This document shows, one piece after another, positions 1-64,000 of a stretch of DNA of 64,000 bases (the stretch's first letter is position 1; every line of letters starts with the position of its first letter). The position numbers and the translations under genes were made by a program. Source of the DNA: Flavobacterium dankookense (GTDB lineage Bacteria; Bacteroidota; Bacteroidia; Flavobacteriales; Flavobacteriaceae); NCBI RefSeq assembly GCF_004362665.1, contig NZ_SNXR01000013.1:124001-188000 (forward strand). Direction: 5' to 3'. The notes beneath the pieces are model-generated. The model was not told the origin of the DNA. It did not search any database and saw only the letters and a list, made by a program, of their open reading frames with translations.

Positions 1-1
1 T

Positions 2-307
2 AATCCCAATTATCACGGACATAATTATGAACTTATAGTTTCAGTTACTGGAGAAATCGATCAGGAAACTGGTTTTGTGATTGATGTTAAAATCCTTTCC
101 GATTTAATTAAAGAGCATATAGAAAACGCTTTCGATCATAAAAATCTAAATCTAGATGTTGTTGATTTTGCCGATTTAAATCCGACTGCCGAAAATATTG
201 CGGTTGTAATTTGGAATAAACTTAGAAAATTTATCGATGCCAATAAAGAGTTAGAAGTCGTTCTTTATGAAACACCTCGCAATTTTGTAACCTATAAAGG
301 AAACTAA
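2..307 (+). CDS. 6-pyruvoyltetrahydropterin / 6-carboxytetrahydropterin synthase family, 5' truncated
   Basis: The reading frame is open from base 2, so the gene enters from outside the window and lacks its N-terminus. About 101 residues remain of a family usually 120-150 long. The visible Y-H-G-H-N-Y is the zinc-binding His pair. F-D-H-K-N-L-N carries the catalytic Asp/His, and Y-E-T-P carries the conserved Glu near the C-terminus. The family makes 6-carboxytetrahydropterin in queuosine synthesis (QueD) or tetrahydrobiopterin precursors (PTPS). This fragment cannot separate the two, although QueD is the commoner bacterial form. It ends 1 base before the peroxiredoxin start, so the two are probably cotranscribed. 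Confidence 0.85.
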   Translation, partial: NPNYHGHNYELIVSVTGEIDQETGFVIDVKILSDLIKEHIENAFDHKNLNLDVVDFADLNPTAENIAVVIWNKLRKFIDANKELEVVLYETPRNFVTYKGN

Positions 308-308
308 A

Positions 309-764
309 ATGGCACTAAAAATAGGTGATAAGCTTCCCAATTTTAAAGCAAAAGATACGAACGGAAATCTCTTTGATAGTCAAGATTATATAGGAAAGCA
401 ACCACTTGTTATTTATTTTTATCCAAAAGACGAAACAAAAGTTTGTACTGAACAAGCTTGTAGTTTTAGGGATAATTACGAAGAATTTAAAGAATTAGGA
501 GCTGAAATTATTGGAATTAGTGCTGATACAGTTCAGTCGCACATAAATTTTAAGAAAAAATTTAATCTGCCTTTTATTTTGCTTTCCGATTATGACAAAA
601 AACTTCGAAAACTTTTTCAAGTAGAGAATGATTTCTTGTTTATTCCTGGCCGTCAAACCTTTGTAGCCAATAAAGAAGGTGAAATTGTTCTAGTTTTTAA
701 TAGTATGTCAGGTAAAATTCATATCGAAAAAGCATTAAAAATAGTGCAGAAAATGACAAAATAG
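309..764 (+). CDS. Peroxiredoxin, PrxQ/Bcp type
   Basis: This is a 151-residue thioredoxin-fold peroxidase, close to the normal Bcp/PrxQ length. P-K-D-E-T-K-V-C-T-E-Q-A-C places the peroxidatic Cys at residue 46 and a possible resolving Cys at 51, the five-residue spacing typical of PrxQ. F-I-P-G-R-Q-T-F holds the active-site Arg. The enzyme should reduce hydroperoxides in the cytoplasm using thioredoxin; no signal peptide is seen. The usual T-P-G-C-T before the Cys is replaced by T-K-V-C-T. It starts 1 base after the upstream pterin synthase stop, which indicates an operon. Confidence 0.88.
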   Translation: MALKIGDKLPNFKAKDTNGNLFDSQDYIGKQPLVIYFYPKDETKVCTEQACSFRDNYEEFKELGAEIIGISADTVQSHINFKKKFNLPFILLSDYDKKLRKLFQVENDFLFIPGRQTFVANKEGEIVLVFNSMSGKIHIEKALKIVQKMTK

Positions 765-772
765 TATTTTTT

Positions 773-780
773 TAATTTTG
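773..780 (+). promoter_or_regulatory. TAnnTTTG-type -7 element before the mannose-6-phosphate isomerase gene
   Basis: TAATTTTG matches the Bacteroidota -7 consensus TAnnTTTG and lies 25 bases before the ATG at 806. No clear -33 TTTG was found. Confidence 0.4.
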
Positions 781-805
781 CATCTTTGTACTTTAAAATT
801 ATCAA

Positions 806-1768
806 ATGAAACTTTATCCATTGCAATTTCAACCTATTCTAAAAGACAGAATTTGGGGAGGAACAAAACTTAAAACGTATCTAAACAAACCTATAACTTC
901 AGAAATAACAGGAGAAAGTTGGGAGATTTCTACAGTTGAAAATGATGTGAGTATCATTGTAAATGGTTTTTTTGAGGGAAAATCGTTGAACGAGTTGATA
1001 AATGAGTTTCCAGAACAAGTTTTAGGAATAGAAGTTTTCAAAAGATTTGGAAAACAATTCCCTTTATTATTCAAATATCTTGATGCACGCGAAGATTTGT
1101 CAATTCAAGTTCATCCCAATGATGAATTGGCTGCCAAACGTCATAATTCCTTTGGAAAAACGGAAATGTGGTATGTTATGCAAGCCGACGATGACGCACG
1201 ATTAATAGTTGGTTTTAAAGAAAAATCATCTCCAGAAGAATATATTCAGCATTTAGAGAATAAGACATTATTGAATATTCTGGATACCAAAAAAGTAAAA
1301 AAAGGCGATGTGTTTTTTTTAGAAACTGGAACTGTTCATGCCATTGGTGCTGGAACTGTAATTGCCGAAATCCAGCAAACCTCAGACATCACTTATAGAT
1401 TGTATGATTTTGATAGAGTTGATGCCAATGGAAATGTGCGTGAACTTCATGTTGATTTAGCTCTTGAAGCGATTAATTATGAAACAGTTGAAGCGCAAAT
1501 AAAATATTCAAAAATAGAAAATAAACCAAATGAAGTTGTTGATTGTCAGTATTTCACAACTAATTTTATCCCTTTAAATGGAAAAATAGATTGCAATAAA
1601 AATCAAAATTCATTTACCGTTTATATGTGTGTTGATGGCGATTTTGAATTGATTTTAAATAAAGAAAAGTATAATTATAAGAAAGGCGATACTGTTTTAA
1701 TTCCTGCTTTTTTAACTGATTTTCAGTTAAATGGAAATGCATCGGTACTAGAAATTTATATTTCTTAA
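806..1768 (+). CDS. manA: Mannose-6-phosphate isomerase, class I
   Basis: A 320-residue type I phosphomannose isomerase interconverting fructose 6-phosphate and mannose 6-phosphate, which feeds GDP-mannose for surface glycans or allows mannose use. The N-terminal K-D-R-I-W-G-G, the zinc-site Q-V-H-P-N-D near residue 102, K-T-E-M-W-Y-V near 118 and E-T-G-T-V-H-A-I-G near 175 are family signatures. The length matches the short bacterial ManA form. It is a cytoplasmic cupin protein. A TAnnTTTG element 25 bases upstream gives it its own promoter. Confidence 0.93.
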   Translation: MKLYPLQFQPILKDRIWGGTKLKTYLNKPITSEITGESWEISTVENDVSIIVNGFFEGKSLNELINEFPEQVLGIEVFKRFGKQFPLLFKYLDAREDLSIQVHPNDELAAKRHNSFGKTEMWYVMQADDDARLIVGFKEKSSPEEYIQHLENKTLLNILDTKKVKKGDVFFLETGTVHAIGAGTVIAEIQQTSDITYRLYDFDRVDANGNVRELHVDLALEAINYETVEAQIKYSKIENKPNEVVDCQYFTTNFIPLNGKIDCNKNQNSFTVYMCVDGDFELILNKEKYNYKKGDTVLIPAFLTDFQLNGNASVLEIYIS

Positions 1769-1790
1769 CCTATATTCAAAAGATTATACT

Positions 1791-1798
1791 TAATTTTG
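1791..1798 (+). promoter_or_regulatory. TAnnTTTG -7 element for the 88-residue protein gene
   Basis: TAATTTTG lies 25 bases before the ATG at 1824, the same geometry as at manA. Confidence 0.5.
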
Positions 1799-1823
1799 CA
1801 CCAAATTTTAAAAATAAAAGAAA

Positions 1824-2090
1824 ATGCCAAGTGTTAAAAATTTAAAAAAAGATATCAATTTTGTTTTAGGTGATATTATTGAAGCAGTATATATCTATGA
1901 GATGACAACTTCAGGAAAACCATCTGATAAATCAAATGGTATTATAGATGAAGCAATTACATCTTTTGATAGTTTGATTAAAAAAGTAAATGCAAAGAAT
2001 GTTGAGAATAAAAAAGCGCATTTTAAACAAATCAATACAGAATTAGAACAAACTGCTAATCAATTGGTTGAAAAAATCAACGCTTTATAG
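1824..2090 (+). CDS. Small conserved-looking cytoplasmic protein of unknown function
   Basis: The 88-residue product has no signal peptide or membrane segment. It is mostly predicted helix, with a Lys-rich N-terminus (V-K-N-L-K-K-D-I), an acidic G-D-I-I-E-A-V-Y-I-Y-E-M stretch and a heptad-like C-terminal helix ending L-V-E-K-I-N-A-L. I do not recognise a named family. Codon use matches its neighbours and it has its own TAnnTTTG promoter, so it is very likely real. The tRNA-Thr gene follows. Confidence 0.8.
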   Translation: MPSVKNLKKDINFVLGDIIEAVYIYEMTTSGKPSDKSNGIIDEAITSFDSLIKKVNAKNVENKKAHFKQINTELEQTANQLVEKINAL

Positions 2091-2122
2091 TCAAAAAAAT
2101 CAATAAAAAAGTGTAAAAATAT

Positions 2123-2153
2123 TTTGGAGATTTCATTTTCACTATTATATTTG
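2123..2153 (+). promoter_or_regulatory. Promoter of tRNA-Thr
   Basis: TTTG at 2123-2126 and TATATTTG at 2146-2153 are 19 bases apart, the spacing expected for the Bacteroidota -33/-7 pair. The tRNA starts 15 bases downstream. Confidence 0.7.
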
Positions 2154-2168
2154 CACTCACGTTGAAAC

Positions 2169-2242
2169 GCCAGCGTAGCTCAGTTGGCTAGAGCAGCTGA
2201 TTTGTAATCAGCAGGTCGTGGGTTCGAATCCCTCCGCCGGCT
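2169..2242 (+). tRNA. tRNA-Thr (anticodon TGT)
   Basis: The cloverleaf can be drawn by eye: 7-bp acceptor, D arm, an anticodon stem GCTGA/TCAGC around loop TTTGTAA (anticodon TGT, reads ACA), and T loop TTCGAAT. The 3' CCA is not encoded. Two non-pairs are visible: A4 opposite C69 in the acceptor and T50 opposite T64 in the T stem. Promoter and terminator flank it closely, so it is a single-gene transcript. Confidence 0.95.
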
Positions 2243-2246
2243 CAAT

Positions 2247-2276
2247 AAAACCACCACTTTTTAGTGGTGGTTTTTT
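2247..2276 (+). terminator. Intrinsic terminator after tRNA-Thr
   Basis: Inverted repeat AAAACCACCAC / GTGGTGGTTTT around a 6-base loop, followed by a T run. Confidence 0.85.
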
Positions 2277-2312
2277 GTTTTTAATATATTCTCCAAAACC
2301 ATTTCTATTCTA

Positions 2313-2320
2313 TATCTTTG
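2313..2320 (+). promoter_or_regulatory. TAnnTTTG -7 element for the EamA transporter gene
   Basis: TATCTTTG lies 22 bases before the ATG at 2343. Confidence 0.5.
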
Positions 2321-2342
2321 TCCGCTTTTTAAAAAATAGATA

Positions 2343-3254
2343 ATGATTGGAAATAAAATATTGAAAGGTGTTGTATTAGTTGGACTTGGAGCTGCAAGCT
2401 ATGGGATGTTAGCTACGTTCGTAAAGTTAGCATATTCAGATACGAGTTCACAAGGACTTCATTACACACCAGCAGAAGTTATAACAGCTCAATTTGTAAT
2501 TGGTATTCTCATCGTTTTATTGATTAATGCTTTTGAAAAAAACAGAAAAGGGAATACAGTAATCAAAGCAACTTCATCTGATGTCAAAAAGTTAATGTTG
2601 GTTGGAACTTCGACCGGATTGACGAGTATCTTTTATTATTTGGCTGTAAAATATATTCCGGTTTCTATTGGTATTGTTTTATTAATGCAAACCGTTTGGA
2701 TGGGTGTGGTTTTAGAAATGTTTTTAGAGAAAAAATTACCGTCGAAAGTAAAAATCATCGCAGTTTTAATTGTGTTATTCGGCACTTTACTAGCTACAAA
2801 TGTGTTAAATAATTCAGTAAATCTTGACTGGAGAGGTATTGTTCTTGGACTTTTAGCGGCAGCATCTTTTACAACAACCATGTTTGCTGCTAATAGAGTT
2901 GCATTAACAATTTCTTCAGCTCAAAGAAGTTTATATATGCTTTTAGGTGGAATTGTAGTAGTGTTTATTTTTGCAATCTTTACACAAGATACACCTTTTA
3001 ATTATGATATTTTCTTTAAATGGGGAATTTTACTTGCGTTATTTGGCACAGTTATTCCACCAATACTACTCAACGCTGGTTTTCCTCTAACTGGTATTGG
3101 TCTTGGAAGTATAGTTTCAGCATTAGAGTTACCTGTTTCTGTTATGATGGCATTTATAATTTTAAATGAAAATGTAGTTTTCAGTCAATGGCTCGGTATT
3201 GTGTTAATTATTGCAGCAATTGTGATTATGAATGTAAAATTTAAGAAAAATTAA
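2343..3254 (+). CDS. DMT-superfamily (EamA/RhaT) transporter
   Basis: A 303-residue inner-membrane protein with about ten hydrophobic helices in two five-helix halves, the EamA layout. The first half starts G-V-V-L-V-G-L-G-A-A-S-Y-G and the second D-W-R-G-I-V-L-G-L-L-A-A-A-S-F. E-L-P-V-S-V-M-M-A near residue 262 is the conserved loop of the second repeat. Family members export amino acids, nucleosides, sugars or drugs; the substrate cannot be read from sequence. It is flanked by its own promoter and by the separately promoted aquaporin gene. Confidence 0.85.
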   Translation: MIGNKILKGVVLVGLGAASYGMLATFVKLAYSDTSSQGLHYTPAEVITAQFVIGILIVLLINAFEKNRKGNTVIKATSSDVKKLMLVGTSTGLTSIFYYLAVKYIPVSIGIVLLMQTVWMGVVLEMFLEKKLPSKVKIIAVLIVLFGTLLATNVLNNSVNLDWRGIVLGLLAAASFTTTMFAANRVALTISSAQRSLYMLLGGIVVVFIFAIFTQDTPFNYDIFFKWGILLALFGTVIPPILLNAGFPLTGIGLGSIVSALELPVSVMMAFIILNENVVFSQWLGIVLIIAAIVIMNVKFKKN

Positions 3255-3274
3255 CATTTTAATAGAAAATTCCG

Positions 3275-3282
3275 TATTTTTG
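3275..3282 (+). promoter_or_regulatory. TAnnTTTG -7 element for the aquaporin gene
   Basis: TATTTTTG lies 25 bases before the ATG at 3308. Confidence 0.55.
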
Positions 3283-3307
3283 ATTGTAATCAATAAAATC
3301 AAAACAT

Positions 3308-4015
3308 ATGAGAAAACTATTCGCAGAATTTTTTGGAACTTTCTGGCTCGTTTTTGGCGGCTGTGGAAGCGCACTTTTTGCAGCAGGAATTCCAGACTTA
3401 GGAATTGGATTTGCTGGTGTATCATTAGCATTTGGATTAACTGTTTTGACAATGGCATATGCTGTTGGTCATATTTCTGGCGGACATTTTAACCCTGCTG
3501 TTTCTTTTGGACTATGGGCAAGTGGACGTTTTTCTACTAAAGATTTACTACCTTATATTGTTGCGCAATGTTTAGGTGGAATTGTTGCAGCTGGAGCTTT
3601 GTTGTTTATCCTTTCAGGAAAAGCAGGGTTTACAATTGACAATACTAAACCTGGAGCTTTTGCAACCAATGGTTATGATGCTTTTTCTCCTGATGGTTAT
3701 TCAATGACAGCAGCTTTTACAACAGAATTTGTTTTGACAATGTTCTTCTTAATCGTAATTCTTGGTGCAACAGATAAAATGGCAAATGGAAAGTTTGCAG
3801 GCGTAGCTATTGGATTAGCATTAACTTTAATTCATCTGATTAGTATTCCAATTACAAATACATCAGTAAATCCTGCGCGATCCACTTCACAAGCTATTTT
3901 TGCACAAGGAGAATCGTTATCACAACTTTGGTTGTTTTGGGTTGCACCGATTGCAGGAGCAATTGTTGGAGGATTTTTGTATAAATTTTTATTAGACAAA
4001 AAGGATACTTTATAA
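3308..4015 (+). CDS. aqpZ: Aquaporin (AqpZ-type water channel)
   Basis: A 235-residue MIP-family channel of six membrane helices and two half-helices. Both NPA boxes are intact: G-G-H-F-N-P-A-V-S with Asn62 and T-S-V-N-P-A-R-S with Asn188. The Arg after the second box and the His in L-I-H-L-I-S about 13 residues earlier fit the narrow selectivity filter of a water-specific channel rather than a glycerol facilitator. The length is normal for AqpZ. The loop after helix 3 ([13 protein letters not shown]) is also typical. It is monocistronic, with promoter and terminator on both sides. Confidence 0.93.
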
Positions 4016-4035
4016 GTAACTTCGATTTGAATAGT

Positions 4036-4083
4036 AATAAAGAGAAAAGAGTGAAATTATTCATTTTTTTCTCTTTATTTTTG
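4036..4083 (+). terminator. Terminator of aqpZ overlapping the next promoter
   Basis: AATAAAGAGAAAA at 4036-4048 pairs with TTTTCTCTTTATT at 4067-4079 and is followed by T-rich sequence. The 3' arm overlaps the -7 element of the next gene. Confidence 0.6.
4076..4083 (+). promoter_or_regulatory. TAnnTTTG -7 element, probable leaderless start of the AlkB-like gene
   Basis: TATTTTTG ends only 4 bases before the ATG at 4088. Transcription would start at or next to the initiator codon. Confidence 0.55.
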
Positions 4084-4087
4084 TTTT

Positions 4088-4690
4088 ATGAATACACTTT
4101 TTCCATCAGAAAGCATCGAATTTAATCTTCCCGATTCTGAAATCATTTATTATCCTAATTTTTTTAATAAAGAAAAAGCAGATGAGTTTTTTGAAAAACT
4201 AAAAAAGGATATTCCTTGGCAACATGATGATATTACTGTTTTTGGAAAAAAATATCCACAACCAAGGTTAACATCACTTTTTGGAAACGAAGGAAAGCCA
4301 TACAGCTATTCTAATATAGTTATGAAGCCGCATTCATGGAATTCTTTACTCATGTTTATTAAAAATCAAATCGAAGAAGTTTGTCCAGAAAATTTTACTA
4401 CCGTTTTACTAAACTATTATCGTGATGGAAAAGATAGTAACGGTTGGCATGCTGATAACGAAAAAGAATTAGGAACAAATCCAGTTATCGCCTCAGTAAG
4501 TTTTGGAGCAGAAAGAAGTTTTCATTTGCAGCACAATTCCTTCAAAGAGCAAAAATTAAAAATAAATCTCGAGCATGGAAGTTTATTGATTATGAAAGGA
4601 ACAACTCAGCATTTTTGGAAACATCAAATTCCAAAAACGGTTAAACCAATTGGACCAAGAATAAATTTAACCTTCCGAATTATCAAATAG
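4088..4690 (+). CDS. AlkB-type 2-oxoglutarate/Fe(II) dioxygenase (DNA/RNA alkylation repair)
   Basis: 200 residues, the size of ALKBH2-like proteins. W-H-A-D-N-E at residues 120-125 supplies iron ligands His121 and Asp123. F-W-K-H-Q-I-P puts the distal ligand at His179, and P-R-I-N-L-T-F-R supplies the 2-oxoglutarate-binding Arg residues. Y-Y-R-D-G-K-D-S-N-G-W and S-F-G-A-E-R-S-F also fit. The enzyme should oxidatively remove methyl groups such as 1-methyladenine or 3-methylcytosine. A likely leaderless message and a following fatty acid hydroxylase gene with its own promoter suggest independent transcription. Confidence 0.9.
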   Translation: MNTLFPSESIEFNLPDSEIIYYPNFFNKEKADEFFEKLKKDIPWQHDDITVFGKKYPQPRLTSLFGNEGKPYSYSNIVMKPHSWNSLLMFIKNQIEEVCPENFTTVLLNYYRDGKDSNGWHADNEKELGTNPVIASVSFGAERSFHLQHNSFKEQKLKINLEHGSLLIMKGTTQHFWKHQIPKTVKPIGPRINLTFRIIK

Positions 4691-4700
4691 TTAGTTTTGT

Positions 4701-4708
4701 TATATTTG
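4701..4708 (+). promoter_or_regulatory. TAnnTTTG -7 element, probable leaderless start of the fatty acid hydroxylase gene
   Basis: TATATTTG ends 5 bases before the ATG at 4714, the second case of near-zero leader length in a row. Confidence 0.5.
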
Positions 4709-4713
4709 TAGTT

Positions 4714-5538
4714 ATGCAAGAAATAATCAATTATTTTTCGTCAATTCCTTCGTCACACAGAGCTTCGATTTTAGCTGGCGGAATAGCTTTGTTTTGGGTA
4801 ATTGAAAGTGCAATTCCTTTTATAAAATTTAAGTATAACAAATGGCAACACGCTGGAATTAATATTTTTTTTACGCTAACAACCATAATTATCAACTTTT
4901 GTTTGGCTTTTATTTTGCTAAAATCAGCGCAATGGACAGTCGATAATCAATTTGGAATTTTGAATTGGTTACCTAAAATGAATTTGTGGTTGTTTGCTAT
5001 AATCGGATTATTGCTTTTAGATTTAATTGGAGCTTATTTAGCCCATTTGGTTGAACATAAAGTAAAATTTCTTTGGCGATTTCATCTCATTCATCATTCA
5101 GATACATGGATTGACACCACTTCAGGAAATAGACATCATCCCGGCGAAAGTGTCATTCGGTTTGTTTTTACAACAATTGGAGTTTTAGCTGTTGGAAGTC
5201 CAATGTGGATGGTTTTTTTATACCAAACATTATCAGTAGTTGCAACGCAATTCACACATGCAAACATAATTTTGCCAAAAAAGTTAGACAACTTTATAAG
5301 CTATTTTCTCGTTTCGCCTGATATGCATAAAGTACATCATCACTATGTTTTGCCATACACCGATAGCAATTATGGTAATATTTTTTCCATTTGGGACAGG
5401 ATTTTTGGAACTTTTAAAACTTTGGATAGAAGCAAGTTAATCTATGGTGTTGATACACACATGAAACCTGAAGAACATAATAATTTAAAAAATTTATTGT
5501 CAATTCCTTTCCAAAAACTTCGTTCGCCAGAGAATTAA
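4714..5538 (+). CDS. Sterol desaturase / fatty acid hydroxylase family protein
   Basis: A 274-residue membrane di-iron oxygenase. Three or four hydrophobic helices come first, then the His clusters that bind the di-iron centre: H-L-V-E-H, H-L-I-H-H-S-D, R-H-H-P-G-E, and H-K-V-H-H-H near the C-terminus. F-S-I-W-D-R-I-F-G-T-F is the conserved segment after the last cluster. Bacterial members hydroxylate or desaturate fatty acyl chains, ornithine lipids or carotenoids; the substrate here is open. A TAnnTTTG element immediately upstream suggests its own, nearly leaderless transcript. Confidence 0.88.
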   Translation: MQEIINYFSSIPSSHRASILAGGIALFWVIESAIPFIKFKYNKWQHAGINIFFTLTTIIINFCLAFILLKSAQWTVDNQFGILNWLPKMNLWLFAIIGLLLLDLIGAYLAHLVEHKVKFLWRFHLIHHSDTWIDTTSGNRHHPGESVIRFVFTTIGVLAVGSPMWMVFLYQTLSVVATQFTHANIILPKKLDNFISYFLVSPDMHKVHHHYVLPYTDSNYGNIFSIWDRIFGTFKTLDRSKLIYGVDTHMKPEEHNNLKNLLSIPFQKLRSPEN

Positions 5539-5644
5539 TTAAAAAAAATAAATGTCCAATTAAAAACTAATTATTTTTTTTACTAATATTGAATTATTAA
5601 TTTAATGAGTTTATATCTTTTTAAAAAAAAATGCTTTTACAGAA

Positions 5645-5920
5645 ATGAAAAAAAGTAAGCGAGTAGAACTTGACAACGAACAAATAGAAAGGGTTGTCAG
5701 CATGGCGCAAGAGGAAAGAAAGCCTTTTGAAGTTATAAAAGAAGAATTTGGACTTACAGAAAATGAAGTTACCGAATTGATGAGAAAACGTTTGTCCAAA
5801 GACAATTTTGAGCTATGGAAGAAAAAAGCCGTTGGAAGCAAGCCAAAACCAAAACCTATTATTGATGACTTTGATGATGATTTGGATAGTAAATATTACA
5901 TTAAAAATAAATTTGACTAA
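5645..5920 (+). CDS. DUF2805 (TIGR03643-like) small protein, copy 1
   Basis: 91 residues. The first 65 hold the domain: E-Q-I-E-R-V-V-S-M-A-Q-E-E-R-K-P-F-E, then E-F-G-L-T-E-N-E-V-T-E-L-M-R, then F-E-L-W-K-K-K. The predicted short helices resemble a helix-turn-helix, but the function of the family is unknown to me. The C-terminal tail is basic and Pro-rich, then strongly acidic (D-D-F-D-D-D-L-D). The neighbouring gene encodes a clear paralogue, so this is a tandem duplication, separated by a terminator. Confidence 0.85.
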   Translation: MKKSKRVELDNEQIERVVSMAQEERKPFEVIKEEFGLTENEVTELMRKRLSKDNFELWKKKAVGSKPKPKPIIDDFDDDLDSKYYIKNKFD

Positions 5921-5925
5921 ACTTT

Positions 5926-5951
5926 AACTCTTGTTCAACAAGAGTTTTTTT
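5926..5951 (+). terminator. Intrinsic terminator between the two DUF2805 genes
   Basis: AACTCTTGTT and AACAAGAGTT pair almost end to end and are followed by seven T. The two copies are therefore transcribed separately or attenuated. Confidence 0.75.
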
Positions 5952-5974
5952 ATTTAATACCGAATTTTGTTTCT

Positions 5975-6256
5975 ATGAAATCAAAAATTTTCACGGAACA
6001 ACAAATTGACAGAATTATAGAAATGGCTTGGGAAGATAGAACTCCTTTCGAAGCTATAACTTTTCAGTTTGGTATATCCGAGCAAGAAACTATCGAAATC
6101 ATGCGCCGCGAAATGAAACCTTCAAGTTTTAAAATGTGGCGTGAAAGAGTTCAAGGCAGAACTACCAAACATGCCAAACTTCGTGTAAACGGAATTGACC
6201 GTTTTAAATGCACATTGCAAAAGCAAATCACACACAACAAAATTTCTAAACGATAA
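5975..6256 (+). CDS. DUF2805 (TIGR03643-like) small protein, copy 2
   Basis: 93 residues and closer to what I take as the family norm: Q-Q-I-D-R-I-I-E-M-A-W-E-D-R-T-P-F-E, then Q-F-G-I-S-E-Q-E-T-I-E-I-M-R-R, then F-K-M-W-R-E-R-V-Q-G-R-T-T-K-H. The tail is Lys/Arg-rich, whereas copy 1 has an acidic tail, so the paralogues may bind different partners. AlkB-like and hydroxylase genes lie upstream on the same strand. No function can be assigned. Confidence 0.85.
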   Translation: MKSKIFTEQQIDRIIEMAWEDRTPFEAITFQFGISEQETIEIMRREMKPSSFKMWRERVQGRTTKHAKLRVNGIDRFKCTLQKQITHNKISKR

Positions 6257-6305
6257 TATCATTGTTAATCCTTTCTTAAAATTAACAGTTATTGTAACGA
6301 ATGTT

Positions 6306-6313
6306 TATTTTTG
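6306..6313 (+). promoter_or_regulatory. TAnnTTTG -7 element for the M61 peptidase gene
   Basis: TATTTTTG lies 28 bases before the ATG at 6342. Confidence 0.5.
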
Positions 6314-6341
6314 TTGACTTATCGATAAAATATTTTATAAA

Positions 6342-8192
6342 ATGAAAAAAGTAATTCTGTCATTTCTTTTTACAGTTGTTCTTTCTACAAGTATTTATGC
6401 TCAAAAGAAAGCTGCAAGTGAAGAAGTAAAAGTAACAATTGATTTGGTAAATGTTAAAGAGGACAAAGTTCAAGTAACTGTTATTCCGCCAGCTTTTACA
6501 ACAAATGAAGTTATTTATCAAATTCCAAAAACCGTTCCAGGAACGTATTCTACGGATAATTATGGAAAATATATAGAAGGTTTAAAAGCTTTTGATAAAA
6601 AAGGAAATGAACTTGAAACCATAAAAACGGACGACAATACTTGGAAAATCAGTAATGGAAAGACGTTATCAAAAGTTACCTATTTAGTTAATGATACTTA
6701 TGATACCGAGACTGGAAGAGGTTTTGGTAAAGAAGAAGTATTCTCTCCAGCAGGAACTAATATTTTAGCAGGAACTAATTTCATGTTAAATAATCACGGT
6801 TTTGTTGGTTATTTCAACGGGAAAACTGAAACTAAGTACAATTTGACTATCAATCATCCTGAAAACTTAGTTGGAACGACATCATTAGAAGATGTAAATA
6901 AAAGCACAACTGTTGATGAATTCAATGTTGCAAGATATTTTGATGTTACCGATAATCCAATTATGTATTCAAAGTCGGATTTTGTAACATTTATGGTTGA
7001 CGGAATGGAGATTTTATTTAGCGTTTATTCTCCAAATGGCGTTCATACTGCTAAATCGCTCTCAGCAGATTTAGAAAAAATGATGCGTGCTCAAAAAGCA
7101 TTTCTTGGTAAAATAAACAACAACAAAAAATATACAATTTTACTTTATCTTTCTGATATGGAGAAAGATGATGCTAAAGGATTTGGTGCATTAGAACATC
7201 ATACATCAACTACTGTTGTATTTCCAGAAGCTATGCCAGCTGGAATGCTGGGAAAACAATTAATTGACGTTGTTTCGCATGAGTTTTTTCATATCGTAAC
7301 GCCGTTGAGCATTCATTCAAAAGAAATTCAATATTTTGATTATAACAATCCTAAAATGTCAAAACACCTTTGGATGTATGAGGGTGTTACAGAATATTTT
7401 GCTAATCTTTTCCAAATTAATCAAGGATTGATAGATGAAGATGAGTTTTATCAACGAATGGTAGGTAAAATTGACAATGCATCAAAAATGAATGATACGA
7501 TGTCATTTACAGAAATGAGTTCAAAAGTTCTTGAGAAACCATACAAAGATCAATATCTAAATGTATATGAAAAAGGAGCATTGATAGGAATGTGTATTGA
7601 CATTATTATCAGAGAAAAAAGTAATGGACAAAGAGGAATTTTGGATATGATGCAAAAGTTATCAGCTGAATATGGAACGAATAGACCATTTGACGATGAA
7701 GAACTTTTTGGAAAAATTGTATCAATAACCTATCCAGAAGTTGGAGCATTTTTAAAAACCTATGTAGAAGGAACAACACCAATAAATTATGATGAGTTTC
7801 TTGCGAAAGTTGGTGTTGGAAAAGTGAAAATTCAAGTTCCTAGTAATCCATTCTTAAATGGTCAAACGCCTTATGTTTCTGTTAATCAATCAAAAGAAAT
7901 ATTCGTTTTGCCAAATACAGATTTAAATGATTTTTTCAAATCTTTAAATATAAAAGGTGGCGATGTTTTACTTGCATTTAATGAAAAGGCTTATAACGTT
8001 GAGAATATTTATGATATGGTAATGGAAAGCCAAAATTGGAAAGTTGATGATGCTATTTCTGTTAAAATAAAAAGAGATGGAGTAGAGCAAACCATTACTG
8101 GTAAAGTCAAATTATCAACTGAAGAAGCAGAGAGTTATCAAACGAGTGATTCATCAAAACTGAAATTGAAAGAATCTTGGTTAAAAGGATAA
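6342..8192 (+). CDS. M61-family metallopeptidase (glycyl aminopeptidase-like) with PDZ domain, exported
   Basis: 616 residues beginning with a signal peptide (M-K-K-V-I-L-S-F-L-F..., cleavage after Y-A-Q). An N-terminal beta domain runs to about residue 250. The zinc site is H-E-F-F-H at 313-317, with the third ligand Glu347 in W-M-Y-E-G-V-T-E-Y-F, both intact. A PDZ-like domain occupies the last 120 residues (N-I-K-G-G-D-V-L-L-A-F-N-E). M61 enzymes remove N-terminal Gly or Ala from peptides; this one should work in the periplasm or outside the cell. It has its own promoter and a strong terminator. Confidence 0.9.
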   Translation: MKKVILSFLFTVVLSTSIYAQKKAASEEVKVTIDLVNVKEDKVQVTVIPPAFTTNEVIYQIPKTVPGTYSTDNYGKYIEGLKAFDKKGNELETIKTDDNTWKISNGKTLSKVTYLVNDTYDTETGRGFGKEEVFSPAGTNILAGTNFMLNNHGFVGYFNGKTETKYNLTINHPENLVGTTSLEDVNKSTTVDEFNVARYFDVTDNPIMYSKSDFVTFMVDGMEILFSVYSPNGVHTAKSLSADLEKMMRAQKAFLGKINNNKKYTILLYLSDMEKDDAKGFGALEHHTSTTVVFPEAMPAGMLGKQLIDVVSHEFFHIVTPLSIHSKEIQYFDYNNPKMSKHLWMYEGVTEYFANLFQINQGLIDEDEFYQRMVGKIDNASKMNDTMSFTEMSSKVLEKPYKDQYLNVYEKGALIGMCIDIIIREKSNGQRGILDMMQKLSAEYGTNRPFDDEELFGKIVSITYPEVGAFLKTYVEGTTPINYDEFLAKVGVGKVKIQVPSNPFLNGQTPYVSVNQSKEIFVLPNTDLNDFFKSLNIKGGDVLLAFNEKAYNVENIYDMVMESQNWKVDDAISVKIKRDGVEQTITGKVKLSTEEAESYQTSDSSKLKLKESWLKG

Positions 8193-8214
8193 ATACTTTT
8201 TTAGCTATAAAATC

Positions 8215-8252
8215 AAATCCTCAATTTGTCATTCAGATTGAGGATTTTTTTT
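8215..8252 (+). terminator. Intrinsic terminator after the M61 gene
   Basis: AAATCCTCAAT at 8215-8225 pairs with ATTGAGGATTT at 8237-8247 and a T run follows. Confidence 0.8.
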
Positions 8253-8277
8253 GTAACATTGCGCCAAAATTTTAGTT

Positions 8278-8991
8278 ATGCGTAAATCGATTATTTTATT
8301 ATTTAGTGTTGTGTTTTTGCTCTCATGTTCTGAAAAGAAATCAGAGAAAAACTTTGTTCTAACTGGAAATATCAAAGGATTAAAAAAAGGGACTTTATAC
8401 ATTCAAAGAATAAAAGATACTGTTTTAGTTGGAATAGATACTATAAAAATTAATGGTGATTCTAACTTTAAAAGCGAATTTGATTTGCAATCTCCAGAAA
8501 TGTTGTATTTGTTTCTAGATCGTGGAGTAACTAATTCGTTGGATAATAACATTCCGTTTTTTGCAGAACAAGGTAAAATGAATATCGAAACGTCGTTAGA
8601 TTTTTTTACATCAGATGCAAAAATTACAGGTTCAAAAAATCACCAGTTATATGAAGAGTATAAAAAAGTAATGTCGAGATATGTTGATCAGGATTTGAAT
8701 TTGATACAGAAAAAATTAATGGCTTACAAAGCAAAAAAGACAGATGAAATTGCAAAAATTGAAGAAGAACAAAACGGAATTTTAAAAAGAAAATATCTTT
8801 ATTCAACTAATTTTGCTGTAAATAATGGTGATTACGAAGTTGCTCCTTATGTAGCTTTAGCTGAAATTTATGACATTAATTTTAAATACTTAGATACAAT
8901 TTATAAAACGATGACACCAAAAGTTGCTAAATCGCTTTATGGAAAGAAACTAACCGAATATTATAAGGAAAGAAAGAAATCTGGGAAATAA
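8278..8991 (+). CDS. DUF4369-type lipoprotein without thioredoxin domain
   Basis: 237 residues with a lipobox L-L-S-C at 14-17. The segment F-V-L-T-G-N-I-K-G-L-K-K-G-T-L-Y-I resembles the DUF4369 domain found at the N-terminus of Bacteroidota TlpA/thioredoxin-like lipoproteins. The expected C-terminal thioredoxin fold with CxxC is absent; residues 120-237 are charged helix. It is probably anchored in the inner or outer membrane, possibly as a small-molecule or peptide-binding accessory. It converges on the giant SBBP gene, with a shared terminator. Confidence 0.75.
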   Translation: MRKSIILLFSVVFLLSCSEKKSEKNFVLTGNIKGLKKGTLYIQRIKDTVLVGIDTIKINGDSNFKSEFDLQSPEMLYLFLDRGVTNSLDNNIPFFAEQGKMNIETSLDFFTSDAKITGSKNHQLYEEYKKVMSRYVDQDLNLIQKKLMAYKAKKTDEIAKIEEEQNGILKRKYLYSTNFAVNNGDYEVAPYVALAEIYDINFKYLDTIYKTMTPKVAKSLYGKKLTEYYKERKKSGK

Positions 8992-9014
8992 AAAAAGTGC
9001 GGATGCACTTTTTT
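8991..9014. terminator. Bidirectional terminator between converging genes
   Basis: AAAAAAGTGC / GCACTTTTTT around loop GGAT. A and T runs on both sides serve the + strand lipoprotein gene and the minus-strand gene ending at 9014. Confidence 0.85.
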
Positions 9015-12000
9015 TATCTTTTCATAGTAAAATGTCCTCTGTGAATTCTTCCATCGTTTCTTGTAATTTGAAACCAATAGTCGTCTGAAGGAAGTTGTTT
9101 TCCGTTATAATTTCCATCCCAACTTTCAAGCTTATTTAAAACTTTGATTATTTTACCATATCGGTCAAAAATTTGAGTTACAAAATTTTCTTCAAATTGA
9201 GAGAATTTAACTTTCCAAGTGTCGTTATGTCCATCACCATTTGGTGTAAAGAATTTGGGATAGTTTAAAAGATATACTTGTTTTGTTGCCGTGCCGCATT
9301 CTTTAGTATCTTTAACAGTTACTGTATAAACTCCGTTTGATAAATCACTAAAAATTGGGCTTTCTTGAAAATTAATTCCATCAATAGAATATTCATAATC
9401 GCCTAAGCCAGTTACGTTAACTGTAATACTATTTTCAAAATCAGTCCAATCAATTGTATTGATTGAAGTAATAGTTGGTTTGTTTGACAATACTACTGTA
9501 AAGTTTTTAGTTGATGAACAAATGGTTGAGTTATTATTTTTTGTAACTGTAACCCAATAATTTCCAGCTTGATTTATTATAATTGATTGATTTGTAGCAT
9601 TGTTTGACCATGTATAACTATCAAATCCTGAACCAGCATCAACAGTAACAATGCCTCTTTCACAAAGTGTAATTTCATCTAGAATTGGAATTTCGGGAAC
9701 ATTTATTAGTGTAAGTTGTAATTGAACAATTTGGTAACAACCGTTGGACGAATCAATTCTCACAAATATTGTGTTTATTCCTGATAATATAGTATGACTG
9801 CTATTTAATTGTTCACTTGATATTTGATTTTCAGCTCCATTTATTGATTTGTAATATGTAAAGATATTTTCTAACGAATTGATTAACAAGTTATTAAAAG
9901 AAGTTAAGTTAGTGATTTCGGTTCCTTCATTTCCGTTGTCACAAATGATAGATGAATAATCATTTGCATTTAAAGTTGAAATTAGACTAATAGTTATGGG
10001 TAATCGAGTAGTGCTTTCGCAACCGTTAAGAGTTTGTGTAGCATAATAGATTGTATTATCAGTAAGAGGAGTTGTTTGAGGAAGTTCGGTTGTGCTAATA
10101 GTATCTGAAAACCATTTGATAGTATTTCCACTAATTATAACATCGTTTAGTGTTGGATTTTGAACCGCACAAAAAGATTGATTACTACCAGTTGGAGCAG
10201 ATGTATCATGAATTTGAACTGCAATAGGAATTCTTGAACTTTCACAACTGTTTAGCGTTTGAGAAGCATAATAAGTCATTCCATCAATCAAAATAGTTGA
10301 ACTAGAAAGTAAATTTCCTCCAGTTTCAGAATCATACCATTTGATGTTTTGCCCCGTTATAGTTAGATTATTAATCGTTGCATTTTGTTGGATACAGAAG
10401 GATTGGCTAGGATTTCCATTAGGTAAAGTAACCTGATTTATAATAATTGTTTGATTTTGTGTTGCAATATTTCCGTTTCCATCATTATAATTCCAAACAA
10501 TAGTGTGACTTCCAGAAGATAGTGTGTTTACTAATGTTGTAGTGGTGCCAACTATGCTTCCTGAACAATTATCAGTAGCAGTAGGAGCAGAGAGAATTAC
10601 ATTACAATCAGCAGTTATTGTTGGTAATGTAGCAATATTAGGTATTGGTTTAGTTGTATCTCCAATTAAAACGTCAATAGTTATTGTATCATCACAACCA
10701 CCACTTCCCGTTATACTACAAACATATTGACCAGAATTTAATGAAGTAGTATTTAGTAATGTTGGATTTTGTAAATTGGATGTAAATCCATTTGGACCTG
10801 TCCAAGAATAGCCCGTTCCGCCTGATGCAGTTAAATTCAAATTTTCTCCGAGACAAATTGGTGAGTTTGAATTTACTGAAGCTAATGATTGACAATCACG
10901 TAATTTTACAAGATAAGTATCTGGATTTGACCCAAGAGTAGTTTGACTAGCATTTAAGGTTGCTATACCGCTTGTACTCCCGTTTGTATTTCCATAAAGA
11001 TAAATATCATTGTTATTGTCTATTGTTACAAAACCTAATTGTTCAGCATGACTTCCTCCATAGTATGTACCCCAAAGTCTTTGTCCATTTTGATTTAATT
11101 TAGTAAGATATGATTTCTGATATAAAGTTTTTGTTGGCATATAGCTATCTGGAGTTGTTATTCCTGTATTAATACCTGTGTAACCAGAGAAAAACACATT
11201 GTTATTTGAATCAATATCAACTCCTATAATCTGTTCTACAAAATAACTACCCCAAATATACTGCTCCATTTGATAGTTAAATTTACAAATGAAACTATTT
11301 TCGTTTCCACTCATAGTCGAGCCAGAAGGAAGTGTTTGAAAGGTTTCTTGAAATGTTCCTGGTGTTCCGATATTACTGTTTGGAAAAGCTCTACCAGTTA
11401 AATAGATATTATTGCCTTTTAATTTACTTCTTAGAGTGTATGTTCCATCAGCAATGAATGTTCCCCAAATTCTATTTCCGTTTAAATCGAATTTACCGAT
11501 CATTCCACCAGTTCCATTAAAAGTTGTTTGATAAGCTCCTGGAGTAGTTATATTATTCTGACTATTATGTGTTCCAGTAGCAAATAAATAACCATCACTT
11601 GAAATATCACAACTGAAAAATCCATCTGCTAATTCTCCTCCGTAAAAAGTTCCCCAAATTCTATTTCCTAAAGAATTAAATTTTGCTAAAAAACCAGTTT
11701 CATAATCTCCTGATGAAGCTTTTGTTATTTGAAAAGCTCCTGGAGTTGAAAATGAATCTGTGCTATTGGTTCCGCCGACTATATATATGTTTCCATTGTT
11801 GTCAACTGATAAGTCGTTAATAGTTTCATTTTGATTTCCTCCATAATAAGTTCCCCATTCTTTTGCACCAGATGAATTAAGCTTGACTAAGAAACCTGAT
11901 GTATATATGTCTTTTATGGGTTGATGACAACCTGTCGAAGGAATATTAGGGTTAGCTTGAAGCAAACTCCCAAAAACATACATATTGTTATCTTGGTCAA

Positions 12001-13018
12001 TTTTCATATCACTAGTTGAAAAAGGATAATACGATGACCAAATTCTGTCTCCATTGGAGTTGAATTTTGCAATAAAATCATTTCCACTCGTGTAACCACT
12101 TGTATTGGATCCAGCTGTTGCAATGTTATTAGAGCTTCCTGTTCCTCCTGATAGTAAAACGTTATTATTACTATCAACATGAATTGAACCAGCCATTTCA
12201 CCACCAGAACCGCCATAATAAGTTCCCCAAAGTCTTATTGGAACAGGATCAATAATTACTTTTTGATCATAAATGTTTTCATTTGTTGTAAATCCGTAGG
12301 TATTTTTATTGATTTTTTTATAATTGACTAAAACTTCTTTTTTTTCATTTTTGTTTTCAATCCAACTCATAGGTAGTGTTTCTTCCATTTCACCAAAACG
12401 AATTTTCATTTTGATTTTATTATTCACTATTTCAGTTTTTGTACCACTAAATTTTATTTGAATATCGTTGATTTTTCCATTAGGTCTTATTATAAAATTA
12501 TATTCAACAGGTTTGGTATTGTCATCAGGAATAAAGAAAACCACATCAATATTGGGATAAATATTTTTATAAGTGACTTTTTGAAATCTATGCACATTTA
12601 ATACACCTTCTGGTATGTTTAAAACATTATGATAGTTATCATAATCTGTTGATTTTCCTTCAGCCAATAAAATTGAATTAGTATTACAGTTTATAAAATC
12701 AATATCTATTCGATGGGTAATATTTTTAAAAGTAACTTCTTCTTCCTCTTTATGGTCAGGTATTACTTTAATTATTTTTTGATTGGATTTTTTTGTAAAT
12801 TGTTTTTTTGTTTCATAAACATCATAGGAAAAGCCGTTTTGTCTTAACTGTACATTTAGTCCGTTCGTGTTTAAAAGATATTTTACGGCTTGATTAGATT
12901 TTCCGTTTTGGTCAACGATTTGACCTTTGTTTTCAATAAAACCATTTGATTTATTTAAGTTTTGAGAAAAACATAAATTACAAATTAGTAGAGAGAAAAT
13001 AATTGATAAATATTTCAT
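9014..13018 (-). CDS. Giant secreted SBBP-repeat protein with Ig-like/HYR domains and T9SS type B sorting domain
   Basis: 1334 residues. A signal peptide (to about residue 18) is followed by a globular N-terminal domain to about 260 (E-N-K-G-Q start). Seven SBBP beta-propeller repeats with the W-G-T-Y-Y-G-G-type hallmark run to about 705. A PKD/Ig-like module (S-P-I-C-L-G-E-N-L-N-L-T-A), an HYR module (D-N-C-S-G-S-I-V-G) and further Ig-like repeats with C-E-S motifs follow. The end holds F-F-T-P-N-G-D-G-H-N-D-T-W and the T9SS type B (CHU_C/TIGR04131-like) domain. It should cross the outer membrane by type IX secretion and act in adhesion or motility. It is monocistronic. Confidence 0.9.
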   Translation of the reverse strand: MKYLSIIFSLLICNLCFSQNLNKSNGFIENKGQIVDQNGKSNQAVKYLLNTNGLNVQLRQNGFSYDVYETKKQFTKKSNQKIIKVIPDHKEEEEVTFKNITHRIDIDFINCNTNSILLAEGKSTDYDNYHNVLNIPEGVLNVHRFQKVTYKNIYPNIDVVFFIPDDNTKPVEYNFIIRPNGKINDIQIKFSGTKTEIVNNKIKMKIRFGEMEETLPMSWIENKNEKKEVLVNYKKINKNTYGFTTNENIYDQKVIIDPVPIRLWGTYYGGSGGEMAGSIHVDSNNNVLLSGGTGSSNNIATAGSNTSGYTSGNDFIAKFNSNGDRIWSSYYPFSTSDMKIDQDNNMYVFGSLLQANPNIPSTGCHQPIKDIYTSGFLVKLNSSGAKEWGTYYGGNQNETINDLSVDNNGNIYIVGGTNSTDSFSTPGAFQITKASSGDYETGFLAKFNSLGNRIWGTFYGGELADGFFSCDISSDGYLFATGTHNSQNNITTPGAYQTTFNGTGGMIGKFDLNGNRIWGTFIADGTYTLRSKLKGNNIYLTGRAFPNSNIGTPGTFQETFQTLPSGSTMSGNENSFICKFNYQMEQYIWGSYFVEQIIGVDIDSNNNVFFSGYTGINTGITTPDSYMPTKTLYQKSYLTKLNQNGQRLWGTYYGGSHAEQLGFVTIDNNNDIYLYGNTNGSTSGIATLNASQTTLGSNPDTYLVKLRDCQSLASVNSNSPICLGENLNLTASGGTGYSWTGPNGFTSNLQNPTLLNTTSLNSGQYVCSITGSGGCDDTITIDVLIGDTTKPIPNIATLPTITADCNVILSAPTATDNCSGSIVGTTTTLVNTLSSGSHTIVWNYNDGNGNIATQNQTIIINQVTLPNGNPSQSFCIQQNATINNLTITGQNIKWYDSETGGNLLSSSTILIDGMTYYASQTLNSCESSRIPIAVQIHDTSAPTGSNQSFCAVQNPTLNDVIISGNTIKWFSDTISTTELPQTTPLTDNTIYYATQTLNGCESTTRLPITISLISTLNANDYSSIICDNGNEGTEITNLTSFNNLLINSLENIFTYYKSINGAENQISSEQLNSSHTILSGINTIFVRIDSSNGCYQIVQLQLTLINVPEIPILDEITLCERGIVTVDAGSGFDSYTWSNNATNQSIIINQAGNYWVTVTKNNNSTICSSTKNFTVVLSNKPTITSINTIDWTDFENSITVNVTGLGDYEYSIDGINFQESPIFSDLSNGVYTVTVKDTKECGTATKQVYLLNYPKFFTPNGDGHNDTWKVKFSQFEENFVTQIFDRYGKIIKVLNKLESWDGNYNGKQLPSDDYWFQITRNDGRIHRGHFTMKR

Positions 13019-13134
13019 GAAGTGAAAAATGTGACTTAAAAGGTAAAAATAATATTTTAAAAATAAAACGAGGTATTTTATTGTTAAAATTTCTAGTAGT
13101 ATATAATGTTTATCAAAACATACAAAATATAAAG

Positions 13135-13142
13135 TATTTTTG
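13135..13142 (+). promoter_or_regulatory. TAnnTTTG -7 element that sets the start of the radical SAM gene
   Basis: TATTTTTG ends 16 bases before a TTG at 13159. An in-frame TTG at 13081 lies upstream of this element and would not be on the transcript. Confidence 0.55.
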
Positions 13143-13158
13143 CCAAAATTTCCAACTC

Positions 13159-15345
13159 TTGAAAAACATTCTTCTCATAACGCCACCATTTACACAACTG
13201 AATACGCCATATCCAGCGACGGCTTATTTGAAAGGATTTTTGAACACCAAAGACATTTCTTCTTTTCAAACGGATTTGGGAATAGAAGTGATTTTGGAGC
13301 TTTTTTCAAAGAATGGATTAGAAAATTTGTTTCAAGTTACAAGTTTTAAGTTTGAAGAGTTTGGTGAAAATGCTCAGCGAATATTTTCTTTACAACAAGA
13401 TTATATTAAAACTATTGATAGCGTAATTGCTTTTCTGCAAGGAAAGAATCCAACTTTAGCTCGACAAATTTGCAGTGGAAATTTTCTTCCCGAAGCTTCT
13501 CGATTTGACCAATTGGACGATATGGAATGGGCTTTTGGTTCAATGGGAATGCAAGACAAAGCCAAGCATTTGGCAACATTATATCTCGAAGATTTATCTG
13601 ATTTTATAGTAGAATGTGTCGATGAAAACTTTGGTTTTAGTCGTTATGCCGAGCGTTTGGGAAGAAGTGCTAATTCATTTGATGAAATGTATAGTCATTT
13701 GCAAAACGATTTGACTTATATTGACAAAATCACACTTCAAATTTTAGAAGAGAAACTCAAATTGGTTAACCCAAAATTGGTTTGTATTTCGGTTCCGTTT
13801 CCTGGCAATTTATACAGTGCTTTTCGCTCTGCACAATTTATAAAAAAGCATTTTCCAGAGATTAAAGTTTCGATGGGCGGAGGTTTTCCCAATACCGAAC
13901 TCCGTGAGTTGAAAGATAAACGTGTTTTTGAATTCTTTGATTTTATCACTTTAGATGATGGAGAACTTCCAGTTGAGTTATTATATTACAATGTTCAAAT
14001 TCCAAATTCTAATGAGTTTAAAAGAACTTTTAAATTAGAAAATAGCAAAGTAATTTATATTAATAATTCTTCTCGCCACGATTATAAACAAGCTGAAGTT
14101 GGAACGCCAGATTATTCCGATTTGTTATTAGATAAATACATTTCGGTTATAGAAATTGCCAATCCAATGCACAGTCTTTGGAGTGATGGACGATGGAACA
14201 AACTCACGATGGCACATGGTTGCTATTGGGGAAAATGTACGTTTTGCGATATTTCACTCGATTACATTAAGGTTTACGAACCTATTGCAGCCAAAATTTT
14301 GGTTGACCGAATGGAGGAATTAATTGCTCAAACGGGCGAAAATGGTTTTCATTTTGTAGATGAAGCTGCGCCACCAGCGTTGATGCGAGAAGTTGCTTTG
14401 GAAATTTTGAAACGAAATCTTTCGGTTACTTGGTGGACGAATATCCGTTTTGAAAAAAGTTTCACAGCCGATTTATGTGTTTTGCTAAAAGCTTCGGGTT
14501 GTATTGCGGTTTCTGGCGGATTAGAAGTGGCTTCGGATAGATTATTGGAATTGATAAAAAAAGGCGTAACGGTTGAGCAAGTTGCCAAAGTTACCCGAAA
14601 TTTCACCGAAAGTGGCATTATGGTTCATGCTTATTTGATGTATGGTTATCCAACGCAAACAGTTCAGGAAACGATTGATAGTTTCGAAATGGTGCGTCAA
14701 ATGTTTGAAATTGGAATTATTCAAAGCGGATTTTGGCATCAATTTGCTATGACTGCACATTCGCCGGTTGGCATGTTTCCAGAGGAATTTGGTGTTGTTC
14801 CAGAAAAAAGTGAAATTACTTTCGCCAATAACGATATTCAGTTTAAAGACAAAACAGGAATTAATCATGATAAATTCAGTTTTGGTCTAAAAAAATCATT
14901 GTTCAATTACATGCACGGCATTTGTTTTGATTACGATTTACAAGATTGGTTTGATTTTAAAATTCCAAAAACGAAGGTTAGTCCAGATTTTATTGAAAAT
15001 TGCTTGTTAGAAGAAACTTCATTTGCTGTAAAATCTTCTTCTAAAATAGTTTGGTTAGGAGGAAAGCCTCATGTTGAATCGTTTACTAAATCTAAAAAAG
15101 GGATTTCTTGGGAAATGATGAAGCTAACTTTTCACGACAAAAGACAAATATTTGACATTTCACTTGAAAAAGATAAAGCATTATGGATGATTGAACTGTT
15201 AGAAAATTGTGTAGTTCAAAATGATAGAAAAATGACTTTAGGTTCAATTAAAGAAAATTTCGAACAACAATTTGAAGATTTTGAAATGTTTTGGTTTTCA
15301 AAATCTATTGAAATTTTAAAAGAAAACGGATTATTATCTCTTTAA
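13159..15345 (+). CDS. B12-binding-domain radical SAM protein
   Basis: 728 residues if started at TTG 13159, which gives a standard N-terminus (K-N-I-L-L-I-T-P-P-F) just after a promoter. The frame is open to 13081, but that part looks non-coding. Residues 1-230 look like the cobalamin-binding Rossmann domain (V-S-M-G-G-G-F-P-N). The radical SAM core follows at 345-560 with cluster cysteines 355, 360 and 363, spaced C-x4-C-x2-C rather than C-x3-C-x2-C. G-G-L-E-V-A-S and Y-L-M-Y-G-Y-P-T are later core strands. B12 radical SAM enzymes often methylate unactivated carbons or rearrange them; no substrate can be named. Its end overlaps the converging gene by 4 bases. Confidence 0.85.
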   Translation: MKNILLITPPFTQLNTPYPATAYLKGFLNTKDISSFQTDLGIEVILELFSKNGLENLFQVTSFKFEEFGENAQRIFSLQQDYIKTIDSVIAFLQGKNPTLARQICSGNFLPEASRFDQLDDMEWAFGSMGMQDKAKHLATLYLEDLSDFIVECVDENFGFSRYAERLGRSANSFDEMYSHLQNDLTYIDKITLQILEEKLKLVNPKLVCISVPFPGNLYSAFRSAQFIKKHFPEIKVSMGGGFPNTELRELKDKRVFEFFDFITLDDGELPVELLYYNVQIPNSNEFKRTFKLENSKVIYINNSSRHDYKQAEVGTPDYSDLLLDKYISVIEIANPMHSLWSDGRWNKLTMAHGCYWGKCTFCDISLDYIKVYEPIAAKILVDRMEELIAQTGENGFHFVDEAAPPALMREVALEILKRNLSVTWWTNIRFEKSFTADLCVLLKASGCIAVSGGLEVASDRLLELIKKGVTVEQVAKVTRNFTESGIMVHAYLMYGYPTQTVQETIDSFEMVRQMFEIGIIQSGFWHQFAMTAHSPVGMFPEEFGVVPEKSEITFANNDIQFKDKTGINHDKFSFGLKKSLFNYMHGICFDYDLQDWFDFKIPKTKVSPDFIENCLLEETSFAVKSSSKIVWLGGKPHVESFTKSKKGISWEMMKLTFHDKRQIFDISLEKDKALWMIELLENCVVQNDRKMTLGSIKENFEQQFEDFEMFWFSKSIEILKENGLLSL

Positions 15346-15779
15346 TTCCCTTCATGAATTAACTCTTCTTTTTCTTCTTTTTTATCTTTCTTAACCTTTT
15401 TTTTCTTGTCTTTAGAGTTTTTATCTTTTAATTTTTCCAGAAGGACTTTTTGATTTTCATTTAGAATGGTATTCATCTGAGTATTCATTTTTTCATTTGA
15501 AACTTTCAGTTTCTCAATTTTGTCCTCGGTAGTTATATCCAAAGCTAAGATATATTCTCTTTCTTTCATATTTTCTTCTATAAAAGTCTTGGTTGCTGCT
15601 TCTTGAAAAGTATCTAAGTTTAATTCCTTCTTTAAATAATTTAGTGAAGTTTCTCTAGGATCAACCTTTTTTTGAGAATTATTATTTGGAATTTGGGGTG
15701 TACGACCCATTCGTCTATCTAATTGTGCAAACGACATAGATGTAATTAAAACAAAAACAATACAAAATAAATTTTTCAT
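15342..15779 (-). CDS. Small exported Lys-rich protein of unknown function
   Basis: 145 residues with a clear signal peptide ending S-F-A-Q. The mature part has a helical region (N-Y-L-K-K-E-L-N-L-D-T-F-Q), E-N-Q-K-V-L-L-E-K-L, and a tail of repeated Lys/Asp/Glu (K-D-K-K-K-K-V-K-K-D-K-K-E-E). The helical pattern loosely recalls periplasmic Spy/CpxP-like helical proteins, but I see no defining motif. It sits 6 bases downstream of rimO and is probably cotranscribed. Confidence 0.75.
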   Translation of the reverse strand: MKNLFCIVFVLITSMSFAQLDRRMGRTPQIPNNNSQKKVDPRETSLNYLKKELNLDTFQEAATKTFIEENMKEREYILALDITTEDKIEKLKVSNEKMNTQMNTILNENQKVLLEKLKDKNSKDKKKKVKKDKKEEKEELIHEGN

Positions 15780-15785
15780 AAAATA

Positions 15786-17090
15786 TTAATTTTCAGGTTC
15801 GCCATAAAGGTCAAATTCGGTAGCATCGATAATTTTTACTGTTACAAATTCTCCTGTTTTTACATAAAATTTAGATGCATCAATCAACACTTCGTTATCA
15901 ACATCTGGACTATCAAATTCGGTTCTTCCAACGAAATATTGACCTTCTTTTCTATCAATAATACATTTGAATGTTTGACCAATTTTTTCTTGATTTAAAT
16001 CCCATGAAATTTGAGATTGTAAATCCATAATCTCTTGTGCACGAGCTTTTTTTACTTCCTCAGGAACATCGTCTTCAAGTGCAAAAGCACCAGTGTTTTC
16101 TTCATGCGAATAAGTAAAACATCCTAAACGCTCAAATTTCATTTCTTGAACCCAGTCTCTCATGATTTCAAAATCTTCTTGTGTTTCGCCAGGATAACCG
16201 ACAATTAAAGTTGTTCTGATTGTCATTCCCGGAACAGCTGCGCGAAATTCCTTTAGCAATTTAGTTGTTTTCTCTTTTGTAGTTCCACGTTTCATGGATT
16301 TCAAAATACTATCTGAAATGTGCTGCAACGGAATATCGATATAATTACAAATTTTTGGTTCGCGCTTCATCAAATCCAATACATCCATGGGAAAACCTGT
16401 CGGGAAAGCATAATGAAGACGTATCCATTCGATTCCTTCTACTTTTACTAAGTTTTCAAGAAGTTCGGCTAGGTTTCTTTTTTTGTATAAATCTAAACCA
16501 TAATAAGTCAAGTCTTGGGCAATAAGAATTAGTTCTTTTACCCCATTTTTAGCCAATCCTTCAGCTTCTTTTACCAGTTTTTCAATAGATTGCGATACAT
16601 GTTTTCCACGCATTAACGGAATAGCACAAAAACTACAAGGTCTGTCGCAACCTTCAGCAATTTTTAGGTAAGCATAATTTTTTGGAGTTGTTGTCAAACG
16701 TTCGCCAAGAAGTTCGTGCTTATAATCGGCACCAAGTGCTTTTAATAACAAAGGTAATTCGGTTGTTCCAAAATATTGGTCAACATTTGGAATTTCTTTT
16801 TCTAAATCTGGTCGGTATCTTTCCGAAAGACATCCCGTTACGAAAACTTTATCAACAATACCTTTTTCTTTTTTATCGGCATATTCCAAAATGGTATTTA
16901 CTGATTCAGCTTTGGCATTATCGATAAATCCACAAGTGTTTATAACGACAATATTACCTTCTTGCTCATGTACAACATCTTTTCCGCTAGCTTTTAATTG
17001 TCCCATTAAGACTTCGCTATCATAAGTGTTTTTTGAGCATCCAAGTGTGATGACGTTGATTTTGTTTTTCTTTAAAGATTTAGTTCTCAT
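15786..17090 (-). CDS. rimO: Ribosomal protein S12 methylthiotransferase RimO
   Basis: 434 residues, the normal length. The N-terminal UPF0004 domain has its cluster-binding cysteines in L-G-C-S-K-N, I-N-T-C-G-F and T-G-C-L-S-E. The radical SAM motif E-G-C-D-R-P-C-S-F-C has Cys148, Cys152 and Cys155. A TRAM domain ends the protein. L-G-C-S-K-N and the E-E-N-T-G-A segment point to RimO rather than MiaB. It adds a methylthio group to the conserved Asp of ribosomal protein S12. It is first in a two-gene operon with its own promoter. Confidence 0.95.
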   Translation of the reverse strand: MRTKSLKKNKINVITLGCSKNTYDSEVLMGQLKASGKDVVHEQEGNIVVINTCGFIDNAKAESVNTILEYADKKEKGIVDKVFVTGCLSERYRPDLEKEIPNVDQYFGTTELPLLLKALGADYKHELLGERLTTTPKNYAYLKIAEGCDRPCSFCAIPLMRGKHVSQSIEKLVKEAEGLAKNGVKELILIAQDLTYYGLDLYKKRNLAELLENLVKVEGIEWIRLHYAFPTGFPMDVLDLMKREPKICNYIDIPLQHISDSILKSMKRGTTKEKTTKLLKEFRAAVPGMTIRTTLIVGYPGETQEDFEIMRDWVQEMKFERLGCFTYSHEENTGAFALEDDVPEEVKKARAQEIMDLQSQISWDLNQEKIGQTFKCIIDRKEGQYFVGRTEFDSPDVDNEVLIDASKFYVKTGEFVTVKIIDATEFDLYGEPEN

Positions 17091-17109
17091 TGACTTAAAA
17101 ATTGGAGTG

Positions 17110-17117
17110 CAAAATTA
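17110..17117 (-). promoter_or_regulatory. TAnnTTTG -7 element of rimO
   Basis: On the minus strand TAATTTTG lies 19 bases before the ATG. Confidence 0.55.
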
Positions 17118-17144
17118 CGGTTTTATTTGGTTTTTGCAGTCATT

Positions 17145-17179
17145 AAAATAAAAAACCATTCTGAATTATCAGAATGGTT
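17145..17179 (-). terminator. Intrinsic terminator of the FadL-like gene
   Basis: On the minus strand AACCATTCTGAT pairs with ATCAGAATGGTT around a short loop and a T run follows. Confidence 0.8.
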
Positions 17180-17200
17180 GAGAAATAGTAGCTTTATAAT

Positions 17201-18709
17201 TTAAAAATTAACAGAGTAACTCAACGTTATATTGTTGTTGTAACGACTTATTCTGGCTGGATCTGTCATTCCTGATGAAAGAAATGCTTGGTTCATTTTT
17301 CTGTGTTCATAGTTGTAGGCTAAATCAATTTTATTTTCGCCAAAACTATATCCAATACCACCTGAATAACCAGTTAAATCGCCAAAATTTTGATCTACTT
17401 TATATGGACTTTGGTCAAAACGATAACCACCACGAATAGATAGTTGTTTGATTTTGTATTCGCCACCAAGTCTAAATTCTAATGCATTGCCAAGAGCAGT
17501 ATTCATATAATTATTCAAAACACTATGCACGACATCATTTTTTGGTTTGAATCGAGTAGTGCTATAATCCTTAGTTGAAACATCCGCACTTAGTAACCCT
17601 TTTTTAGCAAAGATAAAAGCAACACTTCCAGTCCATTTACTTGGAGTTTGAATATTATAAGGTAAATATTCAATAGTTGGTTGGTATGAAGCAGGAAATT
17701 CATTATTGTCTGGATTATTTAAACTTCTTGTAGCAACACCTTGAGTTAATTCATCAGTAATTCTGTACCATGTTGGTGATTCGTAGGAAACTCCAAAACG
17801 AACATATTCTGCTGGTTTTACAATAGCACCAAGGTTAAAAGAAATTCCTGTTCCTAACGTATTTAATTGATTTTCAAAAAGAACTTCTGTAATAGTTGAA
17901 CCAGTATCATATAATGGGTTTGAATTTTCTTCATATACAGTAAATGATTTACGAATGTCAACGAAATGAAAATTAACGTTTGCTCCTAAAATTATTTTAT
18001 CTTTATATGAAGTGGAAAAATTCCCAGTTAATTTACCATTATAACCAGTTGTAGAAACCTGATTTTGTTGAAAATAATTTCCACCTAAAGGAATATTGGT
18101 GTAATATTCGGTGTCGTTTAAATTACCAGTTTGTGATTCAAAAATATACGTATCATAACCCAAATAAGCTTGTTGCTCATAAAAATTTAAACTAGTATAA
18201 TCGTAATTTGTTATAAAATCCAACGGAATTCCTTGCGCAATATTTACAAAGTAATTTCCAATCGAATTATAAGGATTTGTTCCAGCAGAGAAAACGCTGT
18301 TGCCGAAATTATTAGTGTTCTCGTAATTTACAGCTACAGAGAATTTTTTCCAATCTGTTTTTCCAGAGTTATCTTTGAATACAAAAACAGCTCCAAATTG
18401 GTTTAAATCTAATGAAACATCTGTTTCTGATGTTTTTGTTCCAAAATAACGCGAGCTATTTTTTGTGTTAAACATTGATCCAGTAACTGTTCCGAAGTTA
18501 TTGTTAAAAAATATTGAACCAGCAGGGTTTTGATTAATGGCTGATAAATCACCACCAACAGCTCCAAATGCGCCACTCATTGCTCTATATCGAGCTGTCC
18601 CTGTAATGTTGTCAACGGCTAATCTAAGTGCATCGTCAACATTTGTTTCTTGGGCTTGTAATGATGTTATTGACAACCCGATTAATAGAATAGAAATGTA
18701 CTTTTTCAT
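17201..18709 (-). CDS. FadL/OmpP1-family outer-membrane transport protein
   Basis: 502 residues from ATG 18709. A TTG five codons upstream is possible but gives a worse N-terminus. The signal peptide ends L-Q-A-Q. A-R-Y-R-A-M-S-G-A-F-G-A-V-G-G-D-L-S-A-I and N-Q-N-P-A-G are the N-terminal hatch signature of FadL/TodX channels. The rest alternates as amphipathic beta strands and ends in ...S-Y-S-V-N-F with a terminal Phe. It should let hydrophobic compounds cross the outer membrane. It lies 56 bases after the Trp/Gly-rich lipoprotein gene with no promoter seen between, so the two are probably cotranscribed. Confidence 0.85.
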   Translation of the reverse strand: MKKYISILLIGLSITSLQAQETNVDDALRLAVDNITGTARYRAMSGAFGAVGGDLSAINQNPAGSIFFNNNFGTVTGSMFNTKNSSRYFGTKTSETDVSLDLNQFGAVFVFKDNSGKTDWKKFSVAVNYENTNNFGNSVFSAGTNPYNSIGNYFVNIAQGIPLDFITNYDYTSLNFYEQQAYLGYDTYIFESQTGNLNDTEYYTNIPLGGNYFQQNQVSTTGYNGKLTGNFSTSYKDKIILGANVNFHFVDIRKSFTVYEENSNPLYDTGSTITEVLFENQLNTLGTGISFNLGAIVKPAEYVRFGVSYESPTWYRITDELTQGVATRSLNNPDNNEFPASYQPTIEYLPYNIQTPSKWTGSVAFIFAKKGLLSADVSTKDYSTTRFKPKNDVVHSVLNNYMNTALGNALEFRLGGEYKIKQLSIRGGYRFDQSPYKVDQNFGDLTGYSGGIGYSFGENKIDLAYNYEHRKMNQAFLSSGMTDPARISRYNNNITLSYSVNF

Positions 18710-18765
18710 ATATAATTTTTTCAAAAAAAATCCTATTACTTTACTTCACAGGATGTAAAATAGTT

Positions 18766-19743
18766 TTATCGTCTTCCGCCGCCGCCAGATGATCTTCCAC
18801 CACCATAGCTTCCGCCGCCATAACTTCCACCACCAGATGATCTTCCGCCACTGTAGCTTGAATTTGATCTTGGCGAATCATTCCTTGAAGGAGAAGTTGT
18901 TCTAACACTGTTGCTTCTTGTTTGCGAATTTGAAGCACTAGGTCTTGTATTTGAATTTGTAGAATTTACATTTCTTGTACCAACGGTATTAGATCTTGTT
19001 GTAGTTCCTCTGGAAGATCCAAAAGTTGAGTTGTTTCTGCCCGTTGTTGTAAATGAATTCCCTCGTCTTCCTACAGTTGCAGTATGTGTTCTTCCATTTC
19101 CATTTCTTGAATTATATCCATATCCGTCATTTCTTCCTCTTCTTCCACCGTTGTAGTAACTGTTGTAAAAACCATTATTCCAACCCCAGTTATTTCCATA
19201 CCAATAAGGATTATTCCAACCCCAACCCCAATTAGGTCCATACCAGTTATTCCATCCCCAACCAGCATTCCAACCTAAGCCGACATTCCATCCCCAATTT
19301 GGTCCATACCAACTATTCCAAGCCCAATTGTTCCAACCCCAATAGTTGCCGTACCAGTAATTATTCCAAAAACCTGCACCCCAATTATTGTCATAAACAT
19401 TTACAGTGACATTTTGAGGGTTATTTCCCCAGCCTGAATATGAATTATTATATTCTTCTTGATTATTTGACGGTTCTGTACTAGAAACTGAAGAATAATT
19501 TTCTACATCTGTAAAAATTTCATTCGAATCTTGATTTAAGGAACTAAAATACTCTTTGTATTTGTTGCTGTTTGTATTGTCTGGAGTTACTTCATTAGTT
19601 TTATTGGTAGTGTCTGAATAAACACCATCATTGTCATAATATGATGTGTTTTGATAAGAACCACAAGAAAATAGGACAGCATATAAACATCCAACGGCTA
19701 TCGAATTGGATATTTTTTTCGTAAAAGGAAAGTTTGTTTTCAT
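18766..19743 (-). CDS. Low-complexity Trp/Gly/Asn-rich lipoprotein
   Basis: 325 residues starting at ATG 19743. This start gives a lipoprotein signal with L-F-S-C lipobox. A longer frame to 19776 begins inside the promoter and is rejected. After an acidic Ser/Asn linker, residues about 115-200 are a run of N-W-G-W-N / W-Y-G-P-N-W-G-W-type repeats. Next come an Arg/Ser/Thr-rich segment and a Gly-rich tail (S-Y-G-G-G-S-Y-G-G-G-R). I do not recognise a functional family. The composition suggests a surface-exposed, disordered or matrix-like protein. It heads a two-gene unit with the FadL-like gene. Confidence 0.75.
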   Translation of the reverse strand: MKTNFPFTKKISNSIAVGCLYAVLFSCGSYQNTSYYDNDGVYSDTTNKTNEVTPDNTNSNKYKEYFSSLNQDSNEIFTDVENYSSVSSTEPSNNQEEYNNSYSGWGNNPQNVTVNVYDNNWGAGFWNNYWYGNYWGWNNWAWNSWYGPNWGWNVGLGWNAGWGWNNWYGPNWGWGWNNPYWYGNNWGWNNGFYNSYYNGGRRGRNDGYGYNSRNGNGRTHTATVGRRGNSFTTTGRNNSTFGSSRGTTTRSNTVGTRNVNSTNSNTRPSASNSQTRSNSVRTTSPSRNDSPRSNSSYSGGRSSGGGSYGGGSYGGGRSSGGGGRR

Positions 19744-19773
19744 ATCAGTAGCATTTTTTATTGTTGGACTATA

Positions 19774-19781
19774 CAAAAATA
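19774..19781 (-). promoter_or_regulatory. TAnnTTTG -7 element of the Trp/Gly-rich lipoprotein gene
   Basis: Minus-strand TATTTTTG lies 30 bases before ATG 19743. Confidence 0.5.
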
Positions 19782-19844
19782 GTTAGTTTTGCTAAATAAA
19801 ATAGTTAAAAAAAGATTAACAATATTTGTGCCAAAGTATTTAAT

Positions 19845-21323
19845 ATGAGCAAGAACTTAACAAAAAGAGAAGAAGATTATTCTAGATGGTATAATGAACT
19901 GGTTGTCAGTGCTGATTTGGCTGAGAATTCAGGTGTTCGAGGTTGTATGGTTATCAAACCTTATGGCTATGCTATTTGGGAAAAAATGCAAGCAGAATTA
20001 GATAGAATGTTTAAAGAAACGGGACATAGTAATGCTTATTTTCCTCTTTTCGTTCCAAAAAGTATGTTTGAAGCTGAAGAAAAAAACGCTGAAGGCTTTG
20101 CTAAAGAATGTGCTATTGTCACTCATTATAGATTAAAAAATGATCCAGACAAACCAGGAAAATTGATGGTTGACCCAAATGCTAAGTTGGAAGAAGAATT
20201 AATTGTTCGTCCAACTAGTGAAGCTATCATTTGGAGTACATATAAAAATTGGGTACAATCCTATAGAGATTTACCGTTATTAATAAACCAGTGGGCAAAT
20301 GTTGTTCGTTGGGAAATGAGAACTCGTTTATTTCTTAGAACAGCTGAGTTTCTTTGGCAAGAAGGTCACACTGCACATGCAACAAAAGTGGAAGCTATTG
20401 AAGAAACAGAACGAATGATGAATGTTTATGCTGATTTTGTTCAAAATTTCATGGCAATTCCTGTTGTAAAAGGAATAAAAACCGCAAATGAACGTTTTGC
20501 TGGAGCTGATGAAACCTATTGTATTGAAGCATTAATGCAAGATGGAAAAGCGCTTCAAGCTGGAACTTCACATTTTCTAGGTCAGAATTTCGCAAAAGCA
20601 TTCGATGTTAAATTTACAAATAAAGAAGGAAAACAAGAGCATGTTTGGGGAACTTCGTGGGGAGTTTCAACACGATTGATGGGTGCATTAGTTATGACGC
20701 ATTCAGACGACAAAGGTTTGGTTTTGCCTCCAAATTTAGCTCCAATTCAAGTGGTGATTGTTCCTATTTTTAAAAATCACGAGCAATTTGACCAAATAAA
20801 ATTAGTTGTTGATGATTTAGTTCAATCATTAAAAAAACTTGGTGTTTCTGTAAAATTTGATGTTCGTGATACACTTTCACCAGGATTTAAATTTAACGAG
20901 CATGAATTAAAAGGTGTTCCAATACGAATAGCTGTTGGACCAAAAGATATAGAAAATGGAACTTTTGAAATAGCTAGACGCGACACTTTGACTAAAGAAA
21001 TAGTTTCTAAAGATGGAGTAGTGCATTATGTTTCAAACTTATTGGAGCAAATACAAAACGATTTATTCAACAAAGCACTTGATTATAGAAACAACCATAT
21101 AACAGAGGTTAATTCGTTTGAAGAATTCAAGGATGTATTAGAAAATAAAGCAGGTTTTATTTCTGCTCATTGGGATGGAACATCAGAAACTGAAGAGAAA
21201 ATTAAAGATTTAACCAAGGCAACCATCCGTTGTATTCCATTAGATAGAAAAAATGAAGAAGGAATTTGTATTTTTTCTGGAGGGCAATCTGTTGGTAGAG
21301 TGTTGTTTGCAAAGGCGTATTAA
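19845..21323 (+). CDS. proS: Prolyl-tRNA synthetase (short, archaeal/eukaryotic-type)
   Basis: 492 residues, the class II ProRS form that lacks the ~180-residue editing insertion. Motif 2-like [24 protein letters not shown] is seen near residue 165 and V-R-P-T-S-E-A near 123. Motif 3 lies at [12 protein letters not shown]. The anticodon-binding domain starts at V-V-I-V-P-I-F and the C-terminal zinc-domain region ends in A-K-A-Y. It charges tRNA-Pro. An imperfect -7 box (AATATTTG) precedes it. Confidence 0.95.
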
Positions 21324-21352
21324 AAAAAAATAAAAAAAAATTATCCTGACAC

Positions 21353-21382
21353 TTGCGAAAATAAAAAATAGTTGTATTTTTG
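21353..21382 (+). promoter_or_regulatory. Promoter of tRNA-Glu and probably rpsT
   Basis: TTG at 21353-21355 and TATTTTTG at 21375-21382 are 19 bases apart. The tRNA begins 20 bases later. Confidence 0.7.
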
Positions 21383-21401
21383 CATCCGCAATGAGAAAGT
21401 T

Positions 21402-21473
21402 GGCCCGTTCGTCTATCGGTTAGGACGCATGGTTTTCATCCATGTAAGAGGGGTTCGATTCCCCTACGGGCTA
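21402..21473 (+). tRNA. tRNA-Glu (anticodon TTC)
   Basis: Acceptor GGCCCGT pairs with ACGGGCT with a G1-U72 wobble. The anticodon stem CATGG/CCATG encloses loop TTTTCAT, giving TTC. The T arm is GAGGGGTTCGATTCCCC-like. CCA is not encoded. rpsT starts 31 bases downstream with no terminator between, so the two are likely one transcript. Confidence 0.95.
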
Positions 21474-21503
21474 CAAAATTTATTTAATTAAGAAAAAGAA
21501 AAA

Positions 21504-21758
21504 ATGGCAAATCATAAGTCAGCTTTAAAAAGAATTAGAAGTAACGAGAAAAAAAGAGTGTTAAACAAATACCAACACAAAACTACTCGTAATGCTATAA
21601 AAGCGTTAAGATTGTCAACTGACAAATCTGATGCTGCTACAAAATTATCAGCTGTGGTTTCTATGATTGATAAATTAGCTAAGAAAAATATCATTCATGA
21701 TAACAAAGCTTCAAACTTGAAATCAAAATTAACTAAGCATGTTTCTAGTCTTGCGTAA
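21504..21758 (+). CDS. rpsT: 30S ribosomal protein S20
   Basis: 84 residues, the typical size. The N-terminus M-A-N-H-K-S-A-L-K-R-I-R-S-N-E-K-K-R is the S20 signature, and the protein is a basic three-helix bundle that binds 16S rRNA. It is downstream of tRNA-Glu and shares its promoter. A strong terminator follows. Confidence 0.95.
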   Translation: MANHKSALKRIRSNEKKRVLNKYQHKTTRNAIKALRLSTDKSDAATKLSAVVSMIDKLAKKNIIHDNKASNLKSKLTKHVSSLA

Positions 21759-21776
21759 TTAATTAATTCATATTAT

Positions 21777-21806
21777 AAAAAAAGCACTCATTTGAGTGCT
21801 TTTTTT
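21777..21806. terminator. Bidirectional terminator between rpsT and the response regulator gene
   Basis: AAAGCACTCA / TGAGTGCTTT with a TT loop, A run before and T run after. Confidence 0.85.
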
Positions 21807-21809
21807 GCT

Positions 21810-22220
21810 TTATATTTTACCCTTCAAACTTTCTAGAATTTCTTTTGTAATCGGTTTAGATAAAAAGCCGATTACCATTGGATAGTTTTTTGATTTTTCC
21901 ACATCACTAGGATCTATAGTGGATGATAATACTATGAATTTTGAGTTTATAAATGTTTCATTGTATTTTTTCTTAAAATAACTGTCCAGAAATTCCCAAC
22001 CGTTCATAATGGGCATATTTAAATCTAAAAAAATCAATTCTGGGTATATGGTGTTTGTGTTGTTTTTAAACACCTCAATTAGGTTGTCAAAATAAAGTAA
22101 AGCTTCTTCACCATTTTGAGCTACGTCAATTTCTTGGGCAAATTCTACCTTCTCGATGACTTTTTTACAAAGCATCAAAGTGATTGGATCATCATCAACA
22201 CAAAATACTTTTTTTATCAT
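21810..22220 (-). CDS. Single-domain response regulator
   Basis: 136 residues, a receiver domain only. The acidic pocket is V-D-D-D-P at 8-12, the phosphoacceptor Asp66 is in F-L-D-L-N-M-P, the switch residues are in V-L-S-S-T and the Lys is in L-S-K-P-I-T. There is no output domain, so it should act by protein contact or in a phosphorelay. Its ATG directly abuts the stop codon of the histidine kinase gene, a clear functional pair. Confidence 0.92.
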   Translation of the reverse strand: MIKKVFCVDDDPITLMLCKKVIEKVEFAQEIDVAQNGEEALLYFDNLIEVFKNNTNTIYPELIFLDLNMPIMNGWEFLDSYFKKKYNETFINSKFIVLSSTIDPSDVEKSKNYPMVIGFLSKPITKEILESLKGKI

Positions 22221-23942
22221 TTAATTGTTTTTAAAAGTGATTGTAAAGGTAGTTCCTTTTCCAACTTCACTTTCTACATCTATACTTCCGTTCATGGATT
22301 CTACTTGAGATTTTACTAAATACAAGCCTAATCCTTTGCTGTCTGGATGGTTGTGAAATCTTTGATACAGTCCGAAAATTTTATTTTTGTTTCTTTCCAT
22401 ATCAATTCCAATTCCGTTGTCTTTAAAACTCAAAATTATATTGTCATCAACTACTTTTGATGTTATTGTAATTTTTAATTGTTTATTTGGAGACTTATAT
22501 TTAATTGAATTCGTGAGTAAATTTAAAAAAATACTTTCTAAATATGATTTATTTGAGTTTAAAATTGATAATTCATCTAGTTCAATTTTTAATATTGGTT
22601 TATGAATGCCGATTAGAAAGCTCAATTGATTGAATACATTTTCAAATACTTCTTTTATTAAAACCTTTTCCTTGTTTATGGATGGATTGTCCTTAATTAT
22701 AATAACTTTAACTAAATCATTTATAGTTTCATTTAGAAGATGTGTTGACGTTGAAAATCCGTTTATTATTTCTTTTAATTCTGGATTGTCAATTGGAATA
22801 TCATCAACAAGGTTTAAAAGTCCAGTTAAATTTGATAATGGTGCTCTTAAGTTATGTGAAGTGATGTAGGAGAATTGTTTTAAATCATTATTGTTTTGAG
22901 TTAATTCTCTAATGAGTTGTTCGCGTTCTTTTTCTTTTTCCTTTTCGATTGTAACGTCTCTTTGAATTGAAATCCAATGTGAATGATCTCCTGCTTTGTT
23001 GGTTACTGGCATCATCGAGAAATTAATCCAAAATTCGGTTCCGTCCTTTCTATAGCTTATAGTTTCAATAGTAAATCCTTTATATTGAAGGATATTGGTT
23101 CTTATTTTATCTAGTTGTAAAACATCTGATTTTTCACCAAAAAGAATTAAAGGTGATTTTCCAATTGCATCTTCGGCATCATATCCTGTTATTTTAGTAA
23201 ATGCAGAGTTTACAAAAAGTATGTTTGGAATTGAATTTTCATCAAGAGTAATTCCAGTGATCATAATGGCATCTTTAGATTGCGTAATCACAGTTTCTAA
23301 TAAACGTAGGCGCTGTTCTTCCTCTTTTTCTTTAGTGACATCTTGAATTGCTCCAATCATTCGAATGGGTTTGTCGTCTTTGTCTTTTATTAAAAAACCT
23401 CTGTCAAGAACATATTTAAAACTACCATCAGCACACATAAATCGGTATTCATCTTGCCATCTTTCTGTTCTTTGCTCAATGAAAGAATAGAGTTTTATAG
23501 ACATTCTAAGCGTATCTTCGGGATGAATCTTACTAAACCACCAAGTTGAGTTTTTTCCGATTTCTTCTTTTCTATATCCAAAAACTCCTTGAATTCCCTT
23601 ATTCCAAACCATTTGGTCTTCTTCCAATTTCCAATCCCAAATTGTATCACTGGTAGCTTTTGCAACTATGTCATAACGTTCTTTCGACTCGATGATTTCA
23701 CGGTTAGTGTTTTTTAATTTTTTTAAAACATTTCGATTGTGTTTTTCGTTTTGACCAATTAAAAATTTAAAAACAAGTGCAGAAATTAAGATTAATACAA
23801 CATCTTTTATATAGTTATAATACTCTAATTTTTCAATAGAAGAAATAGTGAAATATCCAAATACTAGCTTATGTGCAACATAAGCCACAATAATTAATAT
23901 AACAACATAGGCTAATGTTATTTTATTGGAATTATTTTTCAT
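22221..23942 (-). CDS. Membrane PAS-domain sensor histidine kinase
   Basis: 573 residues from ATG 23942. A TTG at 23960 is upstream of the promoter and is rejected. Two membrane helices lie at about 9-30 and 43-60 with a short loop. Two PAS/PAC modules follow at about 85-205 and 210-335 (W-D-W-K-L-E-E-D; I-T-G-Y-D-A-E-D-A). The HisKA box T-S-H-N-L-R-A-P-L-S-N carries His363. The HATPase has L-L-T-N-S-I-K-Y (N box), D-N-G-I-G-I-D and G-L-G-L-Y-L-V-K. It should sense a cytoplasmic or membrane signal through PAS and phosphorylate the adjacent single-domain regulator. Confidence 0.92.
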   Translation of the reverse strand: MKNNSNKITLAYVVILIIVAYVAHKLVFGYFTISSIEKLEYYNYIKDVVLILISALVFKFLIGQNEKHNRNVLKKLKNTNREIIESKERYDIVAKATSDTIWDWKLEEDQMVWNKGIQGVFGYRKEEIGKNSTWWFSKIHPEDTLRMSIKLYSFIEQRTERWQDEYRFMCADGSFKYVLDRGFLIKDKDDKPIRMIGAIQDVTKEKEEEQRLRLLETVITQSKDAIMITGITLDENSIPNILFVNSAFTKITGYDAEDAIGKSPLILFGEKSDVLQLDKIRTNILQYKGFTIETISYRKDGTEFWINFSMMPVTNKAGDHSHWISIQRDVTIEKEKEKEREQLIRELTQNNNDLKQFSYITSHNLRAPLSNLTGLLNLVDDIPIDNPELKEIINGFSTSTHLLNETINDLVKVIIIKDNPSINKEKVLIKEVFENVFNQLSFLIGIHKPILKIELDELSILNSNKSYLESIFLNLLTNSIKYKSPNKQLKITITSKVVDDNIILSFKDNGIGIDMERNKNKIFGLYQRFHNHPDSKGLGLYLVKSQVESMNGSIDVESEVGKGTTFTITFKNN

Positions 23943-23947
23943 TACTC

Positions 23948-23955
23948 CAAATATA
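23948..23955 (-). promoter_or_regulatory. TAnnTTTG -7 element, probable leaderless start of the histidine kinase gene
   Basis: Minus-strand TATATTTG ends 5 bases before ATG 23942. Confidence 0.55.
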
Positions 23956-24074
23956 GACAAATTCGAATTAGTAAAAAATTTTACTTGAAACTTATTGATG
24001 TTTTTTTTAAACTATCTCACTTTTAAATAATTGTAAACTAAATTAGGTTTCATTTTTTATATCAAATAAAAGTG

Positions 24075-24082
24075 TACCTTTG
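24075..24082 (+). promoter_or_regulatory. TAnnTTTG -7 element of typA
   Basis: TACCTTTG lies 20 bases before the ATG at 24103. Confidence 0.55.
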
Positions 24083-24102
24083 CACCTTCAAAAAAAACAC
24101 AG

Positions 24103-25899
24103 ATGGAATCTATTAGAAACATTGCTATTATTGCTCACGTTGACCACGGTAAGACTACTTTGGTTGATAAAATTATGTATCATTGTCAGTTATTTCGTGA
24201 AAACGAAAACACAGGTGATTTAATTCTTGATAATAACGATTTAGAGCGTGAACGCGGTATTACTATTACATCAAAAAATGTTTCGGTAACGTATAAAGGA
24301 ACTAAAATTAATATTATTGATACTCCAGGTCACGCGGACTTTGGCGGAGAAGTAGAAAGAGTATTGAACATGGCCGATGGTGTTTGCCTTTTGGTAGATG
24401 CTTTTGAAGGTCCAATGCCACAAACTCGTTTTGTTTTACAAAAAGCAATTGATTTAGGTTTAAAACCTTGTGTGGTTATCAATAAAGTTGATAAAGAAAA
24501 CTGTACTCCTGAAGAAGTTCATGAAAAAGTTTTCGATTTAATGTTTGAATTAGGTGCTGAAGAATGGCAATTAGATTTCCCAACAGTTTACGGTTCTGCC
24601 AAAAACAATTGGATGTCTGACCATTGGGAAAATCAAACTGATAATATTGAGCCATTATTAGACATGGTAATTCAAAATGTTCCTGCTCCAAAAGTATCAG
24701 AAGGAACACCACAGATGCTAATTACTTCATTAGACTTTTCAGCATTTACGGGTCGTATCGCAATTGGACGTCTAGAAAGAGGAGTTTTAAAAGAAGGAAT
24801 GCCAATTTCTTTAGTAAAAAGAGATGGTACAGTGATGAAATCTAGAATAAAAGAATTGCACACTTTTGAAGGTCTAGGGCGTAAAAAAGTATTAGAAGTT
24901 ATAGCAGGTGATATTTGTGCAATTGTTGGAGTAGAAGGTTTTGAAATTGGTGATACTATTGCTGATTTTGAAAATCCAGAAGCTTTGCAAACTATTGCTA
25001 TTGACGAACCTACAATGAGTATGTTGTTTACTATCAATGACTCACCTTTCTTTGGTAAAGAAGGTAAATTTGTAACTTCTCGTCACATTAGAGACAGACT
25101 GACTAAAGAATTAGAGAAAAATTTAGCCATGAAATTGGGCGAAACCGATTCGGCTGATAAGTTTATGGTTTTTGGTCGTGGAGTTCTTCATTTATCTGTA
25201 CTTATTGAAACAATGAGAAGAGAAGGGTATGAATTGCAAATTGGTCAACCACAAGTTATCATTAAAGAAATTGATGGTGTAAAATGTGAACCAATAGAAG
25301 AATTAACAATCGATTTACCTGAAACACTTTCTGGAAGAGCAGTGGAATTTGTTACGCAGCGAAAAGGTGAAATGCTAAGTATGGAAACTAAAGGTGAACG
25401 TATGATTATCAAATTTAATATTCCATCTCGTGGAATTATTGGATTGCGTAATCAATTGCTTACTGCTACAGCTGGAGAAGCAATTATGGCACACCGTTTT
25501 ATTGGATATGAACCATATAAAGGAGAAATTGCTGGTCGTAACAAAGGATCGTTAATTTCTATGGAAAAAGGGAAAGCTATTCCTTATTCTATCGATAAAT
25601 TACAAGATCGTGGTAAGTTTTTTGTTGAACCAAATGCTGAAATCTATGAAGGTCAAGTAATTGGTGAAAACTCTCGTGGTGATGATATGTGTGTAAACGT
25701 AACTAAAGAGAAAAAACAATCTAACGTTCGTTCTTCTGGAAATGATGAAAAAGCTAGAATTATTCCGCCAATTATTTTTTCTTTGGAAGAAGCTTTAGAG
25801 TACATTCAAAAAGATGAATATGTAGAATGTACGCCAAAATCTATTCGTTTAAGAAAAATCTATCTTACTGAAACGGATAGAAAAAGATATAAGATATAA
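24103..25899 (+). CDS. typA: Ribosome-binding GTPase TypA/BipA
   Basis: 598 residues, full length. G1 [10 protein letters not shown], switch I R-E-R-G-I-T-I, G3 D-T-P-G-H-A-D-F and G4 N-K-V-D-K are all intact. The remainder has EF-G-like domains II, III and V and the BipA-specific C-terminal domain ([13 protein letters not shown]). It assists ribosome assembly and stress adaptation. The gene is monocistronic, with a promoter 20 bases upstream and a terminator just after it. Confidence 0.95.
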
Positions 25900-25918
25900 T
25901 TTATAGATTTAAATAGTA

Positions 25919-25952
25919 CAAAAAAACCATCTGTGAAAATAGATGGTTTTTT
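25919..25952. terminator. Bidirectional terminator between typA and a lipoprotein gene
   Basis: AAAAAACCATCT pairs with AGATGGTTTTTT around an 8-base loop. Confidence 0.85.
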
Positions 25953-25959
25953 TGTTTTT

Positions 25960-26436
25960 TTAAAAGGGCACTGGTTTTACTTCTTTTGTGTTAATAGCTG
26001 AAACTTTGTTTTCAGAATTGATTGTCACAAATAGTTCTCGTTTATAGAGTTTCTTTTCATAATCAATAGCATATCTAAAAACGTATTCGTTTAAAAAGGT
26101 GTCATGTTTAACATCAATTAAGTTAATACCGATGAATTTTCCGTTGCGTTGGTTTATTTTTTTGCAGGTAGCAGCAATTTTTTCTACTGTGGCATTTGCA
26201 ATAACTTTATCCGTAGCCTCGGATTTAGAAAAAGCTTTAAATTTTGAAGTTGAGCACGTTTCTAATAATCGTTTACCCAAATCGTAAGCGCGATCCTTTT
26301 TTAGGTTATCAACTTCCGTAGGTTTTAAAATAACAATTTTTTCTTCTATTGGTTTATTATCGCTATCAGATGTTGCTTTTTTACTCTTGCATGATGCGAT
26401 AACCAAAACCATAGCAAGTAAAACTATTTTTTTCAT
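25960..26436 (-). CDS. Lipoprotein of unknown function
   Basis: 158 residues from ATG 26436. The frame extends to 26523, but the extra part would bury the lipoprotein signal. The signal ends I-A-S-C, then a Lys/Ser/Asp linker. The mature part has two cysteines (L-L-E-T-C-S and A-T-C-K-K) that could form a disulfide, and beta-strand-rich C-terminal sequence (Y-V-F-R-Y-A-I-D-Y). I do not recognise the family. Confidence 0.75.
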   Translation of the reverse strand: MKKIVLLAMVLVIASCKSKKATSDSDNKPIEEKIVILKPTEVDNLKKDRAYDLGKRLLETCSTSKFKAFSKSEATDKVIANATVEKIAATCKKINQRNGKFIGINLIDVKHDTFLNEYVFRYAIDYEKKLYKRELFVTINSENKVSAINTKEVKPVPF

Positions 26437-26576
26437 AACGTCATGTTTTGTATTGATAAATTGAATAACGTTAAAGATAGTTTTATAGTATGTGAAAAGT
26501 CGTAAAGTTTTAGATTTTAACATTCCATACTGTTTATTTTAACTCATTTTAATAATAGCAAATAGTCTTTAAACAT

Positions 26577-26605
26577 AAAAAAAGGAACCAAATTTGGTTC
26601 CCTTA
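26577..26605 (-). terminator. Intrinsic terminator of the fused E1 gene
   Basis: Perfect 18-bp palindrome GGAACCAAATTTGGTTCC followed, on the minus strand, by a T run. Confidence 0.8.
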
Positions 26606-26608
26606 TTT

Positions 26609-29014
26609 TTAATATAAACTTGAATATTTTTCAGGCATTGCTTCGTGCATGATGGCGTAAATTTTCTCAAAAACATCTTCAGCTGAAGGTTTTGAAAAAT
26701 AATCACCATCTGTTCCATAAGCTGGTCGATGCGCTTTAGACGCCAACGTTTGTGGTTGACTATCTAAAAACTGATAAGCATTTTGTTCATCAATTACTTG
26801 TTGAAGAATAAAAGCACTTGCACCTCCAGGAACGTCTTCGTCAACAACTAACAATCTATTAGTTTTAGCAACGCTTTTAGCAATATCATGCTTGATGTCA
26901 AACGGTAGAAGCGACTGTGCATCAATTATTTCTACGTCAATACCAATTTCTAAAAGTTCTTTTGCGGCTTGTTCAACTATTCTAAGTGTTGAGCCATAAG
27001 AAACAACTGTAATATCACTTCCTGATTTTATAGTTTCAACAGCTCCAATTGGTGTTTTAAATTCACCCAAATTGGTTGGCATTTTTTCTTTTAATCGATA
27101 ACCGTTTAAACATTCGATTACTAATGCTGGTTCGTCAGTTTCTAACAATGTATTATAAAAACCTGCAGCTTTGGTCATATTTCTTGGTACTAAAACATGA
27201 ATACCTCGAATAGCATTAATTATCATTCCCATTGGCGAACCTGAATGCCAAACACCTTCAAGTCGATGTCCACGAGTTCTAATAATCAAGGGTGATTTTT
27301 GTCTTCCGTGAGTTCTATATTGCAATGTTGCCAAATCATCACTCATAATTTGAATAGCATACAACAAATAATCTAAATATTGAATTTCGGCAATTGGTCG
27401 TAAACCACGCAATGCCATTCCAATTCCTTGACCAAGAATGGTTGCTTCACGAATTCCTGCATCGGCAACACGAAGTTCTCCATATTTTTCTTGCATTCCT
27501 TCGAGACCTTGGTTTACATCACCAATATTTCCAGCATCTTCTCCAAAAATCAAAGCTTCAGGATATTTGCTAAAAATAGCATCAAAGTTATCACGCAATA
27601 CTAAACGAGCATCTACTTCTTCGGCAGTTTCGTCATAGGTTGGAGCTACAGTTGTTGCCGCCAAAACATTTTTGTCTGATTGTGAAAAAAGGTGAGAACT
27701 GAATTTTGGCTGGATTTTTTCTATGTAATTTGTTATCCAACTAGCTAATTTTTCTCTTCCATTTTCGTTTATAACCAAACGCAAAACCTTACGAGCTGTT
27801 GTGATTATATCTTTGCGAATAGGTTCTTTAATCGACGCTAAATCACTAGCTTGTTTTTCAATAAAAACTTTATTTGCACTTGACGAAGCTATTGAATTCA
27901 GCAATGCCACTAATTCGTTTTGTTCCTCTTTTATTGGAGAAACAAACGCATTCCAAGCTGCTTTTTTACCTTCTAAAACTTCTTTTCTTGCAGTTTCATC
28001 AATTTCATCTAATTCTTCAGCTGTTGCCAAATTATTGTCAACTAGCCAATTACGCATTTGTGCTAAACAATCAAATGTTGCTTCCCAAGCCAAGCGTTCG
28101 GCATTTTTATAGCGTTCATGACTTCCAGAAGTCGAATGACCTTGTGGCTGTGTTAATTCGTCAACGTGAATTAAAACAGGAACATGTTCCTCGCGTGCTA
28201 TAGCTGATGCTTTTTCGTAAGTGGCAACTAATGATGGATAATCCCAACCTTTTACCGTTAGAATTTCAAAGCCATTGTTTTCGTTATCACGTTGAAAACC
28301 TTTAAGAATTTCAGAGATACTTTCTTTAGTAGTTTGATATTTTGCATGAACTGAAATACCATATTCATCATCCCAAACACTCATAACCATTGGAACTTGT
28401 AAAACTCCTGCAGCATTAATGGTTTCAAAAAATAATCCTTCGGATGTTGATGCATTTCCAATTGTTCCCCAAGCAACTTCGTTTCCTTCATTAGAAAAAT
28501 TAGTTAGGCTTTCTAAACCACGAACGTTTCTATATATTTTTGAAGCTTGTGCTAATCCTAATAATCTGGGCATTTGTCCTGCTGTAGGTGAAATATCAGC
28601 ACTAGAATTTTTTTGTTCGGTTAGATTTTTCCAATTACCGTTTTCGTCTAACGAATGGGTTGCAAAATGACCACCCATTTGCCTTCCAGCACTCATTGGA
28701 TCAAAATTTAAATCAGTATGACCATACAAACCAGCAAAAAACTGCTCAATAGTTAATTGACCAATCGCCATCATAAAAGTTTGGTCGCGATAATAACCTG
28801 ATCGGAAATCACCGTTTTGAAATGCTTTTGCCAAAGCTAATTGTGGCACTTCTTTTCCATCACCAAAAATTCCAAATTTTGCTTTACCAGTTAAAACTTC
28901 TTTTCGTCCTAACAAACTACATTCGCGGCTAATTCGGGCAATTCTATAATCATTTAAAACTTCGGCTTTAAAATCTTCAAATGTGATTTCGGATTTGAGT
29001 TGTGGTTCAATCAT
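26609..29014 (-). CDS. 2-oxoacid (branched-chain) dehydrogenase E1, alpha-beta fusion
   Basis: 801 residues from ATG 29014; a TTG at 29041 overlaps the promoter. Residues 1-440 are E1-alpha (Y-Y-R-D-Q-T near 75; M-G-G-H near 115) and 460-801 are E1-beta (G-E-D-A-G near 490; H-S-G-S-P; P-G-G-A-S-A near the end). The two chains, normally separate, are one polypeptide, as commonly seen in Bacteroidota. The thiamine-diphosphate motif reads I-G-N-A-S-T-S-E-G instead of the usual G-D-G. It should decarboxylate branched-chain 2-oxoacids and feed E2, giving iso-fatty acid precursors. The gene is monocistronic here; E2 and E3 are not nearby. Confidence 0.88.
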   Translation of the reverse strand: MIEPQLKSEITFEDFKAEVLNDYRIARISRECSLLGRKEVLTGKAKFGIFGDGKEVPQLALAKAFQNGDFRSGYYRDQTFMMAIGQLTIEQFFAGLYGHTDLNFDPMSAGRQMGGHFATHSLDENGNWKNLTEQKNSSADISPTAGQMPRLLGLAQASKIYRNVRGLESLTNFSNEGNEVAWGTIGNASTSEGLFFETINAAGVLQVPMVMSVWDDEYGISVHAKYQTTKESISEILKGFQRDNENNGFEILTVKGWDYPSLVATYEKASAIAREEHVPVLIHVDELTQPQGHSTSGSHERYKNAERLAWEATFDCLAQMRNWLVDNNLATAEELDEIDETARKEVLEGKKAAWNAFVSPIKEEQNELVALLNSIASSSANKVFIEKQASDLASIKEPIRKDIITTARKVLRLVINENGREKLASWITNYIEKIQPKFSSHLFSQSDKNVLAATTVAPTYDETAEEVDARLVLRDNFDAIFSKYPEALIFGEDAGNIGDVNQGLEGMQEKYGELRVADAGIREATILGQGIGMALRGLRPIAEIQYLDYLLYAIQIMSDDLATLQYRTHGRQKSPLIIRTRGHRLEGVWHSGSPMGMIINAIRGIHVLVPRNMTKAAGFYNTLLETDEPALVIECLNGYRLKEKMPTNLGEFKTPIGAVETIKSGSDITVVSYGSTLRIVEQAAKELLEIGIDVEIIDAQSLLPFDIKHDIAKSVAKTNRLLVVDEDVPGGASAFILQQVIDEQNAYQFLDSQPQTLASKAHRPAYGTDGDYFSKPSAEDVFEKIYAIMHEAMPEKYSSLY

Positions 29015-29038
29015 AACTGAATTTATTTCTAGATGTAA

Positions 29039-29046
29039 CAAATTTA
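29039..29046 (-). promoter_or_regulatory. TAnnTTTG -7 element of the fused E1 gene
   Basis: Minus-strand TAAATTTG lies 24 bases before ATG 29014. Confidence 0.5.
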
Positions 29047-29199
29047 GCTAAAAAGAAGTAATAATTATAATTCTTTGAAAAAAATATAATTTAAGTATCG
29101 ATAAGGAATAGGTTGTATATAGCTTTAATTTTATATTTAATTCAATTAAAAGCTGTATTTATAGTAAATAATTTAATTTTAAGGATTGTTTTGCACTTA

Positions 29200-32025
29200 T
29201 TAGAACCATTTTCTTGTAAATAAAGTAACTAGCGCTTCTGGATTAAATGTAATTATAAAACGTATTTTTTCTCCGTAATTTTGTTGACCAACTTCCCAAC
29301 CATTGCTGGAATGAACAGGAAGATAAAGTTCAAAATAATCGGTCACTAAATTTAGGCGAATGCCGCTACCGTAAACAAATTTTGTTGGAATATCTTTATT
29401 CTTAAAAGCACCAAAATCACTGTAAACTTCTATCCAGTTCCAAATGTTACAACTGATATTTGTTGTTGCCATCCAGCGGTTGGCAAAACGAGTTTCGAAA
29501 ACAGATTTAAAAAAACCATCAGAAACAATAGATTGCTGACTAAACAATCCAGTACTTTCGGAACGACCAAGATATTCACTTTCAAATAGATAGTCTGTTG
29601 GTCTGTCCAATCCAAAATCAAAGAAACTTGATTTAGTGTTGTTGTATAAAAATGTTCCAGCAAATAGACGAACATTCAATTGTCTATTATTATTGAATAG
29701 TTTTCGGTATTGTATTTCGCCTTGAAGTTTTCCAAAATCTTTTGCGAATTGTGTTTCAGTTAGAAAATTATAATGGTTTGTTATTTCGGTTCTTCCGTTA
29801 TAATATTTTGCTGAAAAAACAGAATAATTCTCCGTATTTTCTTCTGTCGTAAAATCTGATTTTTCTCTGTCAATAATGGTTTGTTTGACGATGATATTTT
29901 GAGTTTTATTGTCTCTATAATCATCAGGTCGTATTCTAAAATATATTGCGGGCATTAATTTTATATACGCAGCTTCAGGAGCATAATGCAAATAATGTCC
30001 GTTCAGCAAATAGCGAATGTGGTATAAATTACTATCACGATTAAACTGATTGAAGAAAATGGTTCCTCTTCCAGTTAGTTTTTGTGTTTTTGTAGAATAA
30101 CTTGGGTTAACATCAAAAATGAATGGTTTGTCTAAAATGGTTTTGTTATGAAAGCGCATTCCAGGATAAAAACCGTCATAAAGATTAAATTCTAAAGTTG
30201 GAATATAAACGATTTGGTTGTAATTTGGATCTTCTAAATCTTTAAAAAATATAAATTTTATTGGTCTGTTGCTCAATCGGAAACCTTTCAGCGAACGCCA
30301 ATTATTTCTCAGATTAAATTCGGGAACTTCGTTTTTATAATTGATGATTATTTTGTCTGCATTGTTTTTAGAAATAGTATAAATACTGTCTTTTGGTAAA
30401 GCATCAATCCATTTTTTAAATACGATTTCTTTCTTTTTTGTGCCATAAATTGGAATTGGAACATGGGTTTCCGTTTTGTTTTTTAATCGAAAACGAATAC
30501 TGTCATTAGTTTTTGAAACCATGTCAAATTTATAGTCAAATGTTTCTCTTGAGTTGATTATTTTATCAAAAAACCAATCTATTTTTTTTGTAGAATTCTG
30601 TTTTAGAAGTTGTTCAAAATCACTTGAAACACTTTGTTGCTTTAAATTTAGAGAATAAAATTCTGGAATTATTTTGTCGACCAAACCATTTTCAGAATAT
30701 TCATTTAAGTATTTTAAACTCAAACCTGCGCGATATTTTGAAGCGATTTTTTCATTGAATTTTATCAGTTTGTCTTTTGGCATATTTAATGGTTGGTCTA
30801 AATTTTTTCGTGCCATCAGCATATAAAAATAACTGTATTGACCATTAAAATCTAAACTCACTAAGTTGTAACCTCGGAAGATTTTTAATTTTGCTACATT
30901 TCCCATCATAGCAGTTCCAGGATGAAATTCATCAATATATTTCATCATTAAATAAACCTGAATTCCATCATAAATCCAGTTGTCATTCCTTGGATTTAGG
31001 TTGATTGTGCTGTGAATGTAATTGTTCAAATAGGTTTTTAAAAACTTTATTTCATATAGAAATTGATCAGGAAATGGTGCAATAAAAGCTGGAAGCTGAT
31101 TCAAGCCATAAAATGGATTTCTTTCATAATCTGCTTTGGCAACTACTATTTTTTGATTGGGATAATTGCCTAATTTTTCTTGAACCCAATTAGCAATTTT
31201 ATCAATTACAATGGCACGTTGAATGTCATCAACACGTTCATCTCTGAAATTAGTTACAACTTCAATTTTTTCATTTTTAAAACTTTCAAATTCGTTTTTT
31301 GTACCAATTAAGAGTTTAAAAGCTAAACGATTTTTACCTGAAAAATGATATTTTTTTTGATTATTTATTACTTCTGATTTCACTTCATCCAAATCTGAAA
31401 AAGCTTCAAGATTTTGGGTTGTTGTTACATGAAGTTCATAATCACAGACAGCATTAGTAATATCATCAAGGTTGTGATTATTGTTTTTTACAAAACCATG
31501 ATTTTCATATCGAGCTGGCGATAAAAACCAATCTTTTAGATAGATTTTTCCATTGTCGTCATAGCCATATTTTGTAAATTGACCACTTGGAATTTTGACT
31601 GAATAGGTTAGAAGTATTTTGATTTTTTCATTTGGAAAAAGTTTTTCTCTTAATCTAATTTGAATAACATCAGCACTGTTTTCATCACGTTCCCAAGTTA
31701 AAAATGATTTTTCCTCGTTCAGTATAGTAATATTCTCGGTTCTTCCACGTTCTTTCTCGCTAGCAAGATGAAAGCCGCGTTCAAATTCATCAGCAAATCG
31801 CTTTCCAATTTCAGAATTTTTATCGCCATAAGCATTCATCCAATCATTGAGCACGATATTATTTAAAGTATCATTGGTTTGATTGAAAAAAGTCAACTCT
31901 TGAACTACAGAAATCGTTTTATTTTCATGATTGATTTCTGCAATAATATTGCATTGATGTTGTGCCAATGAAATCATTGGCAACAACATAAAACACAGAG
32001 CAACTATTTTGCAAATTGATTTCAA
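29200..32025 (-). CDS. M1-aminopeptidase-like protein with degenerate zinc site fused to a probable outer-membrane beta-barrel
   Basis: 941 residues from TTG 32025. This start yields a clean signal peptide ending I-S-L-A-Q; the frame is open to 32052. Residues 30-450 follow the M1 peptidase layout (N-terminal beta saddle, then helical catalytic part). Where HExxH should be, about residue 337, it reads N-N-Y-I-H, and the third-ligand region reads W-I-Y-D-G-I-Q-V-Y instead of N-E-G-x-A. From about 560 on it is rich in alternating beta strands and ends ...L-F-T-R-K-W-F, an outer-membrane C-terminus. I infer a catalytically dead peptidase-like domain on a barrel. The LOG gene is just upstream. 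Confidence 0.75.
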   Translation of the reverse strand: MKSICKIVALCFMLLPMISLAQHQCNIIAEINHENKTISVVQELTFFNQTNDTLNNIVLNDWMNAYGDKNSEIGKRFADEFERGFHLASEKERGRTENITILNEEKSFLTWERDENSADVIQIRLREKLFPNEKIKILLTYSVKIPSGQFTKYGYDDNGKIYLKDWFLSPARYENHGFVKNNNHNLDDITNAVCDYELHVTTTQNLEAFSDLDEVKSEVINNQKKYHFSGKNRLAFKLLIGTKNEFESFKNEKIEVVTNFRDERVDDIQRAIVIDKIANWVQEKLGNYPNQKIVVAKADYERNPFYGLNQLPAFIAPFPDQFLYEIKFLKTYLNNYIHSTINLNPRNDNWIYDGIQVYLMMKYIDEFHPGTAMMGNVAKLKIFRGYNLVSLDFNGQYSYFYMLMARKNLDQPLNMPKDKLIKFNEKIASKYRAGLSLKYLNEYSENGLVDKIIPEFYSLNLKQQSVSSDFEQLLKQNSTKKIDWFFDKIINSRETFDYKFDMVSKTNDSIRFRLKNKTETHVPIPIYGTKKKEIVFKKWIDALPKDSIYTISKNNADKIIINYKNEVPEFNLRNNWRSLKGFRLSNRPIKFIFFKDLEDPNYNQIVYIPTLEFNLYDGFYPGMRFHNKTILDKPFIFDVNPSYSTKTQKLTGRGTIFFNQFNRDSNLYHIRYLLNGHYLHYAPEAAYIKLMPAIYFRIRPDDYRDNKTQNIIVKQTIIDREKSDFTTEENTENYSVFSAKYYNGRTEITNHYNFLTETQFAKDFGKLQGEIQYRKLFNNNRQLNVRLFAGTFLYNNTKSSFFDFGLDRPTDYLFESEYLGRSESTGLFSQQSIVSDGFFKSVFETRFANRWMATTNISCNIWNWIEVYSDFGAFKNKDIPTKFVYGSGIRLNLVTDYFELYLPVHSSNGWEVGQQNYGEKIRFIITFNPEALVTLFTRKWF

Positions 32026-32079
32026 AAAAAGACGTTTTAAATGTAGATGCAAAATATTGGATTTGGTTTCAAAAGAAAC

Positions 32080-32805
32080 TTAAAAATTCGGACTTAAATT
32101 GTATTTTTTATAGAAATTATCCAAAGCTTCAACCACTTCGTCTTCGGTATCTACAATTTTTATCAAATTCATATCGTCAGGACTAACTGTTTTTTCTTGG
32201 TCAATTAGAACATTTTTCACCCATTCGATTAAACCTGACCAAAATTGGGTTCCAACAAGTATGATTGGAAATTTCCCGATTTTTTTGGTTTGAATTAATG
32301 TGATAGCTTCGAATAATTCATCCAAAGTTCCAAAACCACCAGGCATTACAACAAAACCTTGTGAATATTTTACAAACATAACTTTACGAACAAAAAAATA
32401 GTCAAAATTTAGATTTTTGTCTTTATCAATATAAGGATTGAAATGTTGTTCAAAAGGTAATTCGATATTCAATCCAACGGAAGTTCCACCGCCATTATGA
32501 GCACCTTTATTTCCAGCTTCCATAATTCCTGGTCCGCCGCCAGTAATTACACCATAGCCAGCTTTACTAATTTTATAAGCGATTTTTTCCGCTAGCAAAT
32601 AATATTTGTCGTCTGGTTTTGTTCTTGCCGAGCCAAAAATAGAAACGCATGGACCAATTCGTGCCATCGATTCATATCCATTCACAAATTCAGACATAAT
32701 TTTAAAAATTGCCCAAGAATCGTTTGTTCTTATTTCATTCCAAGTTTTTTGTTTTAGTTTTTCTTGGATTTTATCATCATCATTTTCGTATTTCTCTAAT
32801 GCCAT
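32080..32805 (-). CDS. LOG-family (TIGR00730) nucleotide phosphoribohydrolase
   Basis: 241 residues of Rossmann fold. G-G-G-P-G-I-M-E-A and P-G-G-F-G-T-L-D-E are the LOG signatures, including the catalytic Glu. F-G-S-A-R precedes them. Family enzymes cleave ribose 5-phosphate from nucleoside monophosphates, classically cytokinin nucleotides; in this group the role is more likely nucleotide salvage or turnover. It lies upstream of the M1-like gene on the same strand and may share its message. Confidence 0.88.
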   Translation of the reverse strand: MALEKYENDDDKIQEKLKQKTWNEIRTNDSWAIFKIMSEFVNGYESMARIGPCVSIFGSARTKPDDKYYLLAEKIAYKISKAGYGVITGGGPGIMEAGNKGAHNGGGTSVGLNIELPFEQHFNPYIDKDKNLNFDYFFVRKVMFVKYSQGFVVMPGGFGTLDELFEAITLIQTKKIGKFPIILVGTQFWSGLIEWVKNVLIDQEKTVSPDDMNLIKIVDTEDEVVEALDNFYKKYNLSPNF

Positions 32806-32819
32806 AGTAATAAATTTTA

Positions 32820-32999
32820 TTTTTTTTTGGAGCTATTTACTTCGTCAGTTCGCTCTTTTGGAGCTCGTGTCCAGCTTTCCATTACAATCTTTTTTATTGT
32901 TTTTGTAACGTTTATTGCATCCCGAAGTTTCGGGAAAGACGTCTTTCAAAAAAACAATAAAAAAGGATTTCCATTGCAATCTGGGCTAAAAACAGCCTG
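32820..32999. repeat. Intergenic long imperfect dyad element
   Basis: The 194-base space between uvrA and the LOG gene holds no gene. At its core is CCCGAAGTTTCGGG (32921-32934). Outside it, ATTACAATCTTTTTTATTG (from 32881) is mirrored by CAATAAAAAAGGATTTCCATTG with a small insertion, so the region could fold into a long hairpin. GGAGCT occurs twice near 32828 and 32869. It looks like a dispersed intergenic repeat of the kind seen in Flavobacteria, but only one copy is in this window. Confidence 0.5.
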
Positions 33000-35831
33000 C
33001 TAATTTAGTTCTTTTTTTAAAAATTGCGCTGTATAGCTTTTCTTATTCTTTATGATTTCTTCTGGAGTTCCTTTTGCAACAACTTCTCCACCAGCTTTTC
33101 CACCTTCTGGACCAATGTCAATAATATAATCTGCTAATTTAATTACGTCCATATTATGTTCGATAATCAAAACTGTATTTCCTTTTTCTACCAATTTATT
33201 AATTACATCCATCAAAACCCGAATATCTTCAAAATGCAAACCAGTTGTTGGTTCATCCATAATGTAGAATGTATTTCCCGTATCTTTTTTAGATAATTCA
33301 GTCGCCAATTTGATACGTTGTGCTTCACCACCAGAAAGTGTTGTACTTTGTTGTCCAAGCGTGATGTAACCCAATCCAACATCCTGAATGGTTTTTACTT
33401 TTCGGTAAATCTTGGGTATGTTTTCAAAAAATGGAACGGCTTCGTCAACTGTCATATTCAACACATCTGAAATGGATTTTCCTTTGTATCTGATTTCCAA
33501 AGTTTCCCGATTAAAACGTTTTCCTTGACACGTTTCACATTCTACATAAACATCAGGTAAAAAACTCATTTCTATTGTTCTAACTCCTGAACCTTCGCAA
33601 GTTTCGCATCGTCCGCCAGAAACATTAAAACTAAATCGACCAGCTTTATAACCGCGAATCATAGCTTCTGGTGTTTGTGTGTACAAACTTCTAATTTCCG
33701 AAAAAACATCAGTATAAGTCGCAGGATTGCTTCTTGGAGTTCTTCCAATTGGACTTTGGTCAATGTCAATCACTTTATCAATGTGCTCCAAACCTTCAAT
33801 TTTTTTGAAAGGCATTGGTTTTTTTACTGCATTAAAGAAATATTCGTTCAAAATAGGGTAAAGGGTTTCATTAATTAAAGTTGATTTTCCACTTCCCGAA
33901 ACTCCAGTAACGCAAATCAATTTTCCTAAAGGAAATTCTACCGAAACATTTTTTAAGTTATTTCCAGTTGCACCAGTTAATTTCAGCGTTTTTCCGTTGC
34001 CTTCACGACGTTTTTTTGGAACTTCAATCTGCATTTTTCCATTCATAAACTGCGCCGTAATGGTGTTCTCTTTCAGCAATGCTGTTGGTGTGCCAATACT
34101 AATGATTTCTCCACCAAATTTCCCAGCTTTTGGACCAATATCAATAACATAATCCGCTCGTTCAATCATGTCTTTATCGTGTTCTACTACCAAAACAGAA
34201 TTGCCAATATCACGAAGATTTTCTAATGAATTAATCAATCTTTCGTTATCTCGTTGATGTAATCCTATACTTGGTTCGTCCAAAATATAAAGTACACCAA
34301 CCAGTTGTGAGCCAATTTGAGTAGCCAATCGAATACGTTGTGCTTCACCACCCGAAAGCGATTTTGAACTTCTGTGTAAAGACAAATAATTCAAACCAAC
34401 ATCCATCAAAAACTGCAATCTCGATTTGATTTCTTTTAGAATTTCGGTTGCAATAGTAATTTGTTTTTCAGATAATTTTCCATCCAAATTTTGAAACCAA
34501 TCAATCAGTTCAGAAATATCCATTGTAGATAAATCGGCTATATTTTTTTCATTGATTTTGAAATACAAAGCTTCTTTTTTCAATCTGGAACCGTGACAAT
34601 CTGGACAGGCAATTTCGTCCATGAATTCTTTAGCCCAACGTTTTAAAGAGGTTGAATTGCTTTCGTCATATTGATTTTTGATGAAATTGGCAATACCTTC
34701 AAATTCAATTTTATAATCTTTCGTTACGCCTGCAGCTTCTGATTTTACAGAGAATTTTTCGTTTCCACCGTTCATAATCATTTCCATCGCTTCGGCAGGA
34801 ATAGTTTCGATAGCATCGTTTAATGTAAAGCCAAACTTTTCGCCAATGATTTCTAATTGCTTAAAAATCCAAGATGATTTGTATTCGCCAAGTGGCGCAA
34901 AACCACCAGCTTTTATGGATAATTTTGGATTTGGAATAATCTTTTTTTCGTTGATTTGGTTAATTGTTCCCAAACCATTACAGCTATCGCAAGCACCTTT
35001 GGGCGAATTGAACGAAAAATTATTCGGTTCTGGATTTGGATAGGAAATCCCGGTAGTTGGACACATCAGCGTTCGACTGAAATAGCGAACTTCATTGCTG
35101 CCATGTTCGATAACCATCATAATATTTTCGCCATGATACATTGCGGTTTTGATGCTTTCTGCCAAACGTTTATCCGTATCTTCATTGTTACTGATTTCCA
35201 TTCGGTCAACCACAATTTCGATATCGTGTGTTTTGTATCGGTCGAGTTTCATACCGGAAACCAAATCCTGAATTTCGCCATTTACACGAACTTTTACAAA
35301 TCCTTGTTTGGTAATTTGCTGAAAAAGTTCTGCATAATGACCTTTTCTGGCACGAATGACTGGAGCTAAAATATTAATTCGTTTTCCGTTGAAAGTTTCT
35401 TTAATCAAACCTTGTATTTGCTCATCTGAATAAGAAACCATTTTTTCACCTGTGTTGTAACTGTATGCATCGGCAGCACGAGCAAAAAGTAATCGCAAGA
35501 AATCATAAATTTCAGTTATAGTTCCAACGGTCGAGCGAGGTGATTTGCTCGTTGTTTTTTGTTCAATAGCAATTACTGGAGAAAGTCCGTCGATTTTATC
35601 CACATCAGGTCGTTCCAATCCACCGAGAAATTGACGCGCATAAGCCGAAAAAGTTTCAATATATCTACGTTGACCTTCGGCATATATCGTGTCAAAAGCC
35701 AAAGATGATTTTCCCGAGCCCGACAAACCAGTAATTACGACTAGTTTTTCGCGTGGAATTGTAACATCAATATTTTTTAAATTATGAGCTCTTGCTCCAA
35801 TAACTTCGATAAATTCGTCTTGATTTTGCAT
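33000..35831 (-). CDS. uvrA: Excinuclease ABC subunit A
   Basis: 943 residues, full length. Two ABC ATPase modules are visible: Walker [10 protein letters not shown] near residue 35 and G-V-S-G-S-G-K-S-T near 645, and signatures L-S-G-G-E-A-Q-R-I in each half. Zinc-binding pairs C-x2-C are at C-D-S-C-N-G, C-P-D-C-H-G and C-E-T-C-E-G / C-E-T-C-Q-G. It recognises bulky DNA lesions with UvrB in nucleotide excision repair. A TAnnTTTG element 17 bases upstream starts a probably single-gene transcript. Confidence 0.96.
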
Positions 35832-35848
35832 AAAATAGTGCTGAAACG

Positions 35849-35856
35849 CAAAAGTA
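35849..35856 (-). promoter_or_regulatory. TAnnTTTG -7 element of uvrA
   Basis: Minus-strand TACTTTTG lies 17 bases before the ATG. I saw no LexA-like operator next to it. Confidence 0.5.
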
Positions 35857-35911
35857 CTTTTTTTAACTCAAAATTCATTATAACGTTTGACAAGAATTTG
35901 TTAAAGAATTT

Positions 35912-35919
35912 TATATTTG
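35912..35919 (+). promoter_or_regulatory. TAnnTTTG -7 element for the 173-residue protein gene
   Basis: TATATTTG lies 24 bases before the ATG at 35944. TTTG at 35886-35889 is a possible -33 (22 bases). Confidence 0.5.
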
Positions 35920-35943
35920 GGAAAATTTTAAAAAAACAAAATA

Positions 35944-36465
35944 ATGAAAATACTTGGTATCGGTTCACGTTTAAAACATGCTGAATATGGTGTTGGAGTT
36001 GTAACCAACGTCACTGCAAAGCATTATTGGGTAACTTTTATAGAAAACGGATTGGAAACTATTGATGTAGATAGTGAATTTGAAGTAATTGAAGCAGTTG
36101 AAGGTGAAGTAGATACAGTTAGTTTTTATGAAGTAGAAAAAACCTTGAAAAATCTATTGCAAAAATGGAGCGATGTTTCGCAAATTGTTCCCATTGCCGA
36201 TAAATGGAAAGGCGGAAAATTAATAATGGAACCAGGAACACCAACTCAAAACAAAGAAGTTCCTATAGATATTTTTTTCAATAAAATAATTATGGTAAGA
36301 GATCGACTTCGAGTTATGGAACAAAAAATAAATTCAAGTAATTTAGATAATTCTGAAAAGGTTGAATTGCAACAATACATTACACGATGTTACGGAAGTA
36401 TGACTACTTTTAATGTATTGTTTAAAAGTACAAACGATTATTTTGTGGGAGAAAAAACGAAGTAG
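35944..36465 (+). CDS. Conserved-looking protein with SH3/Tudor-like N-terminus
   Basis: 173 residues, cytoplasmic. Residues 1-45 (H-A-E-Y-G-V-G-V-V-T-N-V then Y-W-V-T-F-I-E-N-G) resemble the small beta-barrel found at the C-terminus of UvrD/PcrA and in CarD-like proteins, where it contacts RNA polymerase. The rest is helical, with W-K-G-G-K-L-I-M-E-P-G and a long charged helix. I cannot name a family. Its position divergent from uvrA invites a link to repair or transcription, but that is context only. Confidence 0.75.
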   Translation: MKILGIGSRLKHAEYGVGVVTNVTAKHYWVTFIENGLETIDVDSEFEVIEAVEGEVDTVSFYEVEKTLKNLLQKWSDVSQIVPIADKWKGGKLIMEPGTPTQNKEVPIDIFFNKIIMVRDRLRVMEQKINSSNLDNSEKVELQQYITRCYGSMTTFNVLFKSTNDYFVGEKTK

Positions 36466-36471
36466 TAATAG

Positions 36472-36498
36472 AAAACCTTTCAATTGAAAGGTTTTTTT
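36472..36498. terminator. Bidirectional terminator between converging genes
   Basis: Perfect 24-bp palindrome (AAAACCTTTCAA then TTGAAAGGTTTT) with T runs in both directions. Confidence 0.85.
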
Positions 36499-38317
36499 AT
36501 TCAATAACCATTTCCTTGAAATTGGTTCTATAATTTTCCAGAATATCAAGTTTAGAAAGACAACCAAAGTATTTACCATCTTTTACTAAAGGTAATACTT
36601 CGTGGTTGGTTTTGTCAAAGGATTTCATGATTTTTTCCATTCCATCATCAAACTGTAATATAACTTCGGGTTGAGTGAGAATTTCTTTTATGGTTGTGAA
36701 TTTTACTCTGTAAGGATTGAAAATAAACGATTTGACATGTTGAAATTCAATTACACCGAGAAGATTTCTCTTTTCATCAACAATAGGAATTACTTTTTGA
36801 GATGTTGACGCAAATATTTCTACCACTTTTTCAAGTGAGTTTTCTACAGAAAGCGTTTGGTAATTGGTTTGGATTAATTTTAAAACATCAATTTTCAGTA
36901 AAATATTTTTGTCTTTATCACTGGTAAAAACATCGCCTTTATCTGCCAGAGGTTTTACATCCATTGAATGTTTTTCAAAACGTTTTGAAACCGCAAAACT
37001 AATGGAAGAAACAATCATCAACGGAACCATCAAATTGTATCCACCAGTAATTTCACCAATCAAAAAGATAGCAGTTAATGGCGCATGAAATAAACCACTT
37101 AAAATTCCTGCCATACCAACAATAGTAAAATTTGCAACGGGTAAATGGTTGTTAATTCCGGTTAAATCAAAAAATTTGGCAACAAAAAAACCCAAATAAC
37201 TTCCAACAAAAAGTGATGGTGCAAAATTACCGCCATTTCCTCCTGAACCTAAAGTTAATCCGGTTGCAAAAGATTTCAGTAACATCGTTACACCAACAAA
37301 AATTAGTAAAATCCATTCGTTACTTTTATGATTGTCTAGTAAAGTATTTTCTAATAATGCACCAGGATTTTTGGTAGAAAGTGTTTTGATACTTTCATAT
37401 CCTTCGCCAAAAAGTGTTGGAAAAAAGAAAATCATTAGGGCTAAAATACTTGCTCCAAAAAGTGCTTTGTTATAAATTTTACTTTTCTTTTTTTGAAAAT
37501 AATGTTCCACTCTGCGAAAATTTCGAGCATGAAAAACCGAAACTAATCCTGCTAAAATCCCCAAAAGAATATAATAGGGAATATTATGATAATCAAATAC
37601 TTGCTGTTGCTTAAATGACAACAAAACATCTTCATTTAATACAACTGTTGAAACCAAAGCTCCAGTTGCTGCCGAAATCATTATCGGGATAAAAGCCGAA
37701 ATAGTAACATCGGCAAGAACAACTTCTATAGCAAATAAAACTCCAGCAATTGGCGCATTAAATGCAGCACCAATTCCAGCAGCAACGCCGCAGGCTAACA
37801 ATAAAATTCTATCTTTTTGGCTTAAATGATAGCGTTGTGAAAAATTAGAACCAAATGCTGCGCCAGTGATTACAATTGGACTTTCTAAACCTGCAGAACC
37901 GCCAAGCCCAACGGTTAATGAGCTTGTTACAATTTGGGCATACATCTGTTTTTTGGGAACAATTCCACCTTTTTTGGCAACTGCATATAAAATTTTAGAA
38001 CTTCCTTTTTCAATGCTTCCATCAAGTAAATGTTTGACCACAAAAACCGTTAAAAGAATTCCAATAATAGGCAACAAACTGTTGATATAAGGAAGTTTGA
38101 GATACGTATTTACATAATTAGCAAATACAAAAACGGAGTGCGCAAAATTCTTTAATAAAATTACGGCAAGCGAACATGAAATAGCAACAACTACAGCCGA
38201 AAAATAAAGAAATTGTCTTTCGGATATTTTCTCTTTCAAAGAAAAGATAATATTCTCTATTCTTCGAAAAATATTTCGGAAAACGATTTTATATAGTGGT
38301 GCTTTTTTTGTTGGCAT
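36497..38317 (-). CDS. ClC-family chloride channel/transporter with CBS domains
   Basis: 606 residues. The membrane part (about 30-430) has the ClC anion-site loops G-G-S-A-G-L-E-S-P, with the gating Glu, and G-S-G-G-N-G-G-N-F-A-P. G-A-A-F-N-A-P-I-A-G and G-L-F-H-A-P-L-T-A-I are the conserved helix starts. Two CBS domains fill the C-terminal 140 residues (V-I-P-I-V-D; V-L-P-L-V-K-D-G-K-Y-F-G) and probably bind nucleotides. The retained gating Glu leaves Cl-/H+ exchange possible. Confidence 0.92.
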   Translation of the reverse strand: MPTKKAPLYKIVFRNIFRRIENIIFSLKEKISERQFLYFSAVVVAISCSLAVILLKNFAHSVFVFANYVNTYLKLPYINSLLPIIGILLTVFVVKHLLDGSIEKGSSKILYAVAKKGGIVPKKQMYAQIVTSSLTVGLGGSAGLESPIVITGAAFGSNFSQRYHLSQKDRILLLACGVAAGIGAAFNAPIAGVLFAIEVVLADVTISAFIPIMISAATGALVSTVVLNEDVLLSFKQQQVFDYHNIPYYILLGILAGLVSVFHARNFRRVEHYFQKKKSKIYNKALFGASILALMIFFFPTLFGEGYESIKTLSTKNPGALLENTLLDNHKSNEWILLIFVGVTMLLKSFATGLTLGSGGNGGNFAPSLFVGSYLGFFVAKFFDLTGINNHLPVANFTIVGMAGILSGLFHAPLTAIFLIGEITGGYNLMVPLMIVSSISFAVSKRFEKHSMDVKPLADKGDVFTSDKDKNILLKIDVLKLIQTNYQTLSVENSLEKVVEIFASTSQKVIPIVDEKRNLLGVIEFQHVKSFIFNPYRVKFTTIKEILTQPEVILQFDDGMEKIMKSFDKTNHEVLPLVKDGKYFGCLSKLDILENYRTNFKEMVIE

Positions 38318-38335
38318 TTATTTGAGAATATTCTA

Positions 38336-38343
38336 CAAAAATA
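38336..38343 (-). promoter_or_regulatory. TAnnTTTG -7 element of the ClC gene
   Basis: Minus-strand TATTTTTG lies 18 bases before the ATG. Confidence 0.5.
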
Positions 38344-38354
38344 GCTATAAATGA

Positions 38355-39026
38355 TTATTTTAAAATATTTCTCAGTGCTTCTTTTTTACTCAAAGGTTTT
38401 AAATTAGTGTTTTCTACATAGCTTTTTACCGCATTTGGATTAAATCGACCATAATCTCGAAGTGACCAACCAATGGCTTTTTGAATAAAAAATTCATTCG
38501 AATATTTGTGTTTTTCGCATTCGGATTTCAATAATTCAAAATTGGTTTTTTGCTTATAACTCAATTGAAAAAGAATGGCACTTCGATTGAGCCACATATT
38601 TTCTGAATTTGAAAACCGTTCGATTACTTTTAATGTTTTATCAGGAAATTGCAAAAGATAACCACCCAAAAGATATTTTGCCAAAACATCAACACTATCC
38701 CACCAAGAATTGGTAATAATCCATTGTTCAATGAGTTTGGCGTCTTCTTTTAAATACTTTTTTTTAATTTCTTTAATTAAAATTTCCATTCCACAATACT
38801 GGAATTCACGCTCTTTTTTGTTGAAAAGTTCCCAACTGATTTCTCGAAAATTGGATTGTATTTCCGATTGGTGTTTTTTCCATAAATCTTGAAAAACAGC
38901 TCTTCTTGTTTCGGTTTTAATACCTAAAAAAGAAAAATTATGCTTCATGTAAGCTTCCATTTTTGCTGCGTTTTCAGTATTTTTATGACGAAACAATTCG
39001 GTTTCTAATTCTTGTATGAAATTCAT
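38355..39026 (-). CDS. DNA alkylation repair protein (AlkD-like HEAT-repeat glycosylase)
   Basis: 223 residues, the AlkD size, almost entirely paired helices. W-D-S-V-D-V-L-A (near 110), W-L-N-R-S-A-I-L-F-Q-L (near 145), F-I-Q-K-A-I-G-W-S-L-R-D-Y-G (near 175) and N-P-N-A-V are family hallmarks, including the conserved Trp, Asp and Arg residues that flip out 3-methyladenine and 7-methylguanine. It is the last gene of the acpH-ggt-alkD run, 9 bases after ggt. Confidence 0.9.
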   Translation of the reverse strand: MNFIQELETELFRHKNTENAAKMEAYMKHNFSFLGIKTETRRAVFQDLWKKHQSEIQSNFREISWELFNKKEREFQYCGMEILIKEIKKKYLKEDAKLIEQWIITNSWWDSVDVLAKYLLGGYLLQFPDKTLKVIERFSNSENMWLNRSAILFQLSYKQKTNFELLKSECEKHKYSNEFFIQKAIGWSLRDYGRFNPNAVKSYVENTNLKPLSKKEALRNILK

Positions 39027-39035
39027 TTTTTTAAT

Positions 39036-40703
39036 TTAATATCCAATAGCTTTATCATCTCCGCGAAAATCGGCTCCGCCTTCAATATTGCCATTTGGTA
39101 AAACCAAAATCGCATTTACTTTACCAATAATAGGTGCAAATTTTTCGTTAATAACATGACCTTTTTGTTTGAGCTTTTCTTTGACTTCTAAACTGAATTT
39201 TTTAGGTTCAAGCATAATTTCATCTGGCAACCATTGATGGTGAAAGCGTGGTTGATTTACGGCTTGTTGCATTCCCATTTCAAATTCATATACATTTAAA
39301 ATAGTTTGCAAAACCGAAGTGATTATGGTCGAACCGCCAGGCGAACCCAAAAGCATTAATAATTTTCCATTTTTCTCCACGATTGTTGGTGTCATCGAAC
39401 TAAGCATTCGTTTTTCGGGAGCAATGCTGTTGGCTTCAGCACCAATTAATCCGTAATAATTAGGAACTCCGGGTTTTGCCGAAAAATCATCCATTTCATT
39501 ATTGAGAAAAAATCCCAGTTCGTCACAATATAGTTTAGAACCATACGCACCGTTCAAAGTTGTCGTCACCGAAACGGCATTTCCGTTTGTATCAACAATC
39601 GAATAATGAGTGGTTTCATCACTTTCTACAACCTGAATGTCACCATGACTAACTTCTTTGGATGACGTTGCATTTTCAAAAGAAAAGTTTTGCATTCGAT
39701 TTTTTAAATAATTTTCGTTGAGCAATTCTTTTTCTGGTATAGTAACAAAATCCGGATCGCCAAGGAAATAATTTCTATCGGCATACGCTCTACGTTCAGT
39801 TTCGCTCAAAAGATGGATGTAGTTAGCCGAATTGTGTTGCAGTTTTTTAAGGTCGAAGGGTTCAATCATTTTCATAATTTGAGCCAAAGTAATTCCGCCG
39901 CTACTTGGTGGTGCCATCGAAATGATATTCAGTTCTTTGTATTGAAAAGTTATCGGTTTTCGCCAAATGGTTTTGTACTTTTTTAAATCTATTAGCGAAA
40001 TTATTCCGCCTTTGCTTTTTATAAATTTGACTAATTTTTTTGCAGTTTTTCTTTTGTAGAATTCGGCTTCTCCGTTTTTAAGAATTTGTTCTAATGTATT
40101 AGCTAATGCCATATATTTTATGGTATCGCCAACTTTAAAGTTTTCTGCATAAAGTGTTTGATTCCCGCTTAGTTCAACAATTTTAGAGCGATATTCATTG
40201 AGTTTTGCATGTTCTTTTTCGGTTACAACAATACCTTTTTTTGCCAAAAGGATAGCAGGTTCAAACAACTCTTTTAGTGGTAATGAACCAAATTTTCTAT
40301 GGATTTCAAATATAGCTGCAACACTTCCCGGAATGCCAACGGATAAAGCACTATCGGTACTCAAATTAGGAATTACATTGCCATTTTTGTCCAAATACAT
40401 GTTTTCGGATGCTTTTAACGGTGCTTTTTCTCTGAAATCAAGCGAACCAATTTCACCGTTATTTTTTCGATACACCAAAAATCCTCCACCCGAAATATTT
40501 CCTGCATAAGGATAAGCAACTGCCAATGCCAAATGTGTTGCAATCATAGCATCAAATGCATTTCCACCTTTTTTTAGAATGTCAATGCCAATTTTGGAAG
40601 CTTCTTCACGAGCCGAAACCACCATGCCATTGGAAGCAGTTACACCTTGCTGTCCAAAACAAATTTGAAGTAAAAAAAGGAAAAGGATAATCGTATTTTT
40701 CAT
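39036..40703 (-). CDS. ggt: Gamma-glutamyltransferase
   Basis: 555 residues with a signal peptide ending C-F-G-Q. The self-cleavage site and nucleophile is Thr365 in E-T-T-H-Y-S-I-V-D, and the small subunit has L-N-N-E-M-D-D-F and [15 protein letters not shown] and G-G-G-F-L-V-Y are N-terminal signatures. The enzyme matures into two chains in the periplasm and breaks down glutathione and gamma-glutamyl peptides. It is sandwiched between acpH (6-base gap) and the alkD-like gene (9-base gap), so one operon. Confidence 0.93.
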
Positions 40704-40709
40704 ATAATA

Positions 40710-41300
40710 TTATCCGTTTAATTCGTGAATTTTTTGTTGGCAATGCTCTTGAAGTTCCATAAAAAATTGCGTAAACTCGGTTTCAAACTCCAAGTAAAAC
40801 TTTTGTAATTCCACTATCGATTCATGCATCGCAACACGATTTTTGGTTCGGTGATCCATTTGGAACAAAATCATTTCCAAGCCTGAGATGGAAGCATAGC
40901 TTACCAACCAATTTCGAGCAATCATATACGGCATCATTCCTTGAATTTTAGCCGTAAGTAAATCATAATTGTCTTGTAAAAGCTGATAAAATTCATCGGC
41001 ATACTCTTCTAGTTTTTTATTGGAATAATTTGCCCAGTTTTTTGCCAAAAAATGGTCGTAAAAAATGTCCATAATCACACCAGAATAATGTCCGTATTTT
41101 TCATGCAATCGATGTTTGCTTTTTCTATAAACGGGATGCATATCCGTAAAACTGTCAATCGTGCGATGGAGTAAAATACCTTTTTTTATTTCTTCGGGAT
41201 AATTTTCATAGCTATTTCCACGAATACTATCTGCCATAAAATTACCAATTTTCAGCAAATCGTTGTTACCAGACAGATAAATATGTGCTAGGAAATTCAT
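40710..41300 (-). CDS. Acyl carrier protein phosphodiesterase (AcpH-like, DUF479)
   Basis: 196 residues, cytoplasmic. N-F-L-A-H-I-Y-L-S at the start, I-G-N-F-M-A-D, H-R-T-I-D-S-F-T-D near residue 47 and D-I-F-Y-D-H-F-L-A near 77 match the HD-like metal site of AcpH. It removes phosphopantetheine from ACP, although activity has been shown for few members. It is the first gene of a three-gene minus-strand unit and its leader shares a 15-bp motif with the divergent sugar-phosphate mutase gene. Confidence 0.87.
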   Translation of the reverse strand: MNFLAHIYLSGNNDLLKIGNFMADSIRGNSYENYPEEIKKGILLHRTIDSFTDMHPVYRKSKHRLHEKYGHYSGVIMDIFYDHFLAKNWANYSNKKLEEYADEFYQLLQDNYDLLTAKIQGMMPYMIARNWLVSYASISGLEMILFQMDHRTKNRVAMHESIVELQKFYLEFETEFTQFFMELQEHCQQKIHELNG

Positions 41301-41322
41301 TAAATAGTTTAAAAGGTTAAGT

Positions 41323-41492
41323 GTTTATGAGTTTAAATTGTTTTAAATCCATTTTACTATCAAATAGCTTCGTTTATTTCTGATTGTTTTGTAAATATAT
41401 TAATTCTTTCAATGTTTTATTAAAATCCAAATCATAACTTTTTATATTTGTATTTTACACGAGTTAGCTCTTAAACTTTTAAACTCATAAAC
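41323..41492. repeat. 15-bp perfect inverted repeat in the leaders of two divergent genes
   Basis: GTTTATGAGTTTAAA at 41323-41337 and its exact reverse complement at 41478-41492. Each copy lies in the leader of one divergent gene, just upstream of the ATG. The 208-base space holds nothing else but the promoter at 41443. Confidence 0.7.
41443..41450 (+). promoter_or_regulatory. TAnnTTTG -7 element of the sugar-phosphate mutase gene
   Basis: TATATTTG lies 58 bases before the ATG, giving a leader of about 50 bases that contains the shared 15-bp motif. Confidence 0.55.
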
Positions 41493-41508
41493 TTTTAAAC
41501 AAAAAATA

Positions 41509-42915
41509 ATGACATTAATCAAATCAATATCAGGAATTCGCGGAACAATAGGAGGAAAGGTTGGAGACAATTTAACGCCAGTAGATGCTGTGAAATTTGC
41601 TTCGGCTTATGGAACATTTCTAAAAGCCGGAAGAGATTCTTCGCAAGCTCAGAATGACAAAAAGATGAAAGTAGTTATTGGTCGTGATGCTCGAATTTCA
41701 GGTCCGATGATTCATAATTTAGTAGTCAATACTTTAATTGGTTTGGGAATTGATGTTATTGATTTAGGTTTATCTACAACACCAACAGTTGAAGTTGCCG
41801 TTCCGATGGAACAAGCCGATGGCGGAATTATTTTAACAGCTTCTCACAATCCAAAACAATGGAATGCTTTGAAACTTTTAAATGCAAAAGGTGAATTTCT
41901 TAGCGGTGCTGAAGGTGCAAAAATATTAGAAATTGCCGAGGCAGAAGCGTTTGATTTTTCGGATGTAGATAGTTTAGGAGAAATTATGGCAAACGATGCT
42001 TACATGGATATTCATATTGATGAGGTTTTAGAATTACCTTTAGTTGATGCCGAAGCTGTTGCCAAAAGAAAATTCAAAGTAGTAGTTGACGGCGTGAATT
42101 CTTCAGGTGGAATTATTATCCCAAAACTTTTGGAACAAATGGGTGTAGAATGTGTAAAATTATACTGTGAACCTAACGGACATTTTCCTCACAATCCAGA
42201 ACCATTGAAAGAACATTTGGGTGACATTTGTAAACTAGTCATTGAAGAAAAAGCCGATTTCGGAATTGTTGTTGATCCAGATGTTGACCGTTTGGCGTTT
42301 ATTTCTAATGATGGCGAAATGTTTGGCGAAGAATACACGTTGGTTGCCGTTGCGGATTATGTTTTGAGTAAAACACCAGGAAATACTGTTTCTAATATGA
42401 GTTCGTCGCGTGCGTTGCGTGATATTACTGAAAAACACAACGGAAGTTATCAAGCCAGTGCCGTTGGAGAAGTAAATGTGGTAGAATTGATGAAAGCCAC
42501 AAACGCCATAATTGGTGGCGAAGGAAACGGCGGAATTATTTATCCAGAACTGCACTATGGAAGAGATAGCTTGGTTGGTGTGGCTTTGTTTTTAACGCAT
42601 TTAGCAAATTTAGATGTTACAGTTGCTGAACTTAGAGCAAGTTATCCGCAGTATTATATGAGTAAAAACAAAATTGAGTTAACACCACAAATTGATGTTG
42701 ACGGAATTTTGGCAACACTTACTGAAACTTATAAATCTGAAAATATATCTACAATTGATGGAGTAAAAATTGATTTCCCAACGGAATGGGTTCATTTGCG
42801 TAAATCAAACACGGAACCAATTATCCGAATTTATACAGAAGCACCAACCCAAGGTGCTGCTGATGCTTTAGCTGTTCGTTTTGTAAATGAATTGAAAGCT
42901 ATTGCTGGTATATAA
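41509..42915 (+). CDS. Phosphoglucosamine / phosphomanno-mutase
   Basis: 468 residues of the alpha-D-phosphohexomutase family. The phosphoserine loop T-A-S-H-N-P has Ser112, the metal loop D-P-D-V-D-R has Asp256, 258 and 260, the sugar loop is G-E-G-N-G-G, and the phosphate loop is R-K-S-N-T-E-P. S-G-I-R-G-T-I-G-G opens the protein. It is usually annotated GlmM (glucosamine 6-P to 1-P for peptidoglycan) in this phylum, but phosphomannomutase activity is not excluded. It has its own promoter and terminator. Confidence 0.9.
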   Translation: MTLIKSISGIRGTIGGKVGDNLTPVDAVKFASAYGTFLKAGRDSSQAQNDKKMKVVIGRDARISGPMIHNLVVNTLIGLGIDVIDLGLSTTPTVEVAVPMEQADGGIILTASHNPKQWNALKLLNAKGEFLSGAEGAKILEIAEAEAFDFSDVDSLGEIMANDAYMDIHIDEVLELPLVDAEAVAKRKFKVVVDGVNSSGGIIIPKLLEQMGVECVKLYCEPNGHFPHNPEPLKEHLGDICKLVIEEKADFGIVVDPDVDRLAFISNDGEMFGEEYTLVAVADYVLSKTPGNTVSNMSSSRALRDITEKHNGSYQASAVGEVNVVELMKATNAIIGGEGNGGIIYPELHYGRDSLVGVALFLTHLANLDVTVAELRASYPQYYMSKNKIELTPQIDVDGILATLTETYKSENISTIDGVKIDFPTEWVHLRKSNTEPIIRIYTEAPTQGAADALAVRFVNELKAIAGI

Positions 42916-42937
42916 TTTATTTTTTATCTCTAAAAAC

Positions 42938-42968
42938 AAAAAGCCCTGACAATAAACATCAGGGCTTT
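42938..42968. terminator. Bidirectional terminator between the mutase and the Asp-rich lipoprotein genes
   Basis: AAAAGCCCTGA pairs with TCAGGGCTTTT around about 9 bases. Confidence 0.85.
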
Positions 42969-42996
42969 TCAACTTAAAAACAAATCTCAAAAATTA

Positions 42997-43776
42997 TTAA
43001 TCATCTAGTTCACAGGAATCTTTAATTTTATTTTTTATAGCGTTGGCTAACGATTGATTTCCATCAGTGTCGTTTGGACCTATCTCAATCAAACCATCAC
43101 CATCACCATCGGTAGCGTTGCTTAAATCTACTTGGCTCAATACTTGGTTTAAATTGAAGTTGAATACCAATTCATAAGAACCATTATTAACAACTAAGTT
43201 TTGGTTGTCATCTTCATAATCGATTTCGAAATCTTCTTCAACATTATGCCAAAATACAAATGGTGTACCGCCAATAGTTCCTTTGATTTCAATTGATTTA
43301 TTGTACATTTCTGATGCAGAGTCAACATTGCGGTCTAGTTTGAATTCTACTTCTTCATAAATACCGTTTGGAATACTAACTGTAGTAACTACTGAATTTT
43401 GGTTTAATAAGTCCAATTCAAATGGTCCAGCTAAGTCAAATTCATCATCATCTCCATAAAATCCGTCATCGTCATAGCTGTTGTCATCATCATCATAACC
43501 ATCGTTGTCATCGTCATCATCATTGTCGTTGTCATCATAGTAGTCTTCAGCAAATTCAAATTCAATTTCTCTGATGTTGATTTTGAAGGAAGTTAAAACT
43601 ACATCTTCATTCATCGCTACACCGTTTGCAGAACGATTGGCTGTTGGCGTATATACAGCGCTTGCTTTGATGCGTAGTTGATTGTTACCGTTGTTGCTGG
43701 TACTGTCGTCACTAGAACAAGACGCCACAAACAACATTAATAATAAAATACCCAAAAGTGCTTTTACATTTTTCAT
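42997..43776 (-). CDS. Asp-rich lipoprotein (DUF4382-like)
   Basis: 259 residues with lipobox V-A-S-C. The fold-like part (V-L-T-S-F-K-I-N-I-R-E-I-E-F-E, then F-E-L-D-L-L-N, then I-P-N-G-I-Y-E-E-V-E-F-K-L) resembles DUF4382 carbohydrate-binding-like domains. Into it is inserted a ~40-residue tract almost entirely Asp with Tyr, Asn and Gly, encoded by near-microsatellite GAT/GAC repeats. The C-terminus has D-G-D-G-D-G, a calcium-binding-like loop. I infer a surface metal-binding lipoprotein. The family call is tentative. Confidence 0.75.
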   Translation of the reverse strand: MKNVKALLGILLLMLFVASCSSDDSTSNNGNNQLRIKASAVYTPTANRSANGVAMNEDVVLTSFKINIREIEFEFAEDYYDDNDNDDDDDNDGYDDDDNSYDDDGFYGDDDEFDLAGPFELDLLNQNSVVTTVSIPNGIYEEVEFKLDRNVDSASEMYNKSIEIKGTIGGTPFVFWHNVEEDFEIDYEDDNQNLVVNNGSYELVFNFNLNQVLSQVDLSNATDGDGDGLIEIGPNDTDGNQSLANAIKNKIKDSCELDD

Positions 43777-43888
43777 AGTTATAAATTTTGTGTTATATAA
43801 CTAAAACAAGCTACTTTAAATTTACCCTACTTAAATTTTGAAAAAAAATAAAATAATTTTCACTTTTAGGTCTAAAGTACTGGTGGAG

Positions 43889-44248
43889 TTAAAGATAGCT
43901 TTCGCCAAAAGTCAATAAGTTTTTATCAGGATCAAGGATGGAAAACTCTTTTTGTCTCCAAGGTTTTAGTTCGAGCAAACCGTTGGGGTGAATTCGTGTT
44001 TTGTTGTCGAGCAATGTTTGATAGAGGTTGTCAATAGCATTGGTTCGAATGTAAACCTGACCGTAGTTTTCATCAGGATTTAAATCGGCAAATTCAAAAA
44101 AATGAATTTCTACTTCGTCTTTTTTTACCATTAAATAGGAATCGTAGTCTTCTTTGCCAATATCAATAAACCCTAATTGATTGATATAGAAATCTCGGGT
44201 TTTGGCTTTGTTGCGCATGGGTAATTTTGGGTGAATTGATGTTAGCAT
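43889..44248 (-). CDS. VOC-family (glyoxalase/bleomycin-resistance-like) protein
   Basis: 119 residues. P-K-L-P-M-R-N-K-A-K-T-R-D-F-Y, L-G-F-I-D-I-G, E-I-H-F-F-E-F and the C-terminal S-I-L-D-P-D-K-N-L-L-T-F-G-E match the bleomycin-binding (BRP) branch of the fold. It could bind a glycopeptide-like ligand or be a small dioxygenase/isomerase. No metal triad is obvious, which favours a binding protein. Confidence 0.85.
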   Translation of the reverse strand: MLTSIHPKLPMRNKAKTRDFYINQLGFIDIGKEDYDSYLMVKKDEVEIHFFEFADLNPDENYGQVYIRTNAIDNLYQTLLDNKTRIHPNGLLELKPWRQKEFSILDPDKNLLTFGESYL

Positions 44249-44265
44249 AGTTTGATTTTTTTATT

Positions 44266-44296
44266 TTTTGCCACGGATTGCAAGGATTTTACGGAT
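44266..44296. repeat. Short direct repeats between the VOC and DUF2200 genes
   Basis: Three imperfect copies of an acGGATT unit lie about 9-10 bases apart (CACGGATTGC, AAGGATTTT, ACGGATTA). This resembles the degenerate GGATT-type spacer repeats often found between Flavobacterium genes. Confidence 0.45.
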
Positions 44297-44307
44297 TATT
44301 TTGTGTT

Positions 44308-44670
44308 TTAACTCCGCAAAATCTTTTCCATTGTTTTTCCTTTTGCTAGTTCATCAACCAGTTTGTCGAGATAGCGAACTTGTTTTGTCAACTCGTTCTC
44401 GATTTCTTCAATGCGATAACCACAAATCATTCCTGTGATGAGGTTTGCCTTTGGATGGAGTGTTGCTTTATTGAAAAAAGTTTCAAATGTAGCGTTGCTT
44501 ACTATCAGTTCTTGGAGTTGTTGGTCATTAAAACCAGTTAACCAACTAATCACTTGGTGCAACTCTTCTTTAGTGCGGTTTTTTTTCTCGACTTTCGTTA
44601 CATAATGCGGATAAACCGATGCAAAAGTCATTTTGGCTATGCGTTCGTTATGTTCGTTAGTTGGGTTCAT
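44308..44670 (-). CDS. DUF2200 family protein
   Basis: About 120 residues. N-E-R-I-A-K-M-T-F-A-S-V-Y-P-H-Y, then T-K-E-E-L-H-Q-V-I-S-W-L-T-G-F, then A-N-L-I-T-G-M-I-C-G-Y-R-I-E-E-I are the DUF2200 signatures. ATG 44670 is chosen because a CAATTTTG near-consensus -7 box covers the alternative ATG at 44691. The function of the family is unknown. Confidence 0.85.
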   Translation of the reverse strand: MNPTNEHNERIAKMTFASVYPHYVTKVEKKNRTKEELHQVISWLTGFNDQQLQELIVSNATFETFFNKATLHPKANLITGMICGYRIEEIENELTKQVRYLDKLVDELAKGKTMEKILRS

Positions 44671-44715
44671 TTTTTTTATCCTTGTATGCAAAATTGAGTT
44701 ACTAGCATTTTTCTT

Positions 44716-44883
44716 TTATTGTTGAAGAAACAACATATATATAATTACCCAAACGCCTACACATACAAAACCAACATACAACGTATTTAGATTTTGCTTC
44801 AAGTCTTTTTTTATTAACCCTCGATATACTATCCAAAGAGCAAAGTAGGTTATAAACGCTAAAGGAAAATATAATCTAAACAT
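44716..44883 (-). CDS. 55-residue two-helix membrane protein, last cassette-like gene
   Basis: ATG at 44883 to TAA at 44716. The product starts M-F-R-L-Y-F-P-L-A-F-I-T-Y-F-A-L-W and has a second helix T-L-Y-V-G-F-V-C-V-G-V-W-V-I-I-Y-M-L-F, joined by the charged loop R-G-L-I-K-K-D-L-K-Q-N. Both helices are about 17-20 residues. It lies immediately downstream (minus strand) of repeat site A with the same orientation as the other cassette-like genes. Small two-helix proteins in such places are often toxins or phage-defence effectors, but nothing here proves it. Confidence 0.6.
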   Translation of the reverse strand: MFRLYFPLAFITYFALWIVYRGLIKKDLKQNLNTLYVGFVCVGVWVIIYMLFLQQ

Positions 44884-44895
44884 GGTTGGTGTTGT

Positions 44896-44995
44896 TTGTT
44901 AATTATTTCTGTTAAAGATAAAAATTCTTTCGAAAAGTGAACGTGAACTTACCGCAAAATTCACAATCGTGAGAAATGGCTGTTATAAGCTGGCT
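44896..44995 (-). repeat. attC-like repeat, site A (one arm lost)
   Basis: Contains the conserved core CTGTTAAAGATAAAAATTCTT shared in whole or part with sites B, C and D, then AACGTGAACTTACCGCAAA, also seen in site E, and ends GTTATAAGCTGGC. The arm on the low-coordinate side is missing, so it is shorter than B-D. Confidence 0.7.
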
Positions 44996-45005
44996 TCGTA
45001 TTCCC

Positions 45006-45266
45006 TTAGGCAGGTGTCTTGTTGACTTTGGCGGATGCTTTGTTTAGTTTGGCGGATGCCTTGTTCACTTTGGCGGAAGGCTTGTTTAGTTTGGCGGATG
45101 CTTTGTTCACTTTGGCGGGTGTCTTGTTCACTTTGGCGGATGCTTTGTTTACTTTGGCGGGTGTCTTGTTTACTTTGGCCGGTGCCTTGTTTACTTGAGC
45201 CAAAGGCTTGTTTAGTAGAGCCAAAGGTTTGTTTAGTTGAGCCAAAGGCTTGTTTAGTTGAGCCAA
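45006..45266 (-). CDS. Possible heptad-repeat protein encoded by 21-bp tandem repeats
   Basis: An open minus-strand frame of at least 86 residues made of heptads such as A-K-V-N-K-T-P and A-Q-L-N-K-P-L. There is no ATG: the only starts are TTG (45266) or a CTG further up, and a stop lies about 60 bases above. The 21-bp unit keeps several frames open on both strands, so openness is weak evidence of coding. The alternating small, Lys and Val/Leu pattern would make an amphipathic, possibly collagen- or histone-tail-like peptide. Confidence 0.3.
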   Translation of the reverse strand: MAQLNKPLAQLNKPLALLNKPLAQVNKAPAKVNKTPAKVNKASAKVNKTPAKVNKASAKLNKPSAKVNKASAKLNKASAKVNKTPA

Positions 45267-45302
45267 TGTCTTGTTTAGTTTGGCCAGTGCCTTGTTTATT
45301 TT
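45009..45302. repeat. 14-copy 21-bp tandem repeat
   Basis: Fourteen consecutive 21-bp units of the form ggcggatgctttgtttactt+t, variable at positions 3-9 and near position 17. Two sub-types occur: GGCGG-starting units at low coordinates and AGCCA-starting units in the middle (45177-45281). It fills the space between sites A and E, where a cassette gene is expected. Confidence 0.9.
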
Positions 45303-45344
45303 TTGAAAAGTTAGTTTCTAAGCTACTTTTTTGGTTTCTTCCAA

Positions 45345-45400
45345 CGTGAATTTACTTTACCGCAAATTTTTTGAGAAGCTAGCTTATGACGTTCCTGTGC
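45345..45400 (-). repeat. attC-like half-site E, fused to site B
   Basis: CCAACGTGAATTTACTTTACCGC... ending AGCTTATGACGTTCC. It matches the high-coordinate half of site A and runs directly into the low-coordinate arm of site B, leaving no gene between them. Confidence 0.6.
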
Positions 45401-45518
45401 TTGGTGAGGTTGCGAACTTTTGAAGTGATTATTTTCTGTTGAGGGTAAAAATTCTTGTGAAATGGAAAGGTGGACTTGTGACGAAATTTGTAATTGCTTG
45501 AAAAGGTTGTTAGTGGCT
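45385..45518 (-). repeat. attC-like repeat, site B
   Basis: Low arm ATGACGTTCC..., then GGTTGCGAACTTTTGAAGTG, the conserved core (CTGTTGAGGGTAAAAATTCTTGTGAAATGGAA, variant) and high arm ...TTGTAATTGCTTGAAAAGG ending GTTAGTGGC. The stop codon of the upstream gene (45510) lies inside the GTTAGTG end. Confidence 0.75.
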
Positions 45519-46313
45519 GGCATTTTGTATCTTTTCAAAGTAGTCTCCTTTAAATTGATATTTTATTTTCTGTTTTGTCAACTTTCCTTCTTCTGTAATT
45601 AACGGTATAATTATAACTTTATTCTTCACATCATATTTTAACCAAGCATATTCTCTGTCAAGCGAGTTCGGTTCTTGATTAACACTTGATGAGAAGTCAA
45701 TATCATAACTTAATTCATTTTTAATTCCAGATTTTGTTTTTATAAGTTTAGCGTTATCATTTAATTTTCCGTTTTCAATACTGAATATTTTTATTTTATG
45801 ACTTGAAACTGCGGAGCTACCAATTGAAATGCATTTTACAATATAAAAAGTTTTCTTTTTTGAGATTACTTGGTCAAGAATTTCATAAGAATAGCTACTT
45901 TCTCCGTATTCATCAACATCGGATAATAACTTTTGAGAAAAGACTTTTTTACTGCTTTTAAATTGAAATATATTCCTAAAACTTCTCATTGTTCCACCAG
46001 TTTCTGTATCCCAAGAATAAATCCTAAAAAGACTGTTTTTGGATGTTGATATTTCCAAACCACTTTTCGTTAAATCTTTAAAGTCAAGAGTTAATGTTTC
46101 TGGAAATGAAGATGTACATTGTAGCAATAGTTTTTCAAAATCTTCATTACTTTTATTAATTGAATCGTAAGCAAATTCATTTTTGCCTCTTTGGTCTGTG
46201 TAAAATTCAATTTTTTCAAAAGTATCTTTTAATTTTCTGTTACAAGTTTTAATGTCTTGTCCATAACTTGGAAAAGTTAATATAGATACTAAAAGCCATA
46301 TTTGAAATTTCAT
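45510..46313 (-). CDS. Exported protein of unknown function (cassette-like)
   Basis: 267 residues with a signal peptide ending S-Y-G-Q. The mature protein is beta-rich (F-R-I-Y-S-W-D-T-E-T-G-G-T near 100; F-Y-I-V-K-C-I-S-I-G near 157; I-K-Y-Q-F-K-G-D-Y-F at the end) with two cysteines near residues 24 and 66. No family recognised. It is bounded by repeat sites C (upstream) and B (downstream, overlapping its stop codon), so it has the layout of a gene cassette. Codon use is as AT-rich as its neighbours. Confidence 0.75.
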   Translation of the reverse strand: MKFQIWLLVSILTFPSYGQDIKTCNRKLKDTFEKIEFYTDQRGKNEFAYDSINKSNEDFEKLLLQCTSSFPETLTLDFKDLTKSGLEISTSKNSLFRIYSWDTETGGTMRSFRNIFQFKSSKKVFSQKLLSDVDEYGESSYSYEILDQVISKKKTFYIVKCISIGSSAVSSHKIKIFSIENGKLNDNAKLIKTKSGIKNELSYDIDFSSSVNQEPNSLDREYAWLKYDVKNKVIIIPLITEEGKLTKQKIKYQFKGDYFEKIQNASH

Positions 46314-46342
46314 ATAGTCTTATTTAACGTGATGTATACTTG

Positions 46343-46480
46343 CCACTAACGTTCCGCCGATTCTCTTCAGTTGCGAACTTCGGAACTGATTATTTTATGT
46401 TAAAGATAAAAATTCTTGTGAAATGGAAGGGTGAACTTAGTACAAAATTGGCAATTGCGCCAAACGTGTGTTACCGGCTG
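46343..46480 (-). repeat. attC-like repeat, site C
   Basis: Low arm TAACGTTCCGCCGATT..., internal dyad CAGTT-N11-AACTG, core TGTTAAAGATAAAAATTCTTG, and high arm GCAATTGCGCCAAACGTGTGTTACC. Reading the high arm in reverse complement gives TAACACACGTTTGGCGCAATTGC, which aligns with the low arm with bulges, an imperfect dyad of about 137 bp. It begins 8 bases after the stop of the HEPN-like gene. Confidence 0.8.
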
Positions 46481-46487
46481 CTTTTGA

Positions 46488-47516
46488 TTAAGTATGATGC
46501 TTATTTTTTTTACTCAAAGATGGTAGTATAAGATAGTTGATTACAGATAATTTGCTCAGCATAACTATTTCAAGTATCGTAACAAATTCTGCATCATGTT
46601 CTTTTTCTGTTAACTCATTCCAAAATGGTTCAGTTGAAAAGCTAAATCCTGTATGGACTATTTTTGAACGCAGACTATAAAGATTATTAAACTTTTTTTT
46701 GAATCCATCTCCATTACCAATAAAATCTAATAAAAAATCTAAGTATCGTTTGGAAATCTTATATCTTGGTTGTCCGCATTCTTTACACAGTTCGGGTTTA
46801 TAATTCTTATAATAGAAATTCATCACAGTTTCTATTGATGTAAATGCAGATAAAATCCCTAAAGTTGTTTTATCTTCCATTAGTTCCATACTTAAACAAG
46901 AGTATTTTATAGCGGAATCTATAACTCTTTTTTCTTCAGTACTCAAATTAAAATAAGCTCGTAAACCCATTATAATATTGTTTGGTAATGTTATTTCTTT
47001 TGTTTGATCATAATCATAGTTTGGTTCATTTTGATAATATTCTGAATATTCAATTACCTTAATTGGTTTGTATTGATTTGAAACCTCGGTAAACTCAATA
47101 ATATCTAAATTAATCCCTTTGTGTAAAAAATGATTATAAAGAAATTCTGAGCCATCGATTTCTGATATTTCTTCTTTCGACATCTTAGTAGTTATAGGTA
47201 AAACCCAATTTCCTTCTATTTTATATTTAAAAAAAGTAAACGTCGAGAAAAGATTCAGAAGATTGATAATTTTGTCTTGCTTTGTTTGGATTGTTGCAGT
47301 TTCAGATATTTGTTCTTCGAACTCTTTAATGGAAAATTGTGGTTTGATTTTATCTTCTTCATTGAGTTTAAATTCCAGAAAGATTGGATAATGTCGATGT
47401 TTTTTTGTTTCTAAATACTTATCCTCAACTGGATAAATTTGGAATTCATTCTCGTACTTGAAATAACTTTTAAGTGGTGTTTTGGTAAAGATTATTGTCT
47501 TGTAAATGTCTTTCAT
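46488..47516 (-). CDS. HEPN-domain protein (ApeA-like), cassette-like
   Basis: 342 residues, soluble. The N-terminal ~190 residues are beta-rich and unassigned. The C-terminal ~150 are helices ending in L-Y-S-L-R-S-K-I-V-H-T-G, an R-x4-H motif (Arg283, His288) diagnostic of HEPN ribonuclease-like domains. Between helices is C-K-E-C-G-Q (Cys244, Cys247), half of a possible zinc site. The overall plan recalls ApeA-type HEPN defence proteins. It is flanked by sites D and C, with a TIR gene upstream in the same orientation. I infer an RNA-cleaving effector. Confidence 0.7.
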   Translation of the reverse strand: MKDIYKTIIFTKTPLKSYFKYENEFQIYPVEDKYLETKKHRHYPIFLEFKLNEEDKIKPQFSIKEFEEQISETATIQTKQDKIINLLNLFSTFTFFKYKIEGNWVLPITTKMSKEEISEIDGSEFLYNHFLHKGINLDIIEFTEVSNQYKPIKVIEYSEYYQNEPNYDYDQTKEITLPNNIIMGLRAYFNLSTEEKRVIDSAIKYSCLSMELMEDKTTLGILSAFTSIETVMNFYYKNYKPELCKECGQPRYKISKRYLDFLLDFIGNGDGFKKKFNNLYSLRSKIVHTGFSFSTEPFWNELTEKEHDAEFVTILEIVMLSKLSVINYLILPSLSKKNKHHT

Positions 47517-47540
47517 TTTACGGTTTCGTGGTTAAAGTTG

Positions 47541-47676
47541 CCGTTAACGTTCGGCGGCTTAGCGCAGTAGCGGTGCCAGCGAGCTACTTATTTTCTGTTA
47601 AAGATAAAATTTTTTCGTGAAGAAAAACGTGAGGTTGAAACTAAACTAGCTATTGCACCAAACCGCTGTTATGCGT
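47541..47676 (-). repeat. attC-like repeat, site D (most complete)
   Basis: Low arm TAACGTTCGGCGGCTTAGCG CAGTAGC (47545-47571); high arm GCTATTGCACCAAACCGCTGTTA (47649-47671), whose reverse complement TAACAGCGGTTTGGTGCAATAGC aligns to the low arm with a few bulged bases. An internal GTAGC-N11-GCTAC dyad and the core CTGTTAAAGATAAAA lie between. It ends GTTATGCG, 6 bases from the TIR gene stop. Confidence 0.8.
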
Positions 47677-47681
47677 AGTCA

Positions 47682-48596
47682 TTATTCTGATTCAAGTATT
47701 AACTCTATTCTACTAGCAACTTTTTCATATATGAGTTCTTGGTCATATTCTGTCATATTGCATAAAGGTGTTGAAGGATCATTTGCTGATTGAAATTGAG
47801 ATATGCTTGGTTCTCGGGTAAACCTACACGGCTTTACAACCAAAGGAATAATTAATGTGCCTTTATCTTCAGCAGCTTTCAATAAAGGTTGCAATTCATT
47901 ATTTATGATAAATTCAGACGCAAGAAAATCAGCACTAATAAGGATTAATGCTATTGAAGACTTGTTTAGTGCGTCTTCTATTTCCTTTTTCCATTTTTCT
48001 CCACTTTTTATTGAGGTATCTGACCATAATTGAATAAGACTTTTTCTTTCTAAAGGTCTTAAATGAATCTGAATTCTTTCTAGATATTTAAAATCTTTAT
48101 GACTATAGCTTACGAATACTGTTTTTAAATCTTTTAACGATTTGTTGTTTAATGGATTTAACTTCCAACTTGCTGGATCTTTGAGTGCTTGTCTTATTAG
48201 ATTTGCCAAATTTGTACTTATATTATTTTCTGCCTCATCACTTTTTTTAATTGCTTGTTCATTGTAAGTAATATACCTTAAACTATGAATCCCATATGGT
48301 AAGTTAGATTCATCATCTATCAGTAATATATTTGCTTTATCAAGAGTATGAGCAACTGCAATTCCATACATTCCGTTAGAATTATCCTTAGAAAGATGAG
48401 TAATAATTAAATCCGATGTTTGAATTGTAGTTTTAACTTCTTCAAAAAAACTTTCAGCTGTTAAGTTGCCTGCTTCAATTAAATTGATTTTAAAATCGGA
48501 AAGATGACTTATTGATTTTTTAACGATTTTTAAAGCTTGATAATAATCATTTAGGTCTTCGACAGGACTAGCAAAAAATATTTGAAATGTCTTCAT
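47682..48596 (-). CDS. TIR-domain protein with second N-terminal nucleotide-hydrolase-like domain (cassette-like)
   Basis: 304 residues, no membrane segment. Residues 1-125 (F-Q-I-F-F-A-S-P-V-E-D-L, I-Q-T-S-D-L-I-I-T-H-L, G-M-Y-G-I-A-V-A-H-T-L) look like a Rossmann-type TIR-like or deoxyribosyltransferase-like domain. Residues 158-300 are a TIR domain: V-F-V-S-Y-S-H-K-D, W-S-D-T-S-I-K-S-G-E-K-W, L-I-L-I-S-A-D-F-L-A-S-E-F-I, with the likely catalytic Glu in I-N-N-E-L. TIR domains of this kind cleave NAD+ in immunity. It is the first gene of the repeat-separated array. Confidence 0.82.
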   Translation of the reverse strand: MKTFQIFFASPVEDLNDYYQALKIVKKSISHLSDFKINLIEAGNLTAESFFEEVKTTIQTSDLIITHLSKDNSNGMYGIAVAHTLDKANILLIDDESNLPYGIHSLRYITYNEQAIKKSDEAENNISTNLANLIRQALKDPASWKLNPLNNKSLKDLKTVFVSYSHKDFKYLERIQIHLRPLERKSLIQLWSDTSIKSGEKWKKEIEDALNKSSIALILISADFLASEFIINNELQPLLKAAEDKGTLIIPLVVKPCRFTREPSISQFQSANDPSTPLCNMTEYDQELIYEKVASRIELILESE

Positions 48597-48616
48597 TAGA
48601 GATTCGTGTTTAATAA

Positions 48617-48690
48617 TTACGCATAACTTGTGTATAGTCGCTACAAAGTAGCGACTATATACCCAAATTTGGGTAGATTGGCGCTACTAA
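48617..48690 (-). repeat. attC-like end F with two strong palindromes
   Basis: ACGCATAAC (48619-48627) matches the GTTATGCG end of site D in reverse complement. It is followed by TATAGTCGCTAC-AAA-GTAGCGACTATA (12-bp arms, 48633-48659) and the 16-bp palindrome TACCCAAATTTGGGTA (48660-48675), then GGCGCTAC. No copy of the A-D core is present. It sits at the upstream boundary of the array. Confidence 0.6.
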
Positions 48691-48790
48691 ATAACATTCC
48701 CTCAAATATATAAAATTATCCCAACCCTTTTATATTTCGAAATAGTGAAACATATCCTAGTTGTATTGAAAAATATAGATAGTTTCAACA

Positions 48791-48823
48791 AAAAAACTCC
48801 ATCACAAGGATGGAGTTTTTTAT
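48791..48823. terminator. Intrinsic terminator of the VOC gene
   Basis: AAAAACTCCATC pairs with GATGGAGTTTTT around ACAAG. It also closes off the array from the chromosome. The rest of the 245-base gap to 48597 holds only site F and AT-rich sequence. Confidence 0.8.
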
Positions 48824-48841
48824 TAATTTGTGATTAACGAA

Positions 48842-49279
48842 TTAGTTATGCGGCACTTCATCAAAATTAATCATCCAGTTGATACCAAATTTATCGGTAA
48901 ACATCCCGAAATAAGCACCCCAAAATGTTTTTTCCATCGGCATAATGATGTTTCCACCTGCGGAAAGTCCGGCAAAAAGTTTATCTGCTTCGGCTGTGCT
49001 ATCGGTATTGATGGACACGGAAAAATTATTTCCAAAAGTTACATCGCCGTGCGCCGCAGTAGTATCGCTCGCCATTAAAATGGTTTCTTTACTGATGGGT
49101 AACGCCACATGCATAATTCGGTTGCCTTCTTCTTCTGTGATTTGTTGTCCATTTTCGTCGGCTGGCATGTCTTTAAATTTGCCGATATGAGCAAATTCGC
49201 CACCAAAAACGGATTGGTAAAAAAGAAATGCTTCTTCCGCATTTCCATTGAAAGTTAAATAAATGTTTACTGTTGCCAT
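48842..49279 (-). CDS. VOC-family protein (PhnB-like)
   Basis: 145 residues. V-N-I-Y-L-T-F-N-G-N-A-E-E-A-F, F-Y-Q-S-V-F-G-G-E-F, H-V-A-L-P-I-S, and W-G-A-Y-F-G-M-F-T-D-K-F-G-I-N-W-M are the signatures of the PhnB branch of glyoxalase-fold proteins, often called 3-demethylubiquinone-9 methyltransferase-like. The biochemical role is generally unknown. It is just downstream of an SRPBCC gene on the same strand (18-base gap), a pairing common in this branch, so probably cotranscribed. Confidence 0.88.
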   Translation of the reverse strand: MATVNIYLTFNGNAEEAFLFYQSVFGGEFAHIGKFKDMPADENGQQITEEEGNRIMHVALPISKETILMASDTTAAHGDVTFGNNFSVSINTDSTAEADKLFAGLSAGGNIIMPMEKTFWGAYFGMFTDKFGINWMINFDEVPHN

Positions 49280-49297
49280 TGTTTTATTGTTTAGGTT

Positions 49298-50146
49298 TTA
49301 TTGTTCGGCGTATTTTTTGAAATTATTCAAAATAGCTTGCCATCCGTCGCGTTGTAGTTCAAGCGAATGGATATTTTCTGGAAAGAAATTTTCGGTAACG
49401 ATGATGTTATCGTCTAGTTTATGGAATTTTACGGTTACTTTTCGACCGTCTTCCATGTGATAAACAAAGTGCTTCTTTGGTAGTACTTCGTCGTAGGTTC
49501 CAACGAAATCAAAACTCATTTCGCCATCTTTGGAAGCCATGGTATATGTAAAGTTTTTGCCCGCTTCAAGTTGGTTTTCCGCTTTGGGACAATGCCAATC
49601 ATCCGAAGCAAAATTCCAGTGGACGATGTGTTCCGGTTGGGTAAATTTATTCCAAACGTTTTCCAAAGTACCTTTTACAGAAGTTTTTACGCTAATGGCG
49701 GTGTTTTGATTGCTTTCGGCTATTTGTTTTACTTTTTCTAAACCGCTTGGAAAGGTTTTATCGAAATAATCCACATGATCTTCTACTGTATCAACACTGG
49801 CGGTTACTGTTGTGATGCCATTTTTTTCTACTAAATCGTAGCGTTCTTCACAACCCGACCAAAGTTTTGTCGCTTCGTTAATCGGTTGTTCTTCGAAGTT
49901 TTCTAATTCACCATAATGCTGAAAAAGCATGGTTTCAAATAGTTTTTTTATGGTAATTCGGGAAAACATTCCGCCACCTTCTGGCGAAAGGAAATGAATT
50001 TTGCTGCCATCAGTCCAATCGGATACAACAGTTGAACCTGAGCAAAAAACACTGGTCCAGCTTTCATAGTTTTCTTCATCCCACAAGGCGTACCATACTT
50101 TTTCTTTTGGCGCATTGATGTCGATAGAAAAGATTAATTTTTTCAT
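49298..50146 (-). CDS. Double SRPBCC (AHSA1/START-like) protein
   Basis: 282 residues from ATG 50146; a longer frame to 50185 adds a poor N-terminus. Two SRPBCC domains are seen. The first is I-D-I-N-A-P-K-E-K-V-W-Y-A-L-W (1-135). The second is V-K-G-T-L-E-N-V-W-N-K-F-T-Q-P-E-H-I (about 150-282), with W-N-F-A-S-D-D-W-H and the terminal W-Q-A-I-L-N-N-F. Such proteins bind hydrophobic ligands or act as Hsp90-activator-like folds. It is upstream of and likely cotranscribed with the PhnB-like gene. Confidence 0.85.
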   Translation of the reverse strand: MKKLIFSIDINAPKEKVWYALWDEENYESWTSVFCSGSTVVSDWTDGSKIHFLSPEGGGMFSRITIKKLFETMLFQHYGELENFEEQPINEATKLWSGCEERYDLVEKNGITTVTASVDTVEDHVDYFDKTFPSGLEKVKQIAESNQNTAISVKTSVKGTLENVWNKFTQPEHIVHWNFASDDWHCPKAENQLEAGKNFTYTMASKDGEMSFDFVGTYDEVLPKKHFVYHMEDGRKVTVKFHKLDDNIIVTENFFPENIHSLELQRDGWQAILNNFKKYAEQ

Positions 50147-50379
50147 TGGTTGGTTTTTTAGTGAAGTAAATTTAGAACATTTCATTCTATTTCATAAAAA
50201 AACATCGATTAAAGGCTATCGAGTTTTGTTTTATCGAGTTTTGGAGTAGATTAACGATTTTATGATGCTGAAGTAATTGAAGACTATACTTTTACATTGT
50301 AATCAGAAATGATTTAGGAAACTAAAGTACAGCTTACTTAATAATAAAACGTCAAAAATCAAGTCAAACTATGTTTGAG

Positions 50380-50411
50380 AAACCGTTTCGCAAGAGACGG
50401 TTTTTTTTTGT
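50380..50411 (+). terminator. Orphan intrinsic terminator 1
   Basis: AAACCGTTTC / GAGACGGTTT with GCAA (GNRA) tetraloop and nine T. The nearest upstream gene on this strand is far away, so it should end an unannotated + strand transcript. Confidence 0.7.
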
Positions 50412-50420
50412 GTTGAAGTT

Positions 50421-50450
50421 TTTGTAGAAAAAAATAATTTTATAATTTTG
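50421..50450 (+). promoter_or_regulatory. Promoter of a candidate small RNA
   Basis: TTTG at 50421-50424 and TAATTTTG at 50443-50450 are 18 bases apart, and no gene follows on this strand before a terminator. Confidence 0.55.
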
Positions 50451-50454
50451 GAAT

Positions 50455-50513
50455 ACTCATGCATAAAATTAATTGTTAATATGGAAGCCGTCTTGAAAGA
50501 GACGGTTTTTTTA
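50455..50513 (+). ncRNA. Candidate ~58-nt small RNA
   Basis: It spans from the predicted start after the 50421-50450 promoter to hairpin AAGCCGTCTT / GAGACGGTTT (GAAA tetraloop, 50485-50508) plus T run. The only frame inside is six codons. The hairpin is nearly the same as the orphan terminator 105 bases upstream, so a tandem pair of short transcripts is possible. The ~400-base space between 50146 and 50550 has no protein gene; a TATCGAGTTTTG direct repeat is seen at its start. Confidence 0.4.
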
Positions 50514-50549
50514 TTTCATGAGTTTTGTTGTTTTTAAAACCCTTATTAG

Positions 50550-51149
50550 TTAATCTAAATTGTTATAAAGTTCCAACCATTCAATCCATTTTCCTCTTTT
50601 TTTTCTCCAAAAAGCAATTTTTTTATAAGGTTTAAAGTTTTTTTCTGAATTGACTGAATAACCAAATAGACAAAATTTATTCTTTCTAAAGAAAATTGGC
50701 TTAGAGAATGAATATATAATATAGTTTTTGTTTTTCATTTCAACAGTTGCACTTGTGTCATTGATAGAAATGTTTTCGAATTCTAATCGGTATGGTTCGT
50801 TTCTTTTTTTTAAGTAACTTTCAACTTCTTCTAGTTCAATTTTTTCAGAGTTATCAAATAGATTAGAATTCCATAAGTAATTTTCAAGAGTTGAAATTTC
50901 GTTTTTTATATATTGATATTCTTTATCTGTAAATTCAATAGTGTTTGTATTGTTGAGGTTGTAATTTTTGTATTTCTTTTTGTTAAATTTTTCTTTCATT
51001 ATGTTCCAACCAAAACTTTCACTAGTATAAATTAGTGTATCTTTATGTGAAAAAAAGTTTTTTAAAAACTCATTTTCAATTTCATTTTTTTGCGAAAAAC
51101 ATATGTTCATTGTGCAAAATAATAAAAGCAAGAAGTTTATTTTAGTCAT
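50550..51149 (-). CDS. Exported protein of unknown function
   Basis: 199 residues with a signal peptide ending C-F-S-Q. The mature part is very Lys/Asn/Glu-rich and low in hydrophobics, with F-S-K-P-I-F-F-R-K-N-K-F-C-L-F-G-Y near 150 and R-K-K-R-G-K-W-I-E-W-L near the end, a strand-rich pattern sometimes seen in periplasmic DUF proteins. No family recognised. It lies 9 bases after the flippase gene and may be the last gene of the polysaccharide operon. Confidence 0.75.
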   Translation of the reverse strand: MTKINFLLLLFCTMNICFSQKNEIENEFLKNFFSHKDTLIYTSESFGWNIMKEKFNKKKYKNYNLNNTNTIEFTDKEYQYIKNEISTLENYLWNSNLFDNSEKIELEEVESYLKKRNEPYRLEFENISINDTSATVEMKNKNYIIYSFSKPIFFRKNKFCLFGYSVNSEKNFKPYKKIAFWRKKRGKWIEWLELYNNLD

Positions 51150-51158
51150 TAATTTTCG

Positions 51159-52625
51159 TTAGTTACTATACAATTTTTTGAAAACTTTCTCAATCACACC
51201 ATTAATATCTCCCGAAAGTCTAGCTTTATAAACTATTCCAACATAAACTATAGCAACCAAAGCCGATTTCAACATAATATTTAGAATTGGATGAAATGGA
51301 AATTCCCAATAGTAAAATCCGAAGAAACAAAGCAATCCAATTAGTAAAGCATAAATATTTTTAACAGTAAACGGATAGAGTTTCATTTTTAACACTACAA
51401 AAAGCAGTTTGGCAATGCTGTAGAGTGTAATTGAAATTAATGTTGCAATGGCAGCGCCATCAATGCCATATTTTGGAATAAAAATCATGTTGAGTGTCAC
51501 AGCAAAAAAACCAAGTAGTAATCCTAAAAACAATACGGCACGATAGTATTTGGAGTTGAAAATAATCGAATTATTATTGCCCAAAATCAAATCGAAATAT
51601 TTGGAAAGTCCGATGACAAAAACCACAAAAATACCACCACGATAATTATCTGGAAGTAAGAGATAAAGCTGATTGATATTCACTATAATACCAACATAGA
51701 TCAATCCGCCAATAATTTGAAGCGTTATCGATGACTTTTTATACAAATCGTTCAATTCGTCGTATTTGTTTTCAATCATCAATTTGGCGGTAATCGGGTA
51801 GGTGATTTGATGCATAGATCGACTTGGAACGGCAATTACTGTTGCAATAAAAATAGCGACCGAGTAATAAGACAAATTTTTAATTTCGATGTATTGGTTC
51901 AGCATCGTTTTGTCGATATCCAAAAGCATGTTGGCAACACTTCCTGATAAAATGATAAAACTAGAATACACTAATATGGCTTTGGCGTTGTTTGGTATTT
52001 TAAATCTAAAAGAAATTGGCTGTACTTTGTTGGCATAAAAAAGCATTAACAACATGCTAATCAAATAGGCAAACATTGTAGCAGTAATGAATTGTTCAAC
52101 CGTTATAACTTGAAAATATACTCCTAATAAAAAAATAGAAATCAATATTCGTAACCCAATTTCTTTAAGAAAATTTCCATAAACCGATTGCATATGCACT
52201 TTTACCCAAGCATAAAATATCTCAAAGTATCCCATACACAAAGCGATGATTGGAATTTGCCAAACATAGTCGTAAACAACATGATTTTTTCGGGATAAAA
52301 AAGAAGCAATGCTATCATAACCTAGTATGCTGATTGCAAAAACAGGTATGATTATCAATAACGGAAGCGCGAGAACAAAGCCGAGAAATTGTTTTTTTTC
52401 GTTTTCGGTTTTGTATTCGGAGAAAAATTTAATCAACGTATTATGAACACCAAAAGCCATCAACGGAAACAACACATTGGCAGATGATAATATATAAGTG
52501 GTAATTCCGTAAAATTCTTCCTCTAAAAAATGCGGATACATGTACAACGAGTTTACCGCACCAATCGCAAAACCGATATAGGTTATGACCGTGTTTTTTA
52601 TGGATTGGTTGATGACGATGCCCAT
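51159..52625 (-). CDS. Polysaccharide/oligosaccharide flippase (Wzx-like, MOP superfamily)
   Basis: 488 residues with about 12-14 membrane helices. The N-terminal I-N-Q-S-I-K-N-T-V-I-T-Y-I-G-F-A-I-G and S-A-N-V-L-F-P-L-M-A-F-G are typical for the first helices of RfbX/Wzx proteins; P-K-Y-G-I-D-G-A-A-I-A-T-L is the conserved late loop. It should move lipid-linked glycan units across the inner membrane. It is in a run YfhO - GT4 - flippase with almost no spacing. Confidence 0.88.
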   Translation of the reverse strand: MGIVINQSIKNTVITYIGFAIGAVNSLYMYPHFLEEEFYGITTYILSSANVLFPLMAFGVHNTLIKFFSEYKTENEKKQFLGFVLALPLLIIIPVFAISILGYDSIASFLSRKNHVVYDYVWQIPIIALCMGYFEIFYAWVKVHMQSVYGNFLKEIGLRILISIFLLGVYFQVITVEQFITATMFAYLISMLLMLFYANKVQPISFRFKIPNNAKAILVYSSFIILSGSVANMLLDIDKTMLNQYIEIKNLSYYSVAIFIATVIAVPSRSMHQITYPITAKLMIENKYDELNDLYKKSSITLQIIGGLIYVGIIVNINQLYLLLPDNYRGGIFVVFVIGLSKYFDLILGNNNSIIFNSKYYRAVLFLGLLLGFFAVTLNMIFIPKYGIDGAAIATLISITLYSIAKLLFVVLKMKLYPFTVKNIYALLIGLLCFFGFYYWEFPFHPILNIMLKSALVAIVYVGIVYKARLSGDINGVIEKVFKKLYSN

Positions 52626-52627
52626 GT

Positions 52628-52660
52628 TTGAAGTACGATTTACGATTTACGAAGTACGAG
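52628..52660. repeat. Palindromic TTACGA-type repeat at the end of the glycosyltransferase gene
   Basis: GAAGTACGATTTACGATTTACGAAGTAC reads almost the same on both strands (GTACTTCGTAAATCGTAAATCGTACTTC). It straddles the glycosyltransferase stop codon and encodes its last residues L-V-L-R-K-S. Confidence 0.7.
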
Positions 52661-53935
52661 GTTTGATAATTGTTCCGTTAAACTTTTTCTTGAATATTGT
52701 TGTAAACCAACAGCATTCACTTTTAAATTTTGTTCTTTGTACAAATTATAATAGTTCAAAAGTAGTGCTTTTAATTGTTCCATTTCGTCATATAAAAAGA
52801 AAACACCGGTGTTGGTGGAAGTGATAATTTCTGCAAAATCAGAGCCTTCTGGACCAAGTGCAATAATTGGTCTTTCGGAGACCATGTATTCGAATAATTT
52901 TCCAGGAATGATGCTTTTAGTATCGTTTGAATTGATTTCGATTAACAATAAAACTTGCGATTTTCGTTGGTGTTCCACCGCTTCTTGATGAGAAACATAA
53001 CCCAAATTCAAAACGTAATCATTTAGCCTGAATTCAGTTATTGTATCCAAAACTTCCTGACTGACAGCGCCAATTAGTTTTAATTGGAAATCTTTTTTAA
53101 AATCGGGATTTTCTTTAATTAATTCTCGTAAAGCTTTCCACAAAATCCTAGGATTTCGTTCCGAAAGAAACGAACCGATATGTGCCAAAGTGAATTTTTC
53201 GTCCAATGGTTGTTTGGTAACTTTTTCCACATCATAACCGTTGGTAATTACTTCAATTGGTTGTGAGGTTATCGCTTGGAATTCGGTTTTGGTGGTTTTA
53301 CTAGTTACGATTATGGTATCGGCAGTTGTAAGGACTTCTTTTTCGAGTTCTTTGTGTTTTTTTTCAGCAGAAGACGACAATTTCAACGCTTTGTGATAAC
53401 CAATAGTTGTCCACGGATCACGAAAATCGGCAAACCATTTTACGTTCAACTCTTTTTTTAATTGCAAACCAATCAAATGCAAACTATGTGGTGGACCAGA
53501 AGTGACAATCGTGTCGATTTGGTTTTCTTCAATGTATTTTTTCAAATACTTTACCGAAGGTTTTACCCAAAGAAAACGCGCATCAGGAATGAAAATATTA
53601 CCTCGAACCCAAAGCAATGTTTTTTCTACAAACGATTGTTTTTTTTGATTGGGAATAATTCCCGAACTGATTTTTTTGGTTTTATTTTTTCCTAAAAAAG
53701 AAGCAAAGCCATACGGTTCGAAGATTTTCTTTTTTAGAATAATCGCTTTCTCTGAAACTTCGCTTTGCAAACCGTTATCAATAATCGGATAGGTCGGATT
53801 TTCAGGTATATAAACGATTGGTTGAATATTAAAATCTGGTAAATATTTGACAAACTTTAACCATCGCTGAACGCCTGGTCCACCAGCTGGCGGCCAATAA
53901 TAGGTAATGATTAAGAGTTTTTTTGGTTCAGACAT
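52640..53935 (-). CDS. Glycosyltransferase, GT4-like
   Basis: 431 residues, GT-B fold. The N-terminal domain starts L-L-I-I-T-Y-Y-W-P-P-A-G-G-P-G-V-Q-R-W, a typical GT4 glycine-rich loop. The C-terminal donor domain has H-I-G-S-F-L-S-E-R-N-P and the I-I-P-G-K-L-F-E-Y-M E-x7-E-like region. It should transfer a sugar in capsule, LPS or glycoprotein synthesis. It is placed between YfhO (adjacent stop/start) and the flippase, clearly one operon. Its last codons come from a palindromic repeat. Confidence 0.9.
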   Translation of the reverse strand: MSEPKKLLIITYYWPPAGGPGVQRWLKFVKYLPDFNIQPIVYIPENPTYPIIDNGLQSEVSEKAIILKKKIFEPYGFASFLGKNKTKKISSGIIPNQKKQSFVEKTLLWVRGNIFIPDARFLWVKPSVKYLKKYIEENQIDTIVTSGPPHSLHLIGLQLKKELNVKWFADFRDPWTTIGYHKALKLSSSAEKKHKELEKEVLTTADTIIVTSKTTKTEFQAITSQPIEVITNGYDVEKVTKQPLDEKFTLAHIGSFLSERNPRILWKALRELIKENPDFKKDFQLKLIGAVSQEVLDTITEFRLNDYVLNLGYVSHQEAVEHQRKSQVLLLIEINSNDTKSIIPGKLFEYMVSERPIIALGPEGSDFAEIITSTNTGVFFLYDEMEQLKALLLNYYNLYKEQNLKVNAVGLQQYSRKSLTEQLSNLVLRKS

Positions 53936-56380
53936 TTAATCTTCTTTCTTCTTTTTTCTCTCAAAATAAACGCCACCAACAATCAATAAAAACATTCCAA
54001 TCGAACTAAACAAAGCAATTGTACTTCCTGTTTTTACCACTTCTGGTTCAAATTTGAATTCGATGGTGTGTTTTCCTTTTGGAACTTCTAAGCCACGAAG
54101 TGTGTAATTCACTCTATAAATTGGTGCTTCTTTTCCATCGATAGTTGCTTTCCAACCATTTTTATAATAGATTTCAGAGAAAACAGCAAAACCGTCATTG
54201 CTATTATTGGAAGTATATTTTAAATGATTGGGTTTGTATAAATCGAGTTTGATTGTTGACAAGCTGTCTTTAGTAAACTTTTTTGGATCACCAAGTTTAG
54301 TATTATTGAAATCTTGGGTAACAGCAACATTTTTTGTATCCAATTTATCCAATGCTTTCATTTCTTCATCAGCTGAATTGACATACTGAATTTTAGAAAC
54401 AAACCACGCATTTCCATTAGCATCATTATTCATAGAAGCAATTTCTTGCCCTTTTTCGTCGCTTTGAATGATGTATTTCACATTGAGCATATTCAAAACT
54501 TCCATGTTGTTTTTTGTGATTTGGTAATCAAATAATTCTTGTGTTCGTTGAGGTCTAACTGCAGAATATCCTCCAATCGATTTATGGAAATAAGATGCTT
54601 TCCCTGTTAAATATCCTTCAACATCTAAAACTCGATAATGAGTAGTATCTTGTAGAATTTGCAAATCTGCCTGACTTTCCGTGAAAGGAATATCCATTTC
54701 TCTTGCGCTAACAAAATCCTCTTTGTTTACATAATTTTTATCAATAAAAAATAAATCACCAACCATGAATAATCCAACTAAAATCATTGCTGTTGTTGCT
54801 GCTAATTTATTTTTGGTGTAGAAGTAAAGTGCTATGAACGAAATTATTACAAAGAAACTAGAACGCAATAAATCGGCTGAATACAAACTTTTTCGGTCTT
54901 CAACTAAAGCATCAATAAAGCCAATTCCAAATGATTTGTCCTGACTTTGACTGAACATTTCTAGTAATTGTTGATCCATTTGTCCTGAAAAACTGAACGT
55001 ATTTTTCATAACAAATAGAACTAAAAACAATCCTAAAACTGTTGCGGTGGATTTCCAAAGGCTAGCCCATTGTTTTTCTTTTTCGATAGTAAAAAAGGAC
55101 TGTAATCCTAAAATAGCCAAAACAGGAAAACACAATTCTAAAATCACTTGAATGGATGAAACAGCTCTAAACTTATCATACATCGGAACATAATCAATGA
55201 AGAAATCGGTTAGTAATGAAAAGTTTTTTCCCCAAGATAAAAGCAGTGATAACAATGCTCCAGCTAGAAAAGCATATTTCACTTTTCTCTTGTCATGATA
55301 CAATCCTAAAATCGCTAAAAAGAAAACGACAGCTCCAATATATGCTGGCGCTTCAACTATTGGTTGTTCACCCCAATAGGTTTTAGCATACGATTCGGTA
55401 AACATTTTTGCTTCTTCTGGTGATGCGCCATAATTGGATACAAAATTGTAAACATTAGAATCTTCAGTTAGTTTTTCGCCGTTTCCACCACCAAACAATC
55501 TTGGTGCAATCAAGTTAAAACTTTCAGAAATACCATAACTGTATTCGGTGATGTAACTTCTGCTTAAAGCGGTATCTTCTGTTTTCTTTTTGCCATCAGA
55601 AGTGTAAGTCAACTCACTTTTACCACGAATACTGAAGTCGGCATATTCTTTTGTAGCCAACAAATTGGTAGCATTTACTCCAACTGCCAAAATGACCGCA
55701 ACAGCAAATGTTCCGATAATTTTAGGTAGTGCTTTTAAGTCTTTATTTTGGTATAATTTGTACATAAAATAAACCGAAAACACTAAGAGGAATAACAACA
55801 GATAGTAGGTCATCTGAAAGTGATTGGCGTTAATTTCTAGCGCAACGGCAAGCATGGTTAGAATTCCACCATGAATGTAATGCTTCTTAAAAACAACTAT
55901 AAATCCAGCAACAACCAATGGCATATAAGCAATAGCATGTGCTTTGGCGTTATGTCCAACGCCGAGAATTATTATCAAATAGGTAGAAAACCCAAAGGCT
56001 AAAGCTCCAAAAAAAGCTTTCAAAGGATCAACACGGAAGACAAGTAGTAAGGCATAAAACCCTAAGAAATAAAGAAACAAATAATCAGCTGGTCTCGGAA
56101 GAAAACGCAAAGCATCATCAAGCATTCCAATAAAATCATTCGGATATTTGGCACCAAGCTGATAGGTTGGCATTCCGCCAAAGCCAGAGTTTGTCCAATA
56201 AGGTTCAGCGTTGTATTCGGCTCTGAAATCGTTTTGTTCTTTTGCCATTCCAGTATATTGAACAATATCGGATTGGTATATTTTTTTGCCCTGAAGTACT
56301 GGATAAAAATAGATTAACGCAATAACGACAAAGCCAACAATGGCTAATAAATGCGGATAAAACTTTTGAAGTTGCTTCAT
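53936..56380 (-). CDS. YfhO-family membrane protein
   Basis: 814 residues with around 12 hydrophobic helices and a large C-terminal exposed domain. L-Q-G-K-K-I-Y-Q-S-D-I-V-Q-Y near residue 30 has the Asp-based loop of GT-C-like proteins. The C-terminus carries F-S-E-I-Y-Y-K-N-G-W-K-A-T-I-D-G and V-N-Y-T-L-R-G-L-E-V-P-K-G-K-H, the YfhO signature, then a final membrane anchor. YfhO proteins in Firmicutes glycosylate lipoteichoic acid; here a role in surface glycan transfer is inferred. It is first in the polysaccharide operon; its stop abuts the GT4 start. Confidence 0.87.
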   Translation of the reverse strand: MKQLQKFYPHLLAIVGFVVIALIYFYPVLQGKKIYQSDIVQYTGMAKEQNDFRAEYNAEPYWTNSGFGGMPTYQLGAKYPNDFIGMLDDALRFLPRPADYLFLYFLGFYALLLVFRVDPLKAFFGALAFGFSTYLIIILGVGHNAKAHAIAYMPLVVAGFIVVFKKHYIHGGILTMLAVALEINANHFQMTYYLLLFLLVFSVYFMYKLYQNKDLKALPKIIGTFAVAVILAVGVNATNLLATKEYADFSIRGKSELTYTSDGKKKTEDTALSRSYITEYSYGISESFNLIAPRLFGGGNGEKLTEDSNVYNFVSNYGASPEEAKMFTESYAKTYWGEQPIVEAPAYIGAVVFFLAILGLYHDKRKVKYAFLAGALLSLLLSWGKNFSLLTDFFIDYVPMYDKFRAVSSIQVILELCFPVLAILGLQSFFTIEKEKQWASLWKSTATVLGLFLVLFVMKNTFSFSGQMDQQLLEMFSQSQDKSFGIGFIDALVEDRKSLYSADLLRSSFFVIISFIALYFYTKNKLAATTAMILVGLFMVGDLFFIDKNYVNKEDFVSAREMDIPFTESQADLQILQDTTHYRVLDVEGYLTGKASYFHKSIGGYSAVRPQRTQELFDYQITKNNMEVLNMLNVKYIIQSDEKGQEIASMNNDANGNAWFVSKIQYVNSADEEMKALDKLDTKNVAVTQDFNNTKLGDPKKFTKDSLSTIKLDLYKPNHLKYTSNNSNDGFAVFSEIYYKNGWKATIDGKEAPIYRVNYTLRGLEVPKGKHTIEFKFEPEVVKTGSTIALFSSIGMFLLIVGGVYFERKKKKED

Positions 56381-56473
56381 TGTATTTGGTTAAGATAATA
56401 GATAATAGACTATAAGATGATAGATGTTAAATTTCCATTTGAGAATATGTGTTTTTCATATACGTCATCAAAC

Positions 56474-56725
56474 TTACTCTATTTCTTCAAAGTCAACATA
56501 TTCGCCAACAACTTTTTTCTCTTTTGGTTTTTCCTGAGTTTGCTGTTGGGCTTGTTGCTGTTGCTGATAATGTTGTTGCTGTTGTTCAAATTGTTGCGAT
56601 GCTTTTTCTACCACTTTTTTAGCTAAAACAGGTAAGAAAAGTTTAGCTAAGAACTTAAAAATATAGTAAAAAGCAATTATATAAAGTATGGTTTTTAAAA
56701 AACCCGGCATTGATGCTGTTTCCAT
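56474..56725 (-). CDS. DUF4834 family small membrane protein
   Basis: 83 residues from ATG 56725. ATG 56710 is also possible, and the frame further up to 56764 lies before the promoter. One membrane helix (I-L-Y-I-I-A-F-Y-Y-I-F-K-F-L) is followed by a Gln-rich stretch and the conserved C-terminal V-G-E-Y-V-D-F-E-E-I-E, the DUF4834 mark. Function unknown. Confidence 0.82.
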   Translation of the reverse strand: METASMPGFLKTILYIIAFYYIFKFLAKLFLPVLAKKVVEKASQQFEQQQQHYQQQQQAQQQTQEKPKEKKVVGEYVDFEEIE

Positions 56726-56743
56726 CTCTGAGATAATTTTTGC

Positions 56744-56751
56744 CAAAAATA
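56744..56751 (-). promoter_or_regulatory. TAnnTTTG -7 element of the DUF4834 gene
   Basis: Minus-strand TATTTTTG lies 18 bases before ATG 56725 and rules out the ATG at 56764. Confidence 0.5.
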
Positions 56752-56807
56752 CGAATTTCCACAATGTAAAATTCGCTTTGAGTTCTTAAATAAATGATAA
56801 ATTGTAT

Positions 56808-56815
56808 TACTTTTG
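56808..56815 (+). promoter_or_regulatory. TAnnTTTG -7 element of the outer-membrane protein gene
   Basis: TACTTTTG lies 31 bases before ATG 56847, downstream of the alternative start at 56802. Confidence 0.5.
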
Positions 56816-56846
56816 GAAGACAATATTCCTTGAAATAATTTGCACT

Positions 56847-57842
56847 ATGTTAAAATTAAAATCAGCTTTTCTTGTTGGGTTTTTGATGGCTACAACATTT
56901 CATTATGGTCAATATACCGATGTTATAAATTCCAACCGACCAGGAAAATCACAATCGGCTTTCTCTGTTGGAAAAACAGTTATACAAGCTGAAGGTGGTT
57001 TTTATGGAATTCAAGAAGAACACAGCGACTTGCGCTATGAAGCCAGTGGTTTTGGGAGTGATTTAAGTATCAGATATGGTGCTTTTTTTGAACAATTTGA
57101 GTTAAATATGGATTTGCAATATCAATTAGATTGGTACACAGCACCTTTGATTAACGAAACTCGTAGTGGATTAAAACAGACAACTATTGGCGCAAAATAT
57201 CTTATTTATGATCCATTTAAAAATTTAAGAGAAGATAAACCTAATTTGTATAGTTGGAAAGCCAATCATAGCTTAAAATTCAATTGGAGAGATTTAATTC
57301 CTGCCGTTGCTTTATATGCTGGTGTAAATTTAAAAGTAGGGAATAATCCTTTTTTTCCTGACGATAACTCCGTGATAAGTCCAAAAATGATGTTGATTAC
57401 TCAAAATCATTTTGGAACTAAATGGGTTTTTGTTAATAATATTTACATGGATAAATTTTTAACCAATTATGAAAATGTTGGTTTGGTTTCTACATTAACC
57501 AGAGGTTTCAATATGCGTTGGTCTGGATTTTTAGAATTTCAGGCTACAAAAAGTGATATTTATGCTGATTTTTTCTTTCGTGGTGGTGCAGCTTATTTAA
57601 TTAGAGAGAATATTCAAATAGATGCTTCTGTTGTAAAAAATATTAAAGATACGCCTTCATTATTAGGTGCAAGTGTCGGCTTGTCTTGGCGATTTGATCA
57701 AAACTATGAAAAAGTATATCTGAGAAGTACAAAACCAGTTGACGATAAAGACAAATCAAAAGACAAAAAAGACAAAAAGGATAAAAAAGACAAAAAGAAA
57801 AAGCGCAAAGATGAAGTTGAAGTAGAAGAACCAAAGCCATAA
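56847..57842 (+). CDS. Outer-membrane transporter-like protein with Lys/Asp-rich tail
   Basis: 331 residues from ATG 56847, giving a signal peptide ending H-Y-G-Q. The body is strand-rich and resembles the phenol-degradation/MetA-type transporter barrel family (S-N-R-P-G-K-S-Q-S near 25; F-N-W-R-D-L-I-P-A-V-A-L-Y). The barrel ends at W-R-F-D-Q-N, then comes a periplasm-facing tail of about 45 residues dominated by K-D-K-K-D-K repeats. The next gene starts 2 bases after its stop, so they are cotranscribed. Confidence 0.75.
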   Translation: MLKLKSAFLVGFLMATTFHYGQYTDVINSNRPGKSQSAFSVGKTVIQAEGGFYGIQEEHSDLRYEASGFGSDLSIRYGAFFEQFELNMDLQYQLDWYTAPLINETRSGLKQTTIGAKYLIYDPFKNLREDKPNLYSWKANHSLKFNWRDLIPAVALYAGVNLKVGNNPFFPDDNSVISPKMMLITQNHFGTKWVFVNNIYMDKFLTNYENVGLVSTLTRGFNMRWSGFLEFQATKSDIYADFFFRGGAAYLIRENIQIDASVVKNIKDTPSLLGASVGLSWRFDQNYEKVYLRSTKPVDDKDKSKDKKDKKDKKDKKKKRKDEVEVEEPKP

Positions 57843-57844
57843 TA

Positions 57845-58963
57845 ATGATTACAATTGTAGAAGCCAATTCAAAGAAATTAATGAAGGATTTTGTGAAATT
57901 TCCTTTTGAATTATATAGAAATCATCCGTATTGGGTTCCGCCATTAATAGCTGATGAATTAGAAACTTTTGACAGAGCTAAAAATCCAGCTTTTCTAACT
58001 GCTGAAGCAACTTTTTATTTGGCTTATAGAGAAAATAAAATTGTAGGTCGAATAGCCGCTATCATTAATTGGAATGAAGTAAAAGACCAGCAAAAGCTTA
58101 AAGTACGTTTTGGTTGGTGGGAAACTATTGATGATGTTGAAGTTACTAAAGCATTGCTTGAAAAAGTCTATGCGTTAGGAATAAAAAATAACTTGGAATA
58201 TGTTGAAGGTCCAATGGGATTTTCAAATTTAGATAAAGTTGGAGTTATCATCGAAGGTTTTGAAGAAATGGGTTCGATGATTACATGGTATAATTATCCT
58301 TATTATGCTTCACATTTAGAGAAATTGGGCTATGTCAAGGAAAAAGAATATTTAGAAAATAAATTCCCTTTTGAAAACGTAAAACCGGAATTCTTTTTTA
58401 AAATACAGGATTTGATTAAAAAACGTTATCAACTAAAACCTTTGAATTTTACTAAAACGAAAGACATTATGCCTTATGTTGACAAAATGTTTGATTTGTT
58501 CAATAGGTCGTATGCTTCGTTGTCCTCATTTGTTGCGATTACGGATATTCAAAAAGAATATTTTAAAAAGAAATACATTAGTTTCATAAATCCTGAATAC
58601 ATCAAGTTTGTGGTTGATAAAGACGACGAAATTGTAGCCTTCAGTATCGTTATGCCTAGTTTTTCAGAAGCTTTGCGAAAAGCCAATGGCAAATTATTTC
58701 CATTTGGTTTATATCATATGCTGAACGCAAGGAAAAACAGTAAAGATGTTTTATTTTATCTTATAGGTGTTGAACCAGAATATCAGAGTAAAGGTGTTAC
58801 AGCTATTATTTTTAATGAATATTATGAACTTTTCAATAAAAAAGGAATAAAAAACTGTATTCGAACTCCAGAACTTGAAGATAATCATGCGATTCATAAT
58901 ATTTGGAAACACTTTAATCCAGAAATTTTCCGACGAAGAAGAACCTATTCAAAGAAAATTTAA
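57845..58963 (+). CDS. GNAT-fold acyltransferase-like protein
   Basis: 372 residues, cytoplasmic. A two-lobed GNAT fold is suggested. The N-terminal lobe has F-P-F-E-L-Y-R-N-H-P-Y-W-V-P-P-L and G-R-I-A-A-I-I-N. The C-terminal lobe has L-I-G-V-E-P-E-Y-Q-S-K-G-V-T-A-I-I-F, the acetyl-CoA pyrophosphate loop, and T-P-E-L-E-D-N-H-A-I. Homologues are often mislabelled GTP cyclohydrolase; nothing here supports that. The substrate is unknown. It is directly downstream of the outer-membrane protein gene. Confidence 0.82.
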   Translation: MITIVEANSKKLMKDFVKFPFELYRNHPYWVPPLIADELETFDRAKNPAFLTAEATFYLAYRENKIVGRIAAIINWNEVKDQQKLKVRFGWWETIDDVEVTKALLEKVYALGIKNNLEYVEGPMGFSNLDKVGVIIEGFEEMGSMITWYNYPYYASHLEKLGYVKEKEYLENKFPFENVKPEFFFKIQDLIKKRYQLKPLNFTKTKDIMPYVDKMFDLFNRSYASLSSFVAITDIQKEYFKKKYISFINPEYIKFVVDKDDEIVAFSIVMPSFSEALRKANGKLFPFGLYHMLNARKNSKDVLFYLIGVEPEYQSKGVTAIIFNEYYELFNKKGIKNCIRTPELEDNHAIHNIWKHFNPEIFRRRRTYSKKI

Positions 58964-59146
58964 TCGACGAAATTCACCTGCAATGTTCGTTATCGAGAAA
59001 AAAATACAATTGGTAGAAAACCTTATCTATTATTCTTTTCGTATATAAAATAAAATTAAATTTACACTCCCAATCAAATCTACAATTAAACTACACTAAT
59101 AGGAATTGCTAATTAAAATTAGTATTTTCAATTATGTGACCTATTC

Positions 59147-59383
59147 ATGATTTGGAAATTAATGAAATTTCAGGTTATGAAAGATAGAATAAAATACAGT
59201 TTGTTACGTTTACCAGTTTTGCGTAATTTCTTTTCGCAGAATAGCAATGAAAGCTATTTGCGACTTGATTTTACAGTAAAGAATTATGATAAATCTAATG
59301 ACGAGATTACAACTAATAAAAGTTTTAATAGCGCAATGTTGCTAATGATACTGTTTTTATTAGTTAATTTTTTAATATACTAA
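59147..59383 (+). CDS. Small protein with one C-terminal membrane helix, unknown function
   Basis: 78 residues from ATG 59147; ATG 59177 (M-K-D-R-I-K-Y-S-L-L-R-L-P) is a good alternative. The central part is charged and the end is a helix, S-A-M-L-L-M-I-L-F-L-L-V-N-F-L-I-Y, which would be a tail anchor. No family is recognised. A + strand terminator at 59416 supports it being transcribed. Confidence 0.5.
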   Translation: MIWKLMKFQVMKDRIKYSLLRLPVLRNFFSQNSNESYLRLDFTVKNYDKSNDEITTNKSFNSAMLLMILFLLVNFLIY

Positions 59384-59415
59384 AAGATTTATACATTAAA
59401 TACTACTTGATTGAT

Positions 59416-59448
59416 AAGGTTAGTTTTTATGGCTAACCTTATTTTTTT
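59416..59448 (+). terminator. Terminator of the small tail-anchored protein gene
   Basis: AAGGTTAG at 59416-59423 pairs with CTAACCTT at 59433-59440, with T run on the + strand. It overlaps the last codons of the converging terC-like gene. Confidence 0.7.
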
Positions 59449-60370
59449 GTAGTGAAACGATAATTCCTGTCAATAATGAAAGCGCAATAAAGCTAAGCGA
59501 AACCCATTCTGGGAATTTAAAATAATGTACCAAAAGCATTTTGATTCCAACAAAAGTTAATATAGCTATCAAACTGTACTCCAAATAGCTGAATTTTTCA
59601 AGCATATTTGCCAAAAAGAAATACATAGAACGCAAACCAAGAATAGCAAAAATATTAGAACTAAAAACTAGAAAAGGATCAGAAGTAATCGCTAAAATAG
59701 CAGGAACGCTATCTAAAGCAAATAAAACATCCATTAGTTCAATAACTATTAAAGCAATAAATAAAGGAGTTACATAACGAATTTTATTTTCTTTGATAAA
59801 GAATTTCTGTCCTGAAATTTCAGATTTAATTGGAAAAAAGCGTCCAATAATTTTATAAATTTTAGAGTCTTGTGGATTGAAATCTTCTTCCTCTTTTGTG
59901 AAAAGCATTTTCATAGCTGTAAAAATTAAAAATGCTCCAAATACATAAGTCATCCAAGAAAACTTATTTATCAAAGCTACTCCAAGAAAAATCATCAAGC
60001 CACGGAAAAAAACAGCACCAATAATTCCCCAAAACAAAACACGATGTTGGTATTTTTGTGGGATTTTGAAAGAAGAAAATATAATAGCAATTACAAAAAT
60101 ATTATCAATACTTAATGATAGCTCTATCAAATAGCCCGTGATATATTTAATTGCTGCTTGTTGAGGTTTAAGTTCGGTTGGATTTGCAATATAATTGTGC
60201 TCGTATAACAAATAGATTACTCCAGAAAATAACAGAGACAATGTTACCCAAAGTAATGTCCATGATGAAGCTTCTCTTGAACTAATGATATGTGGCGTTT
60301 TATTAAAAACACCTAAGTCTAAAGCTAAAAAAATAAATATCGACGCAAGAAAAATTATCCAAACTATCAT
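59420..60370 (-). CDS. TerC/Alx-family integral membrane protein
   Basis: 316 residues from ATG 60370, with a promoter 17 bases upstream excluding the longer frame. Nine or so hydrophobic helices. E-L-S-L-S-I-D-N-I-F-V-I and E-L-M-D-V-L-F-A-L-D-S-V-P-A are the two acidic membrane motifs of the TerC family, likely metal-binding, and G-L-R-S-M-Y-F-F-L-A is the conserved later helix. Members are linked to manganese export, alkaline response and tellurite tolerance. No ter genes lie nearby, so an Alx-like manganese role is the better guess. Confidence 0.9.
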   Translation of the reverse strand: MIVWIIFLASIFIFLALDLGVFNKTPHIISSREASSWTLLWVTLSLLFSGVIYLLYEHNYIANPTELKPQQAAIKYITGYLIELSLSIDNIFVIAIIFSSFKIPQKYQHRVLFWGIIGAVFFRGLMIFLGVALINKFSWMTYVFGAFLIFTAMKMLFTKEEEDFNPQDSKIYKIIGRFFPIKSEISGQKFFIKENKIRYVTPLFIALIVIELMDVLFALDSVPAILAITSDPFLVFSSNIFAILGLRSMYFFLANMLEKFSYLEYSLIAILTFVGIKMLLVHYFKFPEWVSLSFIALSLLTGIIVSLQKNKVSHKN

Positions 60371-60387
60371 AATAAAATATATTTCTA

Positions 60388-60395
60388 CAAATATA
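60388..60395 (-). promoter_or_regulatory. TAnnTTTG -7 element of the terC-like gene
   Basis: Minus-strand TATATTTG lies 17 bases before ATG 60370. Confidence 0.5.
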
Positions 60396-60461
60396 GTTTT
60401 CAAATAATTATTTTGCACACAATTATATTTTTTTTAAACATTTTGGGTAAAATATTTTTTT

Positions 60462-60477
60462 TGGCACAACAATTGAA
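60462..60477 (+). promoter_or_regulatory. Sigma-54-like promoter
   Basis: TGGCAC-N5-TTGAA fits the sigma-54 -24/-12 consensus TGGCAC-N5-TTGCA with one change. It lies 38 bases before the ATG at 60516. Confidence 0.4.
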
Positions 60478-60515
60478 TAGAGTTTAATATCATTAATCAT
60501 TTAAAACTATATATT

Positions 60516-61031
60516 ATGAAAAAAATTACTTTATTGTTTATGTTTATCGGGATGATAACATTACAAAGCTGCACAGTTAATGAAGATACTGATAATTTTG
60601 ATAACGATACTATTAGTGAAGTTTGGGAATACAATCAAAATGTGAATTTTATACCAAATAATAATTTTAGTGTATTATTACCTTTTCAACATTCTATTTT
60701 TCCTTCAGATATGGTTTTAGTTTACAGACTTTCTGATTTTGATAATGGTAATGATGTTTGGAAGTTAATGCCTGAAACCTATTACTTCGCCGATGGAACT
60801 TTGGATTTTGGATATACCAATGATTTTACTCAAAATAATGCTTTAGTTCAAATGATAGGAAATGATCTTTTAAGTCTTCCAGCAGATTTGAGATTAAATC
60901 AAGTGATTAGAATAGTTGTTGTACCAGGATTTTTTGGAAATAAAGGAACGGAAATCGACTTCAGTAATTATGATGAAACAATAGAAAAACTTGGTTTAAC
61001 CAATAAACCAATCAAAAAGATAAGTTTGTAA
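60516..61031 (+). CDS. Lipoprotein of unknown function
   Basis: 171 residues with lipobox L-Q-S-C at 16-19. An acidic linker (D-T-D-N-F-D-N-D) is followed by strand-rich sequence with W-E-Y-N-Q-N-V, D-M-V-L-V-Y-R-L and V-I-R-I-V-V-V-P-G-F-F-G. No family recognised. The upstream region lacks a good TAnnTTTG box and instead has a sigma-54-like promoter. Its own terminator follows. Confidence 0.78.
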   Translation: MKKITLLFMFIGMITLQSCTVNEDTDNFDNDTISEVWEYNQNVNFIPNNNFSVLLPFQHSIFPSDMVLVYRLSDFDNGNDVWKLMPETYYFADGTLDFGYTNDFTQNNALVQMIGNDLLSLPADLRLNQVIRIVVVPGFFGNKGTEIDFSNYDETIEKLGLTNKPIKKISL

Positions 61032-61051
61032 AATCATATCTGAATAATTTC

Positions 61052-61080
61052 AAAACCACACTTTTTAGTGTGGTTTTTTT
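61052..61080 (+). terminator. Intrinsic terminator of the 60516 lipoprotein gene
   Basis: AAAACCACAC pairs with GTGTGGTTTT around a 7-base loop and a T run follows. Confidence 0.85.
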
Positions 61081-61161
61081 ATGATTTTTAGTTGCGTTTT
61101 TGTCAAATCTGTAAATTCAACTGCTTTTTAACGATAAAAAATACATTTAAACAATTTTTAC

Positions 61162-61177
61162 CCCTAAAAAAATAGGG
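61162..61177 (+). promoter_or_regulatory. Candidate operator upstream of the GSIII gene
   Basis: Inverted repeat CCCTA-N6-TAGGG, centred 36 bases before the -7 element, just upstream of where a -33 box would be. TAGGGTATAA recurs at 61227, inside the leader. Confidence 0.45.
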
Positions 61178-61205
61178 TATAATTATAATTTGAATAAAAT
61201 GTTTA

Positions 61206-61213
61206 TATATTTG
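61206..61213 (+). promoter_or_regulatory. TAnnTTTG -7 element of the GSIII gene
   Basis: TATATTTG lies 40 bases before the ATG at 61254. Confidence 0.55.
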
Positions 61214-61253
61214 CATCGAATTATTAGGGTATAACTTTTAAAAACTTAATTTT

Positions 61254-63443
61254 ATGTCAACTTTACGTTTTCAAGCATTAAAAGATGCATCGGGTAGAAA
61301 GCCTGTAAAATTTGAAGAAGCTGGAAAGAAATCAGCTCTTTTTGGTTCTAATGTGTTTAATGATAAAGCAATGAAGCAATATTTAACTTCAGATGCTTAT
61401 AAAGGAGTAAAAGATGCAGTGCAGCACGGAACTAAAATTGATAGAAAATTAGCCGATTATATTGCAATGGGTATGAAAGAATGGGCGCTTTCTAAAGGTG
61501 TAACTCATTATACACACTGGTTTCAACCACTAACAGGAACAACTGCAGAGAAGCATGATGCTTTTTTTGAAACTTCATATGATGGTTCAGATCCAGTTGA
61601 AAAATTTGGTGGTGGTCAATTAGTACAACAAGAACCTGATGCTTCTTCTTTTCCAAATGGAGGAATTAGAAATACATTTGAAGCTCGTGGATATACTGCT
61701 TGGGATCCAACATCTCCAGCGTTTATTTTTGGAACTACTTTATGTATTCCTACAGTTTTCATCTCATATACAGGTGAAGCTTTAGATTATAAAACACCAC
61801 TTTTACGAGCTTTAAATGCAGTTGATGAAGCGGCAACTGAGGTTTGTAAATATTTTGATAAAAACGTTAAAAAAGTAACTGCAACTTTAGGTTGGGAACA
61901 AGAATATTTCTTGGTAGATGCTTCTTTAGCAAATTCTCGTCCTGATTTAGTGATGACAGGAAGAACATTACTTGGTCATACTTCTGCAAAAGGACAACAA
62001 CTAGATGATCATTACTTTGGTTCAATTCCTTCTCGTGCATTAAATTACATGAGAGAATTAGAAGAAGAATGTATGTTATTGGGAATTCCAGTTAAAACTC
62101 GTCACAATGAAGTAGCTCCAAATCAGTTTGAGTTGGCTCCAATTTTTGAAGAAACAAATCTTGCAGTTGACCATAATTCACTTCTTATGGATGTAATGTC
62201 TAAAGTTGGTGAACGTCATGATTTTAAAGTACTTTTCCACGAAAAACCATTCAAAGGTGTTAATGGTTCAGGTAAACATAACAACTGGTCATTGGCCACA
62301 GATACTGGTGTGAATTTACTTTCTCCAAGTAAAACTCCAATGAGTAATTTACAATTTTTATCGTTTTTTATCAATACAATTAAAGCGGTAAATGATTATG
62401 AAGAATTACTTCGTGCTGCAATTGCAACTGCAAGTAACGACCATAGATTAGGTGCCAATGAAGCTCCGCCGGCAATTATTTCTGTGTTTATTGGAGAGCA
62501 ATTGACTAAAGTTTTAGCTGAATTAGAAGGTGTTTCTAAAGGAAAATTATCTCCAGAAGAAAAAACCGATTTAAAATTGAACGTAGTTGGTAAAATTCCA
62601 GACGTAATGTTGGATAATACCGATAGAAACAGAACGTCTCCATTCGCATTTACAGGAAATAAATTCGAATTTAGAGCGGTTGGTTCTTCTGCTAACTGTG
62701 CTAACGCGATGACAACTTTGAATTCTATCGTTGCAAAACAATTGAAAGAATTTAAAAAAGAAGTAGATGCGTTAATCGAGAAAAAAGACTTGAAAAAAGA
62801 TGAAGCTATTTTCAATGTGTTGAGAGAATACATCAAAGAAACTAAAAACATCCTTTTTGAAGGTGATGGTTATAGCGATGCTTGGGAAAAAGAAGCTAAA
62901 AAACGTGGCTTAAGTAATCATAAAACTACGCCAGCGGCTTTGAAAGCTAAAGTATCTAAAAAAGCGTTGGATTTATTCAAAGAATTAAACGTTATGAACC
63001 ACGTTGAGGTAGAAGCACGTTACGAAATCGAATTGGAAGAATACACTAAAAAAATCCAAATTGAAGGTAGAGTTTTAGGTGATATTGCTCGTAATCACGT
63101 AATTCCAACGGCTATTCGTTACCAAAACACGTTGATTGAAAACGTACGTGGATTGAAAGAAATCTTCGGAAAAGATTTTGAAAAAATTGCAAAAGAACAA
63201 ATCTCTTTAATCAAAGAAATTTCGGCTCACATCGAAGGCATTAACTCTAATGTTGAAGCCATGACAGAAGCTCGCAAAAAAGCGAATGCATTAACTGATG
63301 CGCAAAAAATGGCTGAAATGTATTGCGATAAAGTAAAACCATATTTCGAAGTAATTCGCGAGCACTGTGATAAATTAGAGCTTTTAGTGGATGACGAAGT
63401 TTGGACGTTGACTAAATATAGAGAATTGTTGTTTACAAGATAA
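61254..63443 (+). CDS. glnN: Type III glutamine synthetase
   Basis: 729 residues, the GSIII length (GSI is about 450). F-G-S-N-V-F-N near the start, H-W-F-Q-P-L-T-G, G-W-E-Q-E-Y-F-L-V-D, T-R-H-N-E-V-A-P-N-Q-F-E, N-G-S-G-K-H-N-N-W-S and N-R-T-S-P-F-A-F-T-G are catalytic and GSIII hallmark stretches. A C-terminal helical tail closes it. It assimilates ammonia into glutamine, and is the main form in Bacteroidota. A dyad CCCTA-N6-TAGGG upstream is a candidate nitrogen-control site. Confidence 0.95.
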   Translation: MSTLRFQALKDASGRKPVKFEEAGKKSALFGSNVFNDKAMKQYLTSDAYKGVKDAVQHGTKIDRKLADYIAMGMKEWALSKGVTHYTHWFQPLTGTTAEKHDAFFETSYDGSDPVEKFGGGQLVQQEPDASSFPNGGIRNTFEARGYTAWDPTSPAFIFGTTLCIPTVFISYTGEALDYKTPLLRALNAVDEAATEVCKYFDKNVKKVTATLGWEQEYFLVDASLANSRPDLVMTGRTLLGHTSAKGQQLDDHYFGSIPSRALNYMRELEEECMLLGIPVKTRHNEVAPNQFELAPIFEETNLAVDHNSLLMDVMSKVGERHDFKVLFHEKPFKGVNGSGKHNNWSLATDTGVNLLSPSKTPMSNLQFLSFFINTIKAVNDYEELLRAAIATASNDHRLGANEAPPAIISVFIGEQLTKVLAELEGVSKGKLSPEEKTDLKLNVVGKIPDVMLDNTDRNRTSPFAFTGNKFEFRAVGSSANCANAMTTLNSIVAKQLKEFKKEVDALIEKKDLKKDEAIFNVLREYIKETKNILFEGDGYSDAWEKEAKKRGLSNHKTTPAALKAKVSKKALDLFKELNVMNHVEVEARYEIELEEYTKKIQIEGRVLGDIARNHVIPTAIRYQNTLIENVRGLKEIFGKDFEKIAKEQISLIKEISAHIEGINSNVEAMTEARKKANALTDAQKMAEMYCDKVKPYFEVIREHCDKLELLVDDEVWTLTKYRELLFTR

Positions 63444-63461
63444 TGAGTTTCTAAATAACAA

Positions 63462-63489
63462 AAAAAGTCCCGATTAATCGGGACTTTTT
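63462..63489. terminator. Bidirectional terminator between the GSIII and SusE/F-like genes
   Basis: AAAAAGTCCCGAT pairs with ATCGGGACTTTTT. Confidence 0.85.
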
Positions 63490-63512
63490 GTTTAATAATA
63501 CTAACCAACTTT

Positions 63513-64000
63513 TTATAATTGTGTTACAGTATATGTTGCTGAACCATTAAAGTTGATGGTTAGTTCTATTCTATAGTTTTTTGGTGTTCCAGTTGTGTTG
63601 CTTATCGTTATTGGTGTACCATTACTTTCAACACTTCCATCGGCTAGGTTGTCACCATGTAATTCTCCTTTTGGATCTGGATAATAAAAATCATATTGTA
63701 GAGAATTATTAGCTGAAATACTAATATTGAATGTGAACTTATTAGTAGCTACAGAATAGGTACCATTATAGTAATTCGAAGTAAGAGAATTTCTAAGTTT
63801 AGGAGCAAGAGAATCCAAGCCTAAGCCAAATTGATTAAGCGGATAATCTGGATTATATGCATTTCCTAATTGAATTAAATAAAATCCATTTGTATCAACT
63901 AAAAAACTAGCGCCATTTACTTGAAGATTATTTGTTAAATTAACTCCATATACAGGTGAAGAAGCATTGTTTGTAGCAAGAAACTTTAATTCTGTTCCAG
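63513..64000 (-). CDS. SusE/SusF-like outer-membrane protein, C-terminal part (truncated by window)
   Basis: The frame is open to the window edge, so only the last ~161 residues are present. They are beta-rich: V-N-G-A-S-F-L-V-D-T-N-G-F-Y-L-I-Q, then F-D-F-Y-Y-P-like Y-D-F-Y-Y-P-D-P-K-G, then R-I-E-L-T-I-N-F-N-G-S-A-T-Y-T-V. That is the immunoglobulin-like/starch-binding pattern of SusE and SusF C-termini. If correct, a Sus-type glycan uptake cluster may continue beyond the window. Other beta-sandwich lipoproteins cannot be excluded. Confidence 0.5.
   Translation of the reverse strand, partial: GTELKFLATNNASSPVYGVNLTNNLQVNGASFLVDTNGFYLIQLGNAYNPDYPLNQFGLGLDSLAPKLRNSLTSNYYNGTYSVATNKFTFNISISANNSLQYDFYYPDPKGELHGDNLADGSVESNGTPITISNTTGTPKNYRIELTINFNGSATYTVTQL

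Follow-up and report, generated by a model that had tools for sequence, protein, structure and literature searches.

A putative cassette-borne TIR effector of Flavobacterium dankookense with an NDT-like N-terminal half lacking the nucleophilic glutamate of its fold family

Within a 64,000-nucleotide stretch of the Flavobacterium dankookense genome (hereafter the window, whose numbering is used for all bare positions), one open reading frame on the minus strand (47682..48596, ATG start; ORF list and Pfam) encodes a protein of 304 aa, in which a domain with the fold of nucleoside deoxyribosyltransferases (NDT) and N-glycosidases is followed by a TIR domain. The first domain has lost the glutamate that acts as nucleophile in its family, while the TIR keeps the glutamate of its catalytic position. 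On balance, it is probable that the gene encodes a one-gene, cassette-borne TIR effector, an NADase of the abortive type, whose N-terminal half has decayed into a sensor or assembly module without catalytic function. The gene would be carried as an integron-type cassette and act as a single-gene effector, with catalysis by the C-terminal TIR, which is most likely an NAD+ hydrolase. The N-domain, a decayed NDT/N-glycosidase fold without nucleophile, would cut no nucleotide and would serve for recognition or assembly; a phage-caused trigger would switch on the TIR, and the TIR assembled into oligomers would hydrolyse NAD+ and stop the cell. We infer for this protein the NADase activity, the trigger, the activation by oligomerisation and the role in defence, that is, as an antiphage effector. 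The most economical mechanism appears to be a TIR NADase of the abortive type, encoded by one gene and regulated by its N-half. A literature search over titles and abstract openings, with most subscription journals outside it, returned no NDT-TIR fusion of this kind.

The C-terminal half (residues 157-303; 47688..48128, minus strand) is assigned as TIR by Pfam, alignment and structure match. In particular, PF13676 (TIR_2) covers residues 160-269 with E=1.8e-16 and 61.2 bits, against a Pfam gathering score of 28, and PF01582 (TIR) matches within the same part of the protein (E=6.7e-6). Codon 234 (47895..47897, minus strand) encodes the Glu that the alignments place in the TIR catalytic position, which is invariant in 13/13 aligned TIR sequences, the query included, and is kept by all eight full-length family members described below, each of which also matches TIR_2 at E<=1 (best 4.8e-24). 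In the structural alignment with AbTIR, the Glu of AbTIR that we take to be its catalytic residue lies opposite E234. The model of this half (residues 157-302) aligns with 7xoz_A (RPPT-TIR) at Z 17.3 and rmsd 2.0 over 134 residues, and with NAD-cleaving TIRs at Z 16.9 (SPARTA TIR-APAZ), 15.2 (AbTIR) and 14.4 (SARM1). The good TIR domain with a catalytic-type Glu described in the initial annotation is confirmed by these data, and the TIR half is, as far as its sequence allows one to say, most likely an NAD+ hydrolase.

The best PADLOC model for the protein is ThsB of Thoeris (1.6e-21), and other TIR models also match, all of them on the TIR part or on the linker before it. ThsB matches all eight members of the family (best 4e-25) and thereby speaks for a Thoeris-like arrangement, in which the TIR would make a cyclic ADP-ribose isomer, a separate effector would kill the cell and the N-half would be the infection sensor, as ThsB is in Thoeris. 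Such an arrangement is unlikely, as the ThsB match in the 304-aa protein spans the TIR part only, with 132 of 319 model positions, and the protein differs from ThsB, with which it shares the TIR, by its extra N-domain. Moreover, the two neighbouring array genes have no PADLOC match and so yield no ThsA partner; STALD, the SLOG domain of ThsA, was not found in the genome either, which weighs little as the control query matched nowhere.

The N-terminal half (residues 1-145; 48162..48596, minus strand) is recognized by alignment, profile and model. Nothing in it exceeds a Pfam or NCBIfam cut-off, and PF05014 (Nuc_deoxyrib_tr) gives no row up to E=10 when the whole protein is compared with Pfam. 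It matches PHROG 3634 (2.6e-10), PHROG 10872 (5.1e-10), a third PHROG family at 4.4e-6 and, weakly, a fourth, the three stronger being families of unassigned function. Proteins of other genomes that carry this N-domain are mostly without TIR in the genome searches, and 22 of 24 such ORFs were aligned (L057 and L019, both with the family's Glu by eye, were left out). The aligned domains share the pattern NPNVFYELG...PFDL; among ten related N-domains compared with Pfam, two (L052, L061) pass the PF05014 cut-off, five stay below it and three have no row. A profile of the N-domain, which includes the query protein's own domain, finds in the PDB DNPH1/Rcl (3.8e-5), then NDT (0.0046), the TIR of CAP12 (0.042) and CMP N-glycosidase (0.083). 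The AlphaFold2 model of the N-domain alone reaches pLDDT 90.2 and pTM 0.85, and Foldseek places the CMP N-glycosidase BcmB (7.7e-6) and DNPH1 (1.4e-5) first among its PDB matches. The top match by VIA-align is MilB (Z 13.7, rmsd 2.7 over 133 residues); DNPH1 reaches Z 13.1 (rmsd 2.4 over 118 residues), a 2-deoxyribosyltransferase (6evs) 12.7 and the plant TIR RPS4/RRS1 12.6 (rmsd 2.6 over 127 residues). The modelled fold suggests nucleotide binding. In the full-length model (pLDDT 86.9, pTM 0.60) both domains appear well modelled, the pTM being too low to give their relative placement.

The initial annotation had proposed a two-domain ORF at these coordinates, with an N-half of TIR-like or NDT-like fold in tandem with the TIR. 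Each of these points stands, since structure prediction and fold search, run on residues 1-145, returned a confident NDT-like model headed by BcmB, DNPH1, MilB and NDTs rather than a fold unrelated to nucleotide binding. The two halves are related Rossmann/flavodoxin-like domains, and this architecture is not a chance one because it recurs in seven other genomes.

The NDT/N-glycosidase and TIR folds are neighbouring branches of one superfamily, and DNPH1 and TIR are tied in Z for the N-domain, with the sequence profile apparently favouring the NDT side. This proximity bears on the idea that the N-half is a pseudo-TIR scaffold, akin to the TIRs of CBASS and Pycsar and to DUF4062 NADases, which would build the oligomer and bind no trigger, another protein providing the trigger. 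The TIR structures follow closely behind the leading matches, with RPS4/RRS1 at Z 12.6 against 13.1 for DNPH1 and 13.7 for MilB, and the N-half of one relative (L087, whose full-length protein also gives a PF05014 row at 5.1e-5, below the cut-off) matches two PADLOC TIR-effector models, PDLC00733 (5.3e-7) and PycTIR (1.3e-4). A faint similarity to DUF4062 is found in 2/8 members, reaching at best the E=0.12 of the 304-aa protein (13.1 bits against a cut-off of 24.7). Against these stand the profile, which prefers DNPH1 and NDT over CAP12, and the pace of change of the N-half, which evolves much faster than the TIR and in this would be unlike a pure scaffold. A scaffold of this kind, which overlaps with the assembly-module half of the preferred explanation, is a reading of fairly low probability.

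The initial annotation had singled out two motifs of the N-half, ITHL and GMYGIA. Both are present, and GMYGIA turns out to be a degenerate form of the family's xxYELG that has lost its Glu, a loss that had been overlooked. Codon 78 (48363..48365, minus strand) encodes Gly, where 22/22 aligned related N-domains have Glu; the query reads MYGIA in place of their FYELG and retains N72 and N74 next to it. According to PMC4081090, NDT uses its conserved Glu as nucleophile of the active site, and the E103A variant of MilB does not hydrolyse its substrate, still binds hmCMP and has essentially the same structure. By analogy, E103A would be the change equivalent to Gly78, and because of this replacement and of the inactivity of E103A the N-half of the 304-aa protein should not be an N-glycosidase. 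The same comparison indicates that a Glu-less N-half could still be a binder. The domain thus shares its predicted fold with MilB, BcmB, DNPH1 and the nucleoside 2-deoxyribosyltransferases and differs from all of them in lacking the nucleophile.

These observations weigh directly on the stronger version of the earlier proposal, in which the N-half would be a working enzyme that acts on nucleotides and so produces or breaks down a signal. Its fold is that of N-glycosidases and NDTs, and three of the eight family members keep the whole YELG, but with Gly78 in the place of the nucleophile, and given the behaviour of MilB E103A, an active enzyme is very improbable in this protein, for which the claim that the N-half 'processes' a nucleotide finds no support. 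A more specific idea would use the same residue loss: a Glu-less pocket of NDT/MilB/DNPH1 type would bind a nucleotide brought or shifted by a phage, for example hydroxymethylated or other non-host pyrimidine monophosphates, and align the TIRs for the destruction of NAD+, the gene spreading across phyla on an integron cassette, with interchangeable front ends serving one TIR type. Such a chain of assumptions is, taken as a whole, quite unlikely to hold.

The occurrence of the architecture was assessed in the GTDB collection (84,980 species), where one TIR pattern found 145 relatives, the best 80 of which were returned. Among these best 80, seven also have the N-domain and come from four phyla: L086 from Ca. 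Tenebribacter (Cloacimonadota), L087, L088 and L090 from Bacteroidetes MAGs, L089 from Chitinophagaceae, L092 from Pseudomonadota and L093 from Desulfobacterales. Their N-halves match the N-domain profile, built without them, at 1.2e-33 to 1.5e-9. The two halves of the eight members are unequally conserved, with a mean pairwise identity over the 28 pairs of 29% for the N-half and 62% for the TIR. Eight TIR residues are the same in 8/8 members (S163, W191, D193, G199, W202, S227, F229, E234). At the position of the N-domain Glu, an outright loss is found in 3/8, namely Gly in the query, Ile in L086 and Ala in L092; a complete YELG is present in 3/8 (L087, L090, L093), and L088 and L089 have a Glu in a broken motif whose alignment is uncertain, so that 5/8 still show Glu at the aligned position. 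N72 is kept in only 5/8 members and N74 in 6/8; therefore, no common pocket is conserved across the family, and this variation appears to argue against one common nucleotide ligand.

The preferred reading, a regulatory N-half on a working TIR, would fit this imbalance. An N-domain that loses its nucleophile while the TIR keeps its Glu would be expected of a regulatory part, and the divergence of the N-half, at 29% against 62%, is like that of fast-evolving sensors. That the domain has decayed and changes fast suggests a role in recognition, and what is recognized may differ from member to member; with a Glu in 5/8 and a full YELG in 3/8, the domain may be enzymatic in some of them. The intact motif is absent in 4/4 members that are cassettes or probable cassettes and present in 3/4 of the others (Fisher ~0.07, calculated by hand), the members being too few for this association to be used. 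As a separate observation, a Lokiarchaeota contig carries a TIR gene of this type and, about 3 kb farther on, an NDT-like gene (L132:3474-4466; E=1.7e-30 against the N-domain profile).

The phylogeny of the TIR domains, computed from 80 rows (L133 was dropped as too short), groups all eight fused proteins in a single 17-member clade (98/94). The fusion label requires three changes on the tree, against an average of 7.8 for shuffled labels, none of 500 being as low; with three changes, a single origin of the fusion is neither established nor excluded by the tree. Of the nine remaining members, two (L091, L127) are truncated where their contigs end, five (L094-L098) begin with a short stretch that looks helix-turn-helix-like by eye, and L099 and L103 begin with a different one that looks beta-rich by eye. 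The same clade of TIRs is found with several N-terminal parts; therefore, one TIR type is served by several front ends, a pattern that would be that of sensor-effector proteins.

At the level of genomes, the ORF has one match only, to itself, in its own genome (3.21 Mb, 19 contigs). With the own genome counted, matches occur in 21/296 relatives, 73/395 genomes of the phylum and 38/398 of the genus, and the N-half alone used as query matches in 8/299 genomes of the family, all four samples overlapping. Outside the own genome, matches in these samples span one half or the other, with two exceptions in the phylum search; these two (G613 and G503, loci L059 and L060) were rejected as full-length relatives, their N-terminal sequence being of another kind by eye. 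Two pattern searches of viral contigs returned no close homologue of the whole protein (one gave no match to its pattern, the other 238 matching stretches, of which none was confirmed). Two phage records, which represent one phage, are matched by the N-half only, while 41 plasmid records are matched, all 40 of those listed on the TIR side; no phage or plasmid match covers 80% of the 304-aa query.

The genetic setting of the gene is that of an array of cassettes, all on the minus strand, separated by attC-like sites. An integron cassette has a left end complementary to the R'' of that same cassette, a sign of the circular form. The left end of the TIR cassette, GTTATGCGTAATTAT (48613..48627), is complementary at 13 of 15 positions to its own R''-like end, GTTATGCGTAGTCAT (47668-47682), which belongs to the attC-like site that closes the cassette (47541..47682, limits approximate; repeat match of 73% at 47588-47671). 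The other end of this site overlaps the start of the next cassette at 47534-47548. There follow a HEPN-type cassette gene of 342 aa (46488..47516; ends 47534-47548 and 46470-46484, 12/15), the attC-like site that ends its cassette (46336..46484; repeat search and alignment) and a third cassette gene without a family in Pfam or PADLOC (45510..46313; ends 46336-46350 and 45509-45523, 12/15). Two further attC-like repeats lie at 45409..45519, the reference copy of family D2, and at 44882..44992, 61% identical to the reference. Repeats of ~111 nt lie at 44882, 45409 and 46370, with the diverged fourth copy after the TIR gene, and the whole genome holds 14 matches, array copies included. Eleven copies were aligned (four from the window, seven from elsewhere in the genome). 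Apart from departures in single copies, they have in common an attC-like arrangement from ...AACA(G/A)... through to ...GGAACGTTA....

The complementarity of the ends was compared with several controls. Among 47 control genes of the window, the best score is 12/15, reached by two that are both T-rich, and eight reach 11. For the TIR cassette, 2/200 shuffles were as good and mismatched partners reached up to 12; with a looser anchor, 17/200 shuffles matched the ends of the 45510 gene and 7/200 equalled the best pair found for the HEPN-type gene, a pair other than its true ends. A plus-strand ORF that spans the array's tandem repeat scores 7. Elsewhere in the genome, two ORFs beside the same repeat (L218:4050-4622 and L220:2476-3261) have ends at 14/15, and an ORF of 61 aa with no known repeat near it (L221:3555-3740) reaches 13/15, probably by chance. 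In the relatives, the test covered 77 TIR ORFs from the 80 loci, after removal of ORFs with too little flanking sequence: ends of at least 13/15 were found in 5/77 (L164, L116, L089, L097, L092) versus 0/914 mismatched pairs, and 7/77 reached 12 versus 0.2% of mismatched pairs. From these ends, the fused relatives L089 and L092 look like cassette cargo too, and L086, whose left end starts with A (12/15; 10/200 shuffles as good), is probably a cassette; no cassette ends were found in L087, L088, L090 and L093. Cassette-like ends of 12 to 14/15 were also seen at TIR genes without the NDT-like half (L116, L164, L097, L102 and L146, the last of which may be chance).

Base composition, folding and gene content were considered as well. 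The GC content is 29.3% in the TIR gene, 27-28% in the neighbouring cassette genes and 32.1% over the window, and 37-40% in the flanking PhnB, SRPBCC and DUF2200 genes. Folding of the attC-like sites gave z values of 0.49 for the one that follows the TIR gene and, on either strand of the next one, of -1.58 and -0.60; in the five strands, 139, 10, 49, 110 and 35 of 200 shuffles did at least as well, and no convincing hairpin emerged. No match to the integron integrase model TIGR02249 over the cut-off was found in the own genome, the best being partial (positions 239-315, 94 bits), and none of 150 Flavobacterium genomes gave an integrase at E<=1e-40, the positive control being likewise without a match. 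This partial match lies in a 120-aa ORF (L223:1482-1844; C8:85110-85340) that resembles the C-terminal end of an integron-type integrase and is apparently truncated. As for an empty site, SRPBCC adjoins PhnB, as in the own genome, in 13/29 loci of other genomes, and the DUF2200 side was seen in none of the short flanks among the 29 loci, which thus yielded no empty site. The 'mobile-looking array' of the initial annotation can, in view of the attC-like repeats and of the self-complementary ends at 13/15, be specified as a putative integron-type cassette array without a proven integrase.

Other features of the region and genome were recorded alongside. A tandem array of a 21-nt unit (TTTGGCGGATGCTTTGTTTAG-like) occupies 44942-45319, between two attC-like repeats, and a similar low-complexity ORF (L218:1965-2297) lies near another array of the same genome. 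Strong palindromes (15-nt arms, 93%; 25-nt, 88%) stand at 48630-48688, immediately upstream of the TIR cassette's left end, and may be what is left of an older recombination site or serve the upstream gene as terminator. Three more regions, L218 (C1:171.5-180 kb), L219 (C1:411-422.5 kb) and L220 (C2:45-50.5 kb), carry further attC-like repeats with mostly unnamed cargo.

The initial annotation had drawn attention to an adjoining HEPN gene. The protein at 46488-47516 does contain a motif of HEPN type, RSKIVH, and this motif is the single feature behind its putative label, for no Pfam, PADLOC, NCBIfam or PHROG model matched it. The gene has matches in 5/150 genomes, the own included, with one strong relative, L226, from another Flavobacterium (31-34%), in which the R-x4-H motif, there RSQITH, and the cysteine pairs are kept. 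The adjacency of the two genes is no evidence of a joint system because the HEPN-type gene forms a cassette of its own with a separate recombination-like site, and no functional link between them was found.

A survey of the neighbours of homologues for defence islands, which the initial annotation had suggested, gave no support except weakly around L092. Among the genes listed, the neighbours of the seven full-length relatives are mainly ordinary or unnamed. Ten genes were compared with Pfam, seven near L086, L089 and L092 and three near the other arrays of the own genome: L092 is accompanied by one CyanoTRADDas_TM and one SLFN_AlbA_2 gene, L086 by a methyltransferase, and the own genome's other arrays by an SLFN_AlbA_2 gene (L219:2341-3243) and a DUF6236 gene. 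PADLOC matched 2/10 neighbour genes, both near L092 (PDC-S31, 9.1e-12; LeoBC, 0.0024). The neighbouring genes point weakly towards a defence role. Both the scarcity of known defence genes among those listed and the cassette location would suit a protein with no part in phage defence, whose TIR would act on NAD+ in the absence of any phage trigger; it might be a regulator, or a toxin carried on the cassette for addiction or to stabilize the array. But there is no second gene between the cassette ends that could be an antitoxin, and the reuse of closely related TIRs with several N-terminal parts would rather follow the sensor-effector pattern; a role of this kind is improbable.

The preferred reading, a single-gene TIR effector with a regulatory N-half, has partial counterparts among known systems. 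Cat1, according to PMC12162218, joins a Rossmann-like sensor to a TIR in one protein, and the TIR cleaves NAD+ after ligand-driven stacking; its sensor is a CARF domain with the ligand cA4 from Cas10, whereas the sensor-like half is here of NDT type and has no known partner gene. According to PMC13174449, DUF4062 is distantly similar to TIR as well as to NDT, and a precedent for an extra module comes from those DUF4062 proteins that have auxiliary domains. Swarozyc, described in the same paper, is a single-gene antiphage NADase of TIR type with an auxiliary part, roles that are presumed for the protein described here; its TIR-like domain is active (E97) and its auxiliary part binds the phage portal, whereas in the present protein the NDT-like half has no Glu and a second, canonical TIR would be the probable enzyme. 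If the Glu of NDT and that of DUF4062 are taken as equivalent, the DUF4062-like domain of the present protein would lack its catalytic Glu. Integron cassettes carry antiphage systems according to papers cited in PMC12444791, and a HEPN family is among the integron cassettes listed in PMC3710099; the array is like these in holding a defence-type gene as a cassette between attC-like sites, and unlike them in having no integrase above the cut-off and sites that depart from the canonical core.

The eight proteins form a small family in which one half, of an enzyme fold, is without its catalytic residue in some members and the other half is a conserved TIR, and which is in this respect a natural experiment on how enzymes become sensors. 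The family also suggests that TIR effectors with swappable front ends may spread as single cassettes outside defence islands, where searches based on gene neighbourhood would miss them.
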